This document shows positions 1 through 64,000 of a stretch of 64,000 nt of DNA, piece by piece. This DNA comes from Citrus sinensis (lineage: Eukaryota; Streptophyta; Magnoliopsida; Sapindales; Rutaceae): assembly GCF_022201045.2 (NCBI RefSeq), contig NC_068560.1, positions 37,969,001 to 38,033,000 on the forward strand, given 5' to 3'. The stretch's first letter is position 1. Each line of letters opens with the position of its first letter. The position numbers were made by a program, and so were the translations under genes. The notes beneath the pieces were generated by a model. That model did no database searches. It worked only from the letters and a program-made list of their open reading frames with translations, and had not been told where the DNA came from.

Positions 1-1254
1 TCCTCTCCCCACTTTCTCAAACCTCAAATTTATCCTCTCTCTCTCTCTCTCTCTCTCCGTGTGTAGACATTATTTTTCTCAATAATGGACATCAAGTCAT
101 TTCACAAATCACAACGCCCTTGAGCTTTAGCTTGGGCATAAAGGTGTTTCACATTCCAGTCACCAGTGCGATTGCACGTGAAGATTTTTACTTTGTACAG
201 GTCCATTAATTACAAAATCTTAAAAATTTGGCTTTCAATATTGAAAATACACGACGATCATTCACGGAAAAGAATCCAGAAAGTGATTATGTTGAGCCCA
301 CGACTACGACAATTGCGACTGACAGATATGGGAAGTCAGAAGCGTGAGGATTCTTTAATTGGGTCCTCTTGTTCTAGTCCAGTGATGAGATGATGCCAGA
401 GATATACACAACTACTTTCCACAATTACATTGAAGTCGAAAGATTCTGACGAGCGACGAGGGATGACGTTAATAAATAAGATTTGAGAATCGGCAATAAT
501 AGGGCGAGGGCAGGCACGTGACTCGGCCTCTTTTATCCTCATCGCCGGCTTTCCATGCTAATTGTTGAACTCCAAACCTGGATGCCGACAGGACCTCAAG
601 TATCTTCAGACTATCAAACATAGCTGATAGAGCTTTCCGTTAAAATAACAATAATAATAATAATAACAATGATAAAAATAATTGGTGATGATAAAGATTG
701 ATGCTGTACTGCCGTTAACACTCCTAATTTACCGTTAGGAGGCGCTCTTTCACTAATTCTTCCACCTGAGACCTTTTAAACGCACTTAAACTTTTGTCTT
801 ACGGATGCCCAATTTGGGAGATAACCCAATGCAATTTCCGTAAGGATGAACATGAACTTTAAGTCATATTGATTGTCATCGTGATTTAGGAAAGTCAAGG
901 TTGATTAGATTTTTTATTGTTTATCATCAAAGATTTTCCAAAATATCTGCAGCTGTTGAAAGTTGAATTCGGTGCAGATGAAGTTAATTTCGACTCCTCA
1001 CCGAATAGTTGACAGCTCCTCTGGCAGCCAGGCCAATTTTGTAACATACACCAACCGGGGTTTTCAACCGGTTTTATGAATTTTTTATATATATATATTT
1101 AAAAAAAATAGCAGTAATAATGGAAAGAAAGTAAAATTGAAACAAATATTTTTCACTACAAATGCTATGAAAAATAAAGTAAAATGAATATCTACAAGAG
1201 ACAAAGTTTAATTCATATTTTATAATTTTTATCCTATGCTCAATGTTTAAATAT
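1..1254. other. Intergenic, no gene recognised
   Basis: AT-rich sequence with only short random reading frames. A CT microsatellite lies at about 34-57, an AAT-rich run near 648-668 and a TA run near 1087-1098. I see no exon, RNA gene or element with ends. Confidence 0.6.
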
Positions 1255-1745
1255 TCATATATTTCATTTTATGTTTCACATCGTATATTTTATGTGCTCC
1301 AAATTTTTCTTTTTTCCCGTTGTCTCATATTTGCATTCAAGTTTCATATCAAATATTTAGAGTTTATTAATTAGTGTTCTATATTTCACATGACAAAGTA
1401 CTAATGTTTTATGTCTACCATTGCATATTTTAATTAAAAATTTTCATATTTATTATTCTATATTTCATGTGATATTTCTAAATACCCCAAAATTTCCTTT
1501 TCCCCCAATTCATGATGGCATTCAAATTTCATATATCACGTTTAGTGTCTTATGACTAGCATTTTTATATTTCATGATACAACGTACTAATGTTTTATAT
1601 ACATTATTGTATATCTTAAGTAAAATGTTTTATTTTTTTTTATTTTACGTTTCATGTAGGATATTTCAAAATCCCAAATTTTTTTTTTCCCTCATCTTTT
1701 CATATTGGTGTTAAAGTTTTATGTATAACATTTAGTGTTTCATGT
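1255..1745. repeat. Degenerate tandem repeat, period about 185-190 bp, about 2.6 units
   Basis: The same series of phrases recurs three times: a T-rich run with TTTTCCC, then CATTCAAGTTTCATAT, then a TTTAG(A/T)GT block, then (in the first two units) CATGA.ACAA.GTACTAATG. The shared blocks begin near 1301, 1490 and 1677, giving a period of about 188 bp. Units are strongly diverged, so the array is old. No function can be assigned. Confidence 0.6.
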
Positions 1746-1760
1746 CTGGATATACATGAG

Positions 1761-1939
1761 GGATTGAGATCCTCTCATGATATGAGTACTTCTGATCTTT
1801 TACAGATTTTGTGCCACTTGTATTTTAGTATTAATGAATGATTAAGATTTAACGATTTTTTCTTTTTCATTTATTAACCATCAATCATATTAATAATACT
1901 TGCTCAGATAAAAATCAGATCAGGAGAGGATTCTGATCC
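1761..1939. mobile_element. MITE-like inverted-repeat element
   Basis: The left end reads GGATTGAGATCCTCTC. The right end reads GAGAGGATTCTGATCC, whose reverse complement matches with few mismatches. Further in, TGATCTTTT pairs with AAAAATCAGATCA. About 179 bp, with no coding capacity. I could not find a clear target-site duplication, so the superfamily is open. Confidence 0.5.
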
Positions 1940-2385
1940 GCACAAGAGAGAGCTAATAGCATTTGAGTTGAAAACCATGATAAGGAGCCAACATCATTTT
2001 CTTCCTGTTATATTCAATTGGCTATGTTGCCTGGATATCATCAGCATGAGAGGGGGTCGTTGCCAACTTGCGGCTGATTGGTGGGCACGAAAGTCGGTGG
2101 CTGGGCTTGGACGGTTGGCTGGATTCGTGCCTTTGTGGGTGGCTAAGGTTGAATTCGTTTATGATTTGGGTTTCTACCGAATTGGAATTGGAGGTCAGTC
2201 TGAATCTGATCCAATGCTCACTCCTATCCATAAGAATTCAAATGACAAATTTACTTGTTTGTGATATTTTTTCTCAATTTCTATTGAGTCATAAATATGA
2301 AAATATTGTTCTAGGGCACGACTATATTATTAAAGGAAGTTATAACTACATAAATAGAATTACATTAATTTTTCATAATCTCAAT

Positions 2386-2714
2386 TAGGGGTAGGCAGAA
2401 CCAAATTGGTAGCAAAAAAATTTCGATCCAGTTTGGTTTTTTGGCAGTTCAGCTTAGCATTTTTTATAGGAAAAATCAAATATGTTGGTTCGCTATAAAA
2501 CCAAATACTCTGGTTCAATTTTTGCTTCAAAATTTCAAATCCGAAAACCAAATCTTAAAACCAAAAAAAAAAAAAAATTAAAGTCGTGCCATGTAGCATT
2601 TAGGGATTGGTTGATCAAAACCGAACATAAAAAAAAATTGATTAATACCGAAATCAAACTGAATATAAATACTCTTGAAAATTTTTAAATTGAACCAAAC
2701 CAAATACACACCTA
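2386..2714. mobile_element. hAT-like non-autonomous element, 329 bp
   Basis: The element begins TAGGGGTAGGCA and ends ACACACCTA, so both termini start TAGG(G/T)GT when read inward, typical of hAT MITEs. An exact 8-bp target-site duplication ATCTCAAT flanks it (2378-2385 and 2715-2722), the size hAT elements make. The interior holds repeated GGTT(C/T)/AACCAAA motifs. No transposase. Confidence 0.75.
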
Positions 2715-4227
2715 ATCTCAATTTCACCCATCATACATTTTTCATCTTCATGTATACCCAAATGCACAATACATCTTCATCATACAATTTTTTATATTGT
2801 ACAATTGATTTAAGATCATTTTACTATAACTTCATAATCACTTCTCCATTAACTTCCATTGTCCCATACGACTTTGTAAAAAAAAAAAGTAGCAAATTAA
2901 AACCCGAAACAGTAATAAATTAAGATGAAATAGTAACAAATTAACTCAGAGACAGCAAAAAATAGCAAGATATCAAACCCAAAACAGCAAAAAATAAACC
3001 AAAAATAGCAAAACAGCAAGCAACAGTAATGAAAGCCGGAGCAAATCGACCCAAAAAAAAAAAAAATCAACAGCCAAATCTACAGGAAATCAACCATAAT
3101 CAACAGGAAAAAAAAGTTAATAAAAAAAACAAGTAATCAAACTGAAAACTGCAAAAAAAAATCCAAAGATAGCGGTGAAAATAGCAGCAAAACAACTATT
3201 TGTTCAATCTTTGAGATAAATAGTCAGCTTAATCAACTAAATCAATTCAAACTAATAAATCACAAAACTTTCTAACTGGCACAAATTATCTAAATTTATC
3301 TTCTTCTCTTTTTTAAGGTAAATTTATCTAACTAAAGGATAATTAATTTCACAGACACTTTTACCTTCAATTGAAGAAAACCAACAAAATTCGGTAATAA
3401 AAAATTAAAAACAAAATCACTAATACATCGGATAAATTATACATACAAACTAATACTGTTAATAAAATGATGCTTGATCCAAGTTCTTCATAGCGAGAGT
3501 GGGAGCCAGGCAGAGGCTAATCGATCGAAAGTAAGGGAGAAAATGTGATTTTGTTTTTATTTTAATTTTAAGGAACCTTTCCAATCGGTTGCCTTTTTTT
3601 TATTTTTTATTTAAATTCAAACGAACAATCGTTGGAGTTTTAAGGAACTGCTGTAGTCTTGTACCATAGAGGAGATTTTAATCCGTGCATTGTAGCTGTA
3701 ACCCTTTGTAATTTATTGATTCATTGGTTTTAGATACGATTTGATTTGATTGTTGTTTTTATATTAATGATTCTCAAAGGGAGGAAAAATCCACGGAATG
3801 TAAACATCATGATGAAATTTAATCACAGATTTTATTTTCATTTATTGATGAGATCTAATGCTGGAAATTATTATTATTTAATGCTACATCAATTGAAATT
3901 TTTTATAACATGCGTTTTAAAAGCATTACTGAAGAAGGGCTACTACTAGCCACTTGGAACTCCCAATTTGAACATTAATCCTTTTGCTGGGCCTGACGGT
4001 GTAGTCATATGGGCACATTGTTACTGATTTGGACCGAGTTGTGCTTCTAACACCCCTAAAAAGTCCGTAAAAAGCCCCATCTCGTCACAATCTTAACCCG
4101 AACAAAAATTACAATAAAATACATTCTCTCTTTCCATTGTTTTCGGTCCATTCTTTATGTCTTTTTCTTGAGCTGAAATAAGTAGTTCGGTATCAAAGCA
4201 CCAAATCTTCTTATATCATTATAATAA
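2715..4227. other. Intergenic, A-rich low-complexity stretch
   Basis: About 2870-3190 is A-rich with many AGCAAAA/ACAGCAAAA repeats and no coding signal. About 3470-4200 is ordinary AT-rich intergenic DNA. No gene recognised. Confidence 0.5.
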
Positions 4228-4618
4228 AAATACGTTTGGTATACTATATTATATTATTTTAATATTAGTGTATTGTATTATATTGTATTGTATTAACACT
4301 GTATTATAACGATATTATATAATATTTAGTACTACATTGTACTGTAATAATTTTTTTGTAATTAATTTAAATTAAATATTATATTACTATTTTATATTAT
4401 ATTAATATATTTAAATTGTATTAATATTTTATATTATTACTAATTTTAAATTAATATTATTCAAATTTAACTATTTATTATTAGTTATAATAAATTATAA
4501 ATTTATTAATAAATTATAATTTAAAAATAAAAATATAATATAATAATATTAAATAATAAATCACATATTTATTAATTTATATTAATAATTATAATGTAAA
4601 AAATTATATTAAATTAAA

Positions 4619-4673
<55 letters not shown>

Positions 4674-4920
4674 AAGTAAAAGTCAAAAAGTAAAAGCAAA
4701 AGTCAAGGGTCAGTTGCAAAAAGCAAAAGGGAGGGAAAAAAAAAAAAAAAAACAAGCGGCAGTTACTTAAACCCACTGTGAGTTGGGTTTAGTTAATGCA
4801 GCAACTGTTGCATTAGCTTGTGCCGTTAATGTAGTATTACTATAATTTTTTATTTGTCAAATATGGTCTTGTATAAATTTAATGCAACGAGGAATTTTAA
4901 TACAACAATCAAACAAGCCC
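4228..4920. mobile_element. Harbinger-like MITE, AT-rich, about 693 bp
   Basis: TAA lies at both flanks (4225-4227 and 4921-4923), the target size of PIF/Harbinger elements. The right terminus read inward is GGGCTTGTTTGATTG and the left is AAATACGTTTGGTAT, which align imperfectly around GTTTG. The interior is extremely AT-rich and contains an ATT microsatellite at about 4621-4671. The left terminus is poor, so the boundaries are tentative. Confidence 0.4.
4621..4671. repeat. (TTA)n microsatellite
   Basis: About 17 perfect ATT/TTA triplets in a row, inside the AT-rich element. A likely length-polymorphic marker. Confidence 0.9.
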
Positions 4921-5747
4921 TAAAAGAATTAACATAATTCCTTGTGAGTTTCCAGAAAAGAAAAAAGTTCTTGTAATCAATAATATTTACAAAATTTTCA
5001 GACTTACGGTTAATAATATATCTCATATCAATTCTTAATGTCTTTTATTTTTAAATAAAATTCTTCATTTTGATTTTTTTTTTCTTCTCCTTTTCACGAC
5101 AGGTATAAAACAAAATGAGCTAATAAACTATGAATGTGATGCATGCTCATTGTGCAAACAAGTCAGGTTGATAATTCTAAAGAGACAAAAGAGAAAGGAA
5201 ACAACATTTAAAAAAAAAAAATCTACTAATTAACACCCAGTCGACATTAACTTGTATAAAATTTAAGAGAAATAGCTTATTTGTATAAAATTTTAGCGCA
5301 AATTTTTTTTTACGAAAGATATCAAGGAAAGAGTCGTGGTTGTAGAAAATTTGTACAAAATTTACCGTTTATGAAGATTGTGGAAGTGTAACCAGAATCA
5401 GTTGAATTTTTCACCAGTTTTAGAGGGGTATTTTTCAAGAAAGTGGACTTACGTATAAATTTCATTGGTGTTAATAACTCAAACTCATTTGGACCAAGGT
5501 TGATTTTTAACAAGCCCATCATTAAGACTAGGTATTATAGACAGCACTTGAATAAAATTTAGCGTAAAACGTTCACTCTTTACACGGCAGCCAACAGATG
5601 GAATTGAACATCTTTTTGTTCATGAAAATGATTTTTGTCATTTGATGTATCAAGACTATCTAACGCTAAAAGCATATAATTAGAAAAATGAAGCTTTCAG
5701 AAATTGTGATTGAACAACTTCTGTATTGTTCTTTTTTTTTTTTCCGA
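4921..5747. other. Intergenic, no gene recognised
   Basis: AT-rich sequence with short unsupported reading frames on both strands. Nothing with exon or RNA structure seen. Confidence 0.5.
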
Positions 5748-5936
5748 GTAATTCTACACATTCTAAATTTTTTATCCTAAAAAATTATCCCAAATGATGT
5801 GTCCTTTATCAATTTGGTTGGTGAGATAATACAATTAATTCTCTTAGATTTTGTAAAGAATTATCAACCACTTAATTAATGACACATCATTTGGGATAAC
5901 TTTTTATAATAAAAAATTTGGGATGTGTATCACTAC
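5748..5936. mobile_element. Palindromic MITE, about 189 bp
   Basis: Long imperfect terminal inverted repeats. The left arm carries GTAATTCTACACATTCTAAA, then TTATCCCAAATGATGTGTC; the right arm carries GACACATCATTTGGGATAA, then CCCAAATTTTTTAT in inverse order. The arms cover about 60 bp each, so the element can fold nearly end to end. No target duplication is certain. Confidence 0.65.
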
Positions 5937-6601
5937 CCCCCAAATCCACAAAGCAATCATTGGCTATTCAGTTACAAGAAAAAAAAAATTAAAAAATTGC
6001 ATTGGTTAATAACTTCTTGCACTTGGTAAGATATTGACAAGCATGGCTTTGTAGCTACTAGCTAGTTTATTGTTTGTTCGGTTGATTGGCATAAACTCAA
6101 ACTTGCACGCTTCGATGCGTAATCAAGAAACGCACGCGTCCAAACGGGCCCTTAGTCCCGACTTTGCGGATTAATTCTTGCATGAGCTTACAAGCTACGC
6201 ATCCTTCGCATTCGCCTTACCACTTTTATTTTTATTTTTATTTCTAACTTTCGGCTATTAGACAGTACGGCTAATCTGACATAATTTTGACCACAAATAA
6301 AAAAAAAAAAATCAACAATTTCCTTAACAAGTAAATATCATTCATAATTCATTTATCGCCTCACCATTCAGAGTTATAATTGGTAATTTATTACATATGT
6401 AAATTGAATAGATGCTGTCACCGCGCCTAATAGTACATGCACAGTCAGTCTCTCAACTTATCTTACATTAACTGGCCAAGTTCCAAAGCGTACACTTACA
6501 CTCACTTATTCTTTGAATCAACAGATATTATTTTTCCTTTATAAAGACGTGCTTGTGGGTTCTCATAAGTTAAGAGAGTTTGCACTTTTTCTTTCCACCC
6601 T

Positions 6602-6632
<31 letters not shown>

Positions 6633-6654
6633 AGCTGTTGTTTGATAAAGAAGT
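5937..6654 (+). promoter_or_regulatory. Upstream region and 5' leader of the MFS gene
   Basis: No coding exon is seen. A CT microsatellite at about 6601-6628 sits just 5' of the MFS start codon, a position typical of plant 5' leaders. No TATA box could be chosen with confidence. Confidence 0.4.
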
Positions 6655-9600
6655 ATGGAGAAAAAATCTGGAGTGAGCCACCTTTTCATCACCATTTTTG
6701 TGCATTGTTTCTCGACGTCCATGGTGGCTCCGGCGATCACCGATGTCACCATGTCTGCGGTTTGCCCCGGGAGAGACGAGTGTTCATTGGCGATTTACCT
6801 TTCAGGATTTCAACAGGCGGTACATTCATCTTCTTCTACTATCATCAATTTTCTCATTTCTTCATTCTTTCATATCTTACATGCATTAATTTCAATTAAG
6901 CTTCATGCTTCTATACACTTCACTTGTCTGGTCATTTAGATGCATGTTTACGTACGTACGTTTTTTTCGCTCATATTTTCGGGTCATTTCTTTAACAGGC
7001 TCTTGATAATTACATAATTATTTAGTCTAAAGTGCCATGAAAAAACCAAAAAGAATAAAACAAATCTGTTTGTCTCATCATATGAAATTTCCGTTTGCCT
7101 CTCAAAAAAAGAGAAAAAGAAAAAAAGAAATTTCGGTTGGGTTTCTCCTGAAATGCTTTCTTGAATATGGACAAAATGTCTAAGGCCAACCCCCCAAGTT
7201 TCCACTCGTACGTTGTAAAACTCAAACATGGGTCCACTTTCTTGTAGTCATCTATTTTTTTTCCCTTCTTTTTAAAAAAAAAAAACAAAAAAAAGAAATA
7301 GTTAAATAATGTTACTGCTCAGTTACCACATGATATGACGAGACAAATAAAATTTACATTAACCAACTTGTGATTTCGTCTTCATTTGTGATTTAAAAAG
7401 AGAAATGCTTTCGAGATTGTGTGCCCATGCCTTGTGTGACCTTTGCCAATAAAAACTAAAAAGAAGGTAGTGCTTAGAAGCAAGGCATGTTTATGTCATT
7501 GCGTGAACTTACCCGCGCATATAATTAATAAAAAGAATGGCTGACTCAGTCATAAAACTCTCTGACACTAAAGTAAAAGTTTTGGTAGCATGGATTTGTC
7601 GATCTTCTAATTAATTAATATAATGTTTAGTAGTTACAACAAATACAACATGGTTGGTAATTCTTCATGACAATTATGTGCTATCCTAAAAATTCATGAA
7701 GGTAGATAAACTTCGTGGGCCATTGGTAATTGGGTAAGTATTGAGTAATCAGCAGTCAGTGTGAGTATATCCTTCAGCCCAAATAGACTAATATTTAACT
7801 CGTAACAATTCTGGTGCGTGTTGACAGGAGAAGTTGAGAATCGCCATACCACTAACCTCATATGATTATTATTATTTTTTTCACTTCCGTTCTTTTTATT
7901 TTTTTAATTTTTTGCATTAAATTCCTTATTTATCACTCAATCAAATTTCAAACATCATTAAAATGCACTATTAAAAGCGCCTAAAATGCTATAAGCAATA
8001 ATAACTCAAAATATCAAGCATCTCGCTTATTCCACCGCGCGCATTGTGTGAAATGCTGATTGCTTTTATGCGCCACCAAAATCACTCAAAATCTAAAATG
8101 ACTCGTTTGATATTTGACTTTTCCGGGCAAACTTTTTGTTCAATGACAGTTTTGTACCGTCACTTAATTATAATAGTGTTATTGAAACACCCAATTTGTT
8201 TTTGATTAGATAAAATCAAATTGTCTTAATTGAGACTCTTTTTTTTTCTTCCCTTTTAAAACTAGATATATGAATGTATTATGGTCATTGGGCTCATGAG
8301 TTAAGCAGCTTAACATACGTACATATGATGAATGCAGATCATAGGGCTTGGAACGCTTGTCATGATGCCATTGGTGGGTAATCTTTCAGACAAGTATGGA
8401 AGGAAAGCTTTGCTTACGGTTCCAATCACCCTATCCATAATTCCTTTAGGTATGCAGCATACTATTCAATTTAAAATGCACTTTTATTTATTTGTTTAAT
8501 TACCTTTTTCTAAATTTAATTTTGATCCAATCAATCATGGAACCACTCAGTTTAACTAGAAAAGAAATTTGAGACAATCAATTTAATGTTCACAACCACC
8601 AATTAATCAAAACCTGGATTAATTTTCACCTTATTGATTGACACGTATCAGTTCACAAATCAAGTGATACATTAAAAATACAATCAAAACTAACTTTTAA
8701 TTTCGTTTGATTTATTAGTTCTTTTTAGATGAACTGTTTAATCGTACTTAATATAAATCAACAGAGAAAGTAATGAAGTACCAATATAACTATTAATTAG
8801 TGTTGTGAGTTGTACCATTTTCATCCAAAAAGAAAAGAAAATATAGAGAGAATAAAGTGATTGGTGAGCCCAGCTTTCTTAGAAGAAAAGTGACGCTTCT
8901 TCTTGTGCTAAATTTAAAGTTATATATATATTATTGTGTCAGCATGACCGATACCATCCTGGAGTCGGTGGATTCTATCCAGCAAGTCAGATTCTTTGTC
9001 GATGCAGCAATAAATTTAAGGAGACTAATTTATCTATCTAAATATACAATTAATATGGCGTGCGTGTGTGTCTTTTTATTTATCATTTATTTATTTATTT
9101 TTGGTGTATCAAAGTTTCATAAACGGCTAATTTTCTGTAGATTATCAAGGAATCAAAAACAATAATAATGACAGTTGTTTTCAGCCATATTGGCTTACAG
9201 CAGGTCCAGGAACTTCTTCTATGCATACTACGTTCTCCGGACTCTCACAGCCATGGTCTGTGAAGGCAGCATCCATTGCCTCTCCCTTGCTTACGTGGTA
9301 ATTATTTTGGGCCTCTTAAAACACAATAATGGGCCTATCGAGAGGCCCACTCTTAAGATTAACGGCAGAGTGGCCACTGGGCCCAAATAAAAGATTCTTT
9401 CAACTAAATTTAACGGTCTTTCAACATTTCCTACTGTAATCCAAACTCCAATGCAGTCAAAAAAGAAACAAAAACAAAAAAGAAAAAGAAAAAGAAAAAG
9501 AAAAAGGCTTTTCTGTTTACTTTCCCATTTACTCTTTCAATTTCTCATTTGAAAAATTTCAGGCAGATAATGTTCCTCCAGGGAGACGAGCTTCAGTATT

Positions 9601-11659
9601 TGGAATTTTCTCAGGAATTGTATCCGGTGCTTTCGTATGCGGCACCATATCCGCTCGCTTCATCTCTACTTCCGCCGCTTTTCAGGTATTTTAATTCACT
9701 CTCTATCTTTTTTCCGGTGAATTCCATTTCTACGCCATGAATCGATTGTTAATTTATCAAACTCTTCTTATCGTGTTAGGCCGCAACTGCAGGGTCTATT
9801 ATATCAGCTGTGTATATGAGAATTTTTCTCCCGGAATCTGTCAGAGATGAAGATTTGTATACTCCAATCCTCTCAAGCAAAGCTGAAATTAGTGCTTCAT
9901 GTGAAGAATCCACTAAGAAATTGCAAGTATTCAAAAGGCTGCCTTCCATTGACGATATGGTTCATTTGTTGAAGAGCAGGTAAGCTAAGCGTAGCTTCTT
10001 TCGTTTCAGATAAAGATTATCTGCTGATCTGATTGAGAGCTTTTAGTTAATACAAATAAATACTATACACGCGCCGTAAGATCCTTTGATATGACATTTT
10101 TAACGAGCTTTGCGTTTATATTCAAATTTCAGCCCAACGTTTTCGCAAGCTGCAATCGTTGCATTTTTAAGCAATCTTGCTGATGCCGGTCTACAAGGTT
10201 CCATGATGGTATGTTTCATTCTTAAATTCTGCAATCGGGTTTTCAAACCCCAATGTGGCTGAATGATTACTGCACTTTGTTGTAGCAAACAAGGAATGAT
10301 CTAATTTGATTTCATTTTTTATTCTCCCTTTTCCTGCAGTACTACTTAAAGGCCAAGTTTCACTTCAACAAGAATCAATTTGCTGACTTAATGGTGATTG
10401 CTGGGATTGCTGGGACAATTTCTCAGGTATATCTTGCATCGATGCTTGCACTGTGATCATCGTTAGCATTTCTTCTTTTATTCCATTGTACATGTTTCTT
10501 TGCCACATAGCTTCAAAATTTTCCCCGTGGATATGGAAAGTGAAACATTAATTTTTGCAGCTAATCATGATGCCCGTATTGGCTCCTACCGTAGGAGAGG
10601 CCAGGCTGCTTTCATTTGGGCTCCTTTTTGGCTGTGTTCATGTATGCTCTTTTCTGCTTCTGTTATTTGTCATACCTATCTCTCAGCTAAATTTGATTTC
10701 AGTGTGATTGTGACGTGTGAGTCCATCATTTTATTTGAAACTTTATGGTTTTGAATGCAGATGTTTCTCTACAGCGTTGCGTGGTCCTCCTGGGTACTCC
10801 TTTGCAGCTTCACCGGCAATTACAAGTTTCTTCATTTAGCACTTCTGAGTTTTCATTGTAGCTAACATTTTTAGAAATTGCAGGTTCCTTATGCAGCTGC
10901 TGTGTTCTCCATTTTGTCTGTTTTCTCACATCCATGTGTATGTTCCTCACGGCTTAATTAACTTGTATTGAAAATTGGTTTGTTAAAGTACTTTAGAGTG
11001 ATTTGCTTTTCTTCTAAATGTGCAGCTGAGGACCATTGTATCTAAACAAGTTGCCTCCAACGAACAGGTATTTTCATTGGTACTTCCATTCTCAGTACTC
11101 CACTTTGGCACTTCCTGCTTGCCAATTGCATGGCTGACTGATCTTTTTCTTTTTCAGGGGAAGGCTCAAGGATGCATTTCAGGCATATGTTCTTTTGCTA
11201 ATCTTGTCTCTCCTCTCGCATTTTCCCCTCTCACAGGTGATTGCAGATTCAGTTCAGCATAATTTATAGCTAACTGTTAATTGAGATTAACACATTTGAA
11301 CTTTTCTTTCAGCTTTGTTCCTGTCCGATAGAGCACCCTTTAACTTCCCTGGTTTCAGTATCATGTGCATCGGATTTGTTTCAGTAAGAGCAACCCTTCC
11401 TTAAACTATACTCGCCCTTTTGCTTGATTAAAAATCCAAAACTAGGAGTTCAGATGCTTCCTTGCAGTTTAATAAAGTCTACATATTTGTTTGTATTAAC
11501 ATACTGTTCAAGCGAGCATCCTACATATCACGAACTGAATTAACAAGAGAACTTTCTGTGCAGATGACAGCATTCATTCAGAGTATCATGATAAGGGTGG
11601 CTCCTCCTCTTCCTGTTTCATCTCAAAGAGTCAGCAATTGCAACTCCGTGGTGGCTTAA
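6655..11659 (+). CDS. MFS transporter, HIAT1/tetracycline-resistance-like (443 aa, 14 exons)
   Basis: Predicted multi-pass membrane transporter of the major facilitator superfamily. It belongs to the plant group annotated as hippocampus abundant transcript-like or tetracycline transporter-like proteins (Arabidopsis At2g16970-16990 type). Substrate unknown. Exons: 6655-6819, 8338-8449, 9185-9297, 9563-9685, 9780-9979, 10133-10208, 10340-10426, 10561-10641, 10761-10793, 10884-10937, 11026-11067, 11158-11236, 11313-11383, 11564-11659. All junctions are GT-AG and the frame stays open (1332 nt). The protein starts MEKKSGVSHLFITIFVH. It carries the MFS loop motif GNLSDKYGRKAL after TM2, then family-typical stretches such as AILAYSR, FYAYYVL, CGTISARF and SKQVASNEQGKAQG. 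About 12 hydrophobic segments are expected. The 5' intron is long (1.5 kb). The start fits family N-termini. Function beyond transporter class is inference. Confidence 0.93.
9471..9507. repeat. A-rich (AAAAAG)n microsatellite in MFS intron 3
   Basis: Several AAAAAG units in tandem after an AAAC-rich stretch, inside the intron between 9298 and 9562. Confidence 0.7.
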
Positions 11660-12410
11660 TAAGGGATATGAATCTGAAAACTTGAACCATTAATCCTTTG
11701 CAACCTACCTCGAATGCTTTAATGATGCATAAATTCTGAAGAACTACAGATTTGGAAGTAGCATATTGTAGCATTTTGGAATTGTAATGGTTGTCCATCA
11801 CCTAGGACACGTGCTAAGTTTAAGTTATCAATCATTTAATTAAGATCAGCTAGAAAAGTCACAGTTTGCTGGAGCCTATTTGTGTAAGCTCACATAAGAC
11901 TGAAAATTTCTCATGTTTAATTTATATCTCTAGGAATGGAATATTGCAGTGCTTATAAAATTATTTAGACTGAAAGAGCAGGAGACAGACAGACAAGCAT
12001 TCATGCTGCTATATTATTGTATCTTTGAAATATGCTGCCTGAAAACTAGCCGGAAAAACTTGTCTGCTCTCTGTACGCTTTTTGTGGCATTGGGCCATCC
12101 ATATTTGATTTCGAATTAAGGTAAAACAAAATGTTAGCTATCAAAGAAATCTTTAGTTGAAATCTTAACTTTATGAGAAAGAAAATTACAATATCAGGTG
12201 TTTCATTTTTCTTCGTTACTAAAAAAAATTCTGGAAAATGAAATGGAGCATGTGAATATGAGAATTTTTCTGCCTGAGATGCAGAGTTTCATCTTACAAA
12301 TTTATTTAGTAAGGAAGGCTCAAGTAAACAGCGTGAGAACTGTGAACAACACAATCGTAATCAGCACGAGAAGGCTAAGGCCATAACCCAAATCCCATTT
12401 GAGAACATAA
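11660..12410 (+). other. 3' flank of MFS gene
   Basis: Contains the probable 3' UTR. Several AATAAA-like signals are possible but none can be chosen. A 62-codon frame at 12198-12386 has no family resemblance and is left out. Confidence 0.4.
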
Positions 12411-13507
12411 GGCTGGTATTGGCGCGCACCATATTACATGGGATTGCATTAACTAACACAATACAATCTCATATTTGGTAAAATGTTCAAATTATGGTGT
12501 ACTGTGTGTACATAGAGTAGACCATAATTTGAACACTGCTTTCATGAAAAAAAATTTAAGGGGTTCAGGTTTTGTGCGATACAGTACTATTCACATTAAT
12601 TTTTTTATTTTTTAATTTCTTTAATTAAAATAAAAAAAATTAAATAAAATAAAAAAACTCAAATATGTTGTTGTTGCCAATGTTGGTGAAATGCTATTGA
12701 CAATTTGACAGCGGACGACTATCGGTGGCCATAGCATAACATCACACTTTGTAATAAAATTTAGTATTGTTATAATATTTATTATTGGGAGTACGTAATA
12801 GTGTGAATTATTACCAAAAAATGCTTCCATTTATTGTAAATTTATGGTAAAAAAAAAATTTGAAAGCTAAAGCTTTGGTTGTTGATGAACGAAAATTCAT
12901 TTGCTAATAATAGTTGTGCAATTGCATAGCCCCAAAAATAATTATTATAAGAGTAATGATACAGCCACAAACTCTTGTACAAACTTATTTTGTACAAACT
13001 GACGTGGCATTAATTCATTGGTTGAATGAAAATATAAATTAATAAAAATAAATCATGTGGGCCAAGTGATATTTAATTCAACCAATCTTATCATGCCACA
13101 TCAGTTTGTACAAAATAAGTTTGTACAAAATAAGTTTGTACAAGAGTTTGTGGCTGTATCATTACTCTTATTATAATGGTATCAAAATATAGTTCAAATA
13201 ACAATAAAGTACAACGGTCAACCGCAGCGTGTGGCAATCAACGGTAGCTTTTAGTGGTTGGTGATGAAAATTGTTTATCTCAATCAGAAATGTTTAATTA
13301 TCAATTGAATGTAAAGATTGATAAAATATAAGTGAATATAAATTCTTAATTGAAATATAAATAATAATAATAAAACATTAATGAATCTTAAATTGTTAAT
13401 TTAATATAAATATTAAAATAAAAAATTATTTTATGTAATACAATATGGTATTACAATATAATATAATATAATATAATACAATACAATACAATATGCCGTA
13501 AACACAC
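12411..13507. mobile_element. Harbinger-like element with nested MITE
   Basis: Bounded by TAA on both sides (12408-12410, 13508-13510). Termini read inward: GGCTGGTATTGGC and GTGTGTTTACGGC, an imperfect match. Sub-terminal sequence is rich in AATACAATA/TATTGTATT on both sides. About 1.1 kb, of which 217 bp is a later Mutator-like MITE (12951-13167). No transposase frame seen. The terminal match is weak, so the outer element is tentative. Confidence 0.4.
12951..13167. mobile_element. Mutator-like MITE, family A copy 1 (217 bp)
   Basis: Terminal inverted repeats begin GAGTAATGATACAGCCACAA and end with the inverse; arms are about 65 bp. A 9-bp target duplication TTATTATAA lies at 12942-12950 and 13168-13176, the size made by Mutator-superfamily transposases. 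Near its right arm a 15-bp segment (AATAAGTTTGTACAA) is duplicated in tandem. No coding capacity. Confidence 0.85.
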
Positions 13508-14490
13508 TAAATTGATAATGACCATCAAAGTTATCCGCTTAGAAGTGGACACATGACAAATCCAGTAATTTAGAAATCCCTCTCGACAGATTATTTACAC
13601 CTTTGGTTTATTATTATTTTATCGATTTATAAGAAGTCAGAATCTTATTTTACTTCTAATTTATTAGCATTTGGATTGTACGTTAATGATTAATCTTACC
13701 ACGTCGCTTGCAAGTTTGGACTTGTGACTCCAATTAATGGACTGGATCACAGTTACCTGATCTCTACTCCAACCCCTTAAATCTCCTCGACATCATCATC
13801 ACATGCCCGAGCCCGACACAGCAAAGCCGCCGCCCCATTCTCTTCAACCCCCAAAATCTAGACGAACCCGCGAATCTTTCGTCGTTGTTATTATTGTTAT
13901 TTTTAATTATTATTTTAAACCAAAATTATGATTACGTGGCCCGATATCTTCTTCTTGTTGATGCCATTTCTAAACCTCTCCTGTTTGAACTTGACCAAAG
14001 AAAACGTGCGATCACCAGCATTTCAACTGCTTCTTGACAGCCGTGCCAAAACCCGAACCCAACGATGTTGTCTTCATTAATTAATCTCTTAATAAAGTTA
14101 ATTAATCCACGCTTTGATATTGAAGAAAATAACTCTAGCCTCGTAACCAGCCACGTGTCCTAAAAACTGCGCCACTACAGCACATCATTCTCTCGTTTTC
14201 TCTTTCCTTTTGCTTCTTTTGTTCACACCCCTTACCGCCTTCAGTTTTTGCCGTTGGTTTCCTCAGAGAAACCAAACTAGCCGCCGTTTAATGTAACCGT
14301 GAACCGTCCGTTATTCAATCGAAATTGCTTCTTTACGGTTCCTCCGGTTATACGAAGATAACATTTTCATTTCTCTGCAATCTGTTCTCTTTTGCATGCT
14401 CTGAATTTATTTTCGAAATTTTAAAATATCCATCCACATTTGGTTAGTAAAAGAAAAAAAACAAAAATCCAGTATTTTGAATATAACTGA
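13508..14490 (+). promoter_or_regulatory. Upstream region of the phospholipase D gene
   Basis: No coding exon. Sequence becomes less AT-rich from about 13740. CACGTG/ACGTGT-type cores occur (for example GCCACGTGTCC near 14151-14161), which are candidate bZIP/ABA-response sites. No experimental support. Confidence 0.35.
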
Positions 14491-17400
14491 ATGGGGGAGG
14501 ATTCAGAAACTATCGTGTATCTTCATGGTGACCTGGACTTAAAGATTGTCGAAGCTCGCCGATTGCCAAACATGGACTTGGTCACGGCGCGTATCCGAAG
14601 ATGCTTCGCCGCATTTGACACGTGTCGTATTCCGTTCACGAACAGTAAAAAACGCGTGTCCCACCGTAAAATGATTACCAGCGATCCATACGTCACCGTT
14701 TGCCTAGGCGGAGCTACAGTCGCGCGCACGCGCGTGATATCAAACTGTCAAAATCCGATCTGGAACGAGCATTTCAAAATCCCGTTGGCTCATCCGGTTT
14801 CTCAAATCGAGTTCTACGTCAAAGACAACGACGTGTTTGGCGCCGACTTAATCGGCGTCGCAACCATTCCAGCGGCGAGGATAAAATCGGGAGAATCAAT
14901 CAGCGATTGGTTTCCGATTTTGGGCTTGTACGGTAAACCGCCGAAGTCTGAAACGGCGGTTTTTATGGAAATGAGGTTCTTGCCGTGTGAGGAAAATCCA
15001 TTATACCGTTATGGAATCGCAGCGAATCCGGACAGTTTTGGAGTTAATAACAGTTATTTTCCAGTGCGGAACGGAGGGCACGTGACGCTGTATCAGGATG
15101 CGCACGTGCCGGAGTCAATGTTACCGGAGATTGAATTGGAAAAGGGGATTCAGTATAAGCACGAGAGGTGCTGGGAAGATATCTGTCACGCGATTTTGGA
15201 GGCCCATCATTTGGTTTATATCGTCGGATGGTCAGTTTTCCATAAAGTGAAGCTTGTGAGAGAGCCGACGAAGCCGTTACCGAGTGGCGGGAATTTGAGT
15301 TTAGGGGATTTGCTCAAGTATAAATCGCAAGAAGGGGTCCGGGTTTTGTTATTAGTTTGGGATGATAAGACTTCGCATAGTAAATTTTTCATTAATACGG
15401 TACGGATTTTGTTTTTCCCCCCTCTTTTTTTTTTTAATTTTGTTTTTTTTTCTCTTTTTTTAAAACTTTTATTATTATTATTATGATTAACCTACACATT
15501 TTTTAAGAGGCAGCAAGTAGTTACAGCAAAATCCTTACTATTATTATTATTATTATTATTATTATGATCATCATCATCATCATCATCATTGCTTTTTTTT
15601 TTTTTCTCTTTATTACTTACTTTCTTACTAAAATTGGAAATTTGACCACTTACTATTGCATGAAAGATTTTTGTTGGTAATGGTGACTAGATTTTAAAGT
15701 TCTTGTCTTGCGTGTATGTTTGCATTTTAACTCAATATGCACGTGAGAATTCTTAATATGTTCTCAATCTTGACGAGTGGGGTTATGGTGCAGGCCGGAG
15801 TAATGCAAACGCATGACGAGGAAACGCGGAAGTTCTTCAAGCATTCTTCTGTTCATTGTGTGCTCTCACCTAGATATGCCAGCAGTAAGCTTAGCATTTT
15901 CAAGCAACAGGCATGCTTTATACCATGTTGGTCAATTCTTAAAAGTTATAACTATTTTACCCTTGTGCCAGCAATTTGAAATGTTAACTATATATTTGTC
16001 TAGGCAAACTGTGATTTGAATGATTTACAGTATCCGCATGGCATTTGATTCCAGGTTGTTGGAACCCTCTTCACGCATCATCAGAAATGTGTGATCGTGG
16101 ATACGCAAGCATCTGGAAACAACCGGAAGATAACTGCTTTTATAGGTGGGCTTGACCTTTGTGATGGCCGGTATGATACACCTGAACATCGACTATTTCG
16201 GGATCTTGACACTGTATTTCAGGATGATTATCATAATCCAACATTTTCCGTAAGTAGATGACTCCTTGGAATTTTGTGATATTCTGTTTTCGATTATTCT
16301 GATTCACCAAATTTAGTGGATTTGATAATTTAAGTGCTGAAGTGAAAGGTTAAATGGTCTGCTGCTGCCTGCTATTGTCATGCAAGGAATTTAGGTTCAT
16401 ATGTCTTAATGATGCTTCTTCCAGGCCGTATGCCTATTAGACGAAATATATTTCTCATTCTTTCACTTATTTGTGTAGGCAGGAACCAAGGGTCCAAGGC
16501 AACCATGGCACGACTTGCATTGCAAAATTGAAGGTCCTGCTGCATATGATGTGCTTACAAACTTTGAGCAGCGTTGGAGAAAAGCCACAAAATGGTCAGA
16601 GTTTGGACAACGCTTCAAAAGGGTAACCCGTTGGCATGATGATGCTCTAATAAAATTAGAACGCATTTCATGGATACTTAGTCCTTCCTCATCAGTTCCT
16701 AATGATCATCCTAAATTATGGGTTTCCGAGGAGGACGATCCTCAAAATTGGCATGTCCAGGTTAATCATTTGGCATTTCATAAAGAAAGTTCTATGATTC
16801 TTTTTGGAGCTGTTCAGTCTTGTAGCAATCTTTGTTGATGCTTCCTATTTGACAGGTTTTTCGTTCCATAGATTCTGGATCTGTGAAAGGATTTCCCAAA
16901 GATGTTTATCAAGCTGAACTCCAGGTTTTTATTTCTTCTAATACTAATAATTGATTTACAGTTGCTCTGCTTATTACACTGAAGTAACTGGTTGACTGAT
17001 AACATTCTTTTTGTTGTAGAATCTTGTATGTGCCAAAAATTTGGTGATAGATAAGAGCATTCAGACAGCATATATCCAGGCAATTAGATCTGCGCAACAC
17101 TTCATTTATATTGAGAACCAATATTTCTTGGGATCGTCATATGCATGGCCTGATTACAAAGACGCAGGTTGATCATCATCTTTACTGCATTTGTGTATGC
17201 ATATTTTTTTTCCTGAGTTTTCAGCATCCTAGTACATCATGCCTGTGTTTTATTACTATTATTTTTTTAAAGCACTTGATGATCATTTCTGTCAACGAAA
17301 TAAATGTTATCGTATGTTAATTTGGTAATTATATTGCTACCTGTAGATGAATCTCTCTCCTTACAGTCTTTACTATGTCTTTATAATTAGGCGCTGATAA

Positions 17401-18768
17401 TACAATCCCAATGGAGTTGGCATTGAAGATTGCAAGTAAGATTAGAGCAAAGGAGAGATTTGCTGTTTATGTTGTCATGCCAATGTGGCCTGAGGGTGCC
17501 CCTTCTTCTGCCTCTGTGCAAGAAATTCTCTATTGGCAGGTAATTTGACATATAAGACCAACGACCACAAATGAAGCAGTTAATTAGCCCAAATTAAGGT
17601 GCTGAAATTTGAAATAGAAAATGGATCTCTGAAAGTAATGAATTTACTTGAGATACTCATATGGACATTTTTTGGTTAAATATTGTTAATATAAGCTACT
17701 ACATCAGAAATGATTATTTACTTGTTATTGAAATAGTTTGATAGTCCACCCAATAGTGGCATTTGCCACCGAGAAATCTTAGTAAATTTGTTGCCCTGGA
17801 TATGTTTGAATCCGTGCTACTAATATGCAATAATACTGTCTGATGCTTGAATTTTGGCTTTTGCAGGGACAAACAAGGCAAATGATGTATGAAATCATAG
17901 CACAGGAGTTGAACTCAATGCAAATGGAGAACTCACATCCACAGGACTATCTAAACTTCTACTGTCTTGGTAACAGGGAAGAAGTTCCCCAAGGAGAGCC
18001 TGGTTTGAATAATCAAACTTCCAATGGAGAATTGGTAACCATACAAATTTTATTTTCTTATAATTCAATAAAAATCATGGATGATGATCAGACTCTAAAG
18101 AAATACTTTATCATGACTTATCATAGTCTTCAATATTGATGGATACATAAACTTTTGACATAAGCTCTTCATGATCTATTTTCCAGATTTCAGCTTCCCA
18201 GAAATTTCAAAGGTTTATGATATATGTACATGCCAAGGGAATGGTAGTAGATGATGAGTATGTAATTCTGGGATCTGCCAATATAAATCAACGATCTTTG
18301 GCTGGTGGCAGAGATACGGAGATAGCCATGGGAGCATATCAACCCCATCACACATGGGGTAAGAAGAAGGAACATCCGCACGGTCAGGTTGGAAGCTCCT
18401 TCTCTCCTTATCAGGTGACATATTATGCATTGTTATATTTCTGGAGAAAATCTAATTGATTGATCCATCTGCAGGTTTACGGATACAGAATGTCACTGTG
18501 GGCCGAACACATGGGGATGCTCGATGATTGCTTCAGGGAGCCTGAAAGTTTGGAATGTGTAAAATTTGTGAACACGATTGCAGAAGATAATTGGAAGAAG
18601 TTCACAGCAGATGCTTTTACACCATTGCAGGGGCATATTCTCAAATACCCTGTTGAGGTAAAGAGTAACGGCAAAGAAAGCCCCTTGCCCGGCCATGAAA
18701 CGTTTCCAGATGTTGGCGGTAAAGTGCAAGGAGCTCGATCAAATCTGCCTGATGCACTAACTACATAA
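14491..18768 (+). CDS. PLDdelta: Phospholipase D delta-type (843 aa, 10 exons)
   Basis: Hydrolyses membrane phosphatidylcholine and phosphatidylethanolamine to phosphatidic acid. Plant PLD-delta proteins act at the plasma membrane in stress signalling. Exons: 14491-15399, 15794-15910, 16055-16249, 16479-16760, 16856-16924, 17020-17167, 17391-17539, 17867-18034, 18187-18387, 18475-18768 (2532 nt, frame continuous). An N-terminal C2 domain spans about residues 8-165. Two HxKxxxxD catalytic motifs are present: HQKCVIVD near 351-358 and HAKGMVVD near 694-701. [10 protein letters not shown] and GSANINQRS are intact. Length fits the family (Arabidopsis PLD-delta is about 868 aa). Intron 2 uses a GC donor (15911). 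In the second motif a Gly replaces the usual Met after Lys. The delta assignment is by resemblance of the C2 and spacer regions; a close paralogue class is possible. Confidence 0.93.
15539..15591. repeat. Compound microsatellite (TTA)n-(CAT)n in PLD intron 1
   Basis: About nine ATT units followed by about eight CAT units, inside the intron between exons 1 and 2. Likely length-polymorphic. Confidence 0.85.
15911..15916 (+). other. Non-canonical GC donor of PLD intron 2
   Basis: Exon 2 ends in codons for Lys-Gln-Gln and is followed by GCATGC rather than GT. The next exon begins at 16055 with Val-Val-Gly-Thr, exactly continuing the conserved KQQVVGT of the family. No nearby GT keeps the frame. 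The intron ends TTCCAG. Confidence 0.8.
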
Positions 18769-19232
18769 ATCTCTAATTTATCATTGTTTATAATTTTACA
18801 TGAATATATAATTCAATTCCCCTCGGTTCAATCTCATTGAAACATTGCGCGAGGTTGTCACTTATTAACAGTTGCAAAGAAACAAGGTACATGTTGCGTT
18901 GCTGAGGATAGCTATTGCATCATTTAATTCTTTAAAGTCCGTGAAAGTTGAAGATTTTAGGATTTAAAAGCTTGCAAATTAATGTGAGTGGGTATAGAGT
19001 AACTATTCTCATTACTAAAAGAAAGTCTAATGGGGCACCGATGTCTAAATTAGTTACATCACAAATCTGCATTTGAAATAAATGGAAAATACAGAGGTTT
19101 ATTGGCTTGGTTGAAGTGTCTCACCACATAACATTCTCTCTCACCAAATGAAAATATGTATGATACTCATAAAATGCAAAAAGAAGAGAACGATAACCAA
19201 TGAGATGAGGCAAACAAAGTCTGAATGTGAAC
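18769..19232. other. Convergent 3' flanks of PLD and plastocyanin genes
   Basis: The two genes point toward each other here. The 464 bp probably hold both 3' UTRs. No further gene seen. Confidence 0.5.
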
Positions 19233-19739
19233 TTAATTAACAGTCACTTGTCCAACCATGCCAGCTCCTTGGTGAGGGGAACAGTAGAAAGAGTAAGTGC
19301 CTTTTTCAGTCAGAGTAACAGCATAAGTCTCTCCAGGACCATTGAGAAGGTCTTCTGTAGACATGGAGATTTTTGAAACATCAACACCACTCGGAATCTC
19401 ATCTTCATCGAAAACAACGTTGTGTGGGAACCCAGCATTGTTCTTGAACACAATCTTTTCACCGGAGCTGACAGAGAAAGAGCTTGGAACAAAAGCCAAG
19501 GACCCATCATCACCACCAAGCAAAACCTCAATGGCCATGGCATTGCTAGCAAGCATTGCGCTGGCAGCTGTGGCCGCAACGGCCACTCCAACATCTTTGA
19601 GTGTGGCCTTGATGCTGAGCTTTGGGACAGCAGAGGCTGAGGCCTTCATGGTGGAACCAACAACTCTGGCTGGTGTTGCACCGGCTTTAAGGCCGGTGAA
19701 AGTTGGGACGGTGACAGCTGCAGAGGTGACAGTAGCCAT
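19233..19739 (-). CDS. PETE: Plastocyanin, chloroplast precursor (168 aa, no intron)
   Basis: Blue copper protein of the thylakoid lumen that carries electrons from cytochrome b6f to photosystem I. Residues 1-69 form a bipartite transit peptide: an Ala/Thr/Val-rich stroma-targeting part starting [16 protein letters not shown], then a hydrophobic lumen-targeting part ending [11 protein letters not shown]. The mature protein begins [10 protein letters not shown] at residue 70 and is exactly 99 residues, the standard length. All four copper ligands are present in mature numbering: His37 (FPHNV), Cys84, His87 (YCSPH) and Met92 (GAGM). An in-frame ATG 19 codons upstream exists, but the chosen start gives the normal precursor length and N-terminus. 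Intronless, as in other plants. Confidence 0.97.
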
Positions 19740-19854
19740 TGTAACTGTAAATGGGGTTCTGCTGTTTTTTCTTTTTGAGTTATTGGAAATCAACACTCGA
19801 GGAGAAGGGAGGTTGGTTTTTAATAATAAGTGACAAGATTCTCAAGTTCATTTT

Positions 19855-20110
19855 GTGTGGCCTATATTTGAGGATAACCATGTGTAGATAAAATGGACGA
19901 CAAGTAAGATTGGCAGAGAAATCGTTTATCTACTGAGAAATGCTCTGATTGGCCAGGTAAGATGCTATCTGGTGACGTGTCACATGCTTGCTGATGTGAG
20001 GTGGAGAATGCGGGAGATTGGAAATTACGAAAGTTAGAGGAAAAGGATAAAGTTTTGCATGGTGATGCTACCCTATAATTGGACATCTCACCTTTATCTT
20101 GCAATCACGA
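19855..20110 (-). promoter_or_regulatory. Plastocyanin promoter
   Basis: On the minus strand, a TATA-like CAAATATAGG lies at 19861-19870, about 120 bp before the start codon. Further upstream are GATAAA (I-box like, 19925-19930), a CCAAT box (about 19950-19955) and a 12-bp near-palindrome GTGACGTGTCAC at 19972-19983 with an ACGT core. A second GATAA-type motif lies near 20093. This order is typical of light-regulated photosynthesis promoters. Binding is inferred. Confidence 0.6.
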
Positions 20111-22507
20111 AATAATTCTTACAGATGGATGAATCATGCAAGCGAGTTCGGTGGTTTCAAGCAGCATTCGGCTATGATATTTTCCCTAGTATTGCGATAA
20201 AATAAAAAAATAAAATTGTCTCCATCCAATCACCCTATGTGGTATAATATCTGATACCTTATGTGGAATAAATTGAGCTCATGCCGCAGATATTTTTAAA
20301 GGTCGGCCTGCAGATATGACGAGTGGATCAGGCCCGCCGCAAAATTACTTCGCTGGAAACTACCTAACGCAAAATTTGTGATTTGAAACCATTTCAATAA
20401 AATATCAAAATCTTTGCCTCGCAAGGACTCACACCCCATAATGTGCTCTCATAATGTGCTCTATCACAATATGTTATGACTTATTCCTCTTCTCGTAATC
20501 GAATAAGAAGAGTATATATCTTGCTTTCAAATGTGAATATAGCACGTATATTTTCTGAATATTTGGAGGAGAAAGTTATTCCCAACAGATTAATGATTGT
20601 AGATATATGTAGACCTTTGATTGTAAAAAAGGGAGGGGGGAGGGGGGGAAATCAAAATCTATTCAGCCTTGCTTTCAAACTATTATGTCGTGTTCCCGTG
20701 AGTGGTCATGAATCCAGATTCTATACAAATTAAATAAACATCTAGGACTATCAAACATTGCAATGATACCTAATGGTATAATCCTTAACTAATATAAAGG
20801 GTGGATGCTCAGAGTGTATCATAGACTCTGCAGTGAAGTATGAACATCGGGGATGAGGTGATGATGTTCAATGGACAAATTATTAACGGAAGGATACTAC
20901 AATCTCACATTGCTAACATAAAGCGGTATATATGCCAGAAAGTTTGTTCTATCTCAAAAAAATATCAGTCGCACCACAATTCACTAAATTCGCTAGACTC
21001 CCCCATCCATAAACCGGAAATAAATTTTTAGCTATAATGTCCTGGAAATCCAACAGAACTTTGTGGTTAACGAGTCGTTTTCCTTCTTTTGCCCAGTGGC
21101 TCGCCAATCCAGCTTTGATGTGAGTGCATAAATTAAAAGTTCATTCATGATGGGATAATAGAGAAAGCCTCAAAATTAAAGAAGTCTATCAATCATTATG
21201 ATGTTCCAATCGTAATCTCAGTCTCCCATCCTTAAAACAAAACAGGAGTTCTAAGAAAAAGAAAGCCAACAGTTCTGAGACATTTGAAAACAAAGGCAAT
21301 AGCCGATAAGCTACCAACTATGGGATGCTGCATCACAACCACATAAACATCACTGCTATAAATCATATAAATCTATGTAATTATTTAGCAGCTCATATGT
21401 TGCTCTTCACTAATTCGTTTGTACTACCGAAAGCAACTAATAGAAAACTCATACAGTTCCTCAATGTGAAGGTACTTTTACTTCTATTCACTAAGTTGTG
21501 GACATTTCTTATAGAGCTGGAAAAAAAGAGGATAACAGAGACCACGCAAATATCTTCTATCCACTAAATTCCATTAAAGGCATAATTTTTTGGGATATGC
21601 AATATCAAACCCATGGAAGTGTGTTCCAAGGATTGAATATATTCACAGGGATTTTTTAAAGTAATTTTCCCACCTGCCAAGCTACAACTTCTTAGAGGTT
21701 CTGGCAAATTATTAATCAAAATCTAAATGGTAAACAAGTAAACTGATACTACTGAATATTGATTTGCTTACATGTCGATACACAAAAGTCACTTGGACAA
21801 AGAGTTTCGATAAAGAGCATTTTAGGTATCCGACGTAACCTCACAGATAAACATCATACCAGATTCCGGAAGCAAGGTTATTAGATGAAATAAGAAGGTG
21901 GAAACATCAAATATTGGAACCTCCTTCACACAGAGAACTCTTTAGCCAACTTTACTAACATCCAAAAGGGAAATTGTGCTACCAACAGAGCCACAAGGTA
22001 AGAATCATCCATGCTAAATATCAATTATTATTTCTAGAGAAATCTTAGTCTTAAATAAAAGCATTGTTGATCCAATTTTTCAACTTTTAACTAAAAGTCA
22101 GCCCTATTTTGACATAAGTGATACCCTAAATCAAGAAGTGGCAAATTTGCACCAAGACAGGTCAGGATACACCAGAAGTTGAAGAGCTCAAAACTCACAC
22201 AAGTATAGTTACTATCAAAATTCCATCTAAAATATCTTACAGAATGCCCTAGCCAAATTATGTCGAAAACACAACAAACAGAAATCTACCACGATCACTA
22301 AGCAAACTATCGAAAATTAACCAAACACAGTCTCTATGCTAGTAAGATTTTTATTATATTATATAATGTACCATTCAGTAAAATGAATCCAATAATTTAT
22401 TACTTACACAATGCCAGCTAAAATAAATTTATGTACAAACATGATCCATATAAACTACTGGTATAAAAAAGAGAATGTACAGTATACAAAGCAATGACTT
22501 GACCTCC
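20111..22507. other. Intergenic, 2.4 kb, no gene recognised
   Basis: Composition is less AT-rich than other gaps (especially 20800-22300), and a G-run lies near 20632-20649. Frames are short and resemble nothing I know. The right part probably holds the 3' UTR of the DNL gene. It could hide an unspliced non-coding transcript. Confidence 0.45.
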
Positions 22508-23428
22508 TTAGATTCGAAAAACATTGTTACCGTCATCGTCGTCATCATCCATATCGAATAACTTGAAGCCAACATCCCACTTAGCATCCCTATAATTGAA
22601 ACTCGGATTCACATAACACTTCATCTCATGGAACAGGTTCAAATTATCCACGAGCTTGTGAAACACATTGCATCCACAGCACTGCAGTAAAATCATCAAT
22701 AGTCAATAATCAATAATCAATTCTCAACAACACAAAGAACAAACCCTGGAGATTAAGGCTATTATCAATTACCTGAACGAATACGGTGCCATCGGTGTAG
22801 GCATGGGGATTGATAGCGCGAGTGGTTCTCTGTCCACAAACATTGCATGTAAAGGCAACGCGCATCCGCCTACGTGGTGATTTCGTGAAGAGAGACCATG
22901 GGAAGGTGGAAACCTTCTCCGTACTTGATCCCTCCTCAGCTCCAGCTGGCACGGATGGACCTTCCATACCCGAACCCGTCGTCCATCCTCTCACCGATGC
23001 CGCGCTCAAAACCAACCCCATCGCTTCATCCTAATTTTATTAATTACCCAGAGGAAAAAAAAACATAAATTGAAGATATCAATCAATTAATTAGATGTTA
23101 AGATTTTTCTAAATTTTTCTACTTATAAAAAGTTATAATTTTACCTTTGAGAGCGTTTGGTTGCCAAAGAGAGGAACGATGCTGGTCTCCTTGGAGTTCG
23201 ATTGGAGATCGGAGTCGTTGCCGTTCTCTGAGACAATGAAAATTAATTAGACAAAAACAAAAATAAAAATAATGAAGAACAAAATAAAATTGGATAAGTG
23301 ATATTACTTTTGGAGGGGGCAGGGAATCGGACGAGTCTAGCTGGCGAATTTTTGGATTTGATGGAGAAGATGGTGAGAGGAGAAGACGATGGCGAAACAA
23401 TCGTTGCCGAGGAGCTTAGAGTTTCCAT
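22508..23428 (-). CDS. DNL-type (Zim17/HEP) zinc-ribbon protein, plastid-targeted (211 aa, 4 exons)
   Basis: Zim17/HEP proteins are escorts that keep organellar Hsp70 soluble. Exons in transcript order on the minus strand: 23428-23308, 23227-23145, 23030-22773, 22681-22508 (636 nt, frame continuous, GT-AG). The N-terminus METLSSSATIVSPSSSPLT is Ser/Thr-rich and fits a plastid transit peptide. The zf-DNL domain follows. Its first zinc pair is CNVC (residues about 130-133), with the family-typical INPHAYTDGTVFVQ. Its second pair is CCGC (155-158), directly after the last intron, then NVFHKLVDNLNLF. The C-terminal tail is acidic (FDMDDDDDDG). Length matches the Arabidopsis At5g27280-type protein. 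Plastid rather than mitochondrial targeting is inferred. Confidence 0.92.
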
Positions 23429-23685
23429 GGCTGTTCACTCTTCACAGAGACGTGATATGTGCGTTTTTGCTTCGATATTTCTGCTTTGCTTTGGTTCGAC
23501 TTCAACTCATTTCAACATAAATTCTGTTGAGGTGTCCCAAAGACTTCTCGCGGATTGTATGATGGCCCATTGAATGATCTGGGCTTCGATATACGCAGAT
23601 CAGTACTGGGCTCACGAAACCACAACTTTTTTAGCTATACGTTTTTTTTTCTTTTTTTTCAAATAATAATAATAATAAGAACAAC
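23429..23685. other. Upstream flank of the DNL gene
   Basis: 5' flank of the minus-strand DNL gene. No other gene seen. AAT repeats occur near 23661-23678. Confidence 0.4.
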
Positions 23686-23887
23686 GAGTAATGATACAGC
23701 CACAAACTTTTGTATAAATTTATTTTGTACAAACTGATGTGGCATGATAAGATTGGTTGAATTAAATATCACTTGGCCCACATAATTTATTTTTATTAAT
23801 TTATATTTTCATTCAACCAATAAATTAATGCCACGTCAATTTGTACAAAATAAATTTGTACAAAAATTTGTGGCTATATCATTACTC
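23686..23887. mobile_element. Mutator-like MITE, family A copy 2 (202 bp)
   Basis: Same termini as copy 1 (GAGTAATGATACAGCCACAA and its inverse) and same interior (GGTTGAATTAAATATCACTTGG). A 10-bp target duplication TAAGAACAAC is exact at 23676-23685 and 23888-23897. No coding capacity. Confidence 0.88.
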
Positions 23888-24790
23888 TAAGAACAACTAG
23901 TGTACGCCGAATATTGGGGAAGTGCTTTTAGCATCACTCAAAGTCTGGGAGCTGGCTGGCAGATACAAGCTAACGCTACAATGTTGCAAATTCTGGAAGG
24001 ATTTTTCTCCTTTTAGATTTCTGACGCAGCAGGGAAGCAAAGTGAAGATAACACACGACTACCCAGGAAAAAAATTTATGAAATTGATTAACAGTTTTAT
24101 AAACTAGGGTTTTCCCCTTTTTATACGATAAACCTGACAAGTATGAAAATATTAAAAAGAGTAAAATTAAAATATTAAAATAAAATAAAATTATAATGAC
24201 CGAAATAATGGGGGGGGGAAAGCACTCAATTATGACATCTAGATAAAAATATAACAATGTAGAAAGAAATTTAAAATTGGGTAAAACTCTTCAACTTGTG
24301 ATTCAGGCCTAAAGAAGGAATTTCAAGATGATTTATGAACAAAAATCTTTTTTAATAAAGACATATCAAACAAGTAAATCGCTCATTGATAGACACTTGT
24401 ACAGTTTTGTCTAAAGATCAAAAGTTGGTGTGTGTATCTTTATGTGTCATGGGACTTTTTTTTAATTTTTTTGAAATTTCTAAATTGGCTGCAGCTGTAG
24501 ATTTATAAGTTTGGACTATTTGACCTATGCGTAATAGTTGTAAAATGACTATTAATTCTTAAAAAAAAAATTGCATGCCAACACAGAATTTGAATTCTTA
24601 TGAGGTTTTGGACAGACAATTATCAATAGAAAAATATTGCCTAAAATTCTTACAGCTTGTTATTAATTTTGCAGACTGCAGAGTAGAACTTACACCATCG
24701 GGCATACAACAAAGTCGAAAAACCATTGGCAAAAGACTGCCCCACAATGCAGTATCATAACCATCCTTTGAAAAGGCCAATAAAAAAGGT
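23888..24790. other. Intergenic, no gene recognised
   Basis: AT-rich, with a short G-run near 24210. No exon structure or family match in either strand. Confidence 0.5.
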
Positions 24791-24862
24791 CGCCGTTGCC
24801 GGGGATCGAACCCGGGTCACCCGCGTGACAGGCGGGAATACTCACCACTATACTACAACGAC
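24791..24862 (-). tRNA. tRNA-Asp (GUC)
   Basis: 72-nt cloverleaf on the minus strand without CCA or intron. The acceptor stem pairs GTCGTTG with CAACGGC (one G-T pair). The anticodon arm is CCCGC-CTGTCAC-GCGGG with anticodon GTC (24827-24829). The T arm is CCGGG-TTCGATC-CCCGG. The A box (TAGTATAGTGGTGAGTA) and B box (GGTTCGATCCC) for RNA polymerase III are intact. Nuclear type. Confidence 0.97.
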
Positions 24863-27180
24863 AATTGATGAAAGCAACTCCATTTTTTTTATTTCATATC
24901 GTTTTGTTACCGTAATCTATCCTTTTATTTATTATTGAGACGGCAACTAGTCCTGGGCAAATATGATTGCCCTATTGTGTATTCCTTTATGTTCATTTGA
25001 GATTAAGGGAAGAGTATGTAAGTACCAATTAATCTACCTTTTTTTTTCTTAACAAATTTCCCCCCAATTTTGTACTAGAAATAAGATTTCAAAAGTTCGA
25101 ATCGCTCTCACACACAGCTTTAATTTGAAGGAACACTACCATTTTATGGAGAATGGTACTTTCATTCTTTTTATGGTTTGGTTTTACCACTTGCTCTCTA
25201 ATAAATGTAAAATACCACATTTTATCTATGGTGATAAAATAGTAACAAATGAAGGATAAATGTGGTATTTTTACATACAAATTGATTATTTGAGAGTCCT
25301 ACAAATGAAAGTTAGTTAATTTATTAATGAAACATTTACCCTTTGACAATGTAATTTTTTTTTGTTATTGTATGTTTTAATTTCAAAGATGGAATGAGAT
25401 ATTAAAGATTTATCAATTAAGAACATAAATTGTAAAAATAATTTCTAAAAAAGATAAAATGTTATTCTCTTAATTAATTTTATTGAATCTTTGAAGAAGA
25501 TTATTTTATCAAATTGATCCTCTCTCTTGGTCTCTTCCCTTTTTCCGAAAATCGATAAGAGAAGGCAGCAACTGCGGTGAAGGTGAAAAATGGGATTGTT
25601 ACGATTGTGGGTGCTAGTAATAGCCATAGGTGGAACATAGTAATAGCCATAAGTATTGAATGCGGAATCTTTGTCTGATTGCTAAAGTAATAGCAGGCAT
25701 CCTCCCCATCTAATGCGCTCTACTTCACTCTTCTTCTCTTATTAAAGATTGGCCATTTAATTGCTTACATTTACTCTCTCAACCAACTTTTCTTTGTTTG
25801 CTTCCGAGTTCCGACTGTGAATTGAAGGGAATCCGAAGTAGGTAAATAAATAAATAAAAATGTTGTAATATTATAACAATAATGCAAATAAACTTCTCAA
25901 TTATTATTATTATTCAACAAGTGAGATGACATGCTACTGAATGATGGATTTAATTACTATTTTTCAAACTAACTAATCGTGACGGTGACGGTGATACAAT
26001 TTTATTTGGTTTTTGTATTAAGATGGTCTTATTCATATAAGCATTTCTCAAGCTATAAAACGTGTCAAATATCTAGAGTACATGCCTCCATATTTAAGGA
26101 TATAAATATCATATCATATATATGGATCAACTTCTCATTTGACATAATCTTTTGCTCGTGTAAAGAAGGTTGAGATTGATTGTTAACAAAAGAAAAAATT
26201 TTTGTCGCTGTTGGTTTTGGACTTGAACTAAATAGATACTCTAGTTTATAGTGTGTGTGTTTGGTGAACAAATTAATGCTATGCTAGCTCTAGTTTCAAT
26301 TGTATGTAGTAAATATTATAAAAACTCATACCTTTTCCTTGAATTGATTTAAGAATCTTCAGGTTGCTGGGTTTATATATAGAATTTCAAAAGAACCATT
26401 TAAGTCATAATAGGCAATTGATTAAGATATTAGAAAGTTGAACTAACTGAAAAGTTCTCCACTGGCAGTTACAAATATTAAATTAAGTGTAAACTTCATT
26501 ATTATTTAATTAGTTAATGTAACAATCATTCCAACTATTTTCAGGTAACTTTATATAATTGGACACATGAGTTTGAATCATAAGAGAAATTTAGACTAAA
26601 AAATTAAATTGGACTTAACCTACCTCCTCTCCTTTTTCAAATAACTATTTTAATAAAATTAAAAAAAAATCTAGCAAAGTGGGAGTATTACCCACACGTC
26701 TTGAAATGTAAATATGAGGCTGGCGGCCGGATTGTAATGTCAATTTAGAATATAGTGTTAAATTATATTTAGATAGTTATCTAGCTTCAAATTGAAAGTT
26801 TAAAATATTAGCAAAACAACATTATAAAACCCTCAGTCATTCTGTAATTTAATTTTATAATAATACTAGTTATCAACTCTGAATATTTTACAAAAACTGT
26901 TTTCATATATGTATAGGGTTATTCAAACTATTAATTGTTTAAAGTAATCGACTAAAAGTTGATTCATGGTCTCACTCTTTTCTTTTTTTCCCAATAAAAA
27001 TTAAGAAGATAAGAAAGTCTAGAATACTCTTGGTGAATACATACATTCCTTTCTACGGGAGTGATGATGATGACCGGCGGATTTTACAAAAGAAGACGTA
27101 CAAAGCGGTCGAAATTAATTTCTCACCTTCCATATGCATGGATTAGATTTTTTTTTTTTTTTGGCTGCATGGTGTTAGAA
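24863..27180. other. Intergenic, 2.3 kb, no gene recognised
   Basis: AT-rich. An imperfect foldback lies at about 25150-25315: AATACCACATTT near 25213 pairs with AAATGTGGTATT near 25259, and ACTTTCATT pairs with AATGAAAGT further out. It may be a worn MITE. Otherwise short unsupported frames only. Confidence 0.4.
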
Positions 27181-27285
27181 GTAAGCACTAAGATATTGGC
27201 ACGGCTCAATCAAAGTCCACCAGCAAGCATTCAGCTTAAACGCTTAAGCTCTGAATGAACCGGGCCAATATCGCAGTGACTATTT
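27180..27285 (-). ncRNA. MIR171: MIR171 microRNA precursor hairpin
   Basis: On the minus strand the region folds as a miR171 hairpin. The 3' arm holds mature miR171 at 27192-27212 (21 nt: TGATTGAGCCGTGCC followed by AATATC). The 5' arm holds the star strand at 27250-27270 (TATTGGCCCGG followed by TTCATTCAGA). The arms pair along GATATTGGC/GCCAATATC and CGG/CCG, and the stem continues outward through CACT/AGTG. The loop is about 37 nt. miR171 guides cleavage of HAM-type GRAS mRNAs (SCL6/22/27). The 3'-arm position and the star sequence are both family-typical. The primary transcript limits are not visible; it would start at a coordinate above 27285. Confidence 0.95.
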
Positions 27286-29162
27286 CAGTATTGCAGCTCT
27301 TGACAAACACAAAAAATGAAGTAGAAAAAAAGAAAAGAAAAAGAAAGAAGAAGACTAGAAGAGAGAAATTAACGTATGTGGATTGTGAGGTGATGAGTGA
27401 GGAGTTATGAGAATGTTTTGGGTTACTTGGATCGAATAGAATTTAAAGAGAAAAGAGAGAGAGAGGGCTTTTTGCAGGTGTGTGCATTTAAAACCCTCGT
27501 CTGCCAAAACCCTAAACAAGGAACACAGCATTAATTCAATTGGCAAACCCTAAGCCAAGACCCCATTCTTTCTTTGTTTCTCTCTCTGTCCCTCTAAAAT
27601 CAACAGTACTACTGTCTCCGTCTTCCTCATTAATAAAGATGGAAGAGACTTTCTATTTCTTTCTACCCAACTAGCTAGCAAACCAGAGGCACAGACTGAG
27701 CTGCATTAATAAGGGAATCACGCGGCCATTATAAGACCATAGCTCTCTTTATTGATTATCAATCTCCGGCCCCTTGCCATAATTTATGGAATCTCATCAG
27801 AACGCACCACACCTTTTTGTCTCTTGGATATCGATGATCACCATACTTAACTTAGGAGAATAGATTAATAACTTGACCGCTGGAACGATTTCACTGTTGT
27901 CATAATTAATTTAATTCAAAAAGAGTTCGATATTCTATAAAACATGGGAAATTACTCCTAAAACATGAGGAAATTGATTTTCATTTGATGAAGACAAATT
28001 GGATTATCACCTTACAGCTCATTTTAAACCAATCACAAAATGGGGGAAGTTTTGACGTTTGATCGAGCAGTCTCATATACTCGGCTGAGACTGAGATCAT
28101 AAATGATAAATGAATGAGATGAAATTTCAGCAACAACTTAGTCCAATAATCCATAAATTTCGGAGGAAGAAAAGTTAATGGCAGTTATATTGTGAGCATG
28201 GAGTCAAGGACAAAGTGCAGCCATCATTTTCCATTCCATGTGTGGCAAAACTACGCAGCATGATATCATTCATGCCTTCATCAGGAAAACAATAAGCTTC
28301 CAATGAACCCTGCAGACAGTGTGTCACGAAAACTAGCCAAATGTTAAACCATTAGCCAACTATTAATTACTTATTATTGCCTCTAGTTCAAGTTAATAAT
28401 TAATGATTAACCATCTTGCCCAATTATCTCTATCAAGCGTAGTTAAAGAAATTTTCAGTGGGACCACCTTTTTCTTCCCCTCTCTGAGACTTTGGGACCG
28501 CTTGGAAACTGCCAAAGATAGCCACTTTACAGGGAAGAGCACGATTCTGTTAGCACCCCTCTACTATCCTCTTCAAACCCCTTTCCCATTTATATGCTAT
28601 TTAATTCCTAAAATAACTTTTATTTATGTTTATCCTCAATAAACCCCCCCATAAGCAATTCTCTCCCTCTCCTCTCTTTCTCCCTCTTCCATTTCAACCC
28701 TTTTTCAGCTTTTTATCGATACAGCATTTATCTGCTGTTTTCCTTCATCAATAAACCCCAACCTATTCTAGCTATTTCGAAAAGAAACAATATATGCACA
28801 AAGTTTGATCGTTCCCTAGCATGCTCATCATCATAAAGATAACAACCTATCAAAACTTCGCAAAAATTATTTTCCTTATAAAAATAAATTGCAAATAAGT
28901 GAATAGAGCTTAATTTCAATCAAATTCTTACTCTTTCAATTGACTTTTTTTTTTTTTTTTGGTAAACTTTGTAGATGTAAAGCATTTGTGATGGAGAAAG
29001 ACATGGAAAGCAAAACTGTACGCGACTTTAATTAGGTTAGTTTTAATTTTTAGTACAATTTAAAAGATAACGTACGAAATTATAAATACAAAACAATAGG
29101 GGCTTTGCTTCATAAGAGAAAAGATAGGTGCTGCTAGTAGCGTCGCTCTACGAAGGAATCAT
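27286..29162. other. Intergenic, includes probable MIR171 promoter side
   Basis: About 27340-27620 is purine- or CT-rich in patches, as in plant leaders, and lies upstream of MIR171 on the minus strand. Beyond that I see no gene. A pyrimidine-rich patch lies near 28655-28705. Confidence 0.4.
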
Positions 29163-29450
29163 CCGGTTCACCATAAGCCCACAGTTTGTAGTTGGGGGGT
29201 TACTTACTGACAAATTTATGCAATCATCGGGGTACGTGGGACCACCACAATTAAAAGGCTTTCATTAAGGCCTAAATACCTGATTCACAGAAAGCCCGCA
29301 ATCTATAGCTGGGGGCTGCTTAATGACATATTTTTTTAGTCACTCGGGTATCGGGGACCAGTACAATAAAAGGCTTCCATTACCTGGTTCACCGGAAGCC
29401 CACAGTTTGTGGCTGGGGCCTACTCAATTACATTTGCTGGATGCGTAGTC
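29163..29450. repeat. Diverged tandem repeat, about 105-117 bp, about 2.6 units
   Basis: Three units start near 29163, 29280 and 29383 with C(C/T)G(G/A)TTCAC..(A/G)AAGCCC. They continue with CA(A/G)T(T/C)T(G/A)T(A/G)GTTGGGG-like text, then a (T/C)CGGGGTA..GGGACCA block and AAAAGGCTTCCATTA. The third unit is cut short. More GC-rich than the flanks. Function unknown. Confidence 0.75.
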
Positions 29451-31157
29451 TGATTCAGTCATCACATTCGTCCTGCCTGCATAAACTCTTTTTTTCTTTT
29501 GGATTACACTTGTTATGATCATAGATGATGACACAAATTGGGCACATGTTTTCTTTTTAGATAAGAATCATTCTCCTTTCCCTTGTATTTACTTCTAAAA
29601 TTAGAAAATTACAATGAATGGTGTAAAACCCATTAAAATTGGGAAGGAAGAACATGAATCCACTCCCAGGGTTGGGAATGAAAATTCTTATTTTTTTAAC
29701 TGACCGTTAAGTCTTTCCTTCTCATTTCTTATTGCGGATCAACCCACTCTAATCTCGTAAAATAAATATAGCATACACGTAATATAGAAATTTATCCTGG
29801 CCATAACCGCACCGTAGAGAAGAGATAGGTTATTGTCTCCTCCCTCCCGTGATAGGCTTAAGTTAAGCTTTCAATAATATAGTAGTGGGAGAAGCATCTT
29901 GTAATTTTTAAACCATCATCACCTCCTCTTTTTTCTTTATTTCCTTTTTTAATTTTTTTAATACTGTAGATGACTACAAATCAAATGTATCATCACACAG
30001 TCAAAAATTATACCTTTGTAAAAGATATATGTTAAAATCAAATTCATGCCCTCATAGTTTTGTGAACATGGATTACTAATGGACTAGAAGCGCTATTGCC
30101 CTAACCATCAAATATAATTCTAGTTTCGATTTAATTACATGTTATATTCCCACAAACTACTTTACATATTGTGGATCCCCACGATCGAGCTTGCTCCCGC
30201 AATTTCTCTCGATGCAATGGCTTTTGCCAATTGCCATGACAAAAATTGTTATATGATGCATAAATTGGCGTCTGTGATGTCAAAAAATTTGAGATTTGTG
30301 GTGAAGTTTCTGAAGAACTGTAATCAATTTGAGATTTGCTCACTGACTGTCACTCGCGGAGTCTTCTGTCAATGTAATTTGTTTTGTACTAATTAAGCAG
30401 TTGCATACAAATAAAATAATACCGAAGAGTAATTAATTAAGAACCATGATGTCATTTTTTTTAACTCGCACTGCTCCAAGGAGGCTGGATGACTGAGAAA
30501 GTATTTTATGCTGAATTGACATCATGATAATTAATTGCAACATGCTAGTCACGTTACATGCCAAACAGCGATAGCTCATTCATACCTCTACTTTCTCCAA
30601 GCTTATCTCAAACAGAATTGTATTTATTTTCAGGAAAAAAAAAATCTGAATTATATGCTGGCGACAATCTTTTTTAAAGAAAGAATTTGTGGACGCAATT
30701 ATTAATGCAGACTCGGTGAAGTAATGATTATGATGGCTTAAAAAATATATCAACTTGTTGTCGATGATCACCTTTCGCCATCCAACTGAAGCCCACTACA
30801 CCACGGCCTGATTTCATGTTGGTTTAATTAAATAGTTCTAACAGAAAGCATAAAGCCTTAATTATAATTAGTCTCGTGAAAACATGTAGCGTAAAAGCTT
30901 TCGACTTTCTTCTGATTTGGGAGAATGGATGGAATCTCAATATTGGTAGTGCCGTAGTACGGTGAAGATATCACCTTTGGAAAAAAAAAAAAAAAAACAA
31001 ATGTCCCACTCTTCTAATGAAGATTAAAATTTCTGAGTTATTTATTATTTAATTGTCAAAAAAATTGTCACCAATGGAGTGGTATATAATTTTTTTTTTC
31101 TCATGCAGGCACCCTCAAATTTTTTTTTGTATACATTAATACTTTTAAATATTTTAA
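29451..31157. other. Intergenic, no gene recognised
   Basis: AT-rich with only short frames. Poly-A tracts occur near 30979-30997. No RNA gene or element with ends found. Confidence 0.45.
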
Positions 31158-32009
31158 GGTAGTGTTTACTTGCTGGAGTGGGAGTGTGGAGTGTGGAGTG
31201 TGGATTCCTCCCACTCTAGTGTTTACTTACCTTAAAAAATGGGGAGTGGGAGTGAGAATTCGTGGGTCCCACTCAATTTTGGAGTGGGGAGTGGGATTCC
31301 CACTCCCATGGGGGGAGGTGGGAGTGGGAATCCACTCCCCCCTCTTCTCATTTTATCTTTATAATTAAAATTAAAATAAATAAATAATATTTAATAAAAT
31401 AAATAAATAATATTTAATAAAATAAATAATATCATATTTATTAAAAATAATAATTATATCATATTTATTTTATTAAATTTAATAAAATAAAAATAAATAA
31501 ACATTATATTTAAATTAATAATATTAAACATTAATTTTAATAAATATTAATTATTTATTTAATTAATAATAATAAATATTTTATTCTAAAAAAATATTAA
31601 TTTTGTACTATATTATCAATAATAATATTTCATGTGTTGCTATTATTAATAATTTTTATTCACATAATTTAAATTAAAATTAATAAAAAATTATGATTTA
31701 CATAATTAAGAATATTAGTAATTATTATTAATTTATAAATATAATAAAATATTTATTTTATTTTCCAAATATATTTTTTATTAATTTTTTAATTACAAAT
31801 TATAATCTGTACATAAGGATAAAATTATAATTTAAAATAATTTATTCTCAATCCAAGACAAAATAAACAAATAATTGGGATTCTGATTGACAATCCATAT
31901 TTTTATTTAGTCTAAGTAAACACCCTACTCCCACTCCCACTCCACACTCCTAATCCAAGGATTCCCACTCCTCAGGATTCCCACTCCAATCCAAAAAATA
32001 AACGCAGCA
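31158..32009. mobile_element. Harbinger-like element with G-rich ends, 852 bp
   Basis: TAA target duplication at 31155-31157 and 32010-32012. The left part has many GGAGTGGGA/GGGAGTGTGGA units; the right part has the complementary CCCACTCC/TCCACACTCC units, so long purine-rich arms can pair. Termini read inward: GGTAGTGTTTACTTG and TGCTGCGTTTATTTT, sharing GTTTA. The roughly 500-bp core is almost pure A/T. No transposase. Confidence 0.7.
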
Positions 32010-32756
32010 TAAGAGAATTAAATTTTAATTTTTTTAAACCGCACGATTTAAAAATATGTCCACATTTAAAAAATATACAAGCGCCCGCACCTAAGAATGA
32101 TGATGTATATTACAATTTAAGATTTTTAAATACAAAAAAATCCACAAAAATTTTAAAATCATGCGTTTTCAAAATTTAATTTAATAATACTATTAAACTT
32201 TATAGTCTTAATTTTTTTTCTAATTTTTTCCGTAATTTAAAATGTCATACTAAAAAATTCACACACATATATAGACCATTAAAACAAATATCAAAAAATT
32301 TTCCCACAATGAGTAATTTAATTGTCAAATCAAAATTGACAGCATAGCATAGTCCTCATTTAGTGGGGAATGAATCAACAGAGGAAGCCCAATGGCCAGC
32401 ACCGGCGGTGAGGTGTGTGACGCATGAAACGGATTAGAAAAGGATAAGGCTCTCTATTTATTTATAATTTGTTGATTAATATTTAATTACGCAGGTAGCA
32501 GAGGAGAGCAAACAAAGAGAGGCAAAATTAAAAAAAAAAAATGAAAGATACGATTCAGAGAGAAGCCAAACCATGGGCGGAAGCAAAGGCAGAAACATTG
32601 TGGTGTTTTCCTCCTTTCGTACAAAACGACTCAAAATTCTCTGTCGTTTAGTTCGTGCTCGAACAAGCGTGCTGTGCTCGCCACCGCTAGATATTATTCT
32701 TAGAAATGAAAGCTGCTCAGCCGTTGATTTGATGACCATGTGAGTGATTAATTTAG
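32010..32756 (+). promoter_or_regulatory. Upstream region of the STY kinase gene
   Basis: AT-rich to about 32340, then more mixed toward the kinase start. No exon recognised. A TATA box could not be chosen. Confidence 0.35.
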
Positions 32757-35700
32757 ATGGTGATGGGAGACACGGAGAGCAGTAGTAGCAGAGCGGTGGA
32801 TTTTGTATGGAGTGAGAGTAAGAGTAGGAAGCAGAGAGTGAAAGTTCAAGTTTACAACGAAATTTTGTTTAGACTAAAACAATCGAATGAAGAAGAAACA
32901 AGACAGCCTTACTTTGAAGATGATCTTTGGGCTCATTTTTATCGACTCCCCAGTAGGTACTTTCGGCCCCACCCCAAAAAATGGAAAACGCAGAAACCCC
33001 ATTTTAATCAGCCAACATAATTTTCTTAATTTTCCTAATTTAATAAGCTCATTTTCTTTAAATAAAATTAAGAAAATAACGATCGATGATGACGAGGTGT
33101 TCATGACACCATCCATTTTCGTTTAACGCTCTCATTTTGGCTTGATCGTCTTTCATTTTGATTAAGTCATAGGGATTCATGTCGTTCTATTTTCACTTGA
33201 TTGTTTTTCAATCTGTTGTATTTCAAGATCTAAAATTCTAAATTTTATTTTGCTTATGCAGGTATGCGCTGGATGTGAATTTGGAGAGGGCAGAGGATGT
33301 TCTAATGCACAAAAGGTTGCTGCACGTGGCACGTGATCCTGCCGCTACACCAGCAATTGAAGTCCGACTTGTGCTGGTATTAATTCAATGATTTTGCTTT
33401 GATTTTTGTAATTGGCTCATTCTGTTGATACATTTTCCTCAAATTCTATAAATCTTGTGCAGAAAATAGAAATTGTAAATTTTTATGGATGCCAAGTTAG
33501 GCTTTGCTGATTTTTGTTAGCACTTATATGACTTGTGTCTGTTTCATGAATAATACATGGACATTTTATTAAGCTTTTGCCAGCAATCTGATAGTAAGGC
33601 AATAAACTGGCATGCAGGTGCAGGGTGCATCTACTAGACACTTTAGCAACTTGGTCCATTCAGGCTCTCCGAGATATTTGTATACTCAGTTTTCTTGCTA
33701 TCCTTACAAAAAGAGGCATGGCTATGTGAATAGTTAATTGTTGAAATTTTCCATTGAGGCCTTCTTTAGTCATATGTTAAAGTTTTGAAATCCTTTTCAC
33801 TTCTCTCTGACCTCTTTTTTCAACATTCACCCACCTCCTGCCTTTGGTTCATCAGCAGATGTTGAGTTCGGAAATGAAAATAACAAAATTGATGTTCAAA
33901 ATACAGATGCTACAATGAATGTGAATTCCAGGTTTTTTAACTTGAGATTAAACGTTCTGAAACTCTCTTATCTGATTTTTGAGTTTTTTTTTTTTTTCTA
34001 ATTACTGCTGGTTTGATATTTCTTTGGCTATTTAATTTGACTTTTTAATGTTGGCAGCTCCCAAATTAGTTTCATTTTTTGTGTTTGCTGTAGCTGATGA
34101 TTTAAGCAATAGATAACATTGCAATATTTTAACAATTTGTAGGCTTATGCATGAAATTACAATCTCAACCAATGACAAGCCAAAGCTCCTCAGTCAGGTA
34201 ACTAATGCCATTTGGTTTTCTTATCATTTCTGGGTATCATCTCATTGTACTATGTCCAGCGAGCATGTTATCAAATATTCAGCAATCAGCATCAGACACA
34301 CTAGAAGTTACTTCTATTTATTTATTTATTTTTTAATGTGCACTACTTCTACCTCTGTTATGTCAATGTTTCTCATTTTACTGTTAAAAATTTTTTGCTG
34401 ATTTTTCAGTTGACTTCTTTACTGTCTGAGATTGGGTTAAACATTCAAGAAGCACATGCATTTTCCACTGTAGATGGCTACTCATTGGATGTGTTTGTTG
34501 TTGATGGTTGGCCACTTCAGGTATTTCTACTTCTTTACAATGGATTATAGACCATGGAAAATTTAGTTCAAAAATTACATGTAATACGACTAAATATTTG
34601 ATTCTCTTCTGTTTATTTGACTGCATGAAGATCAGATCTTGATCTGTAGTCATTTATCATTTTCAATGTTGCGTCATCTATTATTGTTTTCAGTTGTGAT
34701 ACCTGTAGCTTTCTCAAGTGTGCTAAGCAAAATTATGACTTTTCTCACTCTTTCTTCTTCATTTGATCATGAAACATGTAGGAGACTGAACAGTTAAGAA
34801 ATGTGCTGGCAAAGGAAATTCCCAAGGTTGAGGTAGCCCCTCTACTTACTGCTCTTTTTTGTTTTTTCAATCCGTTTATAGTAGTGATTCTCTTTTCAAG
34901 TTCATTTTGCTTGTGGTATGAAAAAGATTAATTTTATTTTGGTTTAATATACATCTGATAATATGAAGTATTCTACAGAATCATCATCATGTTGTATATC
35001 CTGTTGGGGAGCAAGAACAAAGTGGAATCAATCATGTAAACATACCAGCTGAAGGAATAGATGTTTGGGAAATTGATGCTAGCTTGCTGAAATTTGAACA
35101 TAAAATTGTATCTGGATCCTATTGTGATTTGTGAGTTTTTTTTTTTTTCCCCAATCTGTAAGAGCCATGCTCTGTTTGTAAGTGCTTTTCGATTTTAATT
35201 TTTAATTGATGCAGGTATAAAGGTGCTTTCTTTAGTCAAGATGTGGCTATTAAAGTTCTTACTAATGAACATCTAAACGAGAATATACGGAGGGAGTTTG
35301 CACAAGAAGTTCATATTATGAGGTTTGTTGAATCAAATTTCTAATTTCATTGGGATGCTTTTATCTATTTTCCTCTTCTCTTTTATTTCCACATGTTTTG
35401 CTTTATTTTTCTACTGCCTATCAGAAAATTTATCTTCTGTTTCCTCTATAAACTCTTCCTCTGATATATGCAGGAAAGTTCGGCACATGAATGTCGTTCA
35501 ATTCATTGGTGCATGTACTAGACCTCCAAGGCTGTTCATTGTGACTGGTAATAGATGACTATTATGTATAAACAATGTCTACTTATGGGTCCATTTAAAA
35601 AGCATACAGATTTTGGATACATGATAGTCAAATTTATATGACATTCTGTTTTCTTTTTCTAAATATTTTCCTTAGAATTTATGTCTGGTGGAAGCATCTA

Positions 35701-37611
35701 TGACTACCTGCATAAACAAAAGTGCGGTTTAAAGCTTCCTTTGCTACTCAGAGTTGCCATTGATGTTTCCAAGGGAATGAATTACTTGCACAGAAACAAT
35801 ATAATCCATAGGGACCTGAAAGCGGCCAATCTTTTGATGAATGAGAATGGAGTAAGAGATTCCGATATCCACTGTTATCTTAGTAATTTTTTGTCGATAT
35901 CCACTGTTATCTTGGTAATTTTTTCTTGTATTTTAGTGAGAGCTTGATTTATCTACACAAGATTTCTGAAGATTAGTGATATAATTATGGATTGATTCCC
36001 TGACGAAGGAAGGTAGGCAACTTAAAAAGTTGGTAACAGACAAAGTGAGAGGTCCGCAGGCTTTGATGCACTACTGATTCTGCTTAAGAACTTCACAACA
36101 GTAGCTTCTTAATAAATTAATTTCTTTATGATTATTACTGGGATTATTGTTTTATTTTTCAGTTCCAAATTGTGAACATATTTTTCACTCTCAGTTTTTT
36201 GAACATTATTTTCACTTATGCTTTTGGTTGATGAGTGCTAATATCAGATTAATAGAAGACAATACACAGCTTTTCAGTTTCTGTTGAAAATGCAATCTTT
36301 CTTGACATCCCAAAAATTGTTTCATAGGTTGTCAAGGTTGCTGATTTTGGTGTTGCCAGAGTTCAAGCTCAATATGGTGTGATGACCGCGGAAACTGGAA
36401 CGTACCGTTGGATGGCTCCAGAGGTTGGTGTTAATCAGTTTTTATATTGACTTTTCCATTCAGTTTATTTCAAATCAAGTATATTTTCGTTTCATGAAAA
36501 GTCTATTTCAGAAATGATTTTTAAGTTGCTGTTAGATAAATGCTCAGATGACTAAAAGCCAAAAGGGCTTCACGGACCTATCCCGCCTTGATAGATTATA
36601 GCTTTGTGGAATTTTATTTAGTTGAATTGGTGATTATTTCTATTATTTTTGTCAGTCGTAATTCATAAGGAGTTCCATGCTTATGTTTCCACAGAATGGT
36701 GATTCAGATTGTCAAGGAGTATTGATTTGCCGATCAATCACATTTGTGATCATCATTATCTGTCATAGGTAGATATATTCTGTCAAACATCTCTCCGCCT
36801 CTCTAACGTGCTTATTTGGTGTTGAGCTTGGAAGGTAATTGAACACCAACCATATAATCACAGAGCCGATGTTTTCAGTTTCGGGATTGTGCTATGGGAG
36901 CTTGTTACAGGAAAGGTAATGCTGCCTAACAAATTTTCAGTTAGAAAAGAAGAGCAGGTGCTTCTTTCTTGAAGAAAATGCTGCCCTCCAGTAAAGTTCC
37001 TGTTTTGATAATTTTTTTTTGTGTTTTTTTTTTTTTTTGACTGATGTTATAGCTTCCATATGATGATTTGACCCCATTACAAGCTGCAGTTGGAGTGGTT
37101 CAGAAGGTACTACTCCATAAAACTGTGATGTTCTCTTTGATTATTACCGTCCTTTTAGAAATTTTTGCAGTGCTTGTGAACTGCCAAATTCCCCTAAAGT
37201 TTTATTATTGCTAAAATTAGATTAGGCCATGAGGGTATGTCCTCTGGTTTAGTAAAGCATTCTATACCTTGTATCTTGTTTTAAGCTCAAAGCAATCGGC
37301 TTTGACTAATAAAGTACTCATTTTCTGGTGGATTTTAGGGTCTTAGGCCTACGATTCCTGTGCATACTCATCCTATACTAGTGGATTTGCTTGAGAGATG
37401 CTGGCAACGAGACCCATCTTTGAGACCTGATTTCTCTGAAATTACAGAACTTCTACAGCACTTGGCCCAAAGGTAAAAGGAAAAGTATGGACAAAAGTTT
37501 CTCTGTTTCTTTTCCCTCTTTCACCGTCACTTCTAGGAACTTTAATGATATTGCAACAGGTTGCAGACAAAGAGAGGACTAGCACAAGGAAATGCTATTG
37601 AAGAGCGGTAA
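32757..37611 (+). CDS. ACT-domain Ser/Thr/Tyr protein kinase, STY8/STY17/STY46 type (549 aa, 16 exons)
   Basis: Cytosolic kinase group; the Arabidopsis members phosphorylate transit peptides of plastid preproteins. Exons: 32757-32956, 33262-33376, 33618-33732 (uncertain), 33856-33931, 34143-34197, 34410-34520, 34782-34832, 34979-35130, 35215-35322, 35474-35547, 35676-35851, 36328-36423, 36835-36915, 37053-37106, 37339-37472, 37560-37611 (1650 nt). Residues about 1-105 match the family N-terminus ([29 protein letters not shown]). An ACT domain lies at about 170-235 ([17 protein letters not shown] to DVFVVDGWP). The kinase domain spans about 281-530, with [15 protein letters not shown] and TYRWMAPE intact. 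Oddities: the glycine loop reads SGSYCDLYKG where relatives have SYGDLYKG; the C-terminal tail is shorter than in STY46; exon 3 diverges and has a weak donor (GTTAAT). Confidence 0.88.
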
Positions 37612-37833
37612 TAGTATTTAGCAAGACAGCTCCTGGGGTAACAAGAAAGTGAAGTATAGTTCATAGAATCGGAGTATATGATGCTTTTTTCTGTTGCTAA
37701 GGAAGGAAAATTTGTCTGACGGGAGTTTTTGTTTTCTTATATAAGATTTGTATAGGCTAAAAGTAATGATACTGGATGCTTGTGTCAACGTAGAGTCCAC
37801 ATTTGGCCGTCTATACTTAACAGAAATTTATAA

Positions 37834-38504
37834 GGGAAAAGGACACAGAGACCCCTAATGTTTGAATAAGGGACAAAGAGACCTTCAACGTTTGAAAAAA
37901 GGACACAAAACCCCCTAAGGTTTCAAAAAAGACACTCAGACCTCCATTTGTTAACAGAAATTATAATTTTAAAGTGCAATTACTATTATACCCTTATAGC
38001 ATATTAAAAAATAATAGTTTATTGTCCAATTTATTCCTATATTATTAATAAAATTATAAATATAATTTCATTACCCAATGGATTATTAATAATATAGGAA
38101 TAAATTTAATTTATTTTTATTTTGATATATACGAAAATGGATTAAATTTATTTTTATTATATTAGTAATCAATTTAATTTATTTTTATTCTTATTATATT
38201 AGTAATCAATTTAATTTATTTTTATTCTTGAGCAATGGATTCAATTTATTTAGTTGAAGAGAAAATTTGAAGTTATATTTGTAATTTTATTAATAATATA
38301 GGAATAAATTGGACAATGAACAATTATTTTTTAATATGCTATAAGGGTATAATAGTAATTGTACTTTAAAATTATAATTTTTGGTAACAAATGGGGGTCT
38401 GAGTGTCTTTTTTGAAACATTAGGGGGTTTTGTGTCCCTTTTTCAAACGTTGGGGGTCTCTGTGTCCCTTATTCAAACATTAGGGGTCTCTGTTTCTTTT
38501 TCCC
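37834..38504. mobile_element. Mutator-like foldback element, 671 bp
   Basis: Two arms of about 235 bp pair at roughly 93% by eye. They begin GGGAAAAGGACACAGAGACC and end with the inverse. A 9-bp target duplication AATTTATAA is exact at 37825-37833 and 38505-38513. Each arm opens with about 3.5 copies of a 30-bp sub-repeat (GGACACAGAGACCCC plus TAATGTTTGAATAAG). The loop holds tandem TTAATTTATTTTTATT units. No coding capacity. It lies 222 bp past the kinase stop codon, so it may be in the kinase 3' transcript. Confidence 0.88.
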
Positions 38505-38663
38505 AATTTATAAAGGCGCCCAATATGTGATATAAACTGGCCTTCCCACGATTGGAAAAGTTCTTGTTTTCCATATCTGAAAATTCGTTTTTTTTAAAAA
38601 AAAAATTTATGCATTAAACTCTTGGTGTTAACTATTAAATTCTTGAGGCATACTGATCACGAC

Positions 38664-39218
38664 TACGAACGGGAAAATCCAGATTCCGATCCGAATCCGC
38701 ATAAATATTTTGAGATCTAGATTCGCATATGGATTTATTAAAAAAATGCAGATTCAGATGTGGGTAATACGTGGGTGGATTTTTTTGGATATTCAGATCC
38801 GTAAAATGCTAAATTTAAAATATAATTTAGAATTCAACAAAATTACCTAATAAAACCAAATAAAATTTAATCATAATTCAATATTAGAATAATATACAAC
38901 ACTATAAATCTGCAAATAAAGTACCACAACATAAAATAAATATCGAGAGTAATACAAACTTAAGTCTAACACCATCACAAATCAACATGGATCTGTGCCA
39001 GTGTATTTATAGTTTTAGGGTTAGCTAGTTAGGTTTTTTTTTTCATTTAACTTATATATTTTTATTTTTATTTAATTTAATTAAAAATAATATAGATTTG
39101 GATATTCAATTTTTTGAATGTGTTTGCATTCGGACCTGGATTCTTACAGGATCAGATTTACACATTTTTTGGATCTTTGTGAATTTCGAGCCAAATCTGA
39201 ATTTTTTTGCCATCACTA
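38664..39218. mobile_element. hAT-like non-autonomous element (tentative)
   Basis: The right end read inward is TAGTGATGGCAAAAAAATTC. The left end reads TACGAACGGGAAAATCCAGA, and both continue into CAGATT(C/T)GG-like text, a pattern common in hAT MITEs. The interior repeats GATTC(G/A)GAT/ATCCG motifs. No 8-bp target duplication could be matched, so the ends are tentative. Confidence 0.4.
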
Positions 39219-40871
39219 ATTATGAACTCAAACACAAGAATAAATTTATTCTAAGAATTTTTATTGCTCGAACCTAATATATACACAATACACTAGAAAA
39301 GATAAAAACATAACAAGTTCACTTCTTTGCATTTCGTTTGAGAGCCGTACAGAATGGTTCTCATGGAGACCTGCAGTTAAAAGATTAATAAACATAATTT
39401 TTTGTTAAAGTACACTATTTTAGAGTGTTTGTTTTTCTTATTTTTTTAGTTTGTCTCTTACGTTATTAAAGTAAAGGATCATTATGAGAAATTTCATATA
39501 TATATATATATATATGTTTAAAATAATTTTATAATAAGGGATCTCTTATTTTATTAGAGTAAGGACCAAAATTTTTGAGTGCGTGATATTTGAATCCTTT
39601 GATTTATCTCATCCATCCCTATTAATCATCTTTATGTTAATTTCTATTATGCACTTACATGAAATTATTAACAAGGGCAATGAAGAGTTTGTTGCCACAA
39701 ATTGAAGCTGCATCAATACTAAGTATTACTCTTGCATTTTCACGGCAAAAAGCAGTAAGTGACTCGCATAAATTTGTGGAGCTTAATATTATGGTTTGTG
39801 GAGCTCTTTCTTCAGGTCGTTGTTGGCTGGAATTCTCTGATGATGTGTTTATTAAACTGAAATCATAATGAGCTTGAATCAGAATAGACATGAATGAGAA
39901 TGAACTGGAATGATAATAGAGACCGAGAATCAAAATAAGTTGTTTACTTGAACTGTAGAAATCGAAATTGGAATGAGTTGGATTGTCATTAATGTGTGTA
40001 CTTTATCTTAGAATCGCAAACATAATGAATTTGATTATTTCAAATTACTACAAGGTCCTTTACATTCCCAAATTCAAGTGGGGCCTATTTTGCAAAGTAA
40101 ACATTGTCAATATTTCCAACTTAGGATTCTGATTCCCTAATCCATGAAGTAATCACTTTCTTAATTTACTTCCAAAAGTGTGCTACTTATGGGGTTGGTG
40201 CTAGCTTCATTGCGATTGCAATTGGCAATGGCTTGTTTGGTTGTTGGGTTAGTTAAAGAATTGGCTTTTGTTGTAAGGTTATGATTCAATCGTTAGTTGT
40301 TACAATCTATTTAAAAATGCACACATTCGAATCAATCCACTCATTGGATACTTGGGAGTTGGAACTATATTCCTATGATATCTTCAATTTTTAGGAGTGA
40401 AATTGATTTCTAAAATTATCCTTATTAAAATGATAAACAATTAAAATTTGATATTTGTGTTTGCAGTAGTATGGATGGAAGAAGTTTCTAGTGAAATTCA
40501 TGGATTTACATATGTATTTTTTCTCAACAATAAAAAAGTAGAGTAGGCAAAAAGGTCTAGTCTGTTTGGCGTACGCCTATAGGCTTTAAGCCTAGCACGC
40601 ATGATAAATTCATAGATAAAAGCTTAAAAAAATAAAGTCCACATAGATTGAGCCTAATAAATTGATCCGGACTTGATATTTTATAAATTAAAAAAAATAA
40701 ATTGGAAAAGAAAAATACAAGACTCAGGACAACAACAACCGATGAATGCCTAAATTAAACAAAAGGCCATATCAAACCCAGCACCAGCAGAGCAGCACGC
40801 CAAAAGGCCAGAGAGTGGCCATTATACTTTAACCAAAGGCTTTTTTTTTTTTTTAAGTCTGTTTTACACAG
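39219..40871. other. Intergenic, no gene recognised
   Basis: AT-rich, with a TA run near 39499-39516. About 39870-40160 has GAAT(G/C)-rich text and may be a worn element, but ends were not found. Confidence 0.4.
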
Positions 40872-41227
40872 ATATTACTAACATTACATCAGACACTACA
40901 ATTAATATTTATAATCATACTATATAACTGGGACCACCATCATACATTGACACACTGAAGTATATGCTCAGATATTTTAAACCCTCTCTAATATTCGAGG
41001 GGTGTCTGCTCCACTCACATATTACTGACATTACATCAGACACTACAATTAATATTTACAATCATACTATATAACTGGGACCACCATCATACATTGACAC
41101 ACTGAAGTATATGCTCAGATATTTTAAACCCTCTATAATATTCGAGGGGTGCCTACTCTACTCACATTTCGTAAGGGAGAGACTGTCTCCACTCACATTT
41201 CGTAAGGGAGAGACTGCCTCCACTCAA
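40872..41227. repeat. Tandem duplication of 157 bp followed by a 31-bp tandem pair
   Basis: Unit 1 starts at 40872 (ATATTACTAACATTACATCA) and unit 2 at 41029 (ATATTACTGACATTACATCA), with only a few differences. Next, ACTCACATTTCGTAAGGGAG starts at 41160 and again at 41191. High identity suggests a fairly recent duplication. No coding signal. Confidence 0.88.
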
Positions 41228-42363
41228 TTAATTGATAATTGAAGAAGAACTGAAACTAACCTCCATAATGCTCTTATGGAAGCTCAAACCCTTGCACTCA
41301 ACATTGTAAGTGCAAGGCTTCTCCCATTGGACCAAAGGCCCATTGGTAGGCTTTTTCTTTCTTAAAACAAATTAAAAATTTAGTGGGACACCTACTAAGG
41401 TTTTTTTTTAAATTAAATTATTTTTCTACAAAACAGATGCCAACTTCTTATTTAAAGATAAAACAAACTAAATACACCGGAATTATGAATATGTAATGTT
41501 TCATTTACTTTCTAATGATGTTGCATTCTATCAAAAAAATATTGTTTGACTGTTTGCTTAACCACTGAAAGTACGAAATTTGGCTCACAAATATATGGAG
41601 TTTTTTGTTGAAAATTTTGTATGCTGGGTTGCTGGCCAATTGTGCCTATCGCTTCAATTGAATCTTCAACTAATTGTGAATCAAATGGAAAAAAATAAAA
41701 AATCTTCACATAATTGGAGGCCTTTTTTCGCATAGTTAAGATCAGCAGCTTCTTCTTTGTTTCTTCTTTTCTTTGTTTTTTCTTTTCTTTTTTTTTTTGG
41801 TCTAAAGTTTTATCTTTCACACATAAACTACAAACCCCTCCATTTGTGCTAATACTTTGTATATTAAACTATTAATCTATTAAATATTGAATAATTATAT
41901 TTAATTTAAGTGTTTTTTAAATTTTATTTAAAAATTAATGGAAGCATAAGTCAGACATGTAGACGAATTTTTAGAGAACCTAGACCTGATAAGAAGATCT
42001 ACACCCATAATTTGTCATCCCTAATAAAAAGTTAAAAATCAAATTTTCACAAAAATCACTCAACAATGCCATCTTAACGTTAAAAATCAAATTTTCACAA
42101 TGAAGATAACGAAATAACTAATCACAGCCAACCGATTAATGTAGAAAAGAAAGCCACCAGCACCGGCCTGAATATTTTTTACTGTATTACTCTTTAGCTT
42201 CTACTTTCCTGTTAGTGGTGGGTCCAATCAACTACCGGCTTTTAAGCAAGGGATAAGGTAAGTTCAAAAGGCTCTTGAATGGTCGAAAAGAAAGCAAAAC
42301 AGAAGACACAAGAAAGAAAGAAAGAAAGAGCTCGGACACACCCAAATTCGGGTTACAAATCCA
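41228..42363. other. Intergenic, upstream of the GST gene
   Basis: AT-rich. A TTGCACTCAACATTGTAAGTGCAAG inverted repeat lies near 41294-41318. No gene recognised. The last 100-150 bp, rich in GAAAGAAAGA, probably form the GST 5' leader. Confidence 0.4.
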
Positions 42364-43418
42364 ATGGCAACTCCAGTAAAAGTGTACGGTCCGCCACTCT
42401 CTACTGCCGTGTGCAGGGTCGTAGCCTGTCTCCTGGAGAAAGATGTGGAGTTTCAGCTCATTTCCCTCAACATGGCTAAAGGCGATCACAAGAAACCTGA
42501 TTTTCTGAAGATCCAGGTGAATAAGTGTTGGGAGTTTGTATTTCCTCAAAACTATTTATTTCTTGTTGAATTAAATGCAAGTGTAAATGTGTAATTGTAT
42601 TGTTTCTCTCTCGCATTGCGAATTTACGTGACAGCCCTTTGGCCAAGTACCAGCATTTCAGGATGAGAAAATCTCCCTCTTAGGTAAATTTCATCCCTTT
42701 CCATTTGGGACAGCAGCATAGGATAGGAGTCGCTGCTTATTAACAATTTCTCGATTTTTCATACATACTCTGATAAGTTATAATCTGATGTTAAAAATTC
42801 AATATTCTAAATGATGATTGGGTCATTTCAACAAATTCAGAGGCTTATTTGATTTCAACCTGTTGTTGTTATGCCTCACTTCCATTTTCATTTTTCTATA
42901 ATCGGATGATCCATTTATATCTTGTACTTGGGTTTAATCACGTAATATTATCAGAGTCTCGAGCTATATGCCGCTATGTTTGTGAGAATTATCCAGAAAA
43001 AGGAAACAAGGGATTATTTGGAACAAATCCGTTGGCAAAAGCTTCAATAGATCAGTGGCTGGAAGCCGAGGGGCAAAGCTTTAACCCGCCAAGCTCTGCT
43101 CTAGTGTTTCAACTAGCACTCGCTCCTCGAATGAACATCAAGCAAGACGAAGGAGTAATCAAACAGAATGAAGAAAAGCTGGCAAAAGTGCTCGATGTTT
43201 ATGAGAAGAGGCTGGGGGAGAGTCGGTTCTTGGCTGGGGATGAATTTTCTTTGGCTGATCTTTCACACTTGCCTAATGCGCATTATTTGGTGAATGCAAC
43301 TGATAGAGGAGAGATTTTAACTTCCAGGGATAATGTGGGGAGATGGTGGGGTGAGATTTCGAACAGAGATTCATGGAAGAAGGTGGTTGATATGCAGAAA
43401 CAGCAGCACAGTCCTTGA
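42364..43418 (+). CDS. GSTF: Glutathione S-transferase, phi class (221 aa, 3 exons)
   Basis: Conjugates glutathione to electrophiles or acts as a peroxidase or carrier; cytosolic. Exons: 42364-42516, 42635-42683, 42955-43418 (666 nt, GT-AG), the usual three-exon plan of plant phi GSTs. The thioredoxin-like N-terminal domain (about 1-80) has the phi catalytic Ser13 in the context PPLSTAVCR. It also has QPFGQVPAFQD and ESRAICRY, which bind glutathione. The C-terminal helical domain (about 90-215) includes DQWLEAEGQSFNPP and FLAGDEFSLADLSHLPNAHYL. Length is normal. The exact orthologue among phi GSTs cannot be named; substrate unknown. Confidence 0.95.
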
Positions 43419-44034
43419 ATGGTGTACAGTTCACTCCTCTCGTATACCCTAACATCCCTAGAATTCTTGCTTCATGTACCTCTAAACTAGTTATGTAAGA
43501 ATAAATACACGTGTAGCAAGAATCCTGACAGCAATTTTTCTGATTTTTCATAGTCTGTTTAGTTGTTTGAATTGTGATCGGTACTGTATGATTCAAGTAT
43601 ATGGCATGGTCTAATAATTTCCCATGCATAAGGGATAAAGATATGCTCAACAGTTGAAATAAAGTATGCTTTCATATTTTCTTCACGCTGCTAGGATTTC
43701 ATATTCTGTCTGGGACCAAATCTTGATTTGGGCAGAGGCAGTGAAATAGTTACTCCGGTCTTATGGTGGAGAGAAAGTCGACTCACATTCCACAAAGTTG
43801 GAGAATGGAGGTAAGCTTAAGTATCAACCCTAAGAAATTGAACGATTTTAATTCCAATTAAATCTTACCACCTAATCGAATAATTATAATAATTGAACAA
43901 AAGTTGGGATAATCTTAAATCTATGCTAGAAAATATTAATCATTAAAAAGGTTATTGGTCTATTGCGTCATGCAATAAGAGGAAATTACAAATAACCGAT
44001 TATTATTATTATTATTACTACTAAGAAGAAGAAA
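43419..44034. other. 3' flank of GST
   Basis: Probable GST 3' UTR followed by AT-rich intergenic DNA. No other gene seen. Confidence 0.4.
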
Positions 44035-44867
44035 GGGATATTATCATTTTTCTATCAAAGGTATTCTGACACATCATGTCAGTACAATGGTTTGGTAAAA
44101 CTATCAATTTACCATCAAATGTTTAAACTGTTAGTATTTTCTCACAATTCCGTTAATACTCAGTTAATATCTAACAGAAAATTCATAAAAGGTCAATTTT
44201 ACCCCTGGAGCATAAAAGACTATGTAATTAATCTTTTATGAATTTTGTAATTAAATAATCATTTGCTGTTCTTCCTTCTTAAAGGGCAAAAATTATCCTT
44301 TATGAATTTTGTAAAATTGACCGTGTGGTGCTAGGTACTTCATAAATTGATTTAATTTATTTAATTTTTAAAGGGCAAATTTATTTATTAAATTGACGAA
44401 CTAAAGACAATTTATTCTACTACTAAAAATCAATTTATGAAAGAAAAAAAAGAATGTGCAAAAGAAGCAATTTAATGTTTGATATGATGATAATAATTTT
44501 ACACAAAAAATTAAATAAATAAATTTGTCATTTTAAAATTAAATAAATTAAATTAATTTATGAAGTACCTAGCACCACGCGGTCAATTTTACAAAATTCA
44601 TAAATGGTAATTTTTGCCCTTTAAGAAGGAAGAACAGTAAATGATGATTTAATTACAAAATTCATAAAAGGTTAATTACATGGTCTTTTACACTCTAAGG
44701 GTAAAATTGACATTTTATGAATTTTTCGTTACATATTAACTGAGTTTTAACGGAATGATGGAAAAATACTAACTGTTTAAATGTTTGGTGGTAAATTGAT
44801 AGTTTACCAAACTGTAGTACTGACATGATATGTCAGAATACCTTTGGTAGGAAAATGATAATATCCC
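44035..44867. mobile_element. Mutator-like foldback element, 833 bp
   Basis: Arms of about 350 bp begin GGGATATTATCATTTTTCTA and end with the inverse. An exact 9-bp target duplication AAGAAGAAA lies at 44026-44034 and 44868-44876. Arms share TATGAATTTTGTAATTAAAT, GGTGCTAGGTACTTCATAAA and other long blocks. No coding capacity. It would form one of the longest hairpins in the window if transcribed. Confidence 0.88.
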
Positions 44868-44917
44868 AAGAAGAAATAAGAACGAGCAGGTCCGCAGGAG
44901 GTTTGTTATTATTAATT

Positions 44918-45119
44918 GAGTAATGATATAGTCACAAATTCTTGTATAAACTTATCTTATATAAACTAATGCGGTATGATAAAATTAGTAAAATTAAATA
45001 TTTTTTGTTCCACATGATTTATTTTTATTATTTTATATTTTCATTCAACCAATGAATTAATGTGATATCAGTTTGTACAAAATAAATTTATATAAGAATT
45101 TATTGTTGCATCATCACTC
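44918..45119. mobile_element. Mutator-like MITE, family A copy 3 (202 bp)
   Basis: Diverged copy with termini GAGTAATGATATAGTCACAA and the inverse. A 9-bp target duplication TTATTAATT is exact at 44909-44917 and 45120-45128. More mutated than copies 1 and 2, so older. It lies about 190 bp upstream of the U11/U12-25K start codon. Confidence 0.82.
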
Positions 45120-45311
45120 TTATTAATTCCTATAACCCCTTAATACATTCTAGAAGATTTTGAAACGCAATAATATAAATATTAAGTAGAATAGAAATAA
45201 ATCATCACGTTATTGCTGCTAATCAGAAACAAAGCTCCAGCTTTTCATCACACATCGTGTGCGAGAGCCAGACGCGGTAGAAGATCTGGGACAGAGAGGA
45301 ATTGAAGAATT

Positions 45312-46149
45312 ATGGAATCCTCTTCCTCTTGCGGTGCAAAGGAGGAAGAAGTTGAAGTTGGAGATTATAACAGCAGCACCATGAAGAAAGCCAGATTGCA
45401 TTCAACGTTGACTGCCCTCCTCGACGATCCCATACTTGCTGATGTCCCCAAGAAACCAACGTTATCGGACGTTGACACCCTTATCAGCCTCGAAATGGGT
45501 AGTGCCATGCGCATCTCCATCCTCAAATTAGACGGCACTTCCTTTGGTAGTCTCAAACTTCTTTTATTCTCAGCCAGACATTTAAACAAACACTTTATAC
45601 GCATTTCCTACAAAGCTGAATATTATTTCATCTTCTTCGCTGCTTTCATCGTTATTCATTCATTCATTTATTTATTTTTTTTCAAAAGATGTAGCGGTGA
45701 TGAATTCGGCTACAGTGAAAGACCTCAAGCTTGCAATCAAGAAGAAAGTTAACGACATGGAGCAGTCCAACCTGGGTCATCGCCATATCTCTTGGCAAGT
45801 TTTTATTGCTCCTTCCATTCAGTCTTGTTCCTCAGTGTAACTATTTTTGTGGTTGTGGGGTCTATAGGAAGCATGTCTGGGCGAATTATTGCTTGTCTCA
45901 CCAAAATCAGAAGCTACTTGATGAAAACTCTGCCCTTCAAGATTGTGGCGTACGTAACAATTCCCAGGTTAGTCCGTAGTCTTAATTGCTATGTACATTC
46001 CTTACTCGGCGTTTTTGCATATGTAATTACGTGGGCTATGCCGTGCTTTTCAGGTGCAGTTTGTACCCTTTGTCTTGTCAAAAGGTTCAGGGAAGCATTC
46101 AAAGAGGAGGAAACACAGAATCTTTCGTGGTCTTAGCAAGCTAGCATGA
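45312..46149 (+). CDS. SNRNP25: U11/U12 snRNP 25-kDa protein (178 aa, 4 exons)
   Basis: Subunit of the U11/U12 di-snRNP of the minor (U12-dependent) spliceosome; nuclear. Exons: 45312-45546, 45689-45794, 45868-45967, 46054-46149 (537 nt). An acidic N-terminus is followed by TLTALLDDPILADVPKKPTLSDVDTLI in short conserved stretches. A ubiquitin-like fold follows (about 65-160), with SATVKDLKLAIKKKV, HRHISWKHVWANYCLS, KLLDENSALQDCGVRNNSQV and FVPFVLSKG. The C-terminus is basic (KHSKRRKHRIFRGLSKL), as in Arabidopsis. Intron 2 is only 73 bp and has a GC donor (GCAAGT). Introns 1 and 3 are GT-AG. Length is normal for the plant family. Confidence 0.94.
45795..45800 (+). other. Non-canonical GC donor of SNRNP25 intron 2
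   Basis: Exon 2 ends in TG, the first two bases of the conserved Trp of HISWKHVW, and is followed by GCAAGT, the usual GC-donor hexamer. The exon starting at 45868 supplies the G of Trp and continues in frame. Using the nearby GT at 45799 would break the frame. Confidence 0.82.
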
Positions 46150-46468
46150 ATGAATAAATCCCTCCCATCTTATTTATTGATCACATTAGGCTTCCCTGTC
46201 ATTATTGTCTTTGTTGACCAGCCCTGAAAATTTCCCTCCCGTCTTTGTGTTGAGGAGTTTTGGAAAGAAGCCAAATCCAACACTCTTATTATCATCATTA
46301 TTTTTCCGCTAATTGTTGATTTGAGATGTAATCATACTACTCAACTAATTATTTGTTTCACAAACTCATTTTAGTAATCGGTCTTTTTTAAATCTAACCT
46401 GTGCTTTCATCGAAAAAAAAAAAGAAAAGATTTATTGACCATGACTGCATTAAGACAATCTAATGAAA
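46150..46468. other. 3' flank of SNRNP25
   Basis: Probable 3' UTR (AATAAATCC near 46153 is too close to be sure of). No further gene. Confidence 0.35.
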
Positions 46469-46649
46469 GTGATTATGCAGTAACAAATTCTTGTTTATTA
46501 TAATTTAACATTAATTTATTAGTTAAATAAAAATATAAAATAATAACAATAAATTATGTGGATAAAATATAAATTCTACTAAATTTATCATACCACATCA
46601 ATTTATACAAAATAAATTTATACAAGAGTTTGTAATTATATTATTACTC
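46469..46649. mobile_element. Mutator-like MITE, family A copy 4 (worn)
   Basis: Shares TTTATACAAAATAAATTTATACAAGAGTTTG-type right-arm text (in short blocks) and the ATTATTACTC end with the other copies. The left end is diverged (GTGATTATGCAGTAACAAAT). No matching target duplication is certain. The most diverged of the four. Confidence 0.65.
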
Positions 46650-46875
46650 AAATAGAAATAACCATATATAAGCACTTCATATAACAAAGATTAACAAGAT
46701 AAAAACATTCCTAAGAACAGTTTTGAGCTGAATGGATTTATGTATAGGACATGCCTAACTGTAGTTTATATTTTCATATTGAATTCCAAAGCCATAGAGA
46801 TCTGCACTAGACACTCCAGCTTTGGTCGATCTTTCAATTCCCAGCTCTAATAGTCAGTTATCAGCTTCCTCACGG

Positions 46876-49283
46876 TCAGCTGTTAGCTCCCTCACCCTGC
46901 CTGAGCTTTAGCCTCTCTTTGTATTCTTTCAATTCTCTGTTGTATCTTTCTTTGTCCTTTAACCCAATGTTCTGGTAAACCTGCAAAAGAAATGATATCA
47001 AGTCAAAGACCAACATGAAAGATTTTCTTGATACCCAACCTTGGTCTCTAACTACTTGTCACTGCTGCCAGAAACCTCTCAAATGTCTCAGTCAGTCTCA
47101 AGTTACAACAGCATATGAGCTACATAAACTAAGGTACCCTTATGGCACGTCAAGTGTTGACAGCTCTACTCTAACTACTTGTCACTGCTGCCAGAAACCT
47201 CTCAAATGTCTCAGTCAGTCTCAAGTTACAACAGCATATGAGCTACATAAACTAAGGTACCCTTATGGCTCGTCAAGTGTTGACAGCTCTATAGATAGAC
47301 GATGATAGGGCTTACCCAAAAGGTTATATCTCCATTTGTGGGGAAAGTGTTGGAAGCAAACAATGCCACACAGTAAAAAAATAAAAATAATAATAAATTT
47401 TTTTTTCACTTATACCTTCCTCTCTTCAGGACTGAGATTGGTCCAAGACTCGCCAATCATTTTTGTGAACTCACGTTCTCTATTAGGGTAGAGTGATTTG
47501 AGCTTATAATGCTTTTCAGCAAAGAAGAAATTGTAACCACTTCTGTTAGGTTTTGGGTAGCTGGGATCTCCCCTTCTTTTGCTTCTCCTCCTTCGACCAT
47601 AGCGACGTTTGCTATTGGGAGTGTATGGTATGATAGCACCAACATCATTAGACTGGCAAAATGAAGTGGAAGGGCCCGGATGGTCTGGATGATAAAGTAC
47701 CCCACTGAGAGTCTCTGAACCCAACTTCACAGACACCAAATAACCACAGTCAAATTTCCCATCTATTCTTCCAACTGCTGTAAAACAAGATTGGCCTGCA
47801 TAGAAGATTGAATGATACAGTTTACAAAAAGCATGTTACATTGCTTGTCAGAATCCTGATGGTTTTGCTTCAAGTAAGCTAGATTAAAGTTGACTTGAAA
47901 TTTTTTCTGAACCAATTCTGCAGCTTAGAATTTGGACCATTATGCTAAGGGCCCTTGAACAGTATATGAAAGTGACATTTCTTCATTTTAATTTCATGGC
48001 ACTGAGAGACACAATTGAGTCTCCTCAAGTACTCTGAAAACAAAAATGATAATTTATGACATCAATTCATGCTCATTGGACATCAAAATCTAGCAAATTA
48101 GCATGGAAAGTTTTGTTTCTACATGATGTCACAGTGTCCATAAAATGCTTGAGGATTTTGATAAGCTCCAATGATACAATAACCACACATCCAGAATTAA
48201 GATAAATGTTCTGTGGGACCTGCTTGAAAAAATAAAATAAAAAATCATACAATTATCCAGATGCACATAAAAAATCAAGTATGCGGCATTCCACTGGCGA
48301 GCCCATAACAGAAATTCAATAGGCGTCAAACATTCACGGTCGCTAACCAATCACCTACATGTAATTAATTGACAGACTAAAGTTTAAAATCTAACCTTCA
48401 ATATGTGAATCCGGATGATCATTAATCCTTTTCGGGGAATATTCCACAAGAGCCAGGCCAGGCCTGCACGAAGGGCTGTGAACAGAAAATGAAGCTGCTG
48501 CAGAGTGATAAATAAAATTAGACCCACAAACAGACCAAATAGAAGCAGACAGAGGCGTGTCAAGATTTGGTGATAAAAGACAAAAAACTCAGAACAGGTT
48601 ACCCGTAAATACTGCTGAACCAAAAGAAACTCAAACTTACCTGAGGGAACACATGGGGGACCCTGCATCTTAAAGAAGTGAACCTGTTCATAATGATAAA
48701 GAAGAGTCAAGTAGTGTTTCCTTAACACAAATGAAGCACTTGTTGTTGTTGGAGAGAACTTAAATACTGCGCCTACTTCCCTCCATTTCTTCTCTGCTAC
48801 AACCTACACCATCATTGTATCCCATAAAAAAAAAACATATATAAACACACACAAACATATTTTCTTAAGAAAATTTAAAGCCGAACCTTTTCATAACCAC
48901 CCCTTGTTGTAGCTTCCACATACAGAACGTGCAAATCAAGCTCCTTCCCTCCAATCACAGGAATCCTTGAAATATTACAAAGGTTAGAACTTTAAAAGAA
49001 CAATTTTTTTTTTCATTTTTCATGTTTTATCTTGTGAGTTCCCGTGAAAATCACATTTTGATCATTATTTTTTATTCTATAACCTCAAAAACTAAAGAAA
49101 AATGAAAGGGGGAAGGCTTACTCACATAAACTTGGTACCCATTATAAAGTGGAAGCGCCTGAGAGTATCCCAAAAAACAATGGGGTCTTTAGACACATCT
49201 TCATGAGAAGAAAGTGGAGCAGGATATAGCTTATCTTCAACCACACTCCGTCCTTTGGTTTTGGCCGCCGAAGATTGCGACAT
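46876..49283 (-). CDS. ARID-HMG DNA-binding protein, HMGB10/HMGB15-like (328 aa, 6 exons)
   Basis: Nuclear protein of the plant group joining an AT-rich interaction domain to an HMG box; relatives bind A/T-rich DNA and affect transcription, for example in pollen. Exons in transcript order on the minus strand: 49283-49126, 48965-48887, 48803-48641, 48497-48396, 47795-47416, 46980-46876 (987 nt, GT-AG). The ARID spans about 30-120 (DPIVFWDTLRRFHFIMGTKF, IPVIGGKELDLHVLYVE, GGYEKVVAEKKWREV). A middle domain GRIDGKFDCGYLVSVKLG is family-specific. A basic run KRRYGRRRRSKRR (likely nuclear signal) precedes the HMG box at about 249-318 (GYNFFFAEKHYKLK, IGESWTNLSPEE). An in-frame ATG 18 codons upstream exists; I chose the one giving MSQSSAAKTKG. 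Length is nearer HMGB10. Intron 5 carries a 123-bp tandem duplication. Confidence 0.9.
47047..47292. repeat. 123-bp perfect-type tandem duplication in ARID-HMG intron 5
   Basis: Unit 1 is 47047-47169 and unit 2 is 47170-47292. They differ at about one base (GGCACGTC versus GGCTCGTC). The unit begins TCTAACTACTTGTCACTGCT and ends GTTGACAGCTCTA(C/T). Because 123 is a multiple of three, a fortuitous frame runs through both units on the plus strand. The near-identity points to a very recent event. Confidence 0.95.
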
Positions 49284-50469
49284 TGTGTTCCCGGCGACTT
49301 TTGGAAGTCGCTGGAAAATCAAGAAAGCAGAGAACAACTGTGAAGGGAGATAATAAGAGAGAGGAAAATAAAATGATTTGAAGATAAGATTATAATTAAA
49401 GAGTAGTAAGTCAGAACAAAGCTAGCATTAAAGCAGAGTTTTGGACGCGTGGGAGGCGACGGTTATGCAAAATTGGCATTTTCTAGCAATTTTTAAATGG
49501 GGCTAAGTTCTAAAATTTTCTAATGCTGGTTGATATTAAATTTATGTTCATTATTACACACAACCGCCTATTTTTTCTTTCTCTCTCCCTCTCTGTGTCA
49601 TTGGAACCTGACATATTTGCCAGAAGCAGGCCTATTGTAAGCTTTGAATTGGGTGTGTAACTGTGCATTGGCTTTCTTTTCTCTCTCCATAGCTTGACAT
49701 GCACTTGTGTTACTTATTCTGAAAATGTCTGGATCACATCTTAGCGTACACCTGTAACAAGATTTATGCAAAAACTTTTTGGGGATTGGTCTATTGAGTG
49801 CTTGAGTAAACTGGGCTTACTTTTCTTTTGTGAAATTTGCTTTCAAAAGTTTTGAAATATGTCTCAGCCTTTCATATCTGAGCAGTGAGCACGACTGGAT
49901 GGTATATTGATTTGATTATATAAGGATTATTCAGAAAAGACTCTACGCGTTGAGAAGACAGACTCTTAGACTATGGTTTATAAGGAAAGCTATCAGCCTT
50001 TTTAGTTTTTATCAAAGACAAGTAAATAGATAAGGTAAATGTTTTAAATATTTCCTGTTATTAAATGGCTTCAACTACTTCAAATTAATGCTTCCGATAA
50101 ATAAATTACACTATTGATTAATTACCTTCTTCGGGTTCATATTCGTTGACCGTAAAATCTCTCTTTCCACAAGTCGGTGTTTGTATAAAGATTTCAATTT
50201 TCAATGCTATCGGAGAGTTTTTCACCTCGGTGTATTTGAATGGATTTTCTGATTTTTTGCACCCTTTTCAAGAGCAAATCCTACCAAAACTGTTCAATGT
50301 AAAATTGTTGAGACTTACAGAAATGCTTCTGACCAGCTACAGAGGGCCCATACGTTTTAGGCTTTTTATCTTTTCTTGCAATTGGGCCAGAACTATTTTT
50401 TCCCGAGATCAAGGTTATTTAGGTTTAAACACTAGACAATACTCTTTAGAATTTCAACATAAATACTAA
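49284..50469. other. Intergenic upstream of the ARID-HMG gene
   Basis: The 5' flank of the minus-strand gene, then AT-rich DNA. The 107-codon plus-strand frame at 50146-50469 shows no recognisable motif and I do not call it. Confidence 0.4.
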
Positions 50470-50740
50470 AGGAGTGTTTGAGATTGAAGTGTTGTAATTT
50501 TTAAGTTATAGTTATTGTGTAAAAAAATTATAATTATAAAATAAAAGTTAGTAATATATAGTAAATTTAAATTTTAAATAATAATTTTGATAAAATTATT
50601 AAAGATATAATAGATTTTCTATATACAAGTGAAAAATTATATCAACATATCTTTTAAGTTATAACATGTAGTGTTTATCAAACCCTTTAGTGCTATACCT
50701 TTTAAGTTACAACTGTCCAACCTCAATCTCAAATGAACCT
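50470..50740. mobile_element. Harbinger-like MITE, 271 bp
   Basis: TAA target duplication at 50467-50469 and 50741-50743. Termini read inward are AGGAGTGTTTGAGATTGA and AGGTTCATTTGAGATTGA, a good match, followed by GTTGTAA(T/C)TT. AT-rich interior, no coding capacity. Confidence 0.8.
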
Positions 50741-50859
50741 TAAGTGGGTTTATTGTGACATGCTCATATTTTGAGAGCGTCTCTCAGTAAGTTAATTCAC
50801 TTAATTTTTCTCTTTTTAAACCTCATCGGACGGAGACACTCAATTTAGTCATTTAGGAC

Positions 50860-51524
50860 TAGTAGATTAAGCATCGAGAATATTCTGAAAGGCTTTTCTG
50901 TTTTAGCAAGGGCCAAGGAGATTTTCGAGGGGAAAAAAAAAAAGAAAGTTTGGACAGAAGAATTGTTGGGCTTTCACCCCGGAGGGAGCCCTTCCAAAAG
51001 GGCTTGGGGCCAAATCTAGGCCTAAGATAGGGTATGGAAATAACGCGCCTCAATTACTGTCACCAAGTTTTTCTCTCGTAGATGTGGCAACTCGCATGAT
51101 GGCGTCAAGCCTTGCTCAACTAGCCACTTAACAATGCTTTGCGGAAGCGATTCTCAAGCAACATAGCACCAAAGACTCGTAAATGGAGGTTCTCGTAAGA
51201 GACCAAGCAAACTAACAACAAATAGCTTAGGTTTGTGTGATCATGGACCCCACTCTCCTTACCAAAAACTAGCCCTTAAAACACATTCACCCCACTATAT
51301 AAACATATTTACAAATGACACCTCGATTCACTGAGGCTAGGTGGTGCGTTGCTCCTGCGCCAACTCAATTTTTTTCTCTTAAGATTAGGCACGACTAAGC
51401 ATGAAAATTGGAAGCACATCTCCACTCCTCTTTGGATCATGTAACCGTTACGCACTAAGTATAGAAGCAAGAAAGTTTTGGCACATAACCACCAATGCCC
51501 ACTTTCCCTTAGCAAGAAAGTTAT
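50860..51524. other. Unclassified, less AT-rich segment left of the copia element
   Basis: Composition changes here and again right of the copia element (53929-54365), so the copia element seems to have landed inside a pre-existing repeat or worn element. I recognise no domain in it, and no terminal repeats were found. Confidence 0.35.
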
Positions 51525-52057
51525 TGTTAAGAAATTGAGCTTCCTCCCAAGATCTCTCCAAGCAATTTATCAAGCACCAAATTAATAAGAAAAATTAAAT
51601 GGAGAATATACCAATCACACAACACAAGATTTACATGGAAAACTTCAAATCCGGAGAAAAACCACGGCCGTTGTCAAAAAGACAACCAGAGAAAAATATT
51701 CACTATGTGAAAAATTATTACAACCACACTCTCAGAAATAATTTTCTCTCACCCATAAGAACTTTATAATTTTAATTCCTTAAAATTATTCAAGCTCTAA
51801 CTTTGTTTCTTCACAAAACTAGATGCACAAACCAAATGAGCAGCACCCTTTTTTTATAGCCAAAATTGGCTATTAAAATACTATTATATTTTTCACCGCC
51901 ATTATCTTCTTCAACTCTTCCTTTTTCTTCTTCCTTGTCAAAGTTGTTTATTTCTTTTCTTCATTCAAAGATTTGAATGTCAACATTCAAATCTTTGAAT
52001 GTTGACAATGGCTGGCACCCCATCTAGAAGGGCGGTGCCAGTTTACCTCTTTTCACA
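51525..52057 (-). repeat. 3' LTR of copia element (533 bp)
   Basis: Starts TGTTAAGAAATTGAGC and ends CTCTTTTCACA on the plus strand, so it has TG...CA ends. It pairs with the copy at 53390-53923 at about 96% identity. A perfect 17-bp stem hairpin lies at 51963-52000. Confidence 0.92.
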
Positions 52058-52499
52058 TTCTCCCACTTGGAGATTTGATTGAGACCCAATCAATCTCCAC
52101 ACCAAGCTTATTATTTTCACCTTAATCATAATCCTCACCATAGAGAATTATCATACTCCACCATAAAGAGTATACCACTTAAAATTAATTACCAATTCTA
52201 AGAATTTTACATCGACACATGTCGAAATATCTTGCTGAAATTTATGGTGCAACTTCCATGTTGGCCTTCCTGGAAGTTTGTCAGCAATCGACATAAATTC
52301 TACCACACACCCTGCATCAATGCCAACCATGCCTTGTGTGTAAATTTTGTGGACCTGCTAGTAACATATCCCCTTTCATGGTACCAGCGGTATACCATGA
52401 AGATGTCACCATCATCCATTTTACAAGGGACTATCGTCTCCCACGATGATGAGAGACTTACCACTAGCAATACTATCAGTATCTGATTTGGAGCCACTT

Positions 52500-53112
52500 G
52501 CCGATCCTGCTCCATTTCTACCATAACAATCTCTTTTTAAGTGCCCCGATTGTCCACACCCCTAACAGACTACTTTCTTCTTAGATTTACCTTTCTTCCA
52601 ATTCCCCACAACTGCCAAAGCCGAGACATCTGTAGTTTCAGTACTTTCACTACTTAGTCTTCTTTCTTCTGAAAGTAAAGTACTAATAACGTCTTCAAGA
52701 TCTACTATCTCTTTCCCGTACATCAAAGTAGGTAACATGTGTTTGTAGGAAGTTGAAAGTGACTATAGTAATCTAAGCGCCTTGTTCTTATCTTCAATTT
52801 TAACTCCAATGGCTTCTAGTTCTGACACAATACCATTGAGAACACTGAGGTGATACCTTCAGCCATTCGCAGTGTGTGAAATCGCTCCTTCAGGTACAAT
52901 CGATTTGAGATGCTCTTTGTCTGATACAACTTTTCTAGCTTCTCCCAAAGTTCTTTCATTGTAGGAATTTTTCCTACATTTGCAAGAACATTCTTTGCTA
53001 GACACAGTCGTATGGCACTTGCAGCTTTATCATCTAATTCTTCCCAATCTTCATCACTTATACTAGCTTTTCCAGAGCCACTACTAGAAGCAGGGGATGG
53101 CTTCCCCTTCAA
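52500..53112 (-). pseudogene. copia gag remnant (fossil)
   Basis: A minus-strand stretch at about 52840-53070 resembles the UBN2-type gag of Ty1/copia elements (short blocks such as DWEELDDKA, AIRLCLA and NRLYLKERFHTL). Further along, near 52540-52570, is text resembling a CCHC zinc knuckle. It is broken. No other polyprotein domain was recognised. Confidence 0.75.
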
Positions 53113-53389
53113 TGCCTTGTGTAACCCATATTAAATCAACACATCTTTGACTTGAACTTGCCACAAGCCAAAGTTAATTCTCCCATCGAATTTTTCTATT
53201 TCAAATTTCACCAGACTTGAAAATTTCAATCCTGACATATTTGCTTTGCAGATCAGTTTTTACTCTTCACCACGGACTGTTTGGATTGGCTCCTACTGCT
53301 TCACATGAATAGTATTGTATACGTGAACAGTACCGTATACGTAAACAGTGCCCCGACACTAAAACTTCAATTAATGGCTCTGATACCAC

Positions 53390-53923
53390 TATTAGGAAAT
53401 TGAGCTTCCTCCCAAGATCTCTCCAAGCAATTTATCAAGCACCAAATTAATAAGAAAAATTAAATAGAGAATATATCAATCAAACAACACAAGATTTACG
53501 TGGAAAACTCTAAATCAGGAGAAAAACCACGGCCGTTGTCAAAAAGACAACCAGAGAAAAATATTCACTATGTGAAAAATTATTACAACCACACTCTCAG
53601 AAATATTTTTTTCTCACCCACAAGAACTTTATAATTTTAATTCCTTAAAATTACTCAAGCTCTAAACTTTGTTTTTTCACAAAACTGGATGCACAAACCA
53701 AATGAGCAGCACCCTTTTTTTATAGCCAAAATTGGCTATTAAAATACTATTATATTTTCCACCACCATTATCTTCTTCAACTCTTCCTTTTTCTTCTTTC
53801 TTGTCAAAGTTGTTTGCTTCTTTTCTTCATTCAAAGATTTGAATGTCAACATTCAAATCTTTGAATGTTGACAATGGTTGGCACCCCATCCAGAAGGGCG
53901 GTGCCAGTTTACCTCTTTTCACA
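53390..53923 (-). repeat. 5' LTR of copia element (534 bp)
   Basis: Second LTR, immediately next to the tRNA-Met primer site. The same 17-bp stem hairpin is at 53829-53866. This LTR would hold the element's promoter, reading toward lower coordinates. Confidence 0.92.
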
Positions 53924-53928
53924 GTTAT

Positions 53929-56900
53929 AACTGCCACTGCCCACTTCTCTTGTTTCCACTTTTCTAGACATGTACTTCAAAGCCATGTTTTTCCACAAGT
54001 TGCACCAATAACTATTCACTCATACTTTATTCTAGGACCCATTTCCGGAGAATTTCCGACCAACATGCTCCACGTTCAACTGACACTTCCCTTACACAGC
54101 TCGAGAGTGAACGCCTCTCATATTCACATAGTTTCACCATCGTGCATCCCCCATTGTGTTGCACATTTGCGTGCTCCCCTTGTGTACGTTTGCACTATTG
54201 CCTCTTGTCATCCCGCATTCTGTCCACTCGACCGGCGCACGTGCCCCATGCGTCTCGTGCTTGCATGCCTGTATGTCCACGCACTTACGAGATGTTGCGC
54301 GCTACCCATGCATGCCCTTACCCGCGTTGTCTCGTGCTCCTCGCACTATATTCTTATTTATTAAGTAGCTTAAATTAAGAATAAATTTTTTTGTCTGCCT
54401 GAAAATTATTCCTATATATAATACTACTGTAAATAGATTTTAATAAAAAGGTCAAATGTTCAATGCATCTTTTACTTTAATAGATTAGTTTGGTGGATCT
54501 CAAATTTGTTGATTGCCATGCATGAAATCGAGTGTGTATGGCCACTGTTATTGTATTTGGCCTTCGAAATAAAGCTTTGCTTTTACACGCTATTGCAAAA
54601 GGCTAATGAGTAAAAATCCAAACTAGCAAGTTCTATACATTTTCTTCAACTCAATATAATGAGCCAAACTTAGCTGGATTTAGACACACAAAAAAACAAA
54701 AAAAAAAGGAAAATGGAGTGATGCAATTTGGCCCCGTAATTTTTCTCAGAAGCCCCTGGTTTTTAATTGCACATCACAAAAAAAATTTGAAGTTATGTTA
54801 AATACTTAAATAGGCCTTACTAAATTTCAAAATTACCCTTTTTATAATTATGATTTTTCTTATCTTTATTTAAAAGCAGCACAAGGCTTTGCTTGCATCT
54901 CATATATAACTTGTTTAAAGTGATTATGAATCTTTTATTGAAAATATGAATCAATATTATTTTTTTGAACTCTGATGTTGTTATTGGACTAGTAAACATT
55001 ACTTGTCGCACAAAGCACTATCTTAAACAACAATTTCTATTTCTTTAAAAAAGGTTTTTTGGTTCAAAAAGGACACAAATGAAAGTGAATTAACCTCTAG
55101 AATATAACGACACTATTGTGAATTACACTCCAAACAATAGTTTTGAATAGTAAAAGAAAGAAAATTGATGAAGAAATATGAGATAGAAGTAGAGAACAAT
55201 CTCTCTCTCTCTCTCTCTCTCACGTAGTTGTTAAAGATTTTATATATTTCTCTTATATAGAAAAACCCTCTACAGTACTCCTTTTTCTAATTCAATTTGA
55301 ACTAGTTACCTATTTTCTTATTTAATTTGAACTAATCATCTGTGTGCTTCATAATTTAATCCAACTTAAATAATCTAAATTACAAGTCGATTTGACTTGT
55401 TCAACTCTAGTTAATAATTACACTAAACACTTGACTAATTTGAGGTCAAACACAAAAATAATTGCTCTCGCTTCCCTCAACGTGGGACATTAGTATTTTG
55501 AAATACTCATATAATTCCAATGTTTTCTTATTATGACAAAATAGAAATATAAAAAAGATAAAAGATAGAAAAATTAAAGTTTATGAATAATTGGAATAAT
55601 ATTGAATACGGTCTAAATAATAAGCCAGGGTTCTGAGGACTTTTATACTAATCTTAAATAATGTGAATTTACAAAACTAACAAACCTGAGTTATTATTAC
55701 ATAATGAAAGTCTACCTACTAACACAAGAAAAATAAAATAAATGATACTTAAATATAATATCATAAAAAAAGATAAAAATCTTTAAAATAATAAAAAAAT
55801 AAAACAAAAATAATTTAAAATTGCAAAACGAGACCCAAAGAAATGAAATTTTTTATCGAACCATATAACCAACGGACAGACACCTGTTGTTCAGATTATG
55901 GATTCGAAAAGGTATCCTCCTCATGTTAGTTCACATCATATCATTTTGCTTTTTCTTTTTTTCTTTTTTTTTTTAAATTTGTCCAGCCATCCACCCTTAT
56001 TGTGAGCATAAAGCCAAATAATTTCCACCGTGAGGTCATAATTCTCCTCAAGTGATTTCGAGATTTAAATCACTCCAACCATCATGTGAGCATGAGGCTA
56101 AATGAGGTTAGACTTCTCCACTGCCGACCAAAAATAATGTTGGGGTAGTTTACTGATTACAGATGATGTAAAATAATTGTAAGCCAATTCTTGAAGGGCA
56201 GCTGACCTAAAATTAATTTTTTATGACCCCTTAATTGTTTGACAAGCAACAATTGAGTCATACTAAAAAAAAGAAAAAGAAAATTACAGATGTTGTAATT
56301 TAGCAAGATCCATCTTAAAGATATGCTTCAATATTTGATAAGTCAAGACTGAAACAGTTCTTTTTCGTTCTCCAAGCCAATGAGACATATTCATATTGGC
56401 TTAGGCTCCTTTCTTGTCCTCGGTTCATCGTGCATGGTTTTTGCCAAAGCCCCTTTTTTTATGGATCATGGTCTCTGGTTTCTTTAGAGTTTACTCCCAA
56501 TAATTGAATCATATTGATTCCTACACTTTTTTCTTTTTCTTTTTTTAATTTTCAATATGACTGTGATAGTAAGTATACATGTTGATGCCACGCCTTGCAA
56601 GAAAGACCATTATTATTAACATTAGTAATCAATTTCCAATTTTGTTTGAAGTTCTTGATATCGGTAGGTCTCTCTTTCACGACGATCTAATCTAGTATTT
56701 ATAATAATAATAATAACGCTTACCTGGTCAACCTTCTCACGTATAATAAACCTTCAAGTCCCCCAAGCTGGCTTGTGTGTCATGCGAGCATTTAAGAAAA
56801 TTTGTTATCAAGGAAACTATTCTGAATTGTGGCCCAGCCCTATCCTATCCGTTGAGCCCCCGGCACCACTGACGTAACCTCCAACGTTATGGCCCACTAT

Positions 56901-57012
56901 TATCCATCATCTGTCATCGGTGTTGACAATTTGGCCCATAGATTAGAGAGACTGATGATTTTTTTAATTAAATTTGTTGGATCAGATTCAAAGGTCTGTG
57001 GATTAAAATAAA
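53929..57012. other. Intergenic, 3.1 kb, no gene recognised
   Basis: 53929-54365 is unusually GC-rich for this window and holds overlapping open frames without recognisable motifs, probably the continuation of the segment at 50860-51524. From 54366 on it is AT-rich, with a CT microsatellite at 55200-55221. No exon structure seen. Confidence 0.4.
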
Positions 57013-57429
57013 GAGTAATTATCATTTGTATATTTTTAGTTTATTCTATTATTAAAAATATTATAATACTTTAAGGATGTATCAATCGTTTATTTTAAAT
57101 TGATAAAATATATCAGCTGACCACTAAACCGTTAGTTGCCGTTTAAGTATGATGACGTCAGAAGGGTAATTTGGTCTTTTTATATAATACAAGTGATAAT
57201 TTAAGGGTATACAAGTAATAAAAAGAGAATTTAAGGGTATACAAGTGATAATTTTCAAGGGTAAAATCATCAATTTATTGTAATTTCGTTAACTTTCAAA
57301 CGGCAACTAATAGTTTGGTGGTCGGCTAATACATTTTATCAACTAAGGGTGGACGATTGATACACTCTCAAAGTGTTGTAGTATTTTTGATAGCAGAGCA
57401 AATATAGGGTATATGAATTATAATTTCCC
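57013..57429. mobile_element. Mutator-like foldback MITE, 417 bp
   Basis: An exact 9-bp target duplication TAAAATAAA lies at 57004-57012 and 57430-57438. Imperfect arms of about 110 bp share AAAATA(T/C)TA..A.(T/C)ACTTT, GTGTATCAATCG, GATAAAAT(A/G)TAT and ACTATTAG/ACTAAACCGTTAG-type blocks. The centre carries two copies of AATTTAAGGGTATACAAGTG about 37 bp apart. No coding capacity. Confidence 0.78.
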
Positions 57430-57438
57430 TAAAATAAA

Positions 57439-58444
57439 TAAATCTTCAAACATGAAGCACCCAACCATTTTGATGCTTGCTTGAAAATGATTGGTCACCA
57501 GATATCTAAACTTTACCGACCCTTCAAGACAAAATTTCTATTATCTTCTAATTTACTCGTTGTATTAATAAATATTAATGAACGTTTGGGGAGAAGTCAG
57601 TGTTTGGAAAAGAGATAAAGGAAGCAAAATATCTTGATCACTTTTCTAATTCTAGTTACGAGGCCTCCTTCCAGGAAACCACTCGTATGCCCCCACATAA
57701 TAAGCTAGTTTGTATGAGTATGAGTGGGAATAAGTGAACAATTTTGACATTTTATGTCATCTAGGGATCCAATTTGCTTAAATCCATCTAGACAATTTTG
57801 GAATATTTCAAAATCGTTGTGATTGTGACTCTACTTAATTTTGTTGACGCTATTGTTTCATCCAAAAACATATATGTGACTTTCCCTACGAGCATGGAAG
57901 CTGTATGATTTACCTTCAAATGTTTATTCGACACTTGGAGGGAACTATTCGCGAGCAAGGAAATTAAAGTCACATTAACTTTGATTATGCAGCATATAAA
58001 AATGATGAGAATCAAATGTGATTTTAGAGTACATCAGAATTTTTACATCTAATTGATGTAGATCAGATGTAAAAAATTGAATTTTCATCTTTATCAATTA
58101 TCTTTTGTTCATGTCACTCTTCTTTTTTAATTTGTAAAAATATTTAGTTGAATTATATATATGTTTGTATGTATGTATTAATTGTCATACCTCTAATGCA
58201 TGTAGATTTTTTTATTTTATTTAAACAACCATGCATACATACATTTGCTTGACAGCTTAATAGTAGAAGCCACGGGACAGCAGCAGCAAGATACGTGTCA
58301 GTAACTCAGTGACGGTTCCACCGAGTTGAATCAGACCGACTCCGATAGTCCGATCCAAAATGGGAGATGCTTGAGAATATACTCCTGTAACCATATGCCA
58401 TCGGCGTCGTTTAGGGCATTAAGATAAGTGCTCACTATCCTCCC
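57439..58444 (+). other. Upstream flank of the CRAL-TRIO gene
   Basis: AT-rich to about 58260, then more mixed. No exon recognised. Short frames on the minus strand (57788-58015) have no family resemblance. Confidence 0.4.
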
Positions 58445-58472
58445 GCTTTATATATATATATATATATAAAGC
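58445..58472 (+). promoter_or_regulatory. Palindromic TATA region of the CRAL-TRIO gene
   Basis: A perfect 28-bp inverted repeat, GCTTTA followed by alternating TA and then TAAAGC, lies 150 bp upstream of the start codon at 58623. It contains TATATAAA, so it is a good TATA-box candidate. Being symmetric, it could drive either direction. Confidence 0.6.
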
Positions 58473-58622
58473 AAAGGCCCTTGCTCTCCCCACTCACCGT
58501 CATCCCACCTTAGACAGCATTTAAATTAGTACTCCCCTTTCTAACAGCTTCCCTGTAAAACTAAAAGTAACGGCCGCCAACAACTTAATTTCTAATACCC
58601 CAAAAAAAAAAAAAAAAGAACT

Positions 58623-59509
58623 ATGTACTCTCAAGAAGACCAAGAACTTCTATTGGACAAACTTCAAGTGTTCAAGATCCAAGGAAGGGATAAACATGGC
58701 CGTTCTGTTCTTCGTGTCATTGGAAAAATCTTCCCTGGTGTGGATGAAATTTATACAGAATGTTCATTTGATTCTTTTGCTTGTTGAATATTTGATTTAT
58801 TGTATTGAATAGAATTGTATGTGTTTTGATTGATATGCATGATTATGATGTATTTATGAATATTATATTGATTTGTTGATTATCATTTTTCCTTTTTTTT
58901 TCACTATCAGCTCGACTTGTGAGTGTTGAGGTATTGAACAAGTACTTGCAGGATAAGATTTTTCCCAAGTTAAGAGAAGCGCCATTCTCAATGGTTTACG
59001 TGCACACTGGCGTCCAACGGAGCCAAAACTATCCTGGAATCTCCGCCCTACGATCAATCTACGATGCTATTCCGACGGACGTCCAGGATCATTTGGAGCA
59101 TGTTTATTTCGTGCACCCGAGTTTACAAGCCAGGCTCTTCCTAGCCACATTTGGCCGTCTCATTTTCAGCGGAGGGTAAGAATTAGATTCTCAAGATCAA
59201 GAGCACGCGCTTCTTTGACCTGTTCTAAATTCTAAATTCTCAATTCTAATGCCAACTTCACTACACTTGACTTCACCGTGTTAACGCAGGTTTTACGGGA
59301 AGGTCAAGTATGTGAATCGGCTAGAGTTTCTGTGGGACCATGTGAGGAGGAACGAGATTGAAGTACCGGAGTTTGTTTATGAGCATGATGAGGAGATGGA
59401 ATACCGTCCGATGGTGGACTATGGATTAGAGAGTGATCATCCCAATGTTTATCGTGCGCCTTCTGTGGACTCTGCGTTTTCCATGTACTCCATGAGGTTT
59501 ATCGCATAG
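58623..59509 (+). CDS. Small CRAL-TRIO (Sec14-like) domain protein (199 aa, 3 exons)
   Basis: Resembles Arabidopsis At4g35750, annotated as a Sec14 cytosolic factor/phosphoglyceride transfer family protein, and the CRAL-TRIO part of GDAP2. Exons: 58623-58737, 58911-59175, 59290-59509 (600 nt, GT-AG). The N-terminus LLLDKLQVFKIQGRDKHGRSVLRVIGKIFP is the family start (read in two blocks: LLLDKLQVFKIQGRDKHG and RSVLRVIGKIFP). The core carries ISALRSIYDAIPTDVQDHLE, VYFVHPSLQARLFLATFGRL and FYGKVKYVNRLEFLWDHV. The acidic, Tyr-rich tail ends SMYSMRFIA. The protein is a stand-alone CRAL-TRIO module without the N-terminal CRAL-TRIO-N helix bundle of true Sec14 proteins. Lipid binding is inferred from the fold; no ligand is known. 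Confidence 0.9.
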
Positions 59510-61293
59510 GGATACGGCCATCCTGCTGTCCTGGGTTTCTACTTTCCCTGTCAATATTTAGCGTATTGTAAAAATGTGCTTTTAGATCGTCTTATATATA
59601 ATGGGACTGCTAATTAACTAGTTATTAAATAAAAAAATAATTTGTTCTTATTCTTATCTCTACATTTTGTTATAACACATGCAGGTCACCTCAGAAGATT
59701 AAAATCAGGACGAGTGCCCAGAGGGCACACTCGTCGAACTAATCTGATATTTATGTCTGGGCCATAGTTGTTGTCAATAGTTGGGCTAATTGGACTCAGA
59801 CTGTGAGACATGTAAACCCTTATCCCAATAATTGAAGGGCCAGCGTGTAGCAGTTCCCTCACAAAGAATATTGCTTGGGGTGGGGGGTGGTGGGTATTGG
59901 TAGAGGTTGCCCGTAGCCATCACTGGTTTATTCTGAATTAGGTTTTCCATTTAACGATGGATTGAATGGATAGAGAAGGCACAACAGCAGGACCATATCA
60001 TAATAGGAACATAAGCTCTATTTGATGACAGAATCAAACGGACAGAAATACAAGCAAGGTCAGCATAAAAATACAATGAAAATGTTGTACGACTGTAAGA
60101 GACACTTGAAGATACTATTATTGACTAGGTCTAAAGTTTCAGTGACATCGTAGATAAGGCCTGATTTCGGAAGCTGTTTGCATATTTACTAAATTCTATC
60201 CTCTTCTTGCAAGGAAATTAGACACATAAGTAACATTCACTAGGAACTCTATATCTGTCATTGAATGGCTAGCAATCAAATGATTTCAAACAGCTCCCCT
60301 TCAGAAAGAAGTGTTTGTCTCTTTGACGCCATCTGCGTAAGGTATCATCTCCTAGCAGAGCCAAGATGTTCTAATTACAAAAGCATTAGCAGGGTCAAAG
60401 AAACAACAACTTTGTAATACTCGAGAAAGGCTACTAAGAGGTCAGCGCTATCTGCAAATATGAACCGAAACTTCCATTCACTGTACCTATTTTCCACCCT
60501 CTAGAAAGTATATCCACCATATAGCTCTCCTAACTTCTATGAGCAAGAGCAACATTCAAAATTTTCTCATATAACTGCTTGTGGGAGGGGGAATTTTGGG
60601 GTTTTGGATCCCAGCTGCACACATGAAAGAATGGCTTAAGAAAGCAACCCTAGCATATTCGGCAATCTAATAGGTTTCTTCGATGGGACATCTGGTTAGT
60701 ATCAAATTCTTAGACATTCAGAATATTTATGTGAATACATACAATCATACACAAATACCGAGTATTTTTTTAGGTGCATAATAAACTTCACATGTAACAG
60801 TGTGTTTGAAAGATGAGGACCAATTTCTGAAAATCACCAGCATCAAAGAGAGAATGTGAGCAAACAACATTGCAAATGAATGCATGAGATCTTTCTAAAT
60901 TTGCATTACACGTCTGCACCAAGTTCTTATTGTCATGCTATAAAGCCCTTATATGATTTCTGTTGCATAATGTCATATAATCACAATGTTGTCAAATAAA
61001 GCACTAAATTTGACCCAAAAAGCTAATCAAAGAGGTCAATTAATAAGTGTAAGACAAGTAAAGAAGAACCAACGCTCACTAGTTATCCAACTGAATATTT
61101 AAGTATGGACATATTGTTGAATATATCACAAATAAACAGACTAGTAACCCACCATAACATATCATGGCAAGATCTGAGACCAGAAATTTTAATAGAATGC
61201 ATTTTAACAAAGAAACCAATAAACAATAACATCTAGATTTACATTCACATTCAAGCCAAATAAATAAGTATTTACGCTGATGTTCAAGCCAAA
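59510..61293. other. Convergent intergenic region, 1.8 kb
   Basis: Between the CRAL-TRIO gene (+) and the F-box gene (-), so both 3' ends lie here. A G/T-rich run sits at about 59876-59894. About 59930-61080 is less AT-rich and could be a long F-box 3' UTR or a non-coding exon, but no coding frame is recognisable. Confidence 0.4.
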
Positions 61294-62517
61294 TCAGCAT
61301 GGATTAGGTGTAACCCAAAGTGGTGGAGGCCATCTTAAGCGGAAATGCGAATAGCGTGGATAACAGGGTAATGGTTCGATGCTTCCATCCTCTAACTTGA
61401 AAATGCCTAGATCATGCTCTCCATAGACATCATCATAGTTACTCTCTGAGTAATCATCAGTATAATATATGCAATCTGCTAGACAGCCAGGAAAATCTGA
61501 TGCAGACAATGCCAAAGAAGAATTTTGCCCTATAAACAATGCAGTATCGCCCAAGCTTCTCATTCTCTCCCACTGTGGCCCACACCAATTTAACTTAAAA
61601 ACTTCAAACCTTGTGGTTCTATACACCAACTGTGGCTGATGAGGCTCAAAATCAAATTCAAGATCTAAATACCGTGTAACTAGCAACAATTCATCTTCTG
61701 AACCAACCAAATACTGCATATCACCACCAAACTGTGGCGGGGTTTGAATAATTGAAACCCTAGGTTTATCTTTATCACCAGCAATATCACATACTGTAAT
61801 CAACCCGGCCTTATCAACCGCGTAAAATGATCCTTTACGATAGATAACATCTTCAGAATAAGATTGCATACCTTCAATTAAAGTCCAACACTGATCTCCA
61901 TTTCTACAGTAAGCCAAATCAGCTGTTTGATTAAGAATAGCGACCGCCAAAAAATTATAGTCTTTGTCAACAGGGCTCGAAGACAGAACAATTTTCTTAA
62001 TAAAAGAGTCACGCATTTGTCTTAGACTACAGTTGTAGCGGTCACCTGCTCCTGCTGGCAAATAAGAAGCAACCGTGTACTCCCTACCAATGTCAAAGTA
62101 ACTGAAACTAACCACATTAGGAAATGAAGACAACGGAGGCAAGTGAATTTTGACTCGTGTCAAGGGATTCAGCAGGAGGATCGCTGGGGTTTCGTCGAGG
62201 ATGATTACCCAGCCGTGAGAAGAGCCACAGTGGCGACTGCGAAGAGAAGCTTCTGGAAGGTTGAGCAAGTGGACTTTGTTGGCGGAGAGATTGAAGAAGG
62301 CGCAGTGTGTCTGTGACTGTGATTGTGATTGCGATTGAGGTAACATCAGCCAAGGGAGCTGAGGAGGGAGGTGATTTGGGGTTTTTGGAATTGATAATCG
62401 CCAATTGCGACACACTCTTTGGAAGCGGATGTAATCGCTGTAGAATTTGAGCTTTTTGGAGATCGCTTCTATTAGCTCCGCGGGCAATTCGGTCCAATCA
62501 ACCTCCATCTTCATCAA
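61294..62517 (-). CDS. F-box protein with DUF295 domain, SKIP23-like (407 aa, intronless)
   Basis: Probable substrate receptor of an SCF E3 ubiquitin ligase. An N-terminal F-box lies at about 7-45 (DWTELPAELIEAISKKL, FQRVCRNWRLSI), which would bind SKP1/ASK. A long middle part follows, of repeated beta-strand character (SHGWVIILDETPAILLLNPL, then GDQCWTLIEGM). The C-terminal DUF295 signature is present: LGDTALFIGQNSSLALSASDFPGCLADCIYYTDD (seen in short blocks LGDTALFIGQN, SDFPGC and CIYYTDD), then LGIFKLEDGSIEPLP. A Ser-Gln repeat (SQSQSQSQT) sits at about 62-70. Two further in-frame Met codons follow the first closely; I took the first. The substrate is unknown; the family is large and fast-evolving. 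Confidence 0.93.
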   Translation of the reverse strand: MMKMEVDWTELPAELIEAISKKLKFYSDYIRFQRVCRNWRLSIPKTPNHLPPQLPWLMLPQSQSQSQSQTHCAFFNLSANKVHLLNLPEASLRSRHCGSSHGWVIILDETPAILLLNPLTRVKIHLPPLSSFPNVVSFSYFDIGREYTVASYLPAGAGDRYNCSLRQMRDSFIKKIVLSSSPVDKDYNFLAVAILNQTADLAYCRNGDQCWTLIEGMQSYSEDVIYRKGSFYAVDKAGLITVCDIAGDKDKPRVSIIQTPPQFGGDMQYLVGSEDELLLVTRYLDLEFDFEPHQPQLVYRTTRFEVFKLNWCGPQWERMRSLGDTALFIGQNSSLALSASDFPGCLADCIYYTDDYSESNYDDVYGEHDLGIFKLEDGSIEPLPCYPRYSHFRLRWPPPLWVTPNPC

Positions 62518-62770
62518 TTTCTAATCTGTTAATTCTGCAATAACCAACTCTAATTGATGGAGAGAGAGAGCCGATAGGCACGAGCTGCGTGTCTCGCGTG
62601 TGTTCATCTGAAACTGATACGTGATCAGGAGACGTTCCCGAAGTCAATTAGTGGCGTGGACGGTCAGCATGAACCTCTGAGTCAACGAGACTACGAATCG
62701 CCAACTCTTGCATATTATTACTTTCTTTTCAAAAAGAAGAATTTGATACTTATTTGCCGATGGTTTGTGG

Positions 62771-63485
62771 TGGAGTTGGCAAAATGGGTCATCGGTCGTA
62801 TTTGTGTTGTGTCAGTTTTATATCATGTTAAATTTAGGTCGATATAAATCTAACTTATTTAATAATTATGTTAAAATATTGAGACTCAAATCCGACACGA
62901 AAAAATAATTGAGTTATCCAATAATCCGCTTAATATCTATATATTAAACAAAAGTTATATCAAATATTTACATTTTGTCATACATATGTATGCACATACA
63001 TATATACATCTATACATACATACATAATTTATCAATATTATAAAATATACGTATCTACTAAAATATTACACACACTATTGAAGTTTTAATTATATATATG
63101 TAAATAATATTATATATCAATATTATAAAATATACATGTCTACCAATATTTTATATATTTACACTATTAAAGCTCTAAATGTATTTAAAATTTTATAAAT
63201 AAAATATTGTGTCTATATTCATCCTTTTAAAGAATAAAAAAAATCATCATAATATTTGAATTTTGATGACAAGAATCTGTAAATTATTTTAAAATAGAAA
63301 ATATAATCGGGTCATTGATCGGGTAAATGGGTCAAGAATTTTAACCATAATCCGACACGAAAAAAAATCGTGTTGACCCAGACCCGACTCATTTAATAAT
63401 CGTATTAAATTCGACGACCCATACCCATTTATTGGTGCTATATTCGTGTCGGATAATCAAATTGTGTCAAATTTTGTCACCTCTA
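62771..63485. mobile_element. hAT-like non-autonomous element, 715 bp
   Basis: An exact 8-bp target duplication GTTTGTGG lies at 62763-62770 and 63486-63493. Termini read inward are TGGAGTTGGCAAAAT and TAGAGGTGACAAAAT, the usual hAT MITE style. Sub-terminal (G/C)GGGTC and CCGACACGAAAAA repeats occur on both sides. AT-rich core. No transposase. It lies about 250 bp upstream of the F-box start codon. Confidence 0.82.
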
Positions 63486-63493
63486 GTTTGTGG

Positions 63494-63877
63494 AGAAGGA
63501 AAGGAGAGAGAGAGGAAAAAAAAAGGTCTGTCGGCCATGGTGTGCCCTTTATAAAATAGGACCGGCTTTTCCGCCACGTCAGCCAGGTGGTATGTACAAA
63601 GGAAATGTAGGTCAGTCCTGTTAACGGAGGTGATAGAAACCGCTATATTAAGATTTTGTTAAATCACAAAATAAGTTGGTCTCACTGTAAAACATGCTAT
63701 TTATTTATATAAAATTTTTGCGAGTTTTAAAGAAGAGCCCACTTAAGGCACCACCACTATAAAACCCACTTCTGTACTAAATGACAGAAATCCACTACTT
63801 CATTAAATGACAAAGAGTACAGTTGAGAGTGGCGCGAGACCGCTAAAATCTAAACCCTTTACTCCACAGCACCTGCT
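63494..63877. other. Right-hand flank, possible promoter of a gene beyond the window
   Basis: Contains TTTATAAAATAG near 63549 and CTATAAAAC near 63760, both TATA-like, but no start codon context can be judged before the window ends. Confidence 0.3.
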
Positions 63878-63986
63878 TTTTAAAACGTTACACCACTTCA
63901 CGCCCAAACGCGCATTTTAAAACGTTACACCACTTCACGCCCAAACGCGCATTTTAAAACGTTACACCACTTCACGCCCAAACGCA
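63878..63986. repeat. 37-bp tandem repeat, three units
   Basis: Units start at 63878, 63915 and 63952. Each begins TTTTAAAACGTTACACCACT and ends GCCCAAACGCGCA. The third ends 2 bp short. Units are identical apart from that end. They hold CpG-rich ACGCGCA and a TTTTAAAACG block. They stop just before the window edge, so the array is probably complete. Confidence 0.92.
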
Positions 63987-64000
63987 CTCAAAGACCACCG

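Follow-up and report, generated by a model that had tools for sequence, protein, structure and literature searches.

Does the miR171 sequence on the minus strand of this Citrus sinensis DNA belong to a working microRNA gene, or is it a silent copy, a locus read from the opposite strand or a piece of a HAM/GRAS gene? The window, that is, the whole 64-kb stretch that was analysed, contains TGATTGAGCCGTGCCAATATC as an exact match at 27212-27192 on the minus strand, in agreement with the original prediction of a perfect 21-nt miR171 on a 3' arm. When the window was dinucleotide-shuffled 100 times, no match to this 21-mer with up to three mismatches arose. With a probability of about 95%, the sequence evidence points to an intergenic, independently transcribed minus-strand MIR171 gene, which would act through the Pol II/DCL1/AGO1 route to repress HAM/SCL6.

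The hairpin and the miRNA/star duplex

The hairpin comprises the following elements:

27180-27282, minus strand: MIR171 hairpin, span of the Rfam MIR171_1 match (RF00643 71.6 bits, cut-off 48; fold z -5.12)
27192-27212, minus strand: mature miR171, 3' arm, UGAUUGAGCCGUGCCAAUAUC (exact match; identical 21-mer in 5 other hairpins of the genome)
27213-27249, minus strand: terminal loop region and short upper stem (from the folds)
27250-27270, minus strand: predicted miR171 star, 5' arm, UAUUGGCCCGGUUCAUUCAGA (2-nt 3' overhangs in 4/4 folds)
27273-27286, minus strand: 5' side of the lower stem, with an internal loop closing the bottom (from the folds)

Folding of the minus strand of 27170-27300, by which the original prediction proposed to check the locus, gave one hairpin with a minimum free energy of -49.5 kcal/mol. 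Shuffles of the same segment (n=200) had a mean of -31.43 and a standard deviation of 3.53, which corresponds to a z of -5.12, and none of the 200 was as stable. The minus strand matches the full Rfam RF00643 (MIR171_1) model, positions 1-101, with 71.6 bits against a cut-off of 48 and an E of 7.7e-12. The lower stem reaches 14 nt below the last mature miRNA pair, or 16 nt from the 5' end of the star. The star itself, TATTGGCCCGGTTCATTCAGA at 27270-27250, was deduced from the fold and the 2-nt 3' overhangs; it is unchanged in all four folds with differing flanks, and its coordinates are those foreseen for it.

Community criteria for plant microRNAs call for a duplex with 2-nt 3' overhangs, no more than five mismatches and no large bulge, in a foldback of less than 300 nt; further criteria are the presence of both duplex strands in small-RNA libraries, with precise ends and in replicates, and DCL1 dependence. 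On the structural side, this locus has two unpaired positions in the duplex (miRNA positions 4 and 12), one G-U pair, no bulge and a hairpin of about 105 nt. MIR171 mature sequences are also characterised, in the available text of PMC10340099, by the fragments GAGCCG and CAAUAU, both of which the mature sequence contains. The unpaired positions had been expected to be those usual in the family; when the eight other MIR171-like hairpins found in the genome were compared, this was true of the copy at C7:640464-640585, where positions 4 and 12 are open too, but the other seven differ. By sequence, the locus is a real, well-formed MIR171 gene that agrees with the family in every testable feature, and its assignment to the minus strand is borne out by the mature sequence, the fold, the overhangs, the Rfam model and the paralogues.

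The opposite strand, the target site and the ILARLN frame

Hairpins such as this can be read on both strands, and the plus strand, alone or together with the minus strand, could be the one at work, yielding an antisense miR171-like product, TGAATGAACCGGGCCAATATC, at 27252-27272. The plus strand does score above the RF00643 cut-off, with 53.6 bits, and holds this three-mismatch relative; nevertheless, the minus strand scores higher and folds better (-49.5 as opposed to -41.9), and matches on both strands are typical of such hairpins, being seen at 9/9 of the places found in the genome. Because the plus strand passes the cut-off and folds, sequence ranks the two strands and leaves a little room for the second, but a working plus strand is very improbable.

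The reading of the plus strand also bears on a different explanation, in which a HAM/GRAS gene has left a fragment or an inverted piece at the locus and there is no microRNA gene at all. The plus-strand frame 27037-27255 does read ILARLN, which is what this explanation has in its favour. The peptide had been predicted here as a chance reading; its presence is confirmed, but chance is the wrong word, since miR171 complements the HAM site, so that opposite any miR171 one of the three frames must read ILARLN. Furthermore, in HAM mRNAs the miR171 site, GATATTGGCGCGGCTCAATCA, lies inside the coding sequence, as stated in the available text of PMC8910752.

The exact mature pattern with either pyrimidine at position 12 occurs at nine sites in the genome. 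Six of these have U at this position, and all six are MIR171 hairpins with the identical 21-mer, the window locus included. The three with C are the complement of GATATTGGCGCGGCTCAATCA and lie within open frames of 803, 714 and 706 codons, presumably HAM/SCL6 GRAS genes to judge by their sequence; the site is read in the ILARLN frame in all three. Against this site, miR171 from the window would form a single G-U pair, at miRNA position 12. Two of these HAM/SCL6-like genes with the exact site, at C3:51266800 and C3:51283904, are 17 kb apart and form a tandem pair. The available part of PMC10053592 gives four SCL6 gene models as predicted targets of citrus miR171b, two of them with neighbouring numbers, which would fit the tandem pair. 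At C7:27439858-27439878 there is another sequence that differs from the miR171 target site by two mismatches.

Between the window locus and the three site-bearing genes there is one similar stretch, of 21 nt with one difference, and the next best are of 9-13 nt. The likeness to a HAM gene thus stops at the site itself, and a fragment would leave the second arm and the fold unexplained; it is hardly credible as the source of this locus. An origin of the hairpin from a HAM gene by recent inverted duplication was likewise considered, and is unsupported given the same 21-nt limit. The concern that the plus-strand frame might be mistaken for a GRAS fragment did not materialise: Pfam gave for 27037-27255 an unrelated, sub-threshold match to DUF2232 (E 0.14), and no Pfam match was obtained for the minus-strand frame that crosses the star and reads ILARF. 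The GRAS fragment was rejected on these two grounds, the limit of similarity and the lack of a GRAS match by Pfam in either of the two frames crossing the site.

Genomic surroundings and the MIR171 family

Pfam was run on 20 chosen open frames, of at least 73 codons near the locus and larger ones elsewhere, a choice that a small or spliced exon could escape. No coding domain was recognised among them within about 3.8 kb of the hairpin, and no GRAS coding exon, the finding named beforehand as speaking against a microRNA gene, was found around the site in these frames. The hairpin is therefore probably intergenic. The recognised features of the window are:

14.5 kb: C2 domain (Pfam)
19.2-19.8 kb: plastocyanin-type frame (Pfam)
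22.7-23.0 kb, minus strand: zf-DNL (DNL zinc-finger) frame, the nearest recognised on one side (Pfam)
24788-24863: tRNA-Asp
35.3-35.9 kb, plus strand: protein kinase frames, the nearest recognised on the other side (Pfam)
42.8 kb: GST (Pfam)
47.4 kb: HMG box (Pfam)
61.3 kb: F-box/KIB1-4 protein (Pfam)

Two repeat structures are also present in the window. The first, at 23686-23887, is a near-perfect inverted repeat with arms of 81 nt that are 86% complementary and spaced by 40 nt; it has weak Rfam matches to MIR6140 on both strands (45.1 and 43.9 bits against a cut-off of 140) and looks like a MITE-type element. The second, at 30977-32223, is AT-rich with inverted repeats of the GGAGTG type (31174-31193 with 31938-31957, 90% complementary) and is possibly a non-autonomous transposon.

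The search of the genome (299.7 Mb in 11 contigs) with RF00643 gave at least 18 matches at no fewer than nine places, each matched on both strands. The profile search scored the best candidates, and the nine MIR171-like hairpins are thus a lower bound. At eight of the nine places at least one strand exceeds the cut-off; the place at C3:18.73 falls below it (41.3 and 40 bits). In a sequence alignment of eight of the nine hairpins, both partners have changed and still pair in 9 of 32 consensus pairs; these compensatory changes sit in the loop-side and base-side stems and are absent from the duplex. The paralogues mostly have some 20-40 nt in common around the mature arm, the longest such stretch being 88 nt in two C2 copies. 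The window hairpin has no notable stretch in common with its paralogues outside about 24 nt, and for this reason the duplication must be old.

This age bears upon the possibility that the locus is a pseudogene or silent copy, an intact hairpin that is either not transcribed or not processed. Loss of one copy could be harmless, as five other hairpins yield the same mature 21-mer. An old duplicate so released should, however, show decay in the star and the lower stem, whereas here the whole hairpin has been retained: an exact mature sequence, a clean duplex, a 16-nt lower stem and a z of -5.12. A silent copy is consequently unlikely, and an active minus-strand gene is preferred. Since six loci are able to make the same 21-mer, mature reads cannot name the active gene, and reads from the star and loop are needed.

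Promoter, processing and known miR171 loci

For a minus-strand MIR171 gene, established plant biology would have RNA polymerase II transcribe it from a promoter located around 27440-27490. Two motifs in this region are candidates:

27441-27448, minus strand: TATA-like CTTTAAAT, candidate core promoter (from sequence)
27484-27491, minus strand: L1-box-like TTAAATGC, candidate ATML1/PDF2 site (motif match)

The L1-box-like motif, at 27491-27484, is 209 nt upstream of the hairpin. According to the available text of PMC7058014, L1-boxes of the form TT(A/T)AATG(C/T) are found in Arabidopsis MIR171 promoters and are bound by ATML1 and PDF2, and changing two TTAAATGC sites abolished the signal of a MIR171A reporter in most Arabidopsis lines. 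The motif may thus link the citrus gene to epidermal factors of the ATML1/PDF2 type; if so, the locus would let the epidermal control of HAM described in Arabidopsis be examined in trees. To the eye the resemblance is striking, but the statistics of the motif are weak. Upstream of the nine hairpins found, TAAATGYA shows no enrichment: it is present in 1, 2, 3 and 3 of them within 300, 500, 1000 and 1500 nt, where shuffles give an expectation of 0.39, 0.81, 1.84 and 2.57; at the window locus alone, the chance of its occurrence comes to 1.5% for 300 nt and 5% for 500 nt. TTWAATGY occurs in three of the nine within 500 nt (background 13.4%, binomial P ~0.11) and six of the nine within 1500 nt (background 34.3%, P ~0.05), and TTAAATGC itself in two of the nine within 500 nt (background 3.1%, P ~0.03), these tests being post hoc, with motifs picked after the site was noticed and P values uncorrected.

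On the sense strand no ATG is present from 27486 to 27231, and therefore a transcript starting below 27487 would have no upstream open reading frame. Further upstream lie ATGs at 27630, 27566, 27531 and 27487, whose frames run to 26, 11, 58 and 14 codons; they would count only if transcription began earlier. For the 58-codon frame (27531-27358, minus strand) to be a peptide candidate, transcription would have to begin above 27531. A miPEP encoded by the primary transcript is not supported.

DCL1 would then cut the primary transcript twice, first some 16 nt up from the base of the stem and next on the loop side, and the 21-mer of the 3' arm would be loaded into AGO1; cleavage of HAM/SCL6 mRNAs at the ILARLN codons would limit HAM activity in meristems. 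In the available text of PMC8688358, a first cut at the base is guided by an internal loop situated 15-17 bp beneath the duplex. The internal loop of the window hairpin is 14-16 nt below the duplex, close to this rule, although its stems are paired about equally (lower 0.63/0.63, upper 0.82/0.65); the C7 paralogue has a clearer base-to-loop pattern (lower 0.77/0.77, upper 0.73/0.37). Both orders of processing are described for the Arabidopsis family in the accessible part of PMC5322449, base-to-loop for miR171a and miR170 and loop-to-base for miR171b and c. The geometry of the lower stem suggests a base-to-loop first cut, though this is uncertain.

The C7 copy is like that of the window in further respects. 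It has the same 21-mer, its star differs from the window star at 2/21 positions, and it too has TTAAATGC upstream (-364); on the other hand, its loop is longer (58 nt between the arms as opposed to 39 nt), and the flanks of the two share short matches with no notable similarity beyond them. It is conceivable, if doubtful, that these two copies form a distinct subclass, with the star UAUUGGCCYGGUUCAYUCAGA, mismatches at 4 and 12, a first cut at the base and a proximal TTAAATGC L1-box, and that, unlike the other copies with an identical mature sequence, they carry the epidermal ATML1/PDF2-miR171-HAM cascade outside Arabidopsis. Were this the case, identical mature sequences would be split among paralogues by promoter and processing route.

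The locus is a further member of a well-known family and ordinary in kind; with it, the miR171 complement of a fruit-tree genome grows by one well-supported gene. The citrus members csi-miR171a, csi-miR171b and csi-miR479, as given in the available text of PMC8121382 and, for the latter two, PMC2864249, belong to the same family and to other loci: the exact string of the first is at C9:30.80 Mb, those of the other two at C3:18.73 Mb, and none of the three occurs in the window copy. csi-miR479 and csi-miR171b share a single minus-strand hairpin, C3:18728384-18728496, of which each forms one arm. These two are given as separate microRNAs in the accessible parts of both papers, and the first of the papers lists identical counts for them in stem and root. 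Such exact strings make Citrus the likely host of this genome: in the literature searched, that of csi-miR479 turned up in two papers, both on sweet orange. The csi-miR171b string is not specific by itself, as Medicago miR171h is reported to have the same letters (PMC8910752, available text). Neither the full window star nor its 16-nt core was found in a literature search with RNA and DNA letters, supplementary tables lying outside its scope, and a search for the mature 21-mer with 'Citrus sinensis' gave three papers, no title among them being on citrus.

In Arabidopsis, the ath-MIR171A/MIR170 type has the same mature register, ending in AAUAUC, with the miRNA on the 3' arm and complementary to the HAM site, and the available text of PMC7058014 places a TTAAATGC L1-box upstream of MIR171A, to which the L1-box-like candidate of the window locus corresponds in sequence. 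The two differ in their loops and flanks, and at position 12 of the miRNA, where ath-miR171a has C and the window miR171 has U, which gives the latter its one G-U pair with the HAM site.
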